A stretch of DNA of 38,094 bases from Bacteroidales bacterium. GTDB taxonomy: Bacteria; Bacteroidota; Bacteroidia; Bacteroidales; WCHB1-69. Below, piece after piece: positions 1-38,094 of this stretch (positions are counted from its first letter, which is position 1; each line of letters starts with the position of its first letter). A program made the position numbers and the translations under genes. The notes below the pieces were generated by a model. The model did not search any database, was not told where the DNA came from, and saw only the letters and a list, made by a program, of their open reading frames with translations. Location: the NCBI GenBank assembly GCA_017962275.1, contig JAGCVQ010000018.1, positions 1-38,094 on the forward strand. The letters are read 5' to 3'.

Positions 1-3
1 CAC

Positions 4-80
4 ACAAACCCACAGCCTGATAGACAATAAGTTACGTATAAAAAAAGAAAGTTTGTGGGTTTAACCATACAAACCCACAG
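4..80. repeat. Repeated 5'-ACAAACCCACAG word with hairpin potential
   Basis: The word ACAAACCCACAG occurs at 4-15 and again at 69-80. The complementary TGTGGGTTT lies between them at 54-62. It can pair with AAACCCACA at 71-79 (9 bp, 8-nt loop) or with the copy at 6-14, so two mutually exclusive hairpins are possible. No T-run follows on the plus strand. It may be the 3' end of a gene outside the window; its function cannot be told. Confidence 0.5.
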
Positions 81-175
81 GCAAAAACGAACCTGAGACC
101 TCCGGCGGCCATTTCATCTTGGTTTCTTATAAAGTGCTGTCTACCAAGCCTTCACGTGCTGTTTCTTGCTGATTT

Positions 176-241
176 CAGCAAGGTTTCAGCAAGAAACCAG
201 CAAGGAGACAGCAAGGGAACAGAAAGGGGACAGCAAGGGAT
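176..241. repeat. Six-copy 11-bp tandem array (CAGCAAGGNNN) upstream of thrS
   Basis: Units begin at 176, 187, 198, 209, 220 and 231, each reading CAGCAAG or CAGAAAG followed by four variable, purine-rich bases. The period is exactly 11 bp. The array ends about 60 bp before the thrS -7 box. The rest of 1-345 contains no recognisable gene. Confidence 0.75.
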
Positions 242-303
242 TCTTGACCGCCCCGACACTCGTCCCACGTTTCAAAAGATTCGCAATCTAACTGAAAAAA
301 TTG

Positions 304-311
304 TATCTTTG
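304..311 (+). promoter_or_regulatory. thrS promoter -7 box (TATCTTTG)
   Basis: TATCTTTG followed by CGG fits the Bacteroidota TAnnTTTG -7 consensus and lies 34 bp before the thrS ATG. No clear TTTG -33 element is seen. Confidence 0.7.
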
Positions 312-345
312 CGGATTCTTTTGTAATTAGATAAATCGTATTGAT

Positions 346-2283
346 ATGATCAACATCACACTGCCTGACGGCTCTATCAAACAAATGGAAAAGGGCTGCA
401 CCCCTTACGAGGTGGCGCAGGCCATTAGCGAAGGTTTGGCCCGCAACGTGCTGGTGGCCAAAGTGAATGACCAAATGGTGGAACTCGACCGACCCATCAA
501 CGAGGATGCGTCGCTCACGCTTTACACTTGGAACGATCGCGAAGGTAAGGACACCTTCTGGCACAGCTCCGCGCACCTCATGGCGGCGGCCATCGAATCG
601 CTCTATCCGGGCGTGAAGTTCGGCATCGGACCGCACATCGAGACCGGCTTCTACTATGACATCGACTTCATGGATTACAGCATCTCCTCTGATGACTTCC
701 CGAAAATTGAGGAGAAGATGAAAGAGCTGGCTTCCCAGAAGATCCAGTTCGTGCGGCGCGAGGTCCCCAAAGCCGAAGCTCTCGACTATTTCAACAAGAA
801 AGGCGACGAATATAAAGTGGAACTGATCGACGGTCTGGAAGACGGTCAAATTTCCTTCTACGAGAGCGGTCCCTTCACCGACCTCTGTCGCGGCCCGCAC
901 TTGCACGACACCTCCATGATCAAGGCTATCAAGCTGTTGAAGACGGCAGGTGCCTACTGGCGCGGCGACGAGAAGCGCAAACAGCTGACCCGTATCTACG
1001 CCGTCACTTTCCCGAAAAAGAAAGAACTTGACGAATATCTGGCTCTCCTCGAAGAGGCTGCCAAACGCGACCACCGCAAATTGGGTCGTGAGTTGGAATT
1101 GTTCACCTTCTCCCCGCTCGTGGGACAGGGTCTGCCGTTGTGGTTGCCCAAGGGTGCCGCCCTGCGCGACCGTCTGGAACAGTTCCTCCGCAAGGTGCAG
1201 AAAAAGTATGGCTATCAGCAGGTTATCACCCCGCATATCGGTAATGTGAACCTCTACAAGACTTCCGGTCACTATGCGAAATACGGTGCGGACTCTTTCC
1301 GTCCGATCACCACGCCGCAAGAAGGCGAGGAGTTCTTCCTCAAGCCGATGAACTGTCCGCACCACTGTCAGATTTTCGCCGCCCGTCCGCGTTCCTACAA
1401 GGAACTGCCTCTCCGTCTGGCGGAATTCGGCACCGTCTATCGTTACGAACAGAGCGGTGAGCTGCATGGTTTGACCAGGGTTAGAGGCTTTACGCAGGAT
1501 GATGCCCACCTTTACTGTACTTCCGACCAGATCAAGGAGGAGTTCTGCAAAGTCATCGACATTATCCTCTACATCTTCAAGACCCTGAAGTTCGACAACT
1601 ACAAGGCTCAGGTTTCGTTGCGCGATCCGAACAACAAAGAGAAGTACATCGGTACGGACGAGAACTGGGAGAAGGCACAACGCGCCATTATCGAGGCTGC
1701 TGCCGAGAAGGGTCTGAACACCGTTGAGGTAGAGGGCGAAGCCGCGTTCTATGGCCCGAAACTCGACTTTATGGTGAAGGACGCCATCGGTCGCGAGTGG
1801 CAGCTGGGTACAGTCCAGGTTGACTACAATTTGCCCGAGCGTTTCGGATTGGAATACACCGATGCCGATGGTCAGAAGAAGCAGCCCGTGATGATTCACC
1901 GCGCCCCGTTCGGCTCGATGGAGCGTTTCGTGGCCGTGCTGTTGGAGCACACCGGCGGCAACTTCCCGTTGTGGCTCACCTCCGACCAGGTCGTCATTCT
2001 GCCTATCAGCGAGAAGTACATGGACTACGCGCAGAAGGTGCGCGCCGCGTTGGATGAGCAGGATATCCGCTGCTACATTGACGAGCGCAGTGAGAAGACC
2101 GGCCGCAAGATCCGCGACGCTGAAACCGCCAAGATCCCCTACATGGTCATCGTCGGTGAGAATGAGGAGAAGGACGGCACCGTTTCTGTCCGCCGCCACG
2201 GCAACATCAACGACGGCACCATGCCGCTCGGCGATTTCGTTACCTTGATCCAAAACGCCATCAAGGCGGAATTGGAGAATTAA
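346..2283 (+). CDS. thrS: Threonine--tRNA ligase
   Basis: A 645-aa class II aminoacyl-tRNA synthetase that charges tRNA-Thr in the cytoplasm. The order is that of the family: an N-terminal TGS domain (about 1-60), the second editing domain with FWHSSAHLM near residue 73 and CRGPHLHDT near 180, then the catalytic core. The zinc-binding MNCPHHC, motif 2 ([11 protein letters not shown]...) and motif 3 ([13 protein letters not shown]) are all present, followed by an anticodon-binding domain starting near [10 protein letters not shown]. Length is normal for bacterial ThrRS. The ATG at 346 lies 34 bp downstream of a good -7 box. The CoA-transferase gene follows after 26 bp on the same strand, so the two may share a transcript. 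No T-box leader is visible. Confidence 0.97.
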
Positions 2284-2309
2284 TGCTTACAATTTAAAAA
2301 ACAGACAAT

Positions 2310-2954
2310 ATGAGCAAATTAGTATCAATCGAAGAAGCCGTTGCGCATGTGAAGGACGGCATGACCCTGATGATCGGTGGCTTTTTGGGCGCCGGCACGG
2401 GCGTGAAAATGGTGGAAGCCATTGCCAACAAAGGGGTGAAGGACTTGACCCTCATCTGCAACGACACGGCATACCCCAACAAATTCATCGGTATGCTGAT
2501 TTCCAACAAGCAGGTGAAGAAACTCTACGCCTCGCACATCGGCACCAACGCCGACACCATCCAGCAGTTCAACGACAAGACCTTAGAGATCGAGTTCTGT
2601 CCGCAGGGCACTCTGGCTGAGCGTATCCGTTGCGGCGGCGCAGGTCTCGGTGGTGTCCTCACCCAGACGGGTCTCGGCACTGTCGTGGAGAACGGTAAGC
2701 GCAAAATCGAGATCGATGGCAAGGAGTACCTCCTCGAACTGCCCCTCCACGCTGATGTCGCCATCATCGGCGCCAGCATCTGCGACGAGATGGGCAACGC
2801 CATATACAAAGGCACGACCCAGAACTTCAATCCCATGATGGCTGCCGCTGCTGACACTGTCATCCTGGAGACCAAGGAGCTGGTTCCCACGGGTTCCATC
2901 CCGATGGAGCAGATCCACACCCCGGGAATTTACGTTGACTACATCGTGAAGTAA
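2310..2954 (+). CDS. atoD: CoA-transferase subunit alpha (AtoD type)
   Basis: 214 aa, family I CoA-transferase alpha subunit (acetate/acetoacetate/butyrate type). The N-terminus has GMTLMIGGFLGAGTG, the glycine-rich CoA-binding loop of the family, and the C-terminus ends in the typical KELVPTGSIPMEQIHTPGIYVDYIV. It should pair with a beta subunit bearing the catalytic glutamate. That subunit is not next door; a good match lies at 20024-20686 with the acyl-CoA dehydrogenase and Etf genes. Together they would exchange CoA between butyryl-CoA and acetate, or act on acetoacetate. The substrate is inferred from the distant butyryl-CoA cluster. The gene sits 26 bp behind thrS and ends just before a 28-bp perfect palindrome. 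Confidence 0.92.
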   Translation: MSKLVSIEEAVAHVKDGMTLMIGGFLGAGTGVKMVEAIANKGVKDLTLICNDTAYPNKFIGMLISNKQVKKLYASHIGTNADTIQQFNDKTLEIEFCPQGTLAERIRCGGAGLGGVLTQTGLGTVVENGKRKIEIDGKEYLLELPLHADVAIIGASICDEMGNAIYKGTTQNFNPMMAAAADTVILETKELVPTGSIPMEQIHTPGIYVDYIVK

Positions 2955-2971
2955 GACGTGAGACGGCTGGT

Positions 2972-2999
2972 GTAGAGACGCAAAATTTTGCGTCTCTAC
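2972..2999. repeat. Perfect 28-bp palindrome of the GTAGAGACG family
   Basis: GTAGAGACGCAAAA at 2972-2985 is followed directly by its exact reverse complement at 2986-2999. A second, non-identical member with the same outer arms lies at 12591-12618. It sits 17 bp after the atoD stop. It could act as a hairpin at the transcript end, but no T-run follows. It may equally be a dispersed palindromic repeat. Confidence 0.8.
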
Positions 3000-3039
3000 G
3001 AAGGGACGGTTTCGTTACCTTTTCGTGTGTTCGTTCGAA

Positions 3040-4455
3040 ATGAAGCATCTTATCACGATATTGTTCCTCTTATTGATATTCCGTTCGGGATCGCTCGCGC
3101 AGAGCCTCCCGAACGGTTTTGATATGGCGTTGGACAAGAAGTCCAAGGAGGTCCGTTGCGTGTCTTGCGGCGAAAACGGTTTCTGCGTCGTGGAGGAGGC
3201 TCAAAGTCGCAAATACCATCGGCTGAGGATTTCGCATGTGGACACCGCGATGAGGCTTCAGTGGGACACTACAATCACTCTGCTTCAGGAGTCGAGGTTT
3301 CAGCAAGTCTTTTATGAGGACGGCACATTGGTCGTCATGGTCATGCCTCGCGTGACCCCAAAAGCGTATTGGCCGGGACCGACGACGATTTACCTCTACC
3401 ATACCGCCTTCCGGAAACTGGAAACTCGGGAGGTTGCCGATCTGCATAAGATTATTCCCATTGCGGATTGTCACTATTACCAGGGTAACTTCATCTTCAA
3501 AACAGTGGGGAAGAACAGCGATGGGGTTTGGTTCCTGCCGGTGGATGCTGCGGCTCCGGTTCAATTCACCTTCACAAAGGAAAATCCAGGGCGTGTGTTG
3601 TCTTTGGATGTGGATACGATGAATGGCAAAGCGGTTATCGTGTTTAATTCTGGTGTTCGCACGATGTATTTTGAGACAGACTTCCACGGCAAGTCCTCCT
3701 TCGCGAACATCATCGGCGAACCGTCCACGCAGGCACAGTGGATTCCCATCAGTCGTAACCATTCTGTGCTGATGCTCTATTACAACGACCAAGACAATTT
3801 CTTTATGCACCCCGTCAATATCCTGAACCATAAGGTGATGCCGTCCGATACGCTCTTTTGCGCCGATATTCTCGTACCGAATATTCAACCTATGGGGGCG
3901 AAAGCGATGCGGACCATCATCGTGGTGCCGCACAACTACGTGTCGCTCTATCCAACGCATGCCGGATTTGCGGGTGACAAGATTTTCTGCGTGACGGAGC
4001 TTTATTGCCCAGAATACAGCAACTATTTCAATGGGCAGTTTGTGGAGCCGCGTTTTGACGGTTATCGCTACGACCGTGCCGACATCCATTTTTTCGACAC
4101 CAATGGCGTATTTCTGACCAATGTCACATTTCCCTATGAAGAGGAGATGTCGTTGCGTACACCTGTTTATAAGGTGTTGAATGTAAAGAATTTGCCTAAT
4201 AGCGACATCCTGTTTTACTTTCTTGACAAACGTGAATTGTCCACGATGCTTTTGGATAGCGAATGCCAGCTTAAAAACCCTGTAACAGCCGAAGAACTCC
4301 CGCTCTTTCGTCCGGCATTCACAGGACGTTACAAAATAGAGCCGGGGGCAATACAGTCATGGTATGGCAATCGGTTCCTGCTCACCGCCTACCGTGTGAA
4401 ACCTGCTTCACTACGCAAAGCGGGGATGTTGGCGCGGAAGTTGGAGTACAATTAA
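3040..4455 (+). CDS. Exported protein of unknown function
   Basis: 471 aa from the ATG at 3040. An upstream in-frame start at 3025 would add five residues before the signal peptide and is less likely. The start MKHLITILFLLLIFRSGSLAQ is a clear Sec signal peptide, with likely cleavage after Ala at about 20. The rest is rich in beta-strand-like, aromatic segments (for example NFIFKTVGKNSDGVWFLPV, RTIIVVPHNYVSLYP) and could be a beta-propeller-like periplasmic or surface protein, but I do not recognise a family. No TonB, SusD or catalytic motif is seen. It converges tail to tail with the next gene across 10 bp. It is unlikely to be spurious: signal peptide, length and composition all fit. Confidence 0.7.
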   Translation: MKHLITILFLLLIFRSGSLAQSLPNGFDMALDKKSKEVRCVSCGENGFCVVEEAQSRKYHRLRISHVDTAMRLQWDTTITLLQESRFQQVFYEDGTLVVMVMPRVTPKAYWPGPTTIYLYHTAFRKLETREVADLHKIIPIADCHYYQGNFIFKTVGKNSDGVWFLPVDAAAPVQFTFTKENPGRVLSLDVDTMNGKAVIVFNSGVRTMYFETDFHGKSSFANIIGEPSTQAQWIPISRNHSVLMLYYNDQDNFFMHPVNILNHKVMPSDTLFCADILVPNIQPMGAKAMRTIIVVPHNYVSLYPTHAGFAGDKIFCVTELYCPEYSNYFNGQFVEPRFDGYRYDRADIHFFDTNGVFLTNVTFPYEEEMSLRTPVYKVLNVKNLPNSDILFYFLDKRELSTMLLDSECQLKNPVTAEELPLFRPAFTGRYKIEPGAIQSWYGNRFLLTAYRVKPASLRKAGMLARKLEYN

Positions 4456-4465
4456 GATTTAAGGG

Positions 4466-5407
4466 TTAGTGGAGCATATCCTTTAGCTCGTCCACGGTGA
4501 ACCAGATCTCTAAAGCGGGCTTTTGTGGTTTTTCAGCCTTTTTCTTTTTGCGGGAAGGCTCTTCTTGTTTTGGGTGAAAATATCTATAGCTCAGTGCAGT
4601 GCCAGTTTTGACACAAAGTTGGATGATATACTTTACGCTTTCATCTTCGCTTTCGGCGAGTTGTGTCCGCATCCAGTCGTGCAAGATATTGGGGCTGATG
4701 TTGGGCGCGTATGCGGTGAAGGTGTAGTAATAGATGAAGCGCCCGTTGTCGATGCCGGTGGAGTCGAGCCACATGCTTCCGTCAAGTTGATAGGGGCATT
4801 GGAGGTTGGTGGAGACGACCAGATTCTCCAGCTCTATTTGTGCCTGTCGTTTCTCGGAATAATTTTCCATAGACATGATTTCCCTGACTTCTGCAGGGGA
4901 GAAGTAGGTCTCCAGTGTGCTGTCTGTTTCCAGTATCTTGTAGTGGAACAACACCCCGCCGTTCAACGATGTTAGGGGGTCGTAGAAATTCTCCCTGCCC
5001 CGTGTTGAAGCGATTTGGTTTCGGAGTATCGTTCTTAAAGCACTGGTATCCAGTTTGCTGATGAACATGGAGTCGATATTGCAATAGAGGTGTAATGACT
5101 CTCCGTCAAAGTGCATCCGTTCCATCATGACTGGTCCGGATTTCTCGGGGAGGTACTCCCGGCTGTACTTCTCCACCTCGTTGGCGCTCATCCCCATCAG
5201 GACGTCTTCATCCGCTGTGATGTGGAAATGCAGCACCCCGGGCGAATAGGTGAGTTTCTCGATGGTGACGCCATCGCCCCTCATCGGGCAGTTGCTTTTG
5301 GAATTCATGCCCACTACCTTGGCGAACATCTCCCGGTCGATGGGCTGTGCATGCAGACCGCCCGCCAACATGAGTGTTAGAAGAAATAGTAGGGGCAGAC
5401 GGTTCAT
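4466..5407 (-). CDS. Exported protein with an internally duplicated domain, unknown function
   Basis: 313 aa. Residues 1-20 (MNRLPLLFLLTLMLAGGLHA) form a signal peptide. The mature part seems to hold two copies of one module. Around Cys40 it reads NCPMRGDGVTIEKLTYSPGVLHFHIT, and around Cys204 QCPYQLDGSMWLDSTGIDNGRFIYYYTFT. In both copies the stretch is followed by an acidic helical segment. A basic tract RKKKKAEKPQKP precedes a final strand with LEIWFTVDEL. The family is not recognised. Its ATG overlaps the stop of the upstream glutathione peroxidase gene by 4 bp (ATGA), so the two are almost certainly co-translated. Confidence 0.75.
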   Translation of the reverse strand: MNRLPLLFLLTLMLAGGLHAQPIDREMFAKVVGMNSKSNCPMRGDGVTIEKLTYSPGVLHFHITADEDVLMGMSANEVEKYSREYLPEKSGPVMMERMHFDGESLHLYCNIDSMFISKLDTSALRTILRNQIASTRGRENFYDPLTSLNGGVLFHYKILETDSTLETYFSPAEVREIMSMENYSEKRQAQIELENLVVSTNLQCPYQLDGSMWLDSTGIDNGRFIYYYTFTAYAPNISPNILHDWMRTQLAESEDESVKYIIQLCVKTGTALSYRYFHPKQEEPSRKKKKAEKPQKPALEIWFTVDELKDMLH

Positions 5408-6009
5408 TGTTTTTCCAGTTCCGCCTCGATCGCCTGCTTCACCTTGGTCATGCTATATCCGGAGGCGAAGCGGTCCACCACCTCGCCATCGCGGTTGATG
5501 AGGAATTTGGTGAAATTCCATTGGATGGCACCGGGTTTCTTGCTCTTCAGCCATGTGTAGAGCGGGGACTCGTTTGCGCCGTTGACATCGATTTTGGCAA
5601 ACTGCGGGAAGGTGATGTTGTAGTTGTTCGTGCAGAATCCGTGGATGTCATCGTAGCTGCCGGGAGCCTGTCCGCCGAACTGGTTGCAGGGGAAGTCGAG
5701 GATCACGAACCCTTGGTCTTGATAGGCCTCGTACCATTGCTCCAACTGCGTGTATTGCGGGGTGTAACCGCACTGCGTGGCCGTATTCACCACTAAGAGT
5801 ACCTTTCCGCGATACTGCGCGAGTGAAACGCTGTCGCCGTTGCCGTCCAGCACGGAGAACTGGTAGATGTCGTCCTTGGGTTCCACCTCGGTGGTGTCAG
5901 CACCCGGTGTGGGCGGTTGCGGTTCGGGCTCGATGGGATCGGGTTTGTTGCAGGCACCGAACATCACCAGCACCATGGTCATAATTGTCAGAATTCTAAT
6001 GTGTTTCAT
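5404..6009 (-). CDS. Glutathione peroxidase-like thiol peroxidase, predicted lipoprotein
   Basis: 201 aa. The N-terminus has a hydrophobic signal ending in Cys20, followed by a Pro/Glu-rich tether (about 22-45), so the enzyme is probably lipid-anchored outside the inner membrane. The catalytic domain carries the family motifs: the NTATQCGYTPQY loop with peroxidatic Cys80 (Cys, not selenocysteine), FPCNQFGGQ near 107-114, and WNFTKFLINRDG near the C-terminus. Enzymes of this class reduce hydroperoxides with thioredoxin or a similar thiol donor; the donor here is unknown. It is the first gene of a two-gene operon with the exported protein at 4466-5407. The -7-like box at 6037-6044 fits its start. 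Confidence 0.9.
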   Translation of the reverse strand: MKHIRILTIMTMVLVMFGACNKPDPIEPEPQPPTPGADTTEVEPKDDIYQFSVLDGNGDSVSLAQYRGKVLLVVNTATQCGYTPQYTQLEQWYEAYQDQGFVILDFPCNQFGGQAPGSYDDIHGFCTNNYNITFPQFAKIDVNGANESPLYTWLKSKKPGAIQWNFTKFLINRDGEVVDRFASGYSMTKVKQAIEAELEKQ

Positions 6010-6036
6010 TATTTCTTGGGGTTAAATTTGAAAGCG

Positions 6037-6044
6037 CGAAAGTA
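6037..6044 (-). promoter_or_regulatory. Near-consensus -7 box (TACTTTCG) for the peroxidase operon
   Basis: Read on the minus strand the box is TACTTTCG, one base off TAnnTTTG, and lies 28 bp before the peroxidase ATG. No -33 element is obvious. Confidence 0.45.
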
Positions 6045-6114
6045 CGAATTTTTTTTATGCGATGTGATTCTTTCCGTGCATGCTGTAATCCTTTACCGCG
6101 TTACTATCATCCCT

Positions 6115-8196
<2,082 letters not shown>

Positions 8197-8207
8197 TTAG
8201 TTTACGG

Positions 8208-8789
8208 TTACTGTTTGTTGCGTTCTGGACCGAAGGTTCCCTCTAACAAAGACAGATACTCCTTGTAGGGAAGCGTGCCGTCCAAATCCGACAGCGCCGC
8301 TCCCAATTGGCGATAATACCATTCCACATCCTCCTTGCCGTTCGGGGCGCTGAAACGTTTCCAAAGTTCGTCGCCAATTTGTTTGAAGTCGTTGGCAATG
8401 GCACGGAGATTGGAGAGTTTGTCGCCGATAGCCACGATTTTGCTGTCGCGCGGAGCCGATGCGAGGAGGTCGGATTGCGACTGCTTGCGGGTGCGCCACG
8501 GGGCGTCACCAGGCAGCTGGGCGGTTTCGTGCTGCACGAGGGTGGCCACGCGCTCGCCGAACTCGTTTCGGATTTCATCAATGGTTACGTCGGTATCCTC
8601 CACCGTGTCGTGCAGAACGGCTGCGGCTAACAGCTCTTGATCGGAGGTGATGGTCGCCACAATGGCGACGGCTTCCATCGGGTGTATGATGTAGGGGAAG
8701 CCCTTTCCGCGGCGTTCAGTGCCGCTGTGCGCATCGGTGGCGAATTTCAAGGCCTTGTCAAAAAGTTGGGTATCTAAAGGTTTGTTCAT
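8208..8789 (-). CDS. RelA/SpoT-type HD hydrolase (Mesh1-like)
   Basis: 193 aa, a stand-alone HD domain of the (p)ppGpp hydrolase class. The expected metal and active-site residues are visible: His36 (PYIIHPMEA), the His60-Asp61 pair and Glu64-Asp65 (AAAVLHDTVEDT), and Asp123 with Asn127 (AIGDKLSNLRAI). The family removes the 3'-pyrophosphate of alarmones or acts on related nucleotides; the substrate is inferred. It starts 5 bp after the stop of a RelA/SpoT-type synthetase, so the two are co-expressed and probably opposed in function. A synthetase toxin with a hydrolase antitoxin is one possible reading. Housekeeping alarmone turnover is another. Confidence 0.85.
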   Translation of the reverse strand: MNKPLDTQLFDKALKFATDAHSGTERRGKGFPYIIHPMEAVAIVATITSDQELLAAAVLHDTVEDTDVTIDEIRNEFGERVATLVQHETAQLPGDAPWRTRKQSQSDLLASAPRDSKIVAIGDKLSNLRAIANDFKQIGDELWKRFSAPNGKEDVEWYYRQLGAALSDLDGTLPYKEYLSLLEGTFGPERNKQ

Positions 8790-8794
8790 AACGG

Positions 8795-9874
8795 TTAAAT
8801 GATGTTGATTTGCTTTGCTTGTCCATAAATGCGCTTCGCTCTGTCCTTGTTGTAGTCATTCTCACCGTATAGTGCGTTAAAGAGACGTAGCAGTCCGGCC
8901 TCTCCAAATCCCTGTTTCAGGATATAGACAATGCAGAGGTTCTGCAGCGCCACCGAATTGGCCAGAATGTCCAATCCCGTGCCTGCCAGCTGGATAAGCG
9001 CGAGCTGGAATGCATATTCGCTGTATTCGTTTCGCATTCGCACGATGTCACCGATGGTTTTCATGTTCAGGTTACGGAGCACGTTATAGTAGGGCATGAG
9101 GCTGTCCTCGTAGATTTCGGCTTGGTTGATGGCTGCTATTTTGTCGGTGAGACGCTTAAATGGATGAAGGGCCACGAAACTGCGGAAGGTGTCACCGTTG
9201 AGCGGCACTTCGTCGAAATTGCCGCTGGCCACCAGCGACTGTACTTTGCGACGGTAGGTGTTGATTTCTTTGCGGATATGGCTGAATTGTTCGTCGGCCA
9301 ACTCCAACATCCCGGCCAAACGACTCATATTCCGTTGGTATTCAACGGGGATCTCCACATCGCTCTTGTAACCCATGTCATGGTACATATTGGCCCACAC
9401 GTGCTGAAGCGTGCTGCGCATTTGGAGCTCGAAACGTGTTTGGTTCAGCTCCGGCATGGCGGGATCATAGAACAAAGACTGAGGAACGCGGCAGATGTAG
9501 TGCAGCGACATATAGCCGAAACGGTCGATTTCCAGCATCTTGCGTTTATCGACGGAATTTTCCCAGTCAATCTCAAACAGCTGCTCCGCAAGGGCCGAAA
9601 TGATATCGACTTCGTCGCTGAAAAAGGTGATGATGCGGACGCCCAGTATGTCGGTAATGTCACTTAAGGTGCGATATTTGTAGCCTTTCAGCTCCAGTTT
9701 GCCCGTCAGGCTTTTCTCACTCTTGATGCGTGAATCCAAACCTGACACCAGAATGTTGTTCTCGTTGAGACAATTACGCACCGAATCCATGACAACCTCC
9801 TTCAGCTTCTTAAAAACAGGGAGTTTCTCACGGTATTCATCGAGAATCATCTCGCAATGCATGTCGAGTTTCAT
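8795..9874 (-). CDS. RelA/SpoT-type nucleotide pyrophosphokinase (small alarmone synthetase-like)
   Basis: 359 aa. The N-terminal 175 residues are a RelA/SpoT synthetase domain: Arg49 and Lys51 (SRIKSEKS), the GxR motif with Asp72/Asp75 and Arg80 (SDITDILGVRII), the G-loop FGYMSLHYI with Tyr121 and His125, and Glu149/Gln151 (FELQMRSTLQHVWANM) ending in YK at 169-170. All look intact, so synthesis of (p)ppGpp or a related product is plausible. The C-terminal half (about 185-359) is helical, without TGS or ACT domains, and may sense or bind a partner. It is fourth in the five-gene minus-strand operon after a STAS protein and before an HD hydrolase. The TM-free sequence suggests a cytoplasmic enzyme. 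Confidence 0.85.
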   Translation of the reverse strand: MKLDMHCEMILDEYREKLPVFKKLKEVVMDSVRNCLNENNILVSGLDSRIKSEKSLTGKLELKGYKYRTLSDITDILGVRIITFFSDEVDIISALAEQLFEIDWENSVDKRKMLEIDRFGYMSLHYICRVPQSLFYDPAMPELNQTRFELQMRSTLQHVWANMYHDMGYKSDVEIPVEYQRNMSRLAGMLELADEQFSHIRKEINTYRRKVQSLVASGNFDEVPLNGDTFRSFVALHPFKRLTDKIAAINQAEIYEDSLMPYYNVLRNLNMKTIGDIVRMRNEYSEYAFQLALIQLAGTGLDILANSVALQNLCIVYILKQGFGEAGLLRLFNALYGENDYNKDRAKRIYGQAKQINII

Positions 9875-9882
9875 GATAGGAA

Positions 9883-10185
9883 CTAAAGAATCGTAATGAT
9901 GTTAGAGAATCCGGTGATGTCGAAAACCTCCTTCACTTGCGGATTCATATTGCGCATCACCATCTTGCCGCCACGAGCCATCACACTCTTTTGCAGCATC
10001 AGGAAAATACGGAGACCTTGTGACGAAGTGTATGACATATCCGTGCAGTCAATCTCTATATCAGGATTCTCGCCCTCCATCAAGGGGGTCATATCTTGTT
10101 GAAATTGATCTGCGTTTGAAGTGTCGATTCTTCCGTTCAACACCACGATTGTTTTATTCTCTTGCTGGGTTATCTTGATATCCAT
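9883..10185 (-). CDS. STAS-domain anti-sigma factor antagonist (SpoIIAA/RsbV-like)
   Basis: 100 aa, a single STAS domain. It opens MDIKITQQENKTIVVLNGRI and has the phospho-site loop DCTDMSYTSSQGLRIFL, with Ser54 or Ser55 as the expected target of the partner kinase. In partner switching the unphosphorylated form sequesters the kinase/anti-sigma protein. It lies between the kinase gene (23-bp gap) and the alarmone synthetase gene (8-bp gap), so all components of the switch sit together. No sigma factor gene is present in the window, so the output may be a sigma factor elsewhere or a non-sigma partner. Confidence 0.92.
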   Translation of the reverse strand: MDIKITQQENKTIVVLNGRIDTSNADQFQQDMTPLMEGENPDIEIDCTDMSYTSSQGLRIFLMLQKSVMARGGKMVMRNMNPQVKEVFDITGFSNIITIL

Positions 10186-10208
10186 AATGGTTATAATATT
10201 CGATTTAA

Positions 10209-10619
10209 TTAACCTTGAACTTTTTTCGTCATGGTGAGCACATTGTTGCCGTCTTCATAACGGTATTCGATGCTGTCCATCATCTTTTTGCACAGAAATA
10301 TGCCGAGACCGCCGATTTTGCGTTCACCCACGGAGAGGGTCACATCAGGATCCTCTTTCTCAAGTGGGTTAAAAGGTATGCCGGCATCCCGTAACTCGAT
10401 GGTGAGCACCAAAGAGTCCTCGTCGAGACTGGTGCCCGCTTCCAACCAGCCGATGCCTCCGTCGTAGGCATAACGCACCACATTCTCCACGGCCTCTTCG
10501 ATGGATAGCCGCAGTTTGAATTGCAGGACCTCATCATCGGGAATATCAGGAGAAGACATCAGAAATTCGATGATTTCGCTGCTTTTGTCCTTAATGGGGT
10601 TGAAACGTTTTTTTGTCAT
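10209..10619 (-). CDS. RsbW/SpoIIAB-like serine kinase (HATPase_c)
   Basis: 136 aa, GHKL ATPase fold. The N box is EEAVENVVRYAY (Asn46), G1 is RDAGIPFNP (Asp78, Gly80) and G2 is IGGLGIFLCKKMMD. This is the small stand-alone kinase type that phosphorylates a STAS partner and may bind a sigma factor. It is the second gene of the operon, 21 bp after the phosphatase gene. Confidence 0.92.
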   Translation of the reverse strand: MTKKRFNPIKDKSSEIIEFLMSSPDIPDDEVLQFKLRLSIEEAVENVVRYAYDGGIGWLEAGTSLDEDSLVLTIELRDAGIPFNPLEKEDPDVTLSVGERKIGGLGIFLCKKMMDSIEYRYEDGNNVLTMTKKVQG

Positions 10620-10640
10620 GATTAAGGTTGATCAATTATG

Positions 10641-12518
10641 TTAAAGTTGAATACTCATAAGTGTGACATCGTCATTTTGCGGGTTGCCATATGCAAACGT
10701 CTTCACTGAATCAATGAGAAGGTTTACAGCGGTTTCCGAGGTCATGTCGCGGTTCATTTGGCGGATAGTCTCCAACAGCCGATCGTTGCCGTAGAACTCC
10801 TCGGAGGCGTTTTCGGCTTCGTTGACACCGTCGGTGTAGGCGATGATACGGGTGCCCGGCTTCAGGTCGAGACTTTCAGCTTCGTATGCGAAATTCTCAA
10901 TCAGACCGATGGCGAGGTTGGCTTTGGCCTTGAGGAAGTAGGGGTCGCCGTCGGGCGGCAGGATAACCAACGGGTTGTGGCCGGCGTTGCAGAAATCCAT
11001 GTGGAGGGTCTTCAAGTTGATACGGCCGACAAACAGGGTGACGAACATGTTGGTGCTGTTGGTGTCGATGAAGCTGTTGTTGACACGGCTCAATGTCTCG
11101 TTCAGCGGAAGTCCGAGACTTGCCACAAAACGGATTGTGGCACGGGTGATGGCCATCATCAGCGCGGCCGGAACCCCCTTGCCAGACACATCACCGATGG
11201 CGAAATAGAGTTGGTCTCCTTTGAGGGTGAAGTCGTAAAGGTCGCCGCCCACCTCCTTGGCGGGATTCAGCAGCGCATAAAGCTGCGGCGGGAAGTCGGT
11301 GCGCAGCATCCCCATCTGGATGTTGCGCGCCACGTTGAGCTCAGACTCCATACGCTCGTTGGCGTTAGTGGTGGTCTTGAGCTGCTCAATGTAGTCAGCG
11401 ATGGAGTTCTGCATGTAGATGAAGCTGTCGTGCAGACGGAGCATCTCGTCTTGGGTGGTGATCTCTGGCAATTCAGCCTTGAAGTTGCCCTTGGCCATGT
11501 TCAGCGCGGAGACCGAAAGTTCGGTGATGGGACGCGTCATGCGGCGTATCACACGACGGCAGACGAAGAAGATGATGATCAGACCGATGAGGCCGATAAT
11601 CAGCAGGGCGATATGCATCTGTGAGGAACGGCGAAGCACCTCTCTGTAGGGACATGTGATGCTGAGCTTCCAGCCGTTGTGCAAAGGTCCGTACACTACG
11701 AAAGCCAAGTCGCGCCCTTTGCCCACACGCCGCCGGATGCTGTCCTTGTTTGATCTGATGTCCTCCACCATCTCCTCGTAGGAACTGTTTCCTGAAAAAC
11801 TGCGTTTAAAGCGGTTAATCAAGTCGGAGTCGGAACTCTTGACACCGATGATGTTGTCCTTGTTGAATATAAGGGCAGCGATGGAGTTGTCGTAGGGGCG
11901 AATACCCTCCACCGTGCTTTCGATCTGGTCAATCACCATGTCGGATATCACGATGGCGTAGATGTTGAGCATAGAGTCCACCAAAGGATAGCAGTAGGAG
12001 ACGACGCGTGAGGCGCGTGTGTCGAACGGTATGTAAGGGGCTGTCCAAGAGGCCATCTTAGTCTCTTGAAGCTGCTGCAGATTCCATAATGTACATAATT
12101 GCGTGATTTGTTGGCAGTCGGGACGGAAGTCGTGGATGCCATCTTTGTCGCTGTAGCTGAAAATAGCGGGGCGAAGCGTGTCGATGCTTCCGTCGGGGAG
12201 GACAAAGATGATGGCGAATCCGTTTATCAGATCGCTGACCTCCACGGTGCGTTCGGCAATGGCTTGGAGTACTTGGGGCTGGGTTTTAAGTGTGGATATG
12301 TACGCCGCGACCGCATGCGTGGATACTTCGACCCGGTTCAAAGGCTTCTCCAATTCGCTGATGGTCCCGTGCAGGATGTGTTGGGTGGAACGGGTCGCTT
12401 CGTCGGCGATGATTTGGTGCGACACAATGGCAATCACCACCATGACCACGAAAAAAATCGCCGACACGATACCGATAATCCGCCAACTCAGGCTATTGGA
12501 AAAAGAATGTCTGCTCAT
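10641..12518 (-). CDS. Membrane SpoIIE-family PP2C phosphatase with extracytoplasmic sensor and HAMP
   Basis: 625 aa from the ATG at 12518 (MSRHSFSNSLSW). The longer frame to 12605 would add 29 residues encoded across the promoter and is rejected. One TM helix near 12-35 is followed by a sensor region of about 270 residues of the Cache type. A second TM (HIALLIIGLIGLIIIFFVC), a HAMP segment (RRMTRPITELS), a short coiled coil and a C-terminal PP2C-like SpoIIE domain complete it. The domain shows AKEVGGDLYDF, GDVSGKGVPAALMM, CNAGHNP, YTDGVNEA and DDVTLM. It should dephosphorylate the STAS protein when an external signal is sensed. It leads the operon, behind a -7 box at 12543-12550. Confidence 0.93.
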   Translation of the reverse strand: MSRHSFSNSLSWRIIGIVSAIFFVVMVVIAIVSHQIIADEATRSTQHILHGTISELEKPLNRVEVSTHAVAAYISTLKTQPQVLQAIAERTVEVSDLINGFAIIFVLPDGSIDTLRPAIFSYSDKDGIHDFRPDCQQITQLCTLWNLQQLQETKMASWTAPYIPFDTRASRVVSYCYPLVDSMLNIYAIVISDMVIDQIESTVEGIRPYDNSIAALIFNKDNIIGVKSSDSDLINRFKRSFSGNSSYEEMVEDIRSNKDSIRRRVGKGRDLAFVVYGPLHNGWKLSITCPYREVLRRSSQMHIALLIIGLIGLIIIFFVCRRVIRRMTRPITELSVSALNMAKGNFKAELPEITTQDEMLRLHDSFIYMQNSIADYIEQLKTTTNANERMESELNVARNIQMGMLRTDFPPQLYALLNPAKEVGGDLYDFTLKGDQLYFAIGDVSGKGVPAALMMAITRATIRFVASLGLPLNETLSRVNNSFIDTNSTNMFVTLFVGRINLKTLHMDFCNAGHNPLVILPPDGDPYFLKAKANLAIGLIENFAYEAESLDLKPGTRIIAYTDGVNEAENASEEFYGNDRLLETIRQMNRDMTSETAVNLLIDSVKTFAYGNPQNDDVTLMSIQL

Positions 12519-12542
12519 ATTATATTTATCTGTTTCAGAATG

Positions 12543-12550
12543 CAAATGTA
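12543..12550 (-). promoter_or_regulatory. -7 box (TACATTTG) of the signalling operon
   Basis: On the minus strand the box reads TACATTTG and matches TAnnTTTG, 25 bp before the phosphatase ATG. A TTTG lies further up at 12574-12577, but its spacing of 23 bp is longer than usual. Confidence 0.6.
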
Positions 12551-12590
12551 CATAAAATATGAATACACACAGACAAATGAAATTGCCGCG

Positions 12591-12618
12591 GTAGAGACGT
12601 TGCACGTAACGTCTCTAC
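12591..12618. terminator. GTAGAGACG-family palindrome at the end of the ABC gene
   Basis: GTAGAGACGTT (12591-12601) and AACGTCTCTAC (12608-12618) form an 11-bp perfect stem with a 6-nt loop. The inner arm covers the TAG stop of the ABC fusion gene (12615-12617), so the last codons are part of the repeat. It can form a strong hairpin at the transcript end but lacks a T-run. It shares the GTAGAGACG outer arms with the palindrome at 2972-2999. Confidence 0.6.
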
Positions 12619-15410
12619 AATATCAGTTTCACACGGAAACCTAACTTGGTGGGCTCTTCCACTACCCGCTGGCACAATGTAGCCAGTTCGCTGCGTTGCG
12701 CGTCGCTCAACGGTGTTGATTCCATCTTTTCCACCATGAAGTCCAAGGCGGTGACTTCCGACTGTTCGCTGTGGGTGATGCGGACGGTGATGGGACGGTA
12801 AGCCGCCATCACGTCGTCGAGCATCTTGTTACACAGCTGCTGTGCCAGTTCCTGCTTCTCGTTGATGCCGTATTTGTAGCAGAACGCATTGATGGCCGAG
12901 TGCATGCCCAAGAAGTCGAAGTCGGGACCGTCAATCTGGAACACCTCCTTGCGGATGCGCTGTATGAAGGCCTTGGTGGCGCTGTGAACCGGATTCTCGA
13001 AAATTTGTTCAGGTGTACCGTCCTCGTGGATATATCCGTCGTACATGAAGAAGATGCGCGTGCTCACGTCGTGGGCGAACTTCATCTCGTGGGTGACGAT
13101 GAGCATGGTCATGCCTTCTTTGGCTAACTGGCGGATGACGCTGAGCACTTCGCCCACCATTGTGGGATCGAGGGCGGAAGTAGGCTCGTCGAAGAGGAGG
13201 ATTTCGGGCTTCATGGCGAGGGCGCGGGCGATGGCCACACGCTGTTTCTGACCGCCGGAAAGGCTTGTGGGATAGACATCCGCCTTTTCGGCCAGACCTA
13301 CCTTACGCAGGAGTGCCAAACCTTCCTCGCGTGCCTTTTCCGGATCTTCATTGTGCAACTGGCAGGGGGCAAGCATGACGTTTTCGAGAACGGTTTTGTG
13401 AGGGAAGAGATTGAAGCTCTGGAACACCATGCCCATTTTCTGGCGCATCAAATGGACGGGGTAGCCCTTGACGAGGATGTCCTCGCCATCGACGAAGATG
13501 CTGCCTCCGGTGGGCTGCTCCAACAGGTTCATGCAGCGCAAAAAGGTACTCTTGCCTGTGCCCGAAGGACCAATGATGGAGATGACCTCGCCGCAATGTA
13601 CATCGGCGTTAATGTCACGCAAAACGTCCAGGTCTTCAAAACTTTTCTTCAGATGGGAGATGCGGATGATGGGAGCGTCTGAAGGTTGGGAGTTGGGAGT
13701 TTGGCGTTGAGAGTTAGGAGTTGAGAGTTGGGCTGTGCTGCGTTTACGGCGAATAAGGAACCATGTGCCGCAACCAACTATTACACATATAGCCAAAATC
13801 CACGGCCATTTTTTATTATCTTTTTCGGTATCAGTCGGTTGCGAAGGGTTGGTAAGTATCCCTGCTTCCCCTTTACGGGTGATCAACACGATATGTTCTG
13901 CAAGGTAGCCTTCGGAGAAGAGCACCTGTTTCTGTCGCTCCTCGGTGATGCTGATGGCTCCCATGGCCATATCGACCTTGCCCGTCTGCACGGCTGGAAT
14001 CTGCGAGGCGAACTCCATGGCGAGAAATTCCAGCTGCCAGTTGCGACGGTTGGCCCACTCGCTGAGCAGGTCTATCTCCAAGCCAGTGGGTTCGCCGGAA
14101 CTGATGAAACTGAAAGGAGGAAAAGCCGGGTAGATGGCTACGTGGAGTGTGCGACCCGTGCCGCGCCTTTGAGGCCGAGCCACCGCCGCGAGGTCGTCGG
14201 CGTTACTCCATCGGTCAATAATCTTCTGGTAGGTGCCGTCGCTGCGGATATCTGCCAGGAAGCTGTCGAAGTCCTGCTTCAGTTCTGTGTTGTCCAGCTG
14301 GAAGCAAGCTCCGATGGGTGTCCCCGGCAGGCAGGCATTCACGGTATCCACCTTCGCGGCTATCTCCTTGTTGAACGCCACCGAGAGATTATCCCAACCG
14401 GCAACGTCCACCTTGCCGTTCTCCAGCGCAGCCAACAAATCGGCGCTACTTGTAATTCGCATAATGTCGGCATCGGGTGCATAGTTGCTTACGGCCATGT
14501 CCTGTACACTACCGATGACAACGCCGACACGCTTGCCGGAGAGCGCCTTGAATACCTCAGGAGTTTCCGCCACCACTTCGGTCTTAGTGTTGTCGGAACT
14601 GAACATTGCCGGCACGTAGCACACGGTTGCGCCTATTGCCAGCAGCAGAGCGGCCACGATAGCTCTCATGCGTTTGCGCTGTACCAGCGAGGTCAGCAGC
14701 AGCCCGATGAGCCACGCCATGATGAAATAGATGATGGCTGAGAAGATAAGGGGGAAGAAGGCATCGAAGGTGCGCGAGCGGATAAGGTCGGAAGCCCTGG
14801 TCATGTCGGCCACAGCGATATAACCCACGACGCTGGTGCCTTTCAGCAGACTGATCACTTCTCCCTGATAGACCGGCATCACAGACTTGATTACCTGAGG
14901 CAGCACAATTCTGAAAAACGTCTGCCGACGCGTGTATCCTAGAGCCAGACCTGCCTCTGTCTGTCCGCGGTCAATGCCCTGAATGCCGGTACGGAGCATC
15001 TCGCTGACGTAGGCCGACAGGTTCATGGCGAAGGTGATGACGGCCACCACGATGCCCGTGGCTTTCATCGGTGCCAACACCACATAGTACATCAACATGA
15101 GCAGCACCAACACGGGTGTGCCGCGCATGATGTCGATATAGACTTTGGCCACCTTCTGTAGCCAAGGTCTGCGGCTCATACGCATCCAGCAGACCAAACC
15201 GCCCAGCAAGGTGCCCAGTATGGCTGCGCAAAAGGTGATGATGAGGGTCACCTGCAAGCCGTCGAGAATCATCCTGTAGCGGTCCTCGGCTATCAGGTTG
15301 TTGTAAAAACTTTCAGAGACGCTCCATTTCGAACCGGAGCAGCCCGTCAACATAAAACAGCCGCAAATAGTCAGGATGGCGGCGAGCATCCATGGTATAT
15401 TTTTTCTCAT
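12615..15410 (-). CDS. Single-chain polar amino-acid ABC importer: permease + permuted binding domain + ATPase
   Basis: 931 aa. Order: lipobox-like LTGC at 21-24. HisM/GlnP-type permease at about 45-245, with the EAA loop EAGLALGYTRRQTFFRIVLPQ truncated here to its core EAGLALGYTRR. Extra TM at 248-270. Binding-protein lobe 2 plus its closing helices (290-401, SGKRVGVVIGS to GTYQKIIDRW). Binding-protein lobe 1 (421-517, TLHVAIYPAFPPFSF to VLITRKGEAG). TM at 535-553. Linker 558-578. GlnQ-type ATPase 580-825: Walker A GPSGTGKST 614-622, signature LSGGQ 717-721, Walker B LLFDEP 738-743, His774. A C-terminal domain of about 100 residues is unrecognised. Topology is consistent: binding parts outside, ATPase inside. 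Lobe order is the reverse of normal. The family is clear; the exact substrate is not. Confidence 0.88.
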   Translation of the reverse strand: MRKNIPWMLAAILTICGCFMLTGCSGSKWSVSESFYNNLIAEDRYRMILDGLQVTLIITFCAAILGTLLGGLVCWMRMSRRPWLQKVAKVYIDIMRGTPVLVLLMLMYYVVLAPMKATGIVVAVITFAMNLSAYVSEMLRTGIQGIDRGQTEAGLALGYTRRQTFFRIVLPQVIKSVMPVYQGEVISLLKGTSVVGYIAVADMTRASDLIRSRTFDAFFPLIFSAIIYFIMAWLIGLLLTSLVQRKRMRAIVAALLLAIGATVCYVPAMFSSDNTKTEVVAETPEVFKALSGKRVGVVIGSVQDMAVSNYAPDADIMRITSSADLLAALENGKVDVAGWDNLSVAFNKEIAAKVDTVNACLPGTPIGACFQLDNTELKQDFDSFLADIRSDGTYQKIIDRWSNADDLAAVARPQRRGTGRTLHVAIYPAFPPFSFISSGEPTGLEIDLLSEWANRRNWQLEFLAMEFASQIPAVQTGKVDMAMGAISITEERQKQVLFSEGYLAEHIVLITRKGEAGILTNPSQPTDTEKDNKKWPWILAICVIVGCGTWFLIRRKRSTAQLSTPNSQRQTPNSQPSDAPIIRISHLKKSFEDLDVLRDINADVHCGEVISIIGPSGTGKSTFLRCMNLLEQPTGGSIFVDGEDILVKGYPVHLMRQKMGMVFQSFNLFPHKTVLENVMLAPCQLHNEDPEKAREEGLALLRKVGLAEKADVYPTSLSGGQKQRVAIARALAMKPEILLFDEPTSALDPTMVGEVLSVIRQLAKEGMTMLIVTHEMKFAHDVSTRIFFMYDGYIHEDGTPEQIFENPVHSATKAFIQRIRKEVFQIDGPDFDFLGMHSAINAFCYKYGINEKQELAQQLCNKMLDDVMAAYRPITVRITHSEQSEVTALDFMVEKMESTPLSDAQRSELATLCQRVVEEPTKLGFRVKLIL
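13685..13733. repeat. Seven-copy heptamer array inside the ABC fusion gene
   Basis: Seven contiguous 7-bp units of type GTTGRGA (starts 13685, 13692, 13699, 13706, 13713, 13720, 13727). Read on the coding minus strand they give a Ser/Thr/Gln/Pro/Asn-rich linker with period 7 residues (STPNSQR, QTPNSQP). The unit is not a multiple of three, so gain or loss of one unit would shift the frame between the transport half and the ATPase. Confidence 0.85.
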
Positions 15411-15509
15411 TTCTGTTTAATTTGCTTGCGTATTATTTTGAGCACAGTTCATTTTTCTACTATTTTATTTCTGCGTTGTTTTATGCATTATTATTTTACC
15501 GGTTGGAAA

Positions 15510-15917
15510 TTAGGGGCACTTCGAGCCAGCGTCCATCATTTCGCGCAGGGCGGGACGGATTTCGGGACGGATGGCGTGCAGTTTCTTGCACTCTTCGGCG
15601 AAGCGTGCGGCATACTCTTCCAGCCGTTCGGGATGCTCGCTCAGCGCACGTGCGTAGGATTTCTTGCCCACAATGCGGTGAAACTGGATGCCGAGGAGGC
15701 CCTCTTCGGTGCGCACCAGCTCGCCCGGGGTAGGGCAGGGCACCCCGATTTGGTACACCTTGCGGGCCCGCTCATACTCGTCAAGCCCCATCTGCTCCCG
15801 CTCGCGGGAATAGAGTTTGAGCAGGATGTTGGGATTGCTTTTGCTGATATAGCTCTCGCCGAGGGCGCCAGCGCCGGATGACTCGTAGTCGTTCAGATTG
15901 ACCCTTGTTTCGTCCAT
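15510..15917 (-). pseudogene. Truncated phosphotransferase-like kinase, N-terminal half only
   Basis: 135 aa from the ATG at 15917 (MDETRVNLNDYE). An in-frame start at 15983 would lie upstream of the promoter box and is rejected. The sequence matches the N-lobe and early C-lobe of the APH-like kinase family described in Fibrobacter and Bacteroidales: GAGALGESYISK is the nucleotide loop, ILLKLY carries the lysine, and GIQFHRIVGKKSYAR follows. Members are typically about 250 aa and contain HGDxxxxN and a DxD metal motif further on. Here the frame stops after LREMMDAGSKCP, and the next 99 bp are AT-rich with no continuation. The catalytic loop is therefore missing and kinase activity is unlikely. 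It retains a promoter. Confidence 0.7.
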
Positions 15918-15944
15918 TTTGCCATAGGGTTTAGATTCGTGCCG

Positions 15945-15952
15945 CAAAAGTA
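15945..15952 (-). promoter_or_regulatory. -7 box (TACTTTTG) for the truncated kinase gene
   Basis: Minus-strand TACTTTTG followed by CGG, a full match to TAnnTTTG, 28 bp before the ATG at 15917. It lies inside the longer alternative reading frame, which decides the start. Confidence 0.65.
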
Positions 15953-15973
15953 CAAAATAATTCCGCGTGTTTT

Positions 15974-16426
15974 TTATCTGCACATTCTTTCAATCAGCGC
16001 TTTATGTTGCGGATAGGCGGACAGCAATTCCTCCTTTTTCGCTAGTTCGAAGTTCCCAAAGGTGAAGGCAGGGGCTACGGCGCAGCCAACGAGAGAGAAT
16101 CCCTTTTTGCCGGGCAACGCTGCCGCAAACCATTGTTCGGGCTCAATGACAACTTGCATTTCGCTATTGGCAGAGAGATGATGCACGGTCAATTCGCCAT
16201 CGGGGGAAATGACATAGATGTCGAGCGGGTCCCCGGCGTGGTAATACCAAATCTCTACCATATTGTGCAGACGATGAAAGGCCGAGAAATCCTCATCGCA
16301 GAGCATATAATAGATGGTGGAAATCTGTTTTTCACTGGTTTCGTCATTGCCATAGACCTGACGATACCAACCCCCTTCGGGATGGGGCGTGAGGCCAAGT
16401 TTTTGGATATATTCTTTTGCGTTCAT
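15974..16426 (-). CDS. Cupin-fold protein, DUF985 family
   Basis: 150 aa from the ATG at 16426, one base after the stop of the upstream iminopeptidase; the frame extends further but into that gene. Family features are HPEGGWYRQVY near the start, STIYYML, then FHRLHNMVEIWYYHAGDPLDIYVI and the late GCAVAPAFTFGNFEL. DUF985 proteins are single-domain cupins of uncertain enzymatic role. Tight coupling to the peptidase suggests translation from one mRNA but no shared function can be claimed. Confidence 0.9.
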   Translation of the reverse strand: MNAKEYIQKLGLTPHPEGGWYRQVYGNDETSEKQISTIYYMLCDEDFSAFHRLHNMVEIWYYHAGDPLDIYVISPDGELTVHHLSANSEMQVVIEPEQWFAAALPGKKGFSLVGCAVAPAFTFGNFELAKKEELLSAYPQHKALIERMCR

Positions 16427-16427
16427 T

Positions 16428-17312
16428 TCAATCGTTCTCTTCCAGCCATTTCTCCAAAATGTCGCAGTACTTGTCGGTCTGCTCAACGAAGCAGGTGTGG
16501 CGGGCGCCTTTGAAGAGCTCCCAGCGGCAGTCGTTAATGTGCTCGTAGAGCGAGGCGGCGACCACGGGGGTGCAGATGTCGCGGGTGCCGCTGCATATCA
16601 GGCAGGGCTGCTTGATTTCGCCCAGACGGTCGGTATATTCGAAATCGGAGAGGCTGCCTAAAGGTTGGTATTCGTTAGGCCCCCAACCGTAGAGGTAGGC
16701 TTCGTTGCCGGCACGTTTGGGACGGCGCAGGCATTCGGGCGACTTTTCGTCAACGCTGATGACGTAACGCTCATAATAGTGGTCGTTGGCGCGGAGATAG
16801 TCGGGGTCGTCCCACTTTCCGGCAGCTTCGGCGCGACGGATGGCCTCTTGGTCCTCCTCCGACATATACTTGATGAGACGGTGCTGCTCGCTGGCCCAGA
16901 GCGAACTGGAGGCGAGACCTGAGGAGAGTATCGCTGACTTGACGCCTTTCGGCTGATGGTCAATGATGTAGGCGATAGCTAACATGACGCCCCATGACTG
17001 TCCAATGAGGTGGACTTGGTCGAGATGCAGATGCTCGCGCAGGGCGATAAGCTCGTTGACCCAAGTCTCCTTGGTCCAGAGTTCGGGATGCCCGTCGAGA
17101 TAGGAGTTTCCGCAGCCGATTTGGTCGTATGTGATCACCTGCCGGCCCGTGTCGGCAATGCGGTCGAGCACTTCGAAATAGTTGTGCGTGCTGCCGGGAC
17201 CGCCGTGCAGACAAAGCAGCGCCGGCTTGCTTGAGGGTTCACCGACGATACGGTAATAGGTCTGATGGCCCAGATAAGGCATGTAGCCTTCGGTGATGGG
17301 ATGTTGTTTCAT
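16428..17312 (-). CDS. pip: Proline iminopeptidase-type alpha/beta hydrolase
   Basis: 294 aa, alpha/beta-hydrolase of peptidase family S33. The oxyanion motif is LHGGPGSTHNYF, the nucleophile elbow GQSWGV (Ser near 105), the acid in SGTRDICTP and the base in GARHTCF. The GGPG motif and YDQIGCGNS are typical of proline iminopeptidases and L-amino-acid amidases that release N-terminal proline. There is no signal peptide, so it acts in the cytoplasm on imported peptides. This agrees with a peptide- and amino-acid-fermenting life style suggested by the importer and butyryl-CoA genes. No consensus promoter is seen in the 86 bp upstream. Confidence 0.9.
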   Translation of the reverse strand: MKQHPITEGYMPYLGHQTYYRIVGEPSSKPALLCLHGGPGSTHNYFEVLDRIADTGRQVITYDQIGCGNSYLDGHPELWTKETWVNELIALREHLHLDQVHLIGQSWGVMLAIAYIIDHQPKGVKSAILSSGLASSSLWASEQHRLIKYMSEEDQEAIRRAEAAGKWDDPDYLRANDHYYERYVISVDEKSPECLRRPKRAGNEAYLYGWGPNEYQPLGSLSDFEYTDRLGEIKQPCLICSGTRDICTPVVAASLYEHINDCRWELFKGARHTCFVEQTDKYCDILEKWLEEND

Positions 17313-17398
17313 TGTAGGATAGCTTTTTTATTTAATGTCTTTTTATTTGCTTATTTAAACGACTCCGAATACTTGGGTGGTAGGTGTTTCCATTCGCT

Positions 17399-18457
17399 TC
17401 ATATTCTTTTTTCAACTCTCATTTTATTAAACTTCCTTATGCGTTCCAGCATAGCGGCAGCCCATGCGGCATCGCCAGGCAGTTGGTAGCGGCAGTTGCC
17501 GGTGGCCGAAGGGGTGAAGAGGGTCGCAGCGTTGTCGGTGAGCTGGATGGTGCCGCGTGGCGAGAGGGTAAACAGACTGTCCCCCTCAACGGCATGGATG
17601 GCTGCCATAGGGTCCCACATACGCTGGCCGGTGTTGCAGTTACATTGTAGGTAGACCTGCTTGATGGGATGCGCATCGGTCCACGAGACATCGGCGATGA
17701 CCTGCTCGGGGGTGTACTCCACATTCTGTCCCACCTCCATAGGCGAGAACACCATATCGACCTCCTGCGGCCAAAGGCGGAAGAAAACCTTCGAGAATTC
17801 GATGCTTTGGGCGAAGTTGAAGTCGGGCTCCTCGGCCTCTCCGAATACACCGCCCATCACGTAAATGCACTTCACCTTTCGTCGCACAAGCTCCACGCCG
17901 TCGAGGGACGAGTAGCTGTCGGGGACCGATTGCAGCAGCTGCGCCAGACAGGTGACAAAACCGGTGGAAACGATGCTCACCGAGTGATCGGGCTGGGCGG
18001 CCAACAGGCGACGATAGAGCTGCCATCCGTCGGGCAGCTGCGAGTAGTCGTTGATGCTATAGGCAAACATCGGCTGTCCGTTGCTGTCCACCGTGGCGGC
18101 CACGTGGGCGTAGTCGATCCAGATCGGAGGGTTTTTGACACCGTTGCGGACAAGTGCAATGGGAACGTCTGAACGGCCGAAATAGGTGCCCATCACATCG
18201 GCAAAGCGGGCGTTTGCTTCCCCTTCGCGGTCCACCACAACGCCCAGCAGGCGGCATTGTCCCTGTTCCTCGTAGCGGTAGAGCATCTCGAGGGCAAAGA
18301 GATCGTCGGTTGACGAGCCGATGTCGGCATCAAGGATAACGAGCGGCACGCCCGTGTATTCATTCTGCTGCTCCTTCTGGTGGTTGTTTTTGCACGACGT
18401 CATTAGCATAGAACCGCAGATTACGGTGGCGGCGAGCAGTATGAAAAGTTTCTTCAT
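17399..18457 (-). CDS. Nucleoside hydrolase-like lipoprotein
   Basis: 352 aa from the ATG at 18457. A start at 18481 would only add eight residues before the signal. The signal MKKLFILLAATVICGSMLMTSC ends in a lipobox Cys, so it is lipid-anchored outside the cytoplasm. The mature domain begins LVILDADIGSSTDDLFALEML, a variant of the DxDxGxDD calcium site with three extra residues before the last DD. VSIVSTGFVTCLAQLL and YVMGGVFGEAEEPDFNF (the loop before an N-F-x-x-S/D contact) also fit. It would cleave N-glycosidic bonds of nucleosides; substrate not known. The altered metal loop suggests a divergent subgroup. Confidence 0.85.
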   Translation of the reverse strand: MKKLFILLAATVICGSMLMTSCKNNHQKEQQNEYTGVPLVILDADIGSSTDDLFALEMLYRYEEQGQCRLLGVVVDREGEANARFADVMGTYFGRSDVPIALVRNGVKNPPIWIDYAHVAATVDSNGQPMFAYSINDYSQLPDGWQLYRRLLAAQPDHSVSIVSTGFVTCLAQLLQSVPDSYSSLDGVELVRRKVKCIYVMGGVFGEAEEPDFNFAQSIEFSKVFFRLWPQEVDMVFSPMEVGQNVEYTPEQVIADVSWTDAHPIKQVYLQCNCNTGQRMWDPMAAIHAVEGDSLFTLSPRGTIQLTDNAATLFTPSATGNCRYQLPGDAAWAAAMLERIRKFNKMRVEKRI

Positions 18458-18517
18458 TGTTGATTGTTGTTTTATTTTCAATTCTTATCTATCATTCTCT
18501 TCCAGCCGTGTTATAAA

Positions 18518-19203
18518 TTATCTCATTTTCCTGTGCCAAACTGCGAACCACACCGTTGCCACCACCGCTGGAGCCGCCGTGTAGAAGCCGTCAGAACCTT
18601 CCACCAGCTCGTAGCCGGGAGTGGGGGAGGCATAGAAGAACCACATACCTATCGTGGCCCAGATCAAGGCCACCAGACCTTCAGTCACCATAGCCCCGTA
18701 AAAGACACGGCGACCCAAGCGCTCCGTCTTCATGCAGCGACCCATCAAGGGACTCTGCGTGGCATGGAAGCCCGATACGGCACCGCAGGCCACGGTGATG
18801 AAGAGGGCGGGGAAGATATGGTCGGTCCAATGGGCGGGATCTGCCTTTGCGCCCATGTTGTAGAAGTGCGTCCATAACTCGGGCAGATGCGGCATCTTGA
18901 CGAATAGCACCGCCGCCAGTGCCACAGCCATGAAAATCAGCGCCACAGCGAATACGGGATAGATTTTGCCGATAATCTTGTCGATGGGCAGCATCGTAGC
19001 TATGACATAGTAAGCGAAGATGATGATGACCCACATCATGGTGTCGCCGCCAATCAGATGCAGTATCGCTGCCGGAGAGTAAACAAACACGGTGCCTCGG
19101 CCGGCGTCACGCGGTCGTCGGGGCCAAATACCCGCTCCACGAAACGCCCATAGAACAAGTAGCCCAGAATCAGGACGGCGAGGCTAATGATAAAAGTAAT
19201 CAT
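18518..19203 (-). pseudogene. cstA: Decayed carbon starvation protein CstA
   Basis: The minus strand starts with a typical CstA N-terminus, MITFIISLAVLILGYLFYGR, to about codon 36 (GPDDRVTPAEA). At about 19090 the sequence jumps in another frame to a middle segment (VFVYSPAAIL..., MLPIDKIIGKIYPVFAVAL, GAVSGFHATQSPLM, GAMVTEGLVALIWA). The first frame ends at a stop near 19048. The normal stretch between these two parts, over 100 residues, is absent. After AAPAVVATV the sequence ends at once in WFAVWHRKMR, so the distal transmembrane region also seems deleted. Intact members are around 480-600 aa. The remnant (open part 18518-19090, 190 aa) is unlikely to work as the peptide or pyruvate transporter the family encodes. 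Confidence 0.85.
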
Positions 19204-19208
19204 AATAG

Positions 19209-19838
19209 TCAGAGAGTTGCTATCTTGTGGTGGATTTGCTCGGCGAGGAAGTTAGCCACGACTTCGGGCTGGAGGCCTGTGATGTTGAGGCAGGCGTGGT
19301 AGTTGCGGGCATCGTGGCGCGAGGTCTCGGCAACGTTGGTCACGAAGTTGTCGCGGGCAGTGTCGACTTTGTCAACGACCTTGGCGGCCTCCTCTATAGT
19401 GAGGTTCTGCTTTCGTGCGATGCGTGCGATGCGTGCGTCGTGGTCGGCGATGAGGAGCAGGTGTATGGCGTTGGGGTAGTTGCGGAAAATGTTGAATCCC
19501 GCACGGCCCACGATGATGCAGCTTTCCTTTTCGGCCAAGTCTTGCAGCAGTCGCTTTTCGGCGTAATAGACGCTTGTGGGCGTGGGGTCGGCAATGGCGC
19601 CGGTTTGATGGCTGACTGCGCCAAACTGCTGGTAGAAACGGCAGAAATCGCTCCACCAGTTGGCTTTTTGGGCCTTGACGCGGTCCAATTCCTCGAGGGT
19701 GATGCCAAACTGCTGCGCCACGGCCTCAAGCATGGTGCGACCATAGACTTTAATTCCAAGTTTTTCTCCTAATAAACGGGCGATTTCGCCGCCGCCCGTG
19801 CCGCATTCGCGGTTGATCGTGATGATGGTGTTGTTCAT
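19209..19838 (-). CDS. Cytidylate kinase-like family protein
   Basis: 209 aa, P-loop NTPase of the cytidylate-kinase-like family (PF13189 type). The start MNNTIITINRECGTGGGEIARLL holds the modified Walker A loop, followed by GIKVYGRTMLEAVAQQFGI. The second part has SCIIVGRAGFNIFRNYPNAIHLLLIAD and the Arg-rich lid DHDARIARIARKQNL. The phosphate acceptor is not established for this family. It starts the minus-strand unit with its own -7 box at 19888-19895 and is divergent from atoA. Confidence 0.88.
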   Translation of the reverse strand: MNNTIITINRECGTGGGEIARLLGEKLGIKVYGRTMLEAVAQQFGITLEELDRVKAQKANWWSDFCRFYQQFGAVSHQTGAIADPTPTSVYYAEKRLLQDLAEKESCIIVGRAGFNIFRNYPNAIHLLLIADHDARIARIARKQNLTIEEAAKVVDKVDTARDNFVTNVAETSRHDARNYHACLNITGLQPEVVANFLAEQIHHKIATL

Positions 19839-19887
19839 AATATCTGATTAATTTTGTCTGCAATAAAAAGTTGATTTTTCACCTGCG

Positions 19888-19895
19888 CAAAAGTA
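19888..19895 (-). promoter_or_regulatory. -7 box (TACTTTTG) for the cytidylate kinase-like gene
   Basis: Minus-strand TACTTTTG followed by CGC, matching TAnnTTTG, 50 bp before the ATG at 19838. It belongs to a divergent promoter pair with the atoA promoter. Confidence 0.65.
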
Positions 19896-19951
19896 CAAAT
19901 TATTTTTATTGTTCTAAAACAAGTGCGTTTTTTTGAAAAAAAGCAAGGGTG

Positions 19952-19981
19952 TTTGTGGAGAGAATATTTTTTGTATTTTTG
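19952..19981 (+). promoter_or_regulatory. atoA promoter with -33 TTTG and -7 TATTTTTG
   Basis: TTTG at 19952-19955 and TATTTTTG at 19974-19981 are 18 bp apart, close to the Bacteroidota consensus spacing. The box is followed by CGG. The atoA ATG is at 20024. Confidence 0.75.
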
Positions 19982-20023
19982 CGGATTGTTTTAGAATAGG
20001 AATTTCATTAATTATATTGCAAT

Positions 20024-20686
20024 ATGGACAAAAATCAAATGAGAGAAATTATCGCCAAGAGAGTTGCGAAAGAACTCAAAGATGGCGATGTGGTGAATTT
20101 GGGAATCGGTCTGCCGACTATGGTTCCGAACTATCTGCCTAAGAATGTGAACGTTATCCTGCAATCGGAGAACGGTTTGCTCGGTATGGGGCCCACACCC
20201 GCCGAAGGTCAGGAAGACGACAACCTCGTGAATTCCGGCGGCGGTTACATCACCGCTCAACCCGGCGCTGTCTCCTTCAGCTCCGCCGATTCTTTCAGCA
20301 TCATCCGCGGCGGTCACGTCGATGTGACGGTCCTCGGTGCCATGCAAGTCGATGAAGAGGGCGACCTCGCCAACTGGATGATCCCCGGCAAGTTGACCCC
20401 CGGTATGGGTGGTGCTATGGACCTGCTCGTGGGTGCCCGCAAGGTAATCCTCGCCATGGAACACACCCAGAAGGGCAATCCCAAGATTCTGCATAAGTGC
20501 AACTTACCTCTCACCGCCAAAGGCCAGGTGAACCTCATTGTCACCGAAATGGGCGTGATGGAAGTCACCGACAAAGGCATCGTCTTAACGGAAATCTATC
20601 CTGAATTCACGGTCGAGGATGTTCAGGCAGCCACCGGGGCTACGCTGATTATTTCCCCGAACTTGAAGAAGATGGAGATTGATTAG
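20024..20686 (+). CDS. atoA: CoA-transferase subunit beta (AtoA type)
   Basis: 220 aa, beta subunit of a family I CoA-transferase. VNLGIGLPTMVPNYLP and the catalytic loop SENGLLGMGP, with the glutamate that forms the glutamyl-CoA intermediate, are present. So are the GGYITAQPGAVSF and GMGGAMDLLVGARKVI motifs. It needs an alpha subunit; none is adjacent, and the plausible partner is at 2310-2954. It opens the cluster with acyl-CoA dehydrogenase and Etf genes, as expected for the last step of butyrate formation (butyryl-CoA:acetate exchange). The direct biochemical substrate is inferred. The stop codon overlaps a short heptamer array, and a hairpin element separates it from the next gene. Confidence 0.92.
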   Translation: MDKNQMREIIAKRVAKELKDGDVVNLGIGLPTMVPNYLPKNVNVILQSENGLLGMGPTPAEGQEDDNLVNSGGGYITAQPGAVSFSSADSFSIIRGGHVDVTVLGAMQVDEEGDLANWMIPGKLTPGMGGAMDLLVGARKVILAMEHTQKGNPKILHKCNLPLTAKGQVNLIVTEMGVMEVTDKGIVLTEIYPEFTVEDVQAATGATLIISPNLKKMEID

Positions 20687-20713
20687 TTAGCAGTTAGTAG
20701 TTAGCAGTTAATC
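20686..20713. repeat. Heptamer array GTTAGCA/GTTAGTA after atoA
   Basis: Units GTTAGCA, GTTAGTA, GTTAGCA and GTTAATC follow without gap from 20686, the last base of the atoA stop codon. Confidence 0.65.
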
Positions 20714-20722
20714 CTTGAGCAG

Positions 20723-20782
20723 TCCCGGAGGGACAAAATTTTATTAACCCCATACAAGCGACGAACGAGCGCAGTGTGGGGT
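20723..20782 (+). promoter_or_regulatory. Two-hairpin intergenic element between atoA and acyl-CoA dehydrogenase gene
   Basis: TCCC (20723-20726) pairs with GGGA (20730-20733). ACCCCATAC (20747-20755) then pairs with GTGTGGGGT (20774-20782) in a 9-bp stem including one T-G pair. The loop can form an inner GCG/CGC pair. No T-run follows, so it is not a plain terminator. It may process or stabilise the mRNA, or be a mobile intergenic repeat. Confidence 0.55.
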
Positions 20783-20820
20783 AGGACAGAACGAATAAAC
20801 AATTAACAAATAAAGAAACT

Positions 20821-21960
20821 ATGGATTTTGGTTTTTCGAAGAGAGAAGAACTCTTTTTACAAATGATCCGCGAGTTTGCGGAGAACGAGGTCAAGCCGCT
20901 CGCCGCAGAAGTGGATGAGCAAGAGCGTTTCCCGATGGAGACGGTCGAGAAAATGGCCAAGATAGGAATCATGGGCATCCCTGTGCCGGTGGAATACGGC
21001 GGACAGGGCGGCACCAACCAGATGTACTCCATGGCCGTGGAGGAGCTCTCCCGCGTGTGCGCCACCACCGGTGTCATCGTGTCGGCTCACACCTCGCTGT
21101 GTATCAACCCGATACTCGAATACGGTACGGAAGAACAAAAGATGAAATATGTGCCGAAGTTGGCTGCCGGCGAATGGATCGGCGCTTTCGGTCTCACGGA
21201 ACCCAACGCCGGTACGGACGCTGCCATGCAGCAGACGACCGCCGTCTTGGACGGTGACGAGTGGGTGCTCAACGGCACGAAGATCTTCATCACCAACGCC
21301 GGTTATGCGCACGTGTATGTGGTGATGGCTATGACGAACAAGGAATTGGGTACCAAGGGCATCTCCGCCTTCATCGTGGAGAAGGGCACCCCCGGATTCT
21401 CCATCGGCAAGAAGGAGAAGAAGATGGGTATCCGCGGTTCCGCCACCTGCGAGCTGATTTTCGAAAACTGCCGCATCCCGAAGGAGAACCTCCTCGGCGA
21501 ACAAGGCAAGGGCTTCAAAATCGCGATGAACACGCTGAACGGCGGCCGTATCGGTATCGCCGCTCAAGCCCTCGGTATCGCACAAGGTGCTTTGGATGAG
21601 ACTGTTAAGTACACGAAAGAACGTAAACAGTTCGGCAAGCCTATCGGCGCTTTCCAGAACACGCAGTTCCAGCTGGCCAACTTGGATGCCAAGATTCAGG
21701 CCGCCCGTCTGCTCGTGCGCGAGGCTTCTTACAACAAAGACATGCACAAACCTTACGCGGTGGAGGCCGCTCGTTGCAAGCTGTTCGCCGCGGAAACCGC
21801 TATGGAGGTGACCACCAAGGCTGTCCAGTTCCACGGCGGTTACGGTTACACCCGCGAGTACCCGGTGGAGCGCATGATGCGTGACGCCAAGATCACCGAA
21901 ATCTACGAAGGCACTTCTGAAGTGCAACGCATGGTGATTGCCGGAAATCTTTTCAAATAA
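20821..21960 (+). CDS. bcd: Acyl-CoA dehydrogenase, short-chain (butyryl-CoA dehydrogenase-like)
   Basis: 379 aa, flavoprotein of the acyl-CoA dehydrogenase family at typical length. The N-terminal helical domain starts MDFGFSKREELFLQMIREFAENEV. The FAD/substrate segment has GAFGLTEPNAGTDA and the beta domain KIFITNAGYAHVYVV. The catalytic base is the glutamate in ITEIYEGTSEVQRMVIAG near the C-terminus. With EtfBA directly behind, it should reduce crotonyl-CoA to butyryl-CoA with FAD-bound electrons. The ATG at 20821 follows a 134-bp gap holding a hairpin element; the downstream etfB begins after 18 bp. Oxidation of short-chain acyl-CoA is the other possible direction. Confidence 0.92.
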   Translation: MDFGFSKREELFLQMIREFAENEVKPLAAEVDEQERFPMETVEKMAKIGIMGIPVPVEYGGQGGTNQMYSMAVEELSRVCATTGVIVSAHTSLCINPILEYGTEEQKMKYVPKLAAGEWIGAFGLTEPNAGTDAAMQQTTAVLDGDEWVLNGTKIFITNAGYAHVYVVMAMTNKELGTKGISAFIVEKGTPGFSIGKKEKKMGIRGSATCELIFENCRIPKENLLGEQGKGFKIAMNTLNGGRIGIAAQALGIAQGALDETVKYTKERKQFGKPIGAFQNTQFQLANLDAKIQAARLLVREASYNKDMHKPYAVEAARCKLFAAETAMEVTTKAVQFHGGYGYTREYPVERMMRDAKITEIYEGTSEVQRMVIAGNLFK

Positions 21961-21978
21961 TCAAGAATATAGAACATT

Positions 21979-22758
21979 ATGAATATAGTAGTTTGTATCA
22001 AACAAGTTCCGAACACGAACGAAATCAAGATCAATCCCGAAACCGGGACATTGATCCGCGACGGCGTGCCCAGCATCATGAACCCCGATGACAAGGGCGG
22101 CCTCGAAATGGCCCTGCGCCTGAAAGACCAGTACGGTGCAAACGTCACCGTCATCACCATGGGTCCGCCGCAAGCCGACGCTATCCTCCGCGAAGCCTTC
22201 GCTATGGGTGCCGACCGCGCCATCCTGCTCACCGACCGCAAGTTCGCCGGTGCCGATACACTGGCCACCTCTTACGCTTTGGCCGGTGCCATCAAGACCC
22301 TCGACTATGACTTGATTATTGCCGGTCGTCAGGCTATCGACGGCGACACCGCGCAAGTAGCTCCTGAAATGGCTGAGCATCTGGGACTTCCGCAAGTTTC
22401 CTACACCATTGACCTCAAATACAACAACGGTCTTTGCACCGTGAAGAAAGAGACCGAAGAGGGTTACCAAATCCTCGAAGTTCCCACGCCGTGCGTGCTT
22501 ACCGTGCTGGCTACTGCCAACAAACCGCGCTATATGAGCGTGAAGGGCATCATGGAAGCCTTCGACAAGGAGGTGGAAATCTGGACCGCCGACAAGATCG
22601 ACGTCGATCCTAACCGCTTGGGTCTTAAAGGTTCCCCGACACGCGTGAAGAAATCCTTCACCAAGCCCCAGAAAACGCCTGGCCAGGTCTATGAAGTGGA
22701 TGCAGAAGAGGCTGTCGGTATTATCATCAGCAAACTGAAAGAAAAATTCATCATCTAA
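21979..22758 (+). CDS. etfB: Electron transfer flavoprotein subunit beta
   Basis: 259 aa, adenine-nucleotide alpha-hydrolase fold typical of EtfB. The start MNIVVCIKQVPNTNEIKINPETG, the conserved NPDDKGGLEMALRLKD, and DLIIAGRQAIDGDTAQVAPEMAEHLGLP all fit. It forms a heterodimer with EtfA and passes electrons between the dehydrogenase and a redox partner. Whether the pair is electron-bifurcating (NADH to ferredoxin and crotonyl-CoA) needs structure-based checking of the FAD site and cannot be decided here. 18-bp gaps on both sides indicate an operon. Confidence 0.95.
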   Translation: MNIVVCIKQVPNTNEIKINPETGTLIRDGVPSIMNPDDKGGLEMALRLKDQYGANVTVITMGPPQADAILREAFAMGADRAILLTDRKFAGADTLATSYALAGAIKTLDYDLIIAGRQAIDGDTAQVAPEMAEHLGLPQVSYTIDLKYNNGLCTVKKETEEGYQILEVPTPCVLTVLATANKPRYMSVKGIMEAFDKEVEIWTADKIDVDPNRLGLKGSPTRVKKSFTKPQKTPGQVYEVDAEEAVGIIISKLKEKFII

Positions 22759-22776
22759 CCCAAAATCAACAGAAAA

Positions 22777-23787
22777 ATGGAAAAAACCGATTATAAAAAC
22801 GTATTTGTATTCGCAGAACAACGCGATGGTGTCATCCAATCTGTTGCATTGGAGTTGCTCGGTAAAGCCCATGAACTGGCTGGTATTCTGAACGAGAAGG
22901 TGGTGGCTGTCCTTCCTGGACACAATATCTCCAAACATGCTCAGATGCTCATCGAATACGGCGCTGACGAAGTGATTTGCATCGATGAGCCCGAATTGAA
23001 GGATTACCTTACAGAACAATACGCACAGACCATCACTCAAGTGGTGAACAAGTTCAAACCCAGCATCTTGATGATTGGCGCTACCACCATCGGTCGTGAC
23101 CTCGGTCCTCGTTTGGCTGCCCGTCTCACCACCGGTCTCACCGCCGACTGTACCCGTTTGGAGATTTCCGAAGAGGGTGAGCTGATGATGACCCGTCCCG
23201 CTTTCGGCGGCAACCTGATGGCTACGATTATGTGTACGGAACACCGTCCGCAGATGTCCACCGTGCGTCCGGGCGTGATGCAGAAGATGCAGCGCGACAC
23301 CAACCGCAAGGGCAATGTCATCACCTTCAAACCCGAATTCGACAAGAGCAAGTTCCTTGTCCGCATGGTCGAGAACGTGAAGGTCGATAAGGGCAAAGTG
23401 GATATCACCGACGCGAAGGTGCTCGTTTCCGGTGGCCGTGGTGTTGGTTGCAAGGAAGGCTTCGAGAAACTGCAAGCGCTCGCCAACGTCTTCCCGAACG
23501 CGGAGGTTTCCTCTTCCCGTGCTATGGTGGATGCCGGCATCATCGACCACGACCGTCAGGTGGGTCAGACCGGCAAGACCGTGCGTCCGAATCTCTATTT
23601 CGCCCTCGGTATCTCCGGTGCCATCCAGCATTTGGCCGGCATGGAGGAATCCGACTTCATCATCGCCGTCAACAAGGACAAATTCGCACCTATCTTCACG
23701 GTTGCTGACCTCGGTGTCGTTTGCGACCTGAACAAGGTGGTGCCGCTGTTGACCACGCGATTAGCGTCCGAAATCGAGAAAAAATAA
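22777..23787 (+). CDS. etfA: Electron transfer flavoprotein subunit alpha
   Basis: 336 aa. The N-terminal domain contains [33 protein letters not shown]. The C-terminal FAD-binding domain has VSGGRGVG, then [20 protein letters not shown] and [20 protein letters not shown], ending [20 protein letters not shown]. All are signatures of EtfA. It is the last gene of the butyryl-CoA unit. A nested inverted repeat lies directly after its stop at 23787. Confidence 0.95.
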
Positions 23788-23798
23788 CGATTTTCCCC

Positions 23799-23853
23799 TT
23801 GTAGGGCTGTCGCAATGCGGCAGCCCTACATTCGCAATGCGACAGCCCTACAA
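23799..23853. repeat. Nested three-arm inverted repeat after etfA
   Basis: TTGTAGGGCTGTCGCA (23799-23814) is an exact inverted match of the arm at 23838-23853. A third, middle arm (TGCGGCAGCCCTACA, 23816-23830) can also pair with the first, with one mismatch-like G-T. Two alternative hairpins result. It lies between etfA and lolD and may end or process the upstream mRNA. The AGGGCTGTCGCA word resembles a dispersed palindromic repeat. Confidence 0.75.
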
Positions 23854-23862
23854 TAAATAAAT

Positions 23863-24513
23863 ATGATTGAGGTCAAAGAAATCGAAAAGAGCTACGGCAG
23901 CCTGCAGGTCTTGAAAAAGGTCTCGCTGTCGATTGAGAACAGCAAAGTGGTGACGATTGTCGGTCCTTCCGGGGCCGGCAAATCCACGTTGTTGCATATC
24001 ATCGGCACGTTAGACAAGGCTGACAAGGGCGAGGTGGTGATTGACGGTGTGAATCTCAACAGCCTGTCTGATGACAAGTTGGCAGAGTTCCGCAATCAGC
24101 ACATCGGTTTCGTGTATCAGTTCCACCATCTCTTGCCCGAATTCACGGCGTTGGAGAATGTGGCCATGCCCGCGCTTATTGCTGGGAAGAGCCGAAAGGA
24201 TTCCTTTAAGAGAGCTCAAGAACTTCTTGATTTTCTGAAACTTTCGGATAGGGTAGGGCATAAGCCCGCCCAACTCTCCGGAGGTGAACAGCAGCGCGTT
24301 TCCGTGGCCCGAGCCCTGATGAACAATCCTGAGCTCATCCTCGCCGACGAGCCCTCCGGTAACCTCGACACTGAGAACGCCCGCAAGCTCCACGACCTTT
24401 TCTTTGTCCTTCGCGACACCTTCAAACAGACCTTCATCATCGTCACGCACAACGAAGAGCTGGCGCAACTGTCGGATCGGAAAATTGTGCTGCAAGACGG
24501 AAGGGTGATGTGA
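23863..24513 (+). CDS. lolD: LolD-type ABC transporter ATPase
   Basis: 216 aa, ATPase of the LolD/MacB/FtsE group. Walker A is [11 protein letters not shown]-loop [18 protein letters not shown], signature [15 protein letters not shown] and Walker [13 protein letters not shown], with the switch histidine in [26 protein letters not shown] is typical of LolD, which with the LolCE permease releases lipoproteins from the inner membrane for sorting to the outer membrane. No permease gene is next to it, as is often seen in Bacteroidota. The following gene encodes a lipoprotein, but that is likely coincidental. Confidence 0.9.
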
Positions 24514-24589
24514 GACGTAAGACGTATGACTTATGATTTATGATTTTGGAGAATTTCAAAAGTCACAAGTCATAAATCACAAATCAAAA
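24514..24589. repeat. Inverted pair of heptamer arrays between lolD and the lipoprotein gene
   Basis: Left arm: GACGTAA, GACGTAT, GACTTAT, GATTTAT, GATTTTG (24514-24548), overlapping the lolD stop region. Right arm: GTCACAA, GTCATAA, ATCACAA, ATCAAAA (24562-24589). The arms are imperfect reverse complements, so the transcript can fold into a long bulged hairpin with a 13-nt loop. Confidence 0.65.
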
Positions 24590-24598
24590 ACAAAAAAA

Positions 24599-25198
24599 AT
24601 GAAACTATTAAAGAAAACCCTAACCGTTATCTTCATCTCCTGTACGCTGCTGTTCCTTGGCGGGTGTGGGCTTGCGCAGCTGATCAACATTATCAATTGC
24701 AAGTTCAGTCTGGCTAACATCAACAACATCACATGGGCTGGCATTAATCTGAGTAATATTAAGAGTATCAGTGATTTGCAATGGTCGGATTTGCAAAAGG
24801 CGTATCAGGCCATCAAGAACAAAGATTTCAAGATAGGCTGTAACGTGAATGTCAATGCGAAAAACGAGACCGAGAAGCCGGCCAAGTTGTGCGCCTACGA
24901 TTACGACGTTCTTTTGGAGGGATCCCCTATAGCCCAGGGCAGTAGTGCCACGCAGACGACGATCATCAATCCGAATAGTACCGCGCTGATCCATGTCCCG
25001 CTCAGTATGGACCTCTACAACATTTTCAAGAACGGCGATGCGAAGAATGTCATCAATCTTGCTCGCAACTTGATGGACTACGGCAACGGCACCGAATCCA
25101 ATGTGAAGGTGAAGTTCACCCCCTACGTCAATACCGCGAATGGCGCGGGCAAGGGTGTGAAGCTGCCGACCATCACCTTAAACAAAACTTTTCAGTAA
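24599..25198 (+). CDS. LEA14-like (WHy domain) lipoprotein
   Basis: 199 aa from the ATG at 24599; the frame is open further up but runs through the repeat array. The signal MKLLKKTLTVIFISCTLLFLGGC ends in a lipobox (LGGC). The mature part is a LEA type 2 / WHy beta-sandwich: FKIGCNVNVNAKNETEKPAKLCAYDYDVLLEGSPIAQG followed by NPNSTALIHVPLSM (conserved strand and turn). Such proteins are thought to stabilise other proteins or membranes under stress; no enzymatic role is expected. It is 12 bp ahead of the DUF4293 gene. Confidence 0.85.
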   Translation: MKLLKKTLTVIFISCTLLFLGGCGLAQLINIINCKFSLANINNITWAGINLSNIKSISDLQWSDLQKAYQAIKNKDFKIGCNVNVNAKNETEKPAKLCAYDYDVLLEGSPIAQGSSATQTTIINPNSTALIHVPLSMDLYNIFKNGDAKNVINLARNLMDYGNGTESNVKVKFTPYVNTANGAGKGVKLPTITLNKTFQ

Positions 25199-25210
25199 AA
25201 ACCAAAACGT

Positions 25211-25696
25211 ATGATTCAAAGAGTTCAATCGATCTTTTTATTGATCGCGACTATCATCCCTATCGTGCTGATTTTCATTCCGTTCGGTTATGTTGATACC
25301 GAGCTGGCGCGATATGTCTATAACTCCATTTCCCTGAAGGAGATGTGTCCCGACGGCGTGTCGGTCATCCGACTTTACTATCTGGCGTTCTGCCTCGTGC
25401 TGACCGCCGCCATGTCCGGTTTCGCCCTGTTTCGTTACAAAAACCGCGTGAAACAGATGCAGACGGTCTCTTTCACCATGATTATCTTCCTGATTACATT
25501 GTTGTTGGTGTTGTGGATTTGTCCTGACATCGTGTTCAAGAAATTCTTCTCCGCCCGGATGGAGGATTACCAGTTCACCTTCAACACCGTGCCGTTGCTG
25601 ACGATGATCGTCATTGAGGCGGTGTGTCTGTTCTTCGCGAATCGCTTCATCAAGAAAGACGAGGAGTTGGTTCGCTCCGCCGACAGACTGCGCTAA
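25211..25696 (+). CDS. DUF4293 family membrane protein
   Basis: 161 aa with four predicted TM helices (about 7-24, 53-72, 86-106, 127-146). The start MIQRVQSIFLLIATIIPI and the length are characteristic of the DUF4293 family, which is largely restricted to Bacteroidota. It is an inner-membrane protein of unknown role. It ends in front of a rho-independent terminator at 25720-25755. Confidence 0.9.
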   Translation: MIQRVQSIFLLIATIIPIVLIFIPFGYVDTELARYVYNSISLKEMCPDGVSVIRLYYLAFCLVLTAAMSGFALFRYKNRVKQMQTVSFTMIIFLITLLLVLWICPDIVFKKFFSARMEDYQFTFNTVPLLTMIVIEAVCLFFANRFIKKDEELVRSADRLR

Positions 25697-25719
25697 ACAC
25701 TAACGGTTCCAATACAATT

Positions 25720-25755
25720 AATTCCCCTTGCTGTTATGGCTTGGGGGATTTTTTT
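25720..25755 (+). terminator. Rho-independent terminator after the DUF4293 gene
   Basis: AATTCCCC (25720-25727) pairs with GGGGGATT (25743-25750) and a T-run continues to 25755. It separates the plus-strand unit from the convergent helicase gene that ends at 25780. Confidence 0.75.
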
Positions 25756-25779
25756 ACATTGAAACTCCTTACGGATGCT

Positions 25780-28002
25780 TCACCAACCGAGCACACGACG
25801 CTTCATCCCTTCCACATCTAACACGCCATACGCGAAACCTTTCCGCACGAGGGCTTCGGGCACGTATTCATCGTATTTCTCGAAAACGGGAACCTCGTTG
25901 GGATAGACTAACTCCAATGGATCGAACTCTTTGGCGGCTTCCTCGGCCACAATGCGGTAAAACTCCTCTTCGCTGACCTTCATAGTAAATTGCATGTAAT
26001 AGGGGCGGGTGGTATTCAACCCCTTCAGTCCCAACCGTTTGGCACAGCGGATTTTGAGGAACCGTTCCAACGCGAGGAAGGCGTAGCTGCCCAGCCACGG
26101 GAACAACGCCCACATCTGCCCGCCGAGATTCACGAGCGGACGGTCGGCGATGCCGGATTTTTGGAAAGTGTCGCGGGCATCGCGCAGGCGGCAGACGGCG
26201 TGGCGCATCAGATAGGGGTATTCCTTCTCCTCGGCCAGCACACCGTACATGCGTTCGAGGATGTGGGTGTGGATGTCGCCGGCGCAATCACCGAAATAGG
26301 CGGGAATGTTCCCCTTCACGAGCGTGCAATAGACCTCGTGCCGCAGGTGATCCACCTCTTCCACAACCCAAACGCGCCCCGCAATGGCGATTTTGTCGCC
26401 CACCGGCGGTGGTTTCACGATAGTGCCCAACTGTTCGGAACCGGTGCGCACGGTGTATTCGACATTCTCTTGGAAAACGGCGTAGAATTTGTAGTTGTTG
26501 ACGATGCGTTCACCGGTCAGCCCGACAATGAGCCCGCCGTTTTCGGTTCTGACAATATGATCTTTTTCAAGCAGATGCCGCAGCAGACAACGGTAGTCGT
26601 CTTGTGTGATGCGGTGGAAACAGGAAAGGGACAGCACACGTGAGGCCAATTCGGCAGGGGTCATTTCCCCGCAGGAGGCTAATGTGCTCATCGTCTGGTG
26701 GTAGAGGAGGCTGAAGGGCAGCCGGTCGGTGCGGGGTGGCTCCACAAACCGTTCCTCGATGTAGAGCTGTACCAGTGCGATACCTTGGATCAGGTACCAC
26801 GGGATCATATCGGGGAGCATGGCCCGCGCTTCGGGATGCTCCTCGCGCATCACAAACCACATCTCCGACGGGTCGCCACGACGGCCGGTACGGCCCATCC
26901 GTTGCAGGAACCCTGATACAGTGAAGGGCGCGTCAATGTGGAAGGCCCTTTCCAACTGACCCACGTCGATGCCTAACTCCAACGTCGCCGTGGCGCATAT
27001 CGACATCAGAGAACTGTCGTCTTTCATTTCCTGCTCGGCACTTTCGCGGTAGGAGGCCGACAGGTTGCCGTGGTGGATGAGGAAGCGGTCGGGCTCGTGA
27101 CGCGCTTCGCAGTATTGCCGCAGATGCTGGCAGACGGATTCGCACTCCTCGCGGGAGTTGGTGAATATCAGGCACTTCTTGCCTCTTGTGTGTTCGAAGA
27201 TGTATCCTATACCGGGATCGGCCTCTTTGGGCGCGGTATCGGTCGGGGTTTCTGTCACAGGGGAGGGAATCTCGATGTCTTTTCCGTCGTCAGCCTGCGC
27301 GCCGCTGTTGAAGAAGTGCTCCATCGACAGTCGCCAGACCTCTTTGCCGCCGTCGAATTTGGGGATGACGGTGCCGCGTCCGCTGCCTGCCGCGAGAAAC
27401 TGACCTGCCGCCTCCGGATTGCCGATGGTGGCTGACAATCCGATGCGTCGCGGACGGCAGCCGGCTAATTTGCAGAGCCTTTCGATCAGGCAGAAAGTTT
27501 GCATCCCGCGGTCGCCGCGCAGCAGCGAATGCACCTCGTCGATAACGATAAAGCGCAGGTCGCCGAACAGGGCCGGAATCTCGGTATGTTTGTTGATGAG
27601 CAGCGATTCCAAGGATTCCGGCGTGATCTGCAGGATGCCCGATGGCTCCCGCAGCAGTTTGCGCTTGCGGGTCTGTGCGACATCGCCGTGCCAACGTGTG
27701 ACCCGGATGCCGGCTTCTTCACACAGCTCGTCCAACCGTCCGAATTGGTCGTTGATAAGGGCCTTCAGCGGTGCGATGTAGAGCACACCCACCGTCCGCG
27801 ATGGCTCTTCGTCAAGCAACGTCAGGATAGGGAAAAAGGCGGCTTCGGTCTTGCCCGAAGCGGTGGATGCGGTGAGCAGTACGTTGTCTTCGGTTCCGAA
27901 GATGGCTTCGCCGGCGGCGTTCTGCACGCCCCGCAGCGACTGCCATCCGGAGCGGTAGATGTAGTCTTGGATGAAGGGGGCGTAGCGGATGAAGACGTTC
28001 AT
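25780..28002 (-). CDS. Superfamily 2 helicase of a Shango-like defence triad (SngC-like)
   Basis: 740 aa, Lhr/BrxHI-type DEAD/DEAH helicase. Walker A TASTASGKT (44-52), IAPLKALINDQ (Ia), DEVH box at 155-158, SAT motif (GLSATIGNPEA), helicase C domain with ATATLELGIDVGQLERAFHIDAP truncated here to ATLELGIDVGQLE, and motif VI QRMGRTGRRGD. After about residue 430 comes a long C-terminal region with winged-helix-like and beta segments. It is the last gene of the minus-strand order TerB protein, BrxD-like ATPase, helicase. This matches the published Shango anti-phage system (SngA, SngB, SngC) and also resembles BREX accessory genes. The assignment rests on domain order. The gap to the ATPase gene is 43 bp and is filled by octamer repeats. 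Confidence 0.8.
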   Translation of the reverse strand: MNVFIRYAPFIQDYIYRSGWQSLRGVQNAAGEAIFGTEDNVLLTASTASGKTEAAFFPILTLLDEEPSRTVGVLYIAPLKALINDQFGRLDELCEEAGIRVTRWHGDVAQTRKRKLLREPSGILQITPESLESLLINKHTEIPALFGDLRFIVIDEVHSLLRGDRGMQTFCLIERLCKLAGCRPRRIGLSATIGNPEAAGQFLAAGSGRGTVIPKFDGGKEVWRLSMEHFFNSGAQADDGKDIEIPSPVTETPTDTAPKEADPGIGYIFEHTRGKKCLIFTNSREECESVCQHLRQYCEARHEPDRFLIHHGNLSASYRESAEQEMKDDSSLMSICATATLELGIDVGQLERAFHIDAPFTVSGFLQRMGRTGRRGDPSEMWFVMREEHPEARAMLPDMIPWYLIQGIALVQLYIEERFVEPPRTDRLPFSLLYHQTMSTLASCGEMTPAELASRVLSLSCFHRITQDDYRCLLRHLLEKDHIVRTENGGLIVGLTGERIVNNYKFYAVFQENVEYTVRTGSEQLGTIVKPPPVGDKIAIAGRVWVVEEVDHLRHEVYCTLVKGNIPAYFGDCAGDIHTHILERMYGVLAEEKEYPYLMRHAVCRLRDARDTFQKSGIADRPLVNLGGQMWALFPWLGSYAFLALERFLKIRCAKRLGLKGLNTTRPYYMQFTMKVSEEEFYRIVAEEAAKEFDPLELVYPNEVPVFEKYDEYVPEALVRKGFAYGVLDVEGMKRRVLGW

Positions 28003-28050
28003 GGGTTAAAGGGTTAAAGGGTTAAAGGGTTACACGGTTACAGGGTTAGA
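28003..28050. repeat. Six-copy octamer array (GGGTTAAA type)
   Basis: GGGTTAAA three times, then GGGTTACA, CGGTTACA and GGGTTAGA, contiguous from 28003 to 28050. It fills the gap between helicase and ATPase genes and covers the last codons of the ATPase gene (stop at 28046). The same octamer type occurs at 34845-34868. Confidence 0.85.
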
Positions 28051-29377
28051 GGGTGAATTCGATGAAGTTGTTGTCTGCGTTGTCGGAGACGGCTTCGGAC
28101 TTGGCGAAGGTGAACTCGTCGGATTCGAGCAGGGCGGAGAGCGTCATAGCGGGATTCTGGTAAAGCAGGTCGAGTAGTTCGATGAAGTCGCGGATGACCT
28201 CGCGGGGGGTGATGTTCTGGTCGGCGCCGATGCGGCCGTACTCCACCTTGATGAATGTCACGAGGTCGTCGGTGGCGAGGCGGCGCGGGTAGCCGTAGAG
28301 GTCGGCGTGCATCTGCGCTAATTTTTCGCAGAGCACTAACATCTCTTCGGCGGTGAGCGCCTCCAGACGGATGACGGGCGCGAGCAGGTCGCGGGCGCCC
28401 GGACGTGAGAATTTGCCCTCGGAGAGCCGCGAACGCAGGGCCTCGTAGCTGTAAATTCCCCGCCGCTTATCCTCCAACGCCTGCGGGGTCGCACTCATCA
28501 GGATGCCCAAATACTTGGCCTTACCCTGCAGCGTGTCGTTGTACATGGTCAGCATTTTCTCGTAGTTGTACTGCCGGGTGATGGTGTTCGGAATCTTGTA
28601 GATGTTCACCAGCTCGTCCACCATAATCATCAGCCCCGCATAGCCTGCCAAACGGAAAAAGGTGGCGAAGAGTTTCAGATAGTCGTACCAATCGTCGTCG
28701 GTGATGATGATGTTTACCCCGAGTTCCTCCTTTGCCTCTTTCTTGAGACTGTATTCGCCTCTGAACCAGCGCACTACCTTGGCCTTGGTCTCGTCGTCGC
28801 CGCTCACGTAGGCGTGGTAGTAGGCGGAGAGCAATCGGGCGAATTCAAAACCGTGTACCAGTTCGCTGACGGAGGAGGTCACGGCATAGATCTTCCGGTC
28901 CACCTCCAGCGTGAGCGCAGGGTCGCCAGGGGTGAGACCGCTATCCTGCACGGCTTCCGACTGCACATTGCTGATCCAGCGGTCGAGGACGAGCGTCAGA
29001 GCCCCGCCTTCGGGCTTGGTCTTGGTCGAAAGGTTGCCGATCAGCTCGCGGTAGGTGGCTAACCCCTGTCCACGGGTCCCTTGCAGCCGCCGTTCGGGCG
29101 AAAGGTCCGCATCGGCGACAATGAACCCCTTGTCCATCACGTAGTTGCGGATGGTCTGCAGCAGGAAACTCTTGCCGGAGCCGTATTTTCCCACAATGAA
29201 TCGGAACGACGCCCCTCCCTCGCTGATGATTTCGACATCGTGGAGCAACGCCTCGATTTCGCTCTTCCGGCCCACAGTGATGTAGGGCAGCCCTATTCGC
29301 GGCACCACCCCGCCTTTCAAGGAGTTCAGCACCGTCTGGGAAATCCTCTTCGGTACTTTTCGGTTTTCTTCGTTCAT
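28046..29377 (-). CDS. BrxD-like P-loop ATPase of a Shango-like triad (SngB-like)
   Basis: 443 aa, ATPase of the DUF2791 / BREX BrxD type. Walker A is GKYGSGKS (63-70), FRFIVGKYGSGKSFLLQTIR in context. The motif LMIMVDELVNIYKIP near 245 is a Walker B-like site, followed by ILMSATPQALEDKRRGIYSYEALRSRL cut here to its core SATPQALEDKRRG, which is typical of the family. It should bind and hydrolyse ATP and cooperate with the helicase next to it and the TerB protein before it. It begins MNEENRKVPKR at 29377, after a 149-bp gap holding two repeat arrays. Its last codons lie in the octamer array. Confidence 0.8.
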   Translation of the reverse strand: MNEENRKVPKRISQTVLNSLKGGVVPRIGLPYITVGRKSEIEALLHDVEIISEGGASFRFIVGKYGSGKSFLLQTIRNYVMDKGFIVADADLSPERRLQGTRGQGLATYRELIGNLSTKTKPEGGALTLVLDRWISNVQSEAVQDSGLTPGDPALTLEVDRKIYAVTSSVSELVHGFEFARLLSAYYHAYVSGDDETKAKVVRWFRGEYSLKKEAKEELGVNIIITDDDWYDYLKLFATFFRLAGYAGLMIMVDELVNIYKIPNTITRQYNYEKMLTMYNDTLQGKAKYLGILMSATPQALEDKRRGIYSYEALRSRLSEGKFSRPGARDLLAPVIRLEALTAEEMLVLCEKLAQMHADLYGYPRRLATDDLVTFIKVEYGRIGADQNITPREVIRDFIELLDLLYQNPAMTLSALLESDEFTFAKSEAVSDNADNNFIEFTL

Positions 29378-29386
29378 TGGCTTTTG

Positions 29387-29407
29387 TTTACTGTTTACTG
29401 TTTACTG
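29387..29407. repeat. Heptamer array TTTACTG x3 before the ATPase gene
   Basis: Three perfect TTTACTG units 10 bp upstream of the ATPase start codon (29377, minus strand), followed by a partial copy. It would be in the 5' leader of the ATPase mRNA segment. Confidence 0.7.
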
Positions 29408-29450
29408 TTTATAGTTTCTTATTGTCACTCACGTCATTCTGTCCGACGTC

Positions 29451-29557
29451 AGGAGGACAGAACCTCCGCCTCGCCAGTGCAAGGAAGTTAGGAGGACAGA
29501 ACCTCCGCCTCGCCAGTGCAAGGAAGTCAGGAGGACAGAACCTCCGCCTCGCCAGTG
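29451..29557. repeat. 39-bp tandem repeat, 2.75 copies, overlapping the 3' end of the TerB gene
   Basis: Copies start at 29451, 29490 and 29529. Each reads AGGAGGACAGAACCTCCGCC followed by TCGCCAGTG and, in the first two, CAAGGAAGTY. Copies differ at one or two bases. The third copy encodes the last codons of the TerB gene, whose TGA stop is at 29527-29529. The first two copies are downstream duplications that bring in-frame stops with them (period 39 = 13 codons). Each has a GGAGG/CCTCC hairpin with a 6-nt loop. The left flank TTCTGTCC (29437-29444) pairs with GGACAGAA of copy 1. Confidence 0.85.
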
Positions 29558-31068
29558 AGCATATTCCTCACTTCTTCCACATAATCCTCCACCAAGCAAA
29601 TGCTATCGCCATCGCAGTCGAGGATGCTGTCGCCGATTACCTCGTAGAAGGCCTCGTTCAGGGCGTCAGTCACCACGGAGGGGATCAGGCGATGCTCGCG
29701 GATCAGCTCGTCTGTGGAGCCGCCATCCAGCAGGGTGAGCAGAATCTGACGGTGGATCGGGTCGAGTGGAATGCTCTCGATTTCGTTTGCAACCGGTTCA
29801 GCGATAACGATTTCCACGGGCGCCGGTTCGATGTTGGCTTCGGCTCGGTCCTCCTCGGTGAGCAGGCTCTCGCGAGTGACGGCGGCGTCTTGCCGGATTT
29901 GGCTGAGATTGTCGAGGTTGATGTTGACTTTCGGTCGGGCGGCCTCGATTTTCGCTTGACGGTCTTCCGCAATGACGGCCTCCACGAACGGGGTCGCCCA
30001 TGCATTTTCGGGCTTTGGGCGGAGAGGATGGCCCGTCTTCAGGTAAATGCGCAATAGCCTGTCGGTCTCATGCAGTAAAGTGCTGATTCTCTTTTTGTTG
30101 AAAAGCAGTTCTTCGTAAGTCTGCACAAGCCAGCGGCCATCGCGGTACTGGTATATCCGGCATTCGTCCAACGCATAATCGAAATCCGTGAGCTCCCGGG
30201 TCTCGTGATACACCGAATTGGCAAGCGGATACCACGGGAACGCTTTCCACGGGCCGAAACAGGCAGTGATGAAATCCTCTCCGTTGTCGTCATAGTTCGT
30301 GAGGGTGTGCCGCCATACTTCGGCAAAGAGGCGGCGGCCATCATCGGGATTCTTGGTGACGGCAGGTGAAGATTCGAATTTTCCGGTGGTGAAATGACAG
30401 AGTGCGTTGAACACCTCTTCGTTGGAATGGTTTTCCGGGTCTCTGAGAACAGCGATTTTCCGGTCGCGTTCGAGCATTTTCGGGCTGGCGAGCGTCAGCA
30501 CGACTTTTTTCGGAAGTTGGTGGATGACGGCAAATTCCAGCATCCAGCGGTGCAAGTTGTACGTCATCAACCAATCCCCGACACCCGAATCGAGGAATTC
30601 GGTTTCGAACTCCTGCATCTTCCAGAGCGATTCCTCCGCCGAGGTTGTGCCGATGCCGTTCAGAAGTTCGTAGAGGTAGATGTATGCCAGTGAGGAGGCA
30701 ATCGGGCGGTAGATGCCCTTGCGGACATTCGTTCGCCACGTGAAGTAGCCCCGCAGCTTGGGGATGCTCAAATCGTGATAGGTCGGGAAATAGTGCTTGA
30801 AGTCCCCGTCCCACGGCTGATCGTCCTCATAATCCTCCATAAACTTCCCTTGCCGGTAGAAATTGAGGCATTTCTGCTTGAACGAGCCGTCGCCGTATTC
30901 GTACAGCCGGATCATCTGACGAATTTTGTCGGAGACTTCCGCATCGTGCACATCGGCCAAGGATGTGTCGGAATATACCTCCTCCGAACCGCTCTGACGG
31001 TTGTCGAGCACGATGGTGGCCCCATGCGCCGTCTCCCTTTTTGAGATCCAATCCGGTAGTTTCATCAT
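29527..31068 (-). CDS. TerB-N/TerB-C protein of a Shango-like triad (SngA-like)
   Basis: 513 aa from the ATG at 31068 (or 512 from 31065). The frame to 31083 would start inside the promoter box and is rejected. A TerB-N domain covers about 10-170 (SDKIRQMIRLYEYGDG, KLRGYFTWRTNVRKG, ASSLAYIYLYELLNGIG). A poorly conserved middle follows. A TerB-C-like end is at about 440-510 (DPIHRQILLTLLDGGSTDEL, ALNEAFYEVIGDSILDCDGD). TerB-N/TerB-C proteins are known from stress and DNA-processing gene neighbourhoods. Here it heads a triad with ATPase and helicase, as SngA does in Shango. The -7 box sits only 5 bp before the start codon, so the mRNA may be nearly leaderless. Confidence 0.8.
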   Translation of the reverse strand: MMKLPDWISKRETAHGATIVLDNRQSGSEEVYSDTSLADVHDAEVSDKIRQMIRLYEYGDGSFKQKCLNFYRQGKFMEDYEDDQPWDGDFKHYFPTYHDLSIPKLRGYFTWRTNVRKGIYRPIASSLAYIYLYELLNGIGTTSAEESLWKMQEFETEFLDSGVGDWLMTYNLHRWMLEFAVIHQLPKKVVLTLASPKMLERDRKIAVLRDPENHSNEEVFNALCHFTTGKFESSPAVTKNPDDGRRLFAEVWRHTLTNYDDNGEDFITACFGPWKAFPWYPLANSVYHETRELTDFDYALDECRIYQYRDGRWLVQTYEELLFNKKRISTLLHETDRLLRIYLKTGHPLRPKPENAWATPFVEAVIAEDRQAKIEAARPKVNINLDNLSQIRQDAAVTRESLLTEEDRAEANIEPAPVEIVIAEPVANEIESIPLDPIHRQILLTLLDGGSTDELIREHRLIPSVVTDALNEAFYEVIGDSILDCDGDSICLVEDYVEEVRNMLTGEAEVLSS

Positions 31069-31072
31069 AGCG

Positions 31073-31080
31073 CAAATGTA
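31073..31080 (-). promoter_or_regulatory. -7 box (TACATTTG) for the TerB gene
   Basis: Minus-strand TACATTTG followed by CGC, a full TAnnTTTG match. It lies only 5-8 bp before the two possible start codons. Confidence 0.65.
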
Positions 31081-31115
31081 CACAAAATTTTCAAATCTAC
31101 GAATGAAAAAAAATG

Positions 31116-31123
31116 TACTTTTG
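31116..31123 (+). promoter_or_regulatory. -7 box (TACTTTTG) for the repeat protein gene
   Basis: TACTTTTG followed by CC, 28 bp before the ATG at 31151. It is part of a compact divergent promoter region with the TerB gene. Confidence 0.65.
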
Positions 31124-31150
31124 CCTTTTCTAACTTAAAAATTAAAGATT

Positions 31151-31525
31151 ATGATTGACAATGACCCCACATCCGAGAAAAAAGGGATTTTCCAAAAGAT
31201 TTTTGACAAATTCAAAACCACATCTAAAGAGGTGGCCGATAAGGTGGAAGACACCGTAGAGGATGTCAAAAACTCCGAGTTTGGCGAAAAAGTGGCGAAT
31301 ACGGCCAAAACTATCGGCGAAAAAGCCCAAGACATGATTGAAGATGTCAAGGATAGCGAATTTGCCGACAAGGTTGGCGATATGGCAGATAATCTCGCCG
31401 CGAAAGCCAAGGACATCATTCAAGATGTCAAGGAGAGCGAGTTCGCTGACAAAATGGGCGATATTGCTGAAAATATTGCAGAAAAAGCGAAAGAGGTGGG
31501 CGACAGGATATCTAGGAAGGAGTAG
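31151..31525 (+). CDS. Small amphipathic-repeat protein (LEA/YtxH-like)
   Basis: 124 aa without a signal peptide. The N-terminal 36 residues (KKGIFQKIFDKFKTTSKEVADKVED) are helical. Then come three 27-residue repeats starting at residues 37, 64 and 91: each opens with (E/Q)DVK(N/D/E)SEF and continues with alternating Lys/Asp and Ala (for example ADKVGDMADNLAAKAKDII). Highly charged, no Cys, Trp or Pro in the repeats; likely long amphipathic helices. It resembles group-3 LEA or YtxH-type stress proteins, but no exact family is recognised. It converges with the MutS-type gene across 4 bp and is divergent from the defence-like triad. Confidence 0.75.
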   Translation: MIDNDPTSEKKGIFQKIFDKFKTTSKEVADKVEDTVEDVKNSEFGEKVANTAKTIGEKAQDMIEDVKDSEFADKVGDMADNLAAKAKDIIQDVKESEFADKMGDIAENIAEKAKEVGDRISRKE

Positions 31526-31529
31526 TCAA

Positions 31530-32900
31530 TTACTCTTCCGACCCGCATTCGGCGAGGAACTCCTCGTCCACATGCAACAGACGCGCAATGGTGAACGCTT
31601 CCTTCGGGACGTCGTCGTTGCGCGTTTCCATTAGGCTGTAGTCCATATAGTCGGAGATGTGCCCGACGCTCAACGAACTGACTCCTTCGGGAATCTGCAA
31701 CCCCTTCACCCGCAGCCGTTTGCAGTCCACGTCCAAGCCGCTGTAGTGGGTGGTGACGACCGCGGTGAGCTGCAGCTTGCGGCTGAGACGGATGAACCCG
31801 TTCACCATCCGGCGGCCTTCGTCGGGATTGGTGGTGCGGGCCAGCTCATCCACTAACGCCAGTACCCGTTTGCCCTCCCGTGCCGTCTTGATGATACGGT
31901 CGATGGTGAGTACCTCCACCGCAAACGACGACAGCCCGCTCAGGGCCGATTGCCGGTCGCCGATGCTCGTAATTACCTCATCCACAACGGGTAGGATAGC
32001 GGATTGGGCGGGCAGATAGAAACCGAACTGGAACAGGTGCTGTGCTAACGAGAGCGATTGCAACAGCACCGACTTTCCGGCCATGTTCGCGCCGGTGATC
32101 AGCACGGTCTCCTGTCCGAAAGCAATGCTCACAGGTTGGAATTTCCGCCCTTTCTGTTCCAGTGCCGCTGCGATTTCGGGATTTGTCAGATTTGTAAGGT
32201 TATGGTTGTCACCGATTTGCGGTTTGCAGGCATTCCATTCTATGGCGAGGCGGGCTTTGGCGGTCAGCAGATCGAGACTGGCCGTGTTGCGCAAATTCTG
32301 CGATAAGGCATTGCTATAAGGACGCAGTTTCTCGCTGAGTTCCGCCCGCAGACGATCCTCAATCTCCTGAGCCTGAAACCGATACGTCTCGGCTTCTTGG
32401 CTGTCGCAAGCCTGTTTCATCTTCTCGCGCAGACAAGCCAGGTCTTCGTCGTAAGCCGAATAGACATAGAAATGGGGAATGTGCGTCTGTTCGGGGTCGA
32501 GGATTTCCACCACCTCCGACATGGTCGCATACTGTAGCCATTCGATTCCTAATTTGCTGACATCCTGAGCGATGACATCGGTCAGGATGGCCGTTTTCTT
32601 GATTTCGAAGAGCTGGATGTCATCCAAAACGGCGCCGTTCTCCAAAGCGAGCAGGGTAGGGGCGATGTTGTTGAGCTGATGGATCTGCTGGCAGAGGTGG
32701 CTCATCACGGGACGCAGACTTTCGTCTTGCCAAAGAGCGATGAAGGCCTCCAAATGGCTAAATCCGTCCGCGAGTTCCGCCGCGTCGGTGCAGAAAGGCA
32801 TGTTGAGCAGATGCTGCCGCCCGAGAGCGGAGTTGAACTGCAGTTTCTCATATACAAATCGCAGCGACGGCTGCTGTTCGAAGGCGTTTTTGAATAACAT
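31530..32900 (-). CDS. MutS-family ATPase lacking the mismatch-recognition domain
   Basis: 456 aa from the ATG at 32900; a start at 32921 is possible but would add seven residues encoded by an intergenic repeat. The N-terminal part is helical (core/clamp-like). The C-terminal ATPase has Walker A ITGANMAGKSVLL, then SIGDRQSALSGLSSFAVEV, Walker B LALVDELARTTNPDEGRR and VVTTHYSGLD. The MutS I mismatch-binding domain is absent, so it is not canonical MutS1. MutS-like proteins of this kind occur near lysine aminomutase genes (KamB) in amino-acid fermenters. The name is only a possibility, and no kam gene is in the window. Confidence 0.8.
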   Translation of the reverse strand: MLFKNAFEQQPSLRFVYEKLQFNSALGRQHLLNMPFCTDAAELADGFSHLEAFIALWQDESLRPVMSHLCQQIHQLNNIAPTLLALENGAVLDDIQLFEIKKTAILTDVIAQDVSKLGIEWLQYATMSEVVEILDPEQTHIPHFYVYSAYDEDLACLREKMKQACDSQEAETYRFQAQEIEDRLRAELSEKLRPYSNALSQNLRNTASLDLLTAKARLAIEWNACKPQIGDNHNLTNLTNPEIAAALEQKGRKFQPVSIAFGQETVLITGANMAGKSVLLQSLSLAQHLFQFGFYLPAQSAILPVVDEVITSIGDRQSALSGLSSFAVEVLTIDRIIKTAREGKRVLALVDELARTTNPDEGRRMVNGFIRLSRKLQLTAVVTTHYSGLDVDCKRLRVKGLQIPEGVSSLSVGHISDYMDYSLMETRNDDVPKEAFTIARLLHVDEEFLAECGSEE

Positions 32901-32907
32901 ATTTTTA

Positions 32908-32928
32908 TAGGCAAAAGGCAATAGGCAA
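32908..32928. repeat. Heptamer array TAGGCAA x3 before the MutS-type gene
   Basis: TAGGCAA, AAGGCAA, TAGGCAA in tandem, 8 bp upstream of the start codon at 32900 (minus strand). Confidence 0.6.
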
Positions 32929-32937
32929 TAGTTGGGG

Positions 32938-33330
32938 TTAATTCGGGAGTTCGTTGGGCAGGGTCAGTTCGCTTTTTTTACTGACGATTAAGGCAGCGGC
33001 GTCGTTGAGGAGTTTCTCGGCGGACTTCTCCTCGCTGATGTAGTAGGCCACGGAACTCTCGAACTGCTCGTTGGTGATTTGGTAGCGGTCGAAGAGGTCT
33101 TTGTAGTAGAGTCGCGCTAAGTCGCTCTTCCCGATGCTGTCAGGCGTGGTTAACTGGAGTGTGCTTTCAATCAAATAGCTTTCAGCCAGGATGTTGACCA
33201 GCGTGATACGGTTGATCAGATGGTCGGGTTTCTCCATGACTAGCTTCTTGCTGTTGCAGGCGGTGAAGAAAACCCCGGCTGCGAGCAAAACCAGAGCGGC
33301 TGTCTTCAGTTTATTGACGAATTTATCCAT
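32938..33330 (-). CDS. DUF4296 family lipoprotein
   Basis: 130 aa. The signal TAALVLLAAGVFFTAC ends in a lipobox-like Cys at 25. The mature part has the DUF4296 pattern PDHLINRITLVNILAESYLIES (shown here up to its core HLINRITLVNILAE) and YYKDLFDRYQITNEQFESSVAYY. The family is restricted to Bacteroidota and of unknown role; a periplasmic or outer-membrane location is expected. Seven copies of a heptamer lie directly upstream. Confidence 0.85.
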   Translation of the reverse strand: MDKFVNKLKTAALVLLAAGVFFTACNSKKLVMEKPDHLINRITLVNILAESYLIESTLQLTTPDSIGKSDLARLYYKDLFDRYQITNEQFESSVAYYISEEKSAEKLLNDAAALIVSKKSELTLPNELPN

Positions 33331-33353
33331 GATGGCATCTATATTTCAAACAC

Positions 33354-33402
33354 TTTGAACCTTGAACTTTGAACCTTGAACCTTGAACTTTGAACTTTGA
33401 AC
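33354..33402. repeat. Seven-copy heptamer array YTTGAAC
   Basis: Seven contiguous TTTGAAC or CTTGAAC units from 33354 to 33402, between the DUF4296 gene (start 33330, minus) and the end of the cca gene (33418). Confidence 0.9.
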
Positions 33403-33417
33403 CTGAGACTAAGAACC

Positions 33418-34839
33418 TCACTCCACCGTGCCTACCGGCGTCAGCCCCATGCCGATTCCAGTCTCCAGCATGAAAGCGTAGGCGGCCTTACGGGTGTTCT
33501 CGATGTCGCCGTCGAGGATGGCGTCGCACACCGCGTCTTTGATGTCGCCGACAGTGCGGGAGGGTTTGAGGTCGAAGGCGGCCATGATGTCCTCGCCGGA
33601 GACGGGCGGCTGCCAGTTGCGCAGGCGGTCCTTCTCCTCGATTTCAATGAGTTTCTGGCGCACGATTTCGAAGTTCTTGTGGTATCGCTTGATTTTGTCG
33701 GAGTTTTTGGAGGTGATGTCGGCCTCGCAGAGCATCATCAGGTCGTCGATATCGTCGCCAGCCTCGAAAAGCAGTCGGCGCACAGCGGAATCAGTGATGT
33801 TGTCCTCTACCAGCACGATGGGACGCAGGTGCAGGTTGATGAGCTTCTGGACATATTTAAGTCTCTCGTTGACAGGGAGTTTCAGTCGGTGGAAGATTTT
33901 GGAGGCCATTTTCGCGCCCACCACCTCATGGCCGTGAAACGACCAGCCGTGGACAGGGTCGAAACGCTTGGTGACGGGCTTGGCAATGTCATGGAGCAAC
34001 GCGGCCCAAACCAGCCACACGTTGCTGCTGCTCATCGCGACGTTGTCCACCACTTCCAATGTGTGTAAGTAGTTGTCTTTGTGCCCTTTGCCGTTGATGT
34101 TCTGCACGCCTTTCAAGGCTATGAGTTCGGGCAGGAATTTCTCTAACAGTCCACTTTCATCAAGCAGCCGGATCCCTTTGGAGGGACGGATGCAGTGGAG
34201 AATCTTGTTGAATTCCTCCATGATGCGCTCCTTCGAGATAATGTCAAGCCGTTCGGCGTTGCGTTGGATAGCCTCGAACGTCTCGGGGTAGATGGTGAAG
34301 TTGAGTTGGGAGGCGAACCGCACGGCGCGCATCATGCGCAGCGGGTCGTCGGAGAAGGTGCGGTCGGGGTCGCAGGGGGTGCGGATGATTTTGTCGGCGA
34401 TGTCCTGCAGCCCGTTGAAGGGATCAACCAGGGTGAATGGGTGGTCGCCGTTGAGGGAGATGGCCATGGCGTTGATCGTGAAGTCGCGGCGCAGCTGGTC
34501 GTCTTCCAGTGTTCCGTCCTCCACGATGGGTTTTCGGGAGTCGCGGTTGTAGGATTCCCGGCGCGCCCCCACGAACTCGATGTCGCATCCCTCGAAACGG
34601 AACTGCGCGGTGCCGAAGTTGCGATAGACGTTGACGTGCAGGTCGGGGGAGATGAGCGCGGCGGTTTTCGTCGCCAGCTCGATGCCACTGCCCACGGTCA
34701 CGATGTCGATGTCGGTGTTGTGGCGCCGCATGATCAGGTCACGCACCACACCGCCGACCACGTAGGCATCGCAGCCGAGTTCATCGGCGGCGCGGCGCAC
34801 GTAAGCGTATATGGGGTGGGTCAGTTTCTTTTCGTACAT
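33418..34839 (-). CDS. cca: CCA-adding tRNA nucleotidyltransferase with HD domain
   Basis: 473 aa, class II nucleotidyltransferase. The head has AYVVGGVVRDLIMRRHNTDIDIV with GGxVRD and the DxD metal pair. RRDFTINAMAIS and DPLRMMRAVRFASQLNF are typical. A C-terminal HD domain follows: KDNYLHTLEVVDNV, AALLHDIAKP and FHGHEVVGAKMA. It adds or repairs the 3' CCA of tRNAs. This is relevant locally because two of the three tRNA genes just upstream do not encode CCA. The tRNA terminator lies between, so cca is probably transcribed on its own, with a leader containing octamer repeats. Confidence 0.93.
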   Translation of the reverse strand: MYEKKLTHPIYAYVRRAADELGCDAYVVGGVVRDLIMRRHNTDIDIVTVGSGIELATKTAALISPDLHVNVYRNFGTAQFRFEGCDIEFVGARRESYNRDSRKPIVEDGTLEDDQLRRDFTINAMAISLNGDHPFTLVDPFNGLQDIADKIIRTPCDPDRTFSDDPLRMMRAVRFASQLNFTIYPETFEAIQRNAERLDIISKERIMEEFNKILHCIRPSKGIRLLDESGLLEKFLPELIALKGVQNINGKGHKDNYLHTLEVVDNVAMSSSNVWLVWAALLHDIAKPVTKRFDPVHGWSFHGHEVVGAKMASKIFHRLKLPVNERLKYVQKLINLHLRPIVLVEDNITDSAVRRLLFEAGDDIDDLMMLCEADITSKNSDKIKRYHKNFEIVRQKLIEIEEKDRLRNWQPPVSGEDIMAAFDLKPSRTVGDIKDAVCDAILDGDIENTRKAAYAFMLETGIGMGLTPVGTVE

Positions 34840-34844
34840 GATAA

Positions 34845-34868
34845 TGGTTAAAGGGTTACACGGTTAAA
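34845..34868. repeat. Three-copy octamer array before cca
   Basis: TGGTTAAA, GGGTTACA, CGGTTAAA in tandem, directly upstream of the cca start (minus strand). The units are the same type as those at 28003-28050. Confidence 0.7.
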
Positions 34869-34872
34869 AGGC

Positions 34873-34909
34873 AAAAAAAAAGCAACAGGCGGAGGAATCC
34901 GTCTGTTGC
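34873..34909 (-). terminator. Rho-independent terminator of the tRNA operon
   Basis: On the minus strand GCAACAG (34909-34903) pairs with CTGTTGC (34888-34882), extended by CGGA/TCCG with one mismatch, and is followed by nine T (34881-34873). It ends the tRNA-Thr-Tyr-Gly transcript ahead of cca. Confidence 0.85.
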
Positions 34910-34952
34910 CACACAAAAATCATCTAAATGTTATGAAAAAAAATAAGTGTTG

Positions 34953-35025
34953 AGCGGAAAACGGGACTCGAACCCGCCACCTACAGCTTGGAAGGCTGTC
35001 GCTCTACCGGATGAGCTACTTCCGC
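34953..35025 (-). tRNA. tRNA-Gly (TCC)
   Basis: 73 nt. Acceptor GCGGAAG pairs with TTTCCGC (one G-T), D-arm AGCTCATCCGGTAGAGC, anticodon stem ACAGC/GCTGT with loop CTTCCAA (anticodon TCC), T-arm GCGGGTTCGAGTCCCGT. The 3' CCA is not encoded. Confidence 0.95.
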
Positions 35026-35040
35026 ATAAAAAAAAACAAG

Positions 35041-35122
35041 TGGGAGAGGAAGGATTCGAACCTCCGAAGGCTTAGCCAGCAGATTTACAGTCTGTCCCAT
35101 TTGACCGCTCTGGAACTCTCCC
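35041..35122 (-). tRNA. tRNA-Tyr (GTA)
   Basis: 82 nt, with a long variable arm. Acceptor GGGAGAG/CTCTCCC, anticodon stem CAGA/TCTG around CTGTAAA (anticodon GTA), T-loop GGTTCGAATCC. The discriminator is A and the 3' CCA is not encoded. Confidence 0.95.
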
Positions 35123-35141
35123 ATATTGTTTCGTTTATGCC

Positions 35142-35217
35142 TGGAGCCGATAGTCGGACTTGAACCAACGACCGGCTGATTACAAATCAGCTGCTCTACC
35201 AACTGAGCTATATCGGC
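35142..35217 (-). tRNA. tRNA-Thr (TGT)
   Basis: 76 nt including an encoded CCA (35142-35144). Acceptor GCCGATA/TATCGGC, D-arm AGCTCAGTTGGTAGAGC, anticodon stem CTGAT/ATCAG with loop TTGTA (anticodon TGT), T-loop GGTTCAAGTCC. It is the first gene of the tRNA operon. Confidence 0.95.
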
Positions 35218-35252
35218 ATAAATTCAATGAACGTCTCATCGTTTTGCGGTGG

Positions 35253-35260
35253 CAAAGATA
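35253..35260 (-). promoter_or_regulatory. tRNA operon promoter -7 box (TATCTTTG)
   Basis: Minus-strand TATCTTTG followed by CC, 36 bp before tRNA-Thr. It is flanked by TGCGGT (35245-35250) and ACCGCA (35274-35279), an inverted pair of unknown meaning. Confidence 0.7.
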
Positions 35261-35532
35261 GTATTTTTTTGATACCGCAGTACCTCTGTCGCAATTTTTT
35301 TTAGAATATTTTGTAATTGTCTGAATATCAAAAAAATAATTTTAAAATAAAACTCTTGATTCCCTCCTTTGGATGCGGAAACGGTCTGCTTGGAGACATT
35401 TGTTCGGGATACTTTTGGGAAGATTTTGTCTGAAGTGCCGCAAAATCGCTTCGGCCGGACCTTCGTCGGGAGTGTTCATAACCGTGTGGAAACCTTGGTT
35501 GATTTTTGTTGTCCTCCATATCAAAAAAATTG
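35261..35532. other. Non-coding stretch between the tRNA operon and acpP
   Basis: About 270 bp between divergent promoters. The first 80 bp are AT-rich; 35350-35520 has base composition like coding DNA and short open frames on both strands (for example 35328-35519 minus, 63 aa), none of which resembles a known protein. A second TAnnTTTG-like word (TACTTTTG, 35410-35417, plus) could start a longer acpP leader. I see no RNA family I recognise. Confidence 0.5.
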
Positions 35533-35540
35533 TATTTTTG
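35533..35540 (+). promoter_or_regulatory. acpP promoter -7 box (TATTTTTG)
   Basis: TATTTTTG followed by CCG, matching TAnnTTTG, 24 bp before the acpP ATG. A TTG at 35509-35511 might serve as a weak -33. Confidence 0.7.
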
Positions 35541-35564
35541 CCGCCTATTTAAAAATCAAATGCT

Positions 35565-35807
35565 ATGTCAGAAATTTTACAAAAAGTCCAGTCCATCATT
35601 GCAGACAAACTGAGTGTCGATGTGGCTGATGTCACTCCCGAAAAAAGTTTCACCAACGATCTGGGAGCTGATTCATTGGATACGGTCGAATTGATCATGG
35701 AATTTGAGAATGCATTTGGCATTAAATTTCCTGAAGAAGATGCAGAAAAAATTGCCACTGTAGGAGATGCAGTCGCCTATATTGAAAATCTTCTTGCGTC
35801 CAAGTAA
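35565..35807 (+). CDS. acpP: Acyl carrier protein
   Basis: 80 aa. The phosphopantetheine site is in [14 protein letters not shown] (Ser near residue 39), with the acidic helix II typical of ACP. It carries acyl chains for fatty-acid synthesis and here leads the standard acpP-fabF-rnc order. The fabF ATG follows 29 bp after its stop. It has its own -7 box. Confidence 0.97.
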
Positions 35808-35836
35808 AATAATTTAGTTTACAAGATACGTTTGTG

Positions 35837-37090
35837 ATGACCCTCAAACGCGTTGTTGTAACAGGAATTGGCGCTTTGACGCCGATTGGTAGTAATGTGG
35901 CTGAGTACTGGGATGGCCTTGTGAAGGGCCGTTCAGGTGCCAGCCATATTACTTATTTCAATACTGAAAAGTTCAGGACCAAGTTCGCCTGTGAGCTGAA
36001 GGGCTATGACCCGGCGGCGCATTTCACCCCCAAGGAGCTGTCGAAGCTCGACCGGAGTGCGCAGTACGCGTTGGTTACCACTGCGGAGGCGCTGAAGGAT
36101 GCGCGGGTGGATTTGGAAAAGTTGGACAAGAGTCGTGTCGGTGTGGTTTTCGGCACGGGTATCGGCGGTTTGACCTCCTCTGAGGAGGCTGTACAGCAGT
36201 ACATGTTGCAGGATCGCACGCCCCGCTTCAGCCCTTACCATCTCTTGCGCGTGCTCGGTAACACGGTTTCCGGCAGCATTGCGCTGAAATACGGTTTCAC
36301 CGGACCGAACTACATCACCACCTCCGCGTGTGCGTCGTCGGCCAACGCCATTGGCGATGCCTGCTATGCCATCGCGCTTGGCAAGTCCGATATGGTGATC
36401 ACCGGCGGTACTGAGTCCGCCATCAACGAGCTGGGCATCGGCGGTTTCAACGCCATGCGTGCCCTCTCGACCCGCAATGATGCCCCCGAGCAGGCCAGCC
36501 GTCCTTTCGACAAGGATCGCGACGGTTTTGTGATGGGGGAGGGGGCAGCGACCCTCATTCTGGAGAGCATGGACCACGCCCTTGCTCGCGGAGCCCGTAT
36601 CTATGCGGAAGTGGTTGGCGTGGGCATGACGGCCGACACCTACCACATCGCCGCCCCGGATCCGAACGGCAAGGCGGCTTTCAATTCGATGCGCAACGCC
36701 CTGTTGAGTGCGCAGATGAAGCCCGAAGATGTGGATTACATCAACACGCACGGCACTTCCACCCCGTTGGGGGATATTTCCGAGTGCCGCGCCATCGAAC
36801 AACTTTACGGGGATCATGCCCCGAAAATGGCCATCAATTCCACCAAATCGATGATCGGCCACCTGCTGGGCGCCGGCCCGGCTGTGGAGAGCGTCGCCAT
36901 TTTCTGCACCATGCGCGATGGCATCGTCCATCCCACCATCAATCTGGATCATCTCGATCCGTTGCTGCCCTCCCATTGGAATTTCGTCCCCAAGGAGGCC
37001 ATCGCCCGCAAGGTCGATGTGGTCATGTCCAACTCCTTCGGATTTGGCGGGCACAACGTTTCCTTATTATATAAGAAGTTTGTAGAGTAG
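35837..37090 (+). CDS. fabF: 3-oxoacyl-[acyl-carrier-protein] synthase II
   Basis: 417 aa from the ATG at 35837. A GTG one codon earlier (35834) is in frame but the family start MTLKRVVVTGIGALTPIG supports the ATG. The active-site cysteine is in TTSACASSANAIGDA, and the two histidines are in INTHGTSTPLGD and SMIGHLLGAGPAVE. KAS II condenses malonyl-ACP with acyl-ACP in chain elongation. The next gene starts 1 bp after its stop, so fabF and rnc are translationally coupled. Confidence 0.97.
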   Translation: MTLKRVVVTGIGALTPIGSNVAEYWDGLVKGRSGASHITYFNTEKFRTKFACELKGYDPAAHFTPKELSKLDRSAQYALVTTAEALKDARVDLEKLDKSRVGVVFGTGIGGLTSSEEAVQQYMLQDRTPRFSPYHLLRVLGNTVSGSIALKYGFTGPNYITTSACASSANAIGDACYAIALGKSDMVITGGTESAINELGIGGFNAMRALSTRNDAPEQASRPFDKDRDGFVMGEGAATLILESMDHALARGARIYAEVVGVGMTADTYHIAAPDPNGKAAFNSMRNALLSAQMKPEDVDYINTHGTSTPLGDISECRAIEQLYGDHAPKMAINSTKSMIGHLLGAGPAVESVAIFCTMRDGIVHPTINLDHLDPLLPSHWNFVPKEAIARKVDVVMSNSFGFGGHNVSLLYKKFVE

Positions 37091-37091
37091 T

Positions 37092-37775
37092 ATGGTGCTG
37101 ACAGACAGACAAATTCGAACGTACTTCAAAAATATTTTCGGATTTCGGGTTCGTCATGTCAACCTGTTCCGTACGGCGCTGATGCACCGTTCGGTCAGTG
37201 CTCTTTCCCCCATCGGCTCCCGTGAGAACAACGAGCGTTTAGAGTACCTTGGCGACGCGGTTTTGGGCGCCATCATTGCGGATTTCCTTTGCCACAAGTA
37301 TCCCACCGAGTCGGAAGGAGTGCTCACGCAGATGCGTTCCAAGCTGGTGAACCGTCAGCGCTTGGGTAGTCTGGCGATGAAGCTAGGACTGCACGACATG
37401 GTGGAGAAGGCGGGCAACATCAACTCCAAAAACATCCCCGGGAACGCCTTTGAGGCGGTGGTGGGTGCCATCTATCGTGACCAGGGGTACAAACGCACAA
37501 GCCGTATTCTTATCGACCATGTCTTCTTGGTACACATTGATATGGATGAGGTTTATGAGGAGGATAAGGATTTCAAGAGCAACCTGCTGATTTGGGCGCA
37601 GCGACACAAGCACAAGGTTACGTTCGAGCACGTTGAAGAACCGGACCACAAGCGGGAGCTCTACCGCGTGTTTGTGAGTCTGGACGGAGAGCAGGTCGCC
37701 GAGGCGGTCAGCAACTCCGTGAAATCCGCCGAGCAGCGCGCCGCGGAAATTGCGCTTTCTGGATTAGAGGCTTAA
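37092..37775 (+). CDS. rnc: Ribonuclease III
   Basis: 227 aa. The RNase III signature is NERLEYLGDAVLGAIIADFL. The second metal/active-site helix reads PGNAFEAVVGAIYRDQGY, where Asn replaces the Asp of the E. coli enzyme but the Glu is kept. A dsRNA-binding domain follows (LLIWAQRHKHKVTFEHVEE to SAEQRAAEIALSGL). It cleaves double-stranded RNA in rRNA and mRNA processing. It ends directly before a large inverted pair of octamer arrays that its own transcript would fold into double-stranded RNA. Confidence 0.95.
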   Translation: MVLTDRQIRTYFKNIFGFRVRHVNLFRTALMHRSVSALSPIGSRENNERLEYLGDAVLGAIIADFLCHKYPTESEGVLTQMRSKLVNRQRLGSLAMKLGLHDMVEKAGNINSKNIPGNAFEAVVGAIYRDQGYKRTSRILIDHVFLVHIDMDEVYEEDKDFKSNLLIWAQRHKHKVTFEHVEEPDHKRELYRVFVSLDGEQVAEAVSNSVKSAEQRAAEIALSGLEA

Positions 37776-37777
37776 GA

Positions 37778-37928
37778 GTTTAGTAGTTTAGTAGCTTAGT
37801 AGTTTAGTAGCTTAGTAGCTTAGTAGTTTAGTAGCTTAGTAGGTTAGTAGCTTACACGAGTAAACTTCTAAGCTTGTAAGCTTGTAAGCTTGTAAGCTTC
37901 TAAGCTTGTAAACGTGTAAACTTTTTTT
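37778..37928 (+). terminator. Giant inverted octamer array and T-run after rnc
   Basis: Nine octamers of type GYTTAGTA run from 37778 to 37849. Eight octamers of type TTSTAARC run from 37858 to 37921. The second type is an imperfect reverse complement of the first (6 of 8 positions), so the RNA can fold into a long bulged hairpin of about 64 bp with an 8-nt loop. Seven T follow at 37922-37928. It can serve as the terminator of acpP-fabF-rnc. Confidence 0.75.
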
Positions 37929-37929
37929 G

Positions 37930-37937
37930 TATTTTTG
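37930..37937 (+). promoter_or_regulatory. -7 box (TATTTTTG) for the thiamine-regulated transcript
   Basis: TATTTTTG followed by CCG, matching TAnnTTTG, directly after the T-run and 9 bp before the riboswitch. Confidence 0.75.
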
Positions 37938-37946
37938 CCGCCGTTT

Positions 37947-38020
37947 TGAAAGGGGTGCCGTCAAGGCTGAGATCAGACCCGTTGAACCTGATGCGGATAA
38001 TGCCGCCGTAGGGAGTTTCA
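37947..38020 (+). ncRNA. TPP riboswitch (THI element)
   Basis: P1 pairs TGAAA (37947-37951) with TTTCA (38016-38020). The conserved core words GGGGTGCC, GGCTGAGATCAGACCC, TTGAACCTGAT and GGATAATGCC, GTAGGGA are all present in the right order. It senses thiamin pyrophosphate and should regulate the gene starting near 38079. CTTCTCTTCCCTC at 38027-38039 may take part in the expression platform. Confidence 0.95.
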
Positions 38021-38078
38021 CAACGCTTCTCTTCCCTCTTTCAGTGTGTTTAATTTATTAACTAAAACTGTTAGAGTT

Positions 38079-38094
38079 ATGTTTTTTAAAAATG
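38079..38094 (+). CDS. Start of a thiamine-regulated gene, cut by the window edge
   Basis: An ATG at 38079 opens a frame (MFFKN) that runs off the window; another ATG is at 38092. Its position 58 bp after a TPP riboswitch makes a thiamine biosynthesis or transport gene likely, but too little sequence is present to name it. Confidence 0.4.

Follow-up and report, generated by a model that had tools for sequence, protein, structure and literature searches.

A single gene in the 38,094-nucleotide stretch of Bacteroidales DNA analyzed here (hereafter, the window) very probably codes for all parts of a type I ABC importer of a polar amino acid, joined in a single chain (probability about 0.86). The protein would probably act as a homodimer, with each chain carrying a family-3 (type II) substrate-binding protein in a natural, circularly permuted form. 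A rumen bacterium seems to make a whole amino acid uptake pump as one protein.

Domain architecture of the probable one-chain importer

The gene is an open reading frame of 931 amino acids with an ATG start (12615-15410, minus strand, on which all parts of the chain given below are read). It opens with a lipoprotein-type signal (15339..15410; residues 1-24), recognized by hydropathy (hydrophobic at 5-23) and by motif (LTGC at 21-24), directly N-terminal of a polar amino acid permease of the BPD_transp_1, HEQRo type with an EAA loop (14670..15329; residues 28-247). A transmembrane segment (TM; 14601..14669; residues 248-270, hydropathy peak 251-269) leads into the D2 lobe and D1b closing helices of a family-3 binding protein (14205..14546; residues 289-402). 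An 18-residue linker (14151..14204; residues 403-420) joins D1b to D1a (13860..14150; residues 421-517), which comprises the start of lobe 1 as far as the hinge strand and contains T489 and R492. Behind a further TM, again called by hydropathy (13752..13808; residues 535-553), stand a GlnQ/ArtP-like ATPase with Walker A, LSGGQ, Walker B and H-loop motifs (12954..13673; residues 580-819) and a C-terminal domain whose wider family resembles HATPase_c_2 (GHKL) but lacks the usual motifs (12618..12953; residues 820-931).

Pfam-A recovered BPD_transp_1 at residues 67-243, two SBP_bac_3 stretches and ABC_tran at 597-745 on the same chain, in agreement with the first-pass annotation, which had placed the permease first and the ATPase last. 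The permease passed the HEQRo model TIGR01726 with 79.4 bits against a cut-off of 42.2. For the ATPase, the best NCBIfam model was GlnQ with 296 bits, which is below the equivalog cut-off of 379; we therefore call it GlnQ-like, its identity as GlnQ itself not being established. With its motifs present, it is of the kind that belongs to a PAAT type I importer.

A simple hydropathy scan marked hydrophobic segments at residues 5-23, 56-74, 94-112, 117-135, 221-239, 251-269 and 535-553, four of which fall in the permease; permeases of this kind usually have five helices. If five are assumed, the segments at 251-269 and 535-553 would take the binding domain out and back, with the ATPase staying cytoplasmic. 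These two segments flank the binding domain, as expected from the earlier proposal that it is tethered to the membrane at both ends. The charges around the first fit this topology (four Lys/Arg before, one after), and those around the second barely do (three before, four after).

In type I importers generally, the binding protein closes like a flytrap, docks and is emptied by the ATPase cycle. We propose that two permeases would build the pore and two ATPases would drive transport, with one binding domain per chain closing on the amino acid, docking on its own permease dimer and being emptied by the ATPase cycle.

The lobes of the binding domain are in swapped order

The two lobes had been proposed to lie in swapped order, and comparison with the ancestral binding protein AncQR (4zv1) bore this out: it was matched in two complementary pieces whose order is reversed along the chain. 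With residues 280-520 of the window protein as the query, residues 421-517 aligned to AncQR 11-108 and residues 288-402 to AncQR 113-231 (of 233). The same single-sequence query covered 12-105 and 110-227 of the 229-residue chain of 6svf. A 75-row profile of the domain gave an equivalent result against AncQR, with profile positions 136-236 on chain 7-108 and positions 2-122 on chain 108-232. The order is thus D2-D1b-D1a, in place of the canonical D1a-D2-D1b.

SBP_bac_3 was matched with 120 bits (cut-off 26.4) over both lobes in two stretches. In the genome search these lay at 13815-14147 (profile 1-102) and 14205-14471 (profile 40-130), and read along the minus strand, the late part of the profile precedes the early part. 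Since the stretches overlap at positions 40-102 of this 132-position profile, Pfam alone gives no clean permutation.

Searched against sequences of solved structures, the domain profile matched 488 entries, and 58 of the 60 matches listed have two stretches. Among these 60, three stretches were found only in 6h30, a GlnP tandem and the best solved match of the profile, and in 4q0c (BvgS, whose domains are likewise in tandem). In both, one stretch crosses the junction of two normal domains and covers nearly the whole profile. The junction of normal tandem domains can therefore mimic the permuted order, so that the claim of permutation rests on single-unit proteins, namely the one-chain clade of the window, single-unit fusions and free forms. 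Linker length was tried as a test for telling a permuted unit from such a junction and was rejected as not decisive: the D1b to D1a linker has 17-23 residues in every layout, and the D1a to D2 linker between units has 9-32 (9, 9, 11 and 14, with an outlier of 118, in five normal-order proteins).

From the sequence we infer that the two pieces would fold into one Venus flytrap. The break in its chain would lie behind the hinge strand connecting lobe 1 with lobe 2, and both tethers should therefore exit near the hinge and lobe 2, unlike in GlnP, where the exit is at the end of lobe 1.

Ligand-type residues suggest an alpha-amino acid

The window protein has the ligand-type residues T489, R492 and D340. 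T489 and R492 are kept in all 37 one-chain rows and in 37 of 38 others, and the place of the lobe-2 acid, residue 340, is Asp or Glu in 36/37 and 33/38, respectively. Presumably, as in GlnBP and HisJ, the Arg and Thr hold the alpha-carboxylate and the Asp the alpha-amino group. The binding domain would take an alpha-amino acid and hand it to its own permease. Because the acid is Glu in most one-chain rows (31/37; Asp in the window), the ligand may differ from the classical ones.

In its own genome, which is 94% complete, no other HEQRo permease scored over the cut-off (one further match lay below it), and the only other family-3 match was a 463-residue protein with an SLT domain. The gene may therefore be the only such importer of the genome.

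Permuted binding domains occur in several layouts

We searched genome contigs and fetched the best 80 of 546 relatives as loci. Homologues with the same order, which the first-pass annotation had suggested looking for, appeared as 36 open reading frames with the layout permease-D2-D1a-ATPase, a few of them broken by contig ends or a frame break; 28 had a match to the C-terminal domain and 8 had none. The remainder of the best 80 comprised 12 free D2-D1a proteins, 10 D2-D1a-permease fusions, and arrays of two (10), three (5) or four (1) units before a permease, the leftover frames being truncated at contig ends, split or one-off arrangements. The one-chain architecture originally proposed stands, and the permutation is wider than supposed, being found also in free-standing proteins and permease fusions of several phyla.

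Related orders were also seen: one chain carries three units, a permease, a TM and a fourth unit (L114), and another has two units ahead of the ATPase, with the contig ending upstream (L063). The sequence of the arrays also allows a reading with normal units in the middle and split ones at the ends.

By record name, seven of the 12 free forms among the best 80 belong to Treponema or other spirochaetes and two to Bacteroidales, with one each from Chlorobiaceae, Ruminococcus and Lachnospiraceae. The free forms have a signal-like start (a lipobox by eye in 8/12), continue with D2 and end just past the hinge strand. Separate permease and ATPase genes follow in eight of the 12 loci (L105, L115, L119, L120, L122, L124, L126 and L127), giving three-gene permuted sets in Treponema, Ruminococcus and Lachnospiraceae; neither a permease nor an ATPase was recognized in the DNA fetched for L095 and L098. 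In L124, a normal-order binding protein, a permease and an ATPase lie directly upstream of the permuted set.

Matches were also counted in samples of genomes. In the order of the window, 38/393 genomes had a match at E 1e-12; in 22 of these a single match spanned 200 or more of the 241 positions, and in the other 16 the matches were partial. In its phylum, 43/395 matched at E 1e-40, 38 of them from one family (f136), which is probably Chlorobiaceae, as genome G972 and the named record L102 share one layout. The phylum samples around the Treponema genome of L120 and the Ruminococcus genome of L105 gave 17/198 and 15/299 matches; layout was examined for 12 of the latter, leaving out G1152, G1243 and G1313. 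In the loci from the Treponema and window phyla, every domain-matching frame starts with D2 within the fetched piece. By contrast, the same scan gives D1a-D2 for normal-order proteins (e.g., L124:3534, L151-L156 and L173-L176).

The free forms also bear on a domain swap, in which the D1a of one chain would close on the D2-D1b of its partner in the homodimer, again giving two binding domains. Importers of this kind are built with two permease subunits, an 18-residue linker would be compatible with such an exchange, and the middle units of tandem arrays could also be read as normal order. Yet the free permuted proteins, with frames of 260-313 amino acids and signal-like starts, are expected to be monomeric, and they have a near-equal linker of 18-19 residues. 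We consider the swap unlikely and favor closure within each chain.

The C-terminal domain and the neighboring genes

Directly downstream of the importer gene lie genes for a SpoIIE phosphatase with HAMP (10641-12605), a HATPase_c_2 kinase (10209-10619) and a STAS protein (9883-10185). The protein could be mainly a sensor that signals its ligand via the domain behind the ATPase to these neighbors. The wider family of the C-terminal domain does resemble HATPase_c_2: compared with neighboring HATPase_c_2 kinases by hhalign, it reached a probability of 97.5 (E 7e-12, 108 columns), and 10/27 of its members match PF13581 at E of 0.1 or below (best 3.8e-7). Taken by themselves, the C-terminal domains of the one-chain members showed no sign of GHKL, and a PDB search with the wider family returned two weak matches (E 0.37 and 0.66). 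Among the listed ATPase frames, those of the eight three-gene permuted loci extend 0-1 residues past the ATPase domain, and the others 109-126.

A mainly sensory role is at odds with the transport motifs and with the distribution of the SpoIIE/HATPase/STAS set, which directly adjoins the one-chain gene in no more than part of the same-genus loci (L036-L039, L042/L048, duplicates L049, L067). No such set was found directly beside the one-chain gene in L050-L062, L064-L066 and L068-L085; in L068, L070, L078 and L083, a SpoIIE-like gene is found farther away. A sensor in the first place is therefore distinctly improbable, and we retain the reading as an importer.

The one-chain permeases in the tree form one clade

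All 14 one-chain rows of a permease tree of 57 thinned rows cluster together with an SH-aLRT support of 100; under midpoint rooting, this clade adjoins single-unit fusions of Bacteroidales. A row of this tree, L107, is a frame split from a three-unit array and not a free three-gene set. Copies of the domain with 69-99% identity were found in 7/35 other genomes of the same genus.

Simple patterns, applied to the 36 one-chain frames among the best 80 of 546 relatives (some of them cut), recovered Walker A in 36, the signature in 35, Walker B in 35, the H-loop in 33 and the EAA loop in 32. The linker has 18 residues in all 36, and simple hydropathy placed a TM on each flank of the binding domain in 34, with no call on one side in L060 and L073. 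A lipobox-like motif before the permease was seen in 12 of these 36 frames. The single-unit fusions read signal, binding domain, permease; the signal of the one-chain protein may therefore be a remnant from before the domain left that place.

Pairwise comparisons with the window (pairs with dS 0.1-2.5) gave median dN/dS values of 0.11 for the permease (35 pairs), 0.18 for D2-D1b (32), 0.12 for D1a (31), 0.09 for the ATPase (30) and 0.19 for the C-terminal domain (32), and these ratios indicate that the one-chain protein is under purifying selection. DNA identity to L049 is uneven along the gene (100% over residues 31-120, 74-91% over 121-300, 96-100% over 301-690 and 80-90% beyond), which looks like recombination.

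If the lobes were incomplete leftovers of deletions, binding would have been lost and the importer would be degenerating. Lobe 2 is indeed the faster-changing part (median identity to the window 65%, vs 83% for the permease and 85% for the ATPase). The ratios of 0.12-0.18 for the two pieces, the ligand-type residues that are kept and the identical order in the 36 frames make decay highly improbable. An assembly or frame error masking a normal binding protein, which the 105 contigs of the source assembly might suggest, is a negligible prospect, given that the order recurs in many records, among them a one-chain frame of Xylanibacter ruminicola Ga6B6 (L059), whose record title carries no MAG label, and a single-unit D2-D1a frame of 508 amino acids (L177) in Bacteroidales bacterium CF (L103), whose genome is complete.

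The permutation seems to have arisen more than once

A second cut point was found in the sample around the Ruminococcus genome. Three proteins (L236, L237 and L241) are cut inside D2: they start at profile position 25-27 of D2, continue with D1b and D1a, and end with D2 positions 1-24 or 3-24. With the L241 protein as the query, matches over at least positions 1-232 were found in its own genome and in two others of 299. The 31 domain-matching frames from this search comprised 27 of normal order, three cut in D2 and one hinge-cut frame (L246, from the genome of L235).

In the trees of the binding domain, for which rows were thinned and which do not distinguish gains from losses, the three D2-cut proteins and the hinge-cut L235 fall among normal-order proteins, and the window sits in the largest permuted group. 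The normal-order group containing L235, which is a single genome, is supported at 100/96; the placement of L235 inside it (76/19) and that of L239/L242 (83/53) are weak. One clade for all permuted rows was rejected (AU p 8e-10; 35 permuted vs 35 normal-order rows), as was one clade for the hinge-cut rows (AU p 2e-7; 28 vs 36 rows, with six long-branch rows dropped). In a smaller first tree, which had eight normal-order rows, one origin of permutation was not rejected (AU p 0.25). Most normal-order rows were found with the L241 query, so that sampling is uneven. These phylogenies suggest that the permutation arose more than once.

The permutation looks older than the one-chain fusion. The permuted domain may go back to arrays of binding proteins in tandem whose outer halves were lost. 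In L238, a stretch resembling, by eye, another D2 start lies between D1a and the permease, as would be expected of such a loss. The one-chain form arose probably once, by a shift of the domain behind the permease and the joining on of the ATPase. As a broader proposal, we think it likely that circular permutation is a recurring theme in the evolution of amino acid binding proteins, that permuted family-3 proteins evolved several times, by way of tandem arrays and with at least two cut points, and that in one rumen Bacteroidales/Prevotella lineage this enabled the hinge-pinned one-chain importer.

Relation to known systems and implications

GlnPQ has two normal-order domains before its permease and a separate ATPase, an arrangement that the window protein does not share: here, one permuted domain lies between permease and ATPase on a single chain. 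Common to both is the joining of family-3 domains to the same kind of permease, as described for Lactococcus lactis (PMC8025302); fused or tandem domains are treated there and in a review (PMC8276074). Canonical binding proteins such as HisJ, GlnH and ArtJ, and the ancestral AncQR, resemble the window domain in comprising the two lobes and in their ligand-type residues (Arg, Thr and an acid), and differ in their normal lobe order and in being separate proteins. The solved amino acid binding proteins that it matches are type II. By sequence, the domain is SBP_bac_3 and matches these proteins, and does not belong to the Type I / cluster B fold.

The nearest precedent for a permuted binding protein is TpMglB-2 (Tp0684) of Treponema pallidum, a natural, ligand-binding circular permutant from a probable ABC importer (PMC4990184). 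Its authors propose the term 'Type Ic' and regard such proteins as probably tethered; unlike the one-chain importer, TpMglB-2 has a Type I / cluster B sugar-binding fold and is a separate protein without any fusion (PMC4990184). OpuA has its binding domain behind the permease, takes glycine betaine and uses a separate ATPase. OpuA-type importers share with our protein the fusion of binding domain and permease (PMC2861598), and the parts of that paper covered do not mention permutation. A 'domain dislocation' of OpuAC/ProX was considered as a possible precedent and set aside, as this wording is absent from the same parts (PMC2861598). In the open-access literature, as far as covered (which included PMC2588589, with subscription papers mostly outside), no permuted family-3 binding protein and no one-chain importer of this order was found; the earlier remark that no such case was described is in line with this, novelty not being thereby proven.

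Sensors have been made by inserting circularly permuted fluorescent proteins into well-studied two-lobed binding proteins, according to the literature covered. A natural hinge-cut family reveals openings that evolution accepts and is a source of scaffolds. With the tether on the hinge side, one can ask by experiment whether tether position influences docking and transport. Annotation by family names alone would, we infer, conceal the rearrangement. Finally, the one-chain form sets capture, pore and motor at one-to-one and would aid structural work on amino acid importers.

Domain composition of the importer and its relatives

The C-terminal domain of the importer's ATPase (12618-12953, minus strand) matched a degenerate GHKL-like family in alignments A3 and A4. 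This family is present on the ATPases of systems with fused binding domains. In eight permuted loci with a three-gene layout, in which binding protein, permease and ATPase are encoded separately, the ATPase carries no degenerate GHKL-like C-terminal domain.

Seven loci of relatives (L087, L088, L091, L093, L094, L096 and L114) encode tandem arrays, with three or four binding-domain units (D2-D1a) preceding the permease and half domains forming the chain ends. Therefore, two arrangements are conceivable: the outer halves could pair with each other and form a ring, or every unit could itself be permuted. By eye, a stretch resembling a second lobe-2 start was observed between D1a and the permease in L238, possibly a fossil of a tandem array.

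A second permutation point, located inside lobe 2, was found in the free-standing family-3 binding proteins of L236, L237 and L241, which lie among normal-order relatives in the trees. In a Treponema record (L124:3534-8131), a permuted set comes immediately after a set made up of a permease, an ATPase and a binding protein with normal lobe order.

Gene neighborhood and sequence divergence

Immediately 3' of the importer gene lies a partner-switching set (9883-12605, minus strand), encoding a SpoIIE phosphatase with HAMP (10641-12605), a HATPase_c_2 kinase (10209-10619) and a STAS protein (9883-10185). Among the fetched loci compared, this importer-adjacent placement is kept only in some of the same genus. 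In L035/L099, a permuted two-gene importer is followed by a fused SpoIIE-HATPase.

DNA identity between the importer gene and the one-chain gene of the same-genus locus L049 is uneven, at 100% for residues 31-120, 74-91% for 121-300, 96-100% for 301-690 and 80-90% beyond 690. From the sequence comparison, this pattern looks like the outcome of recombination.
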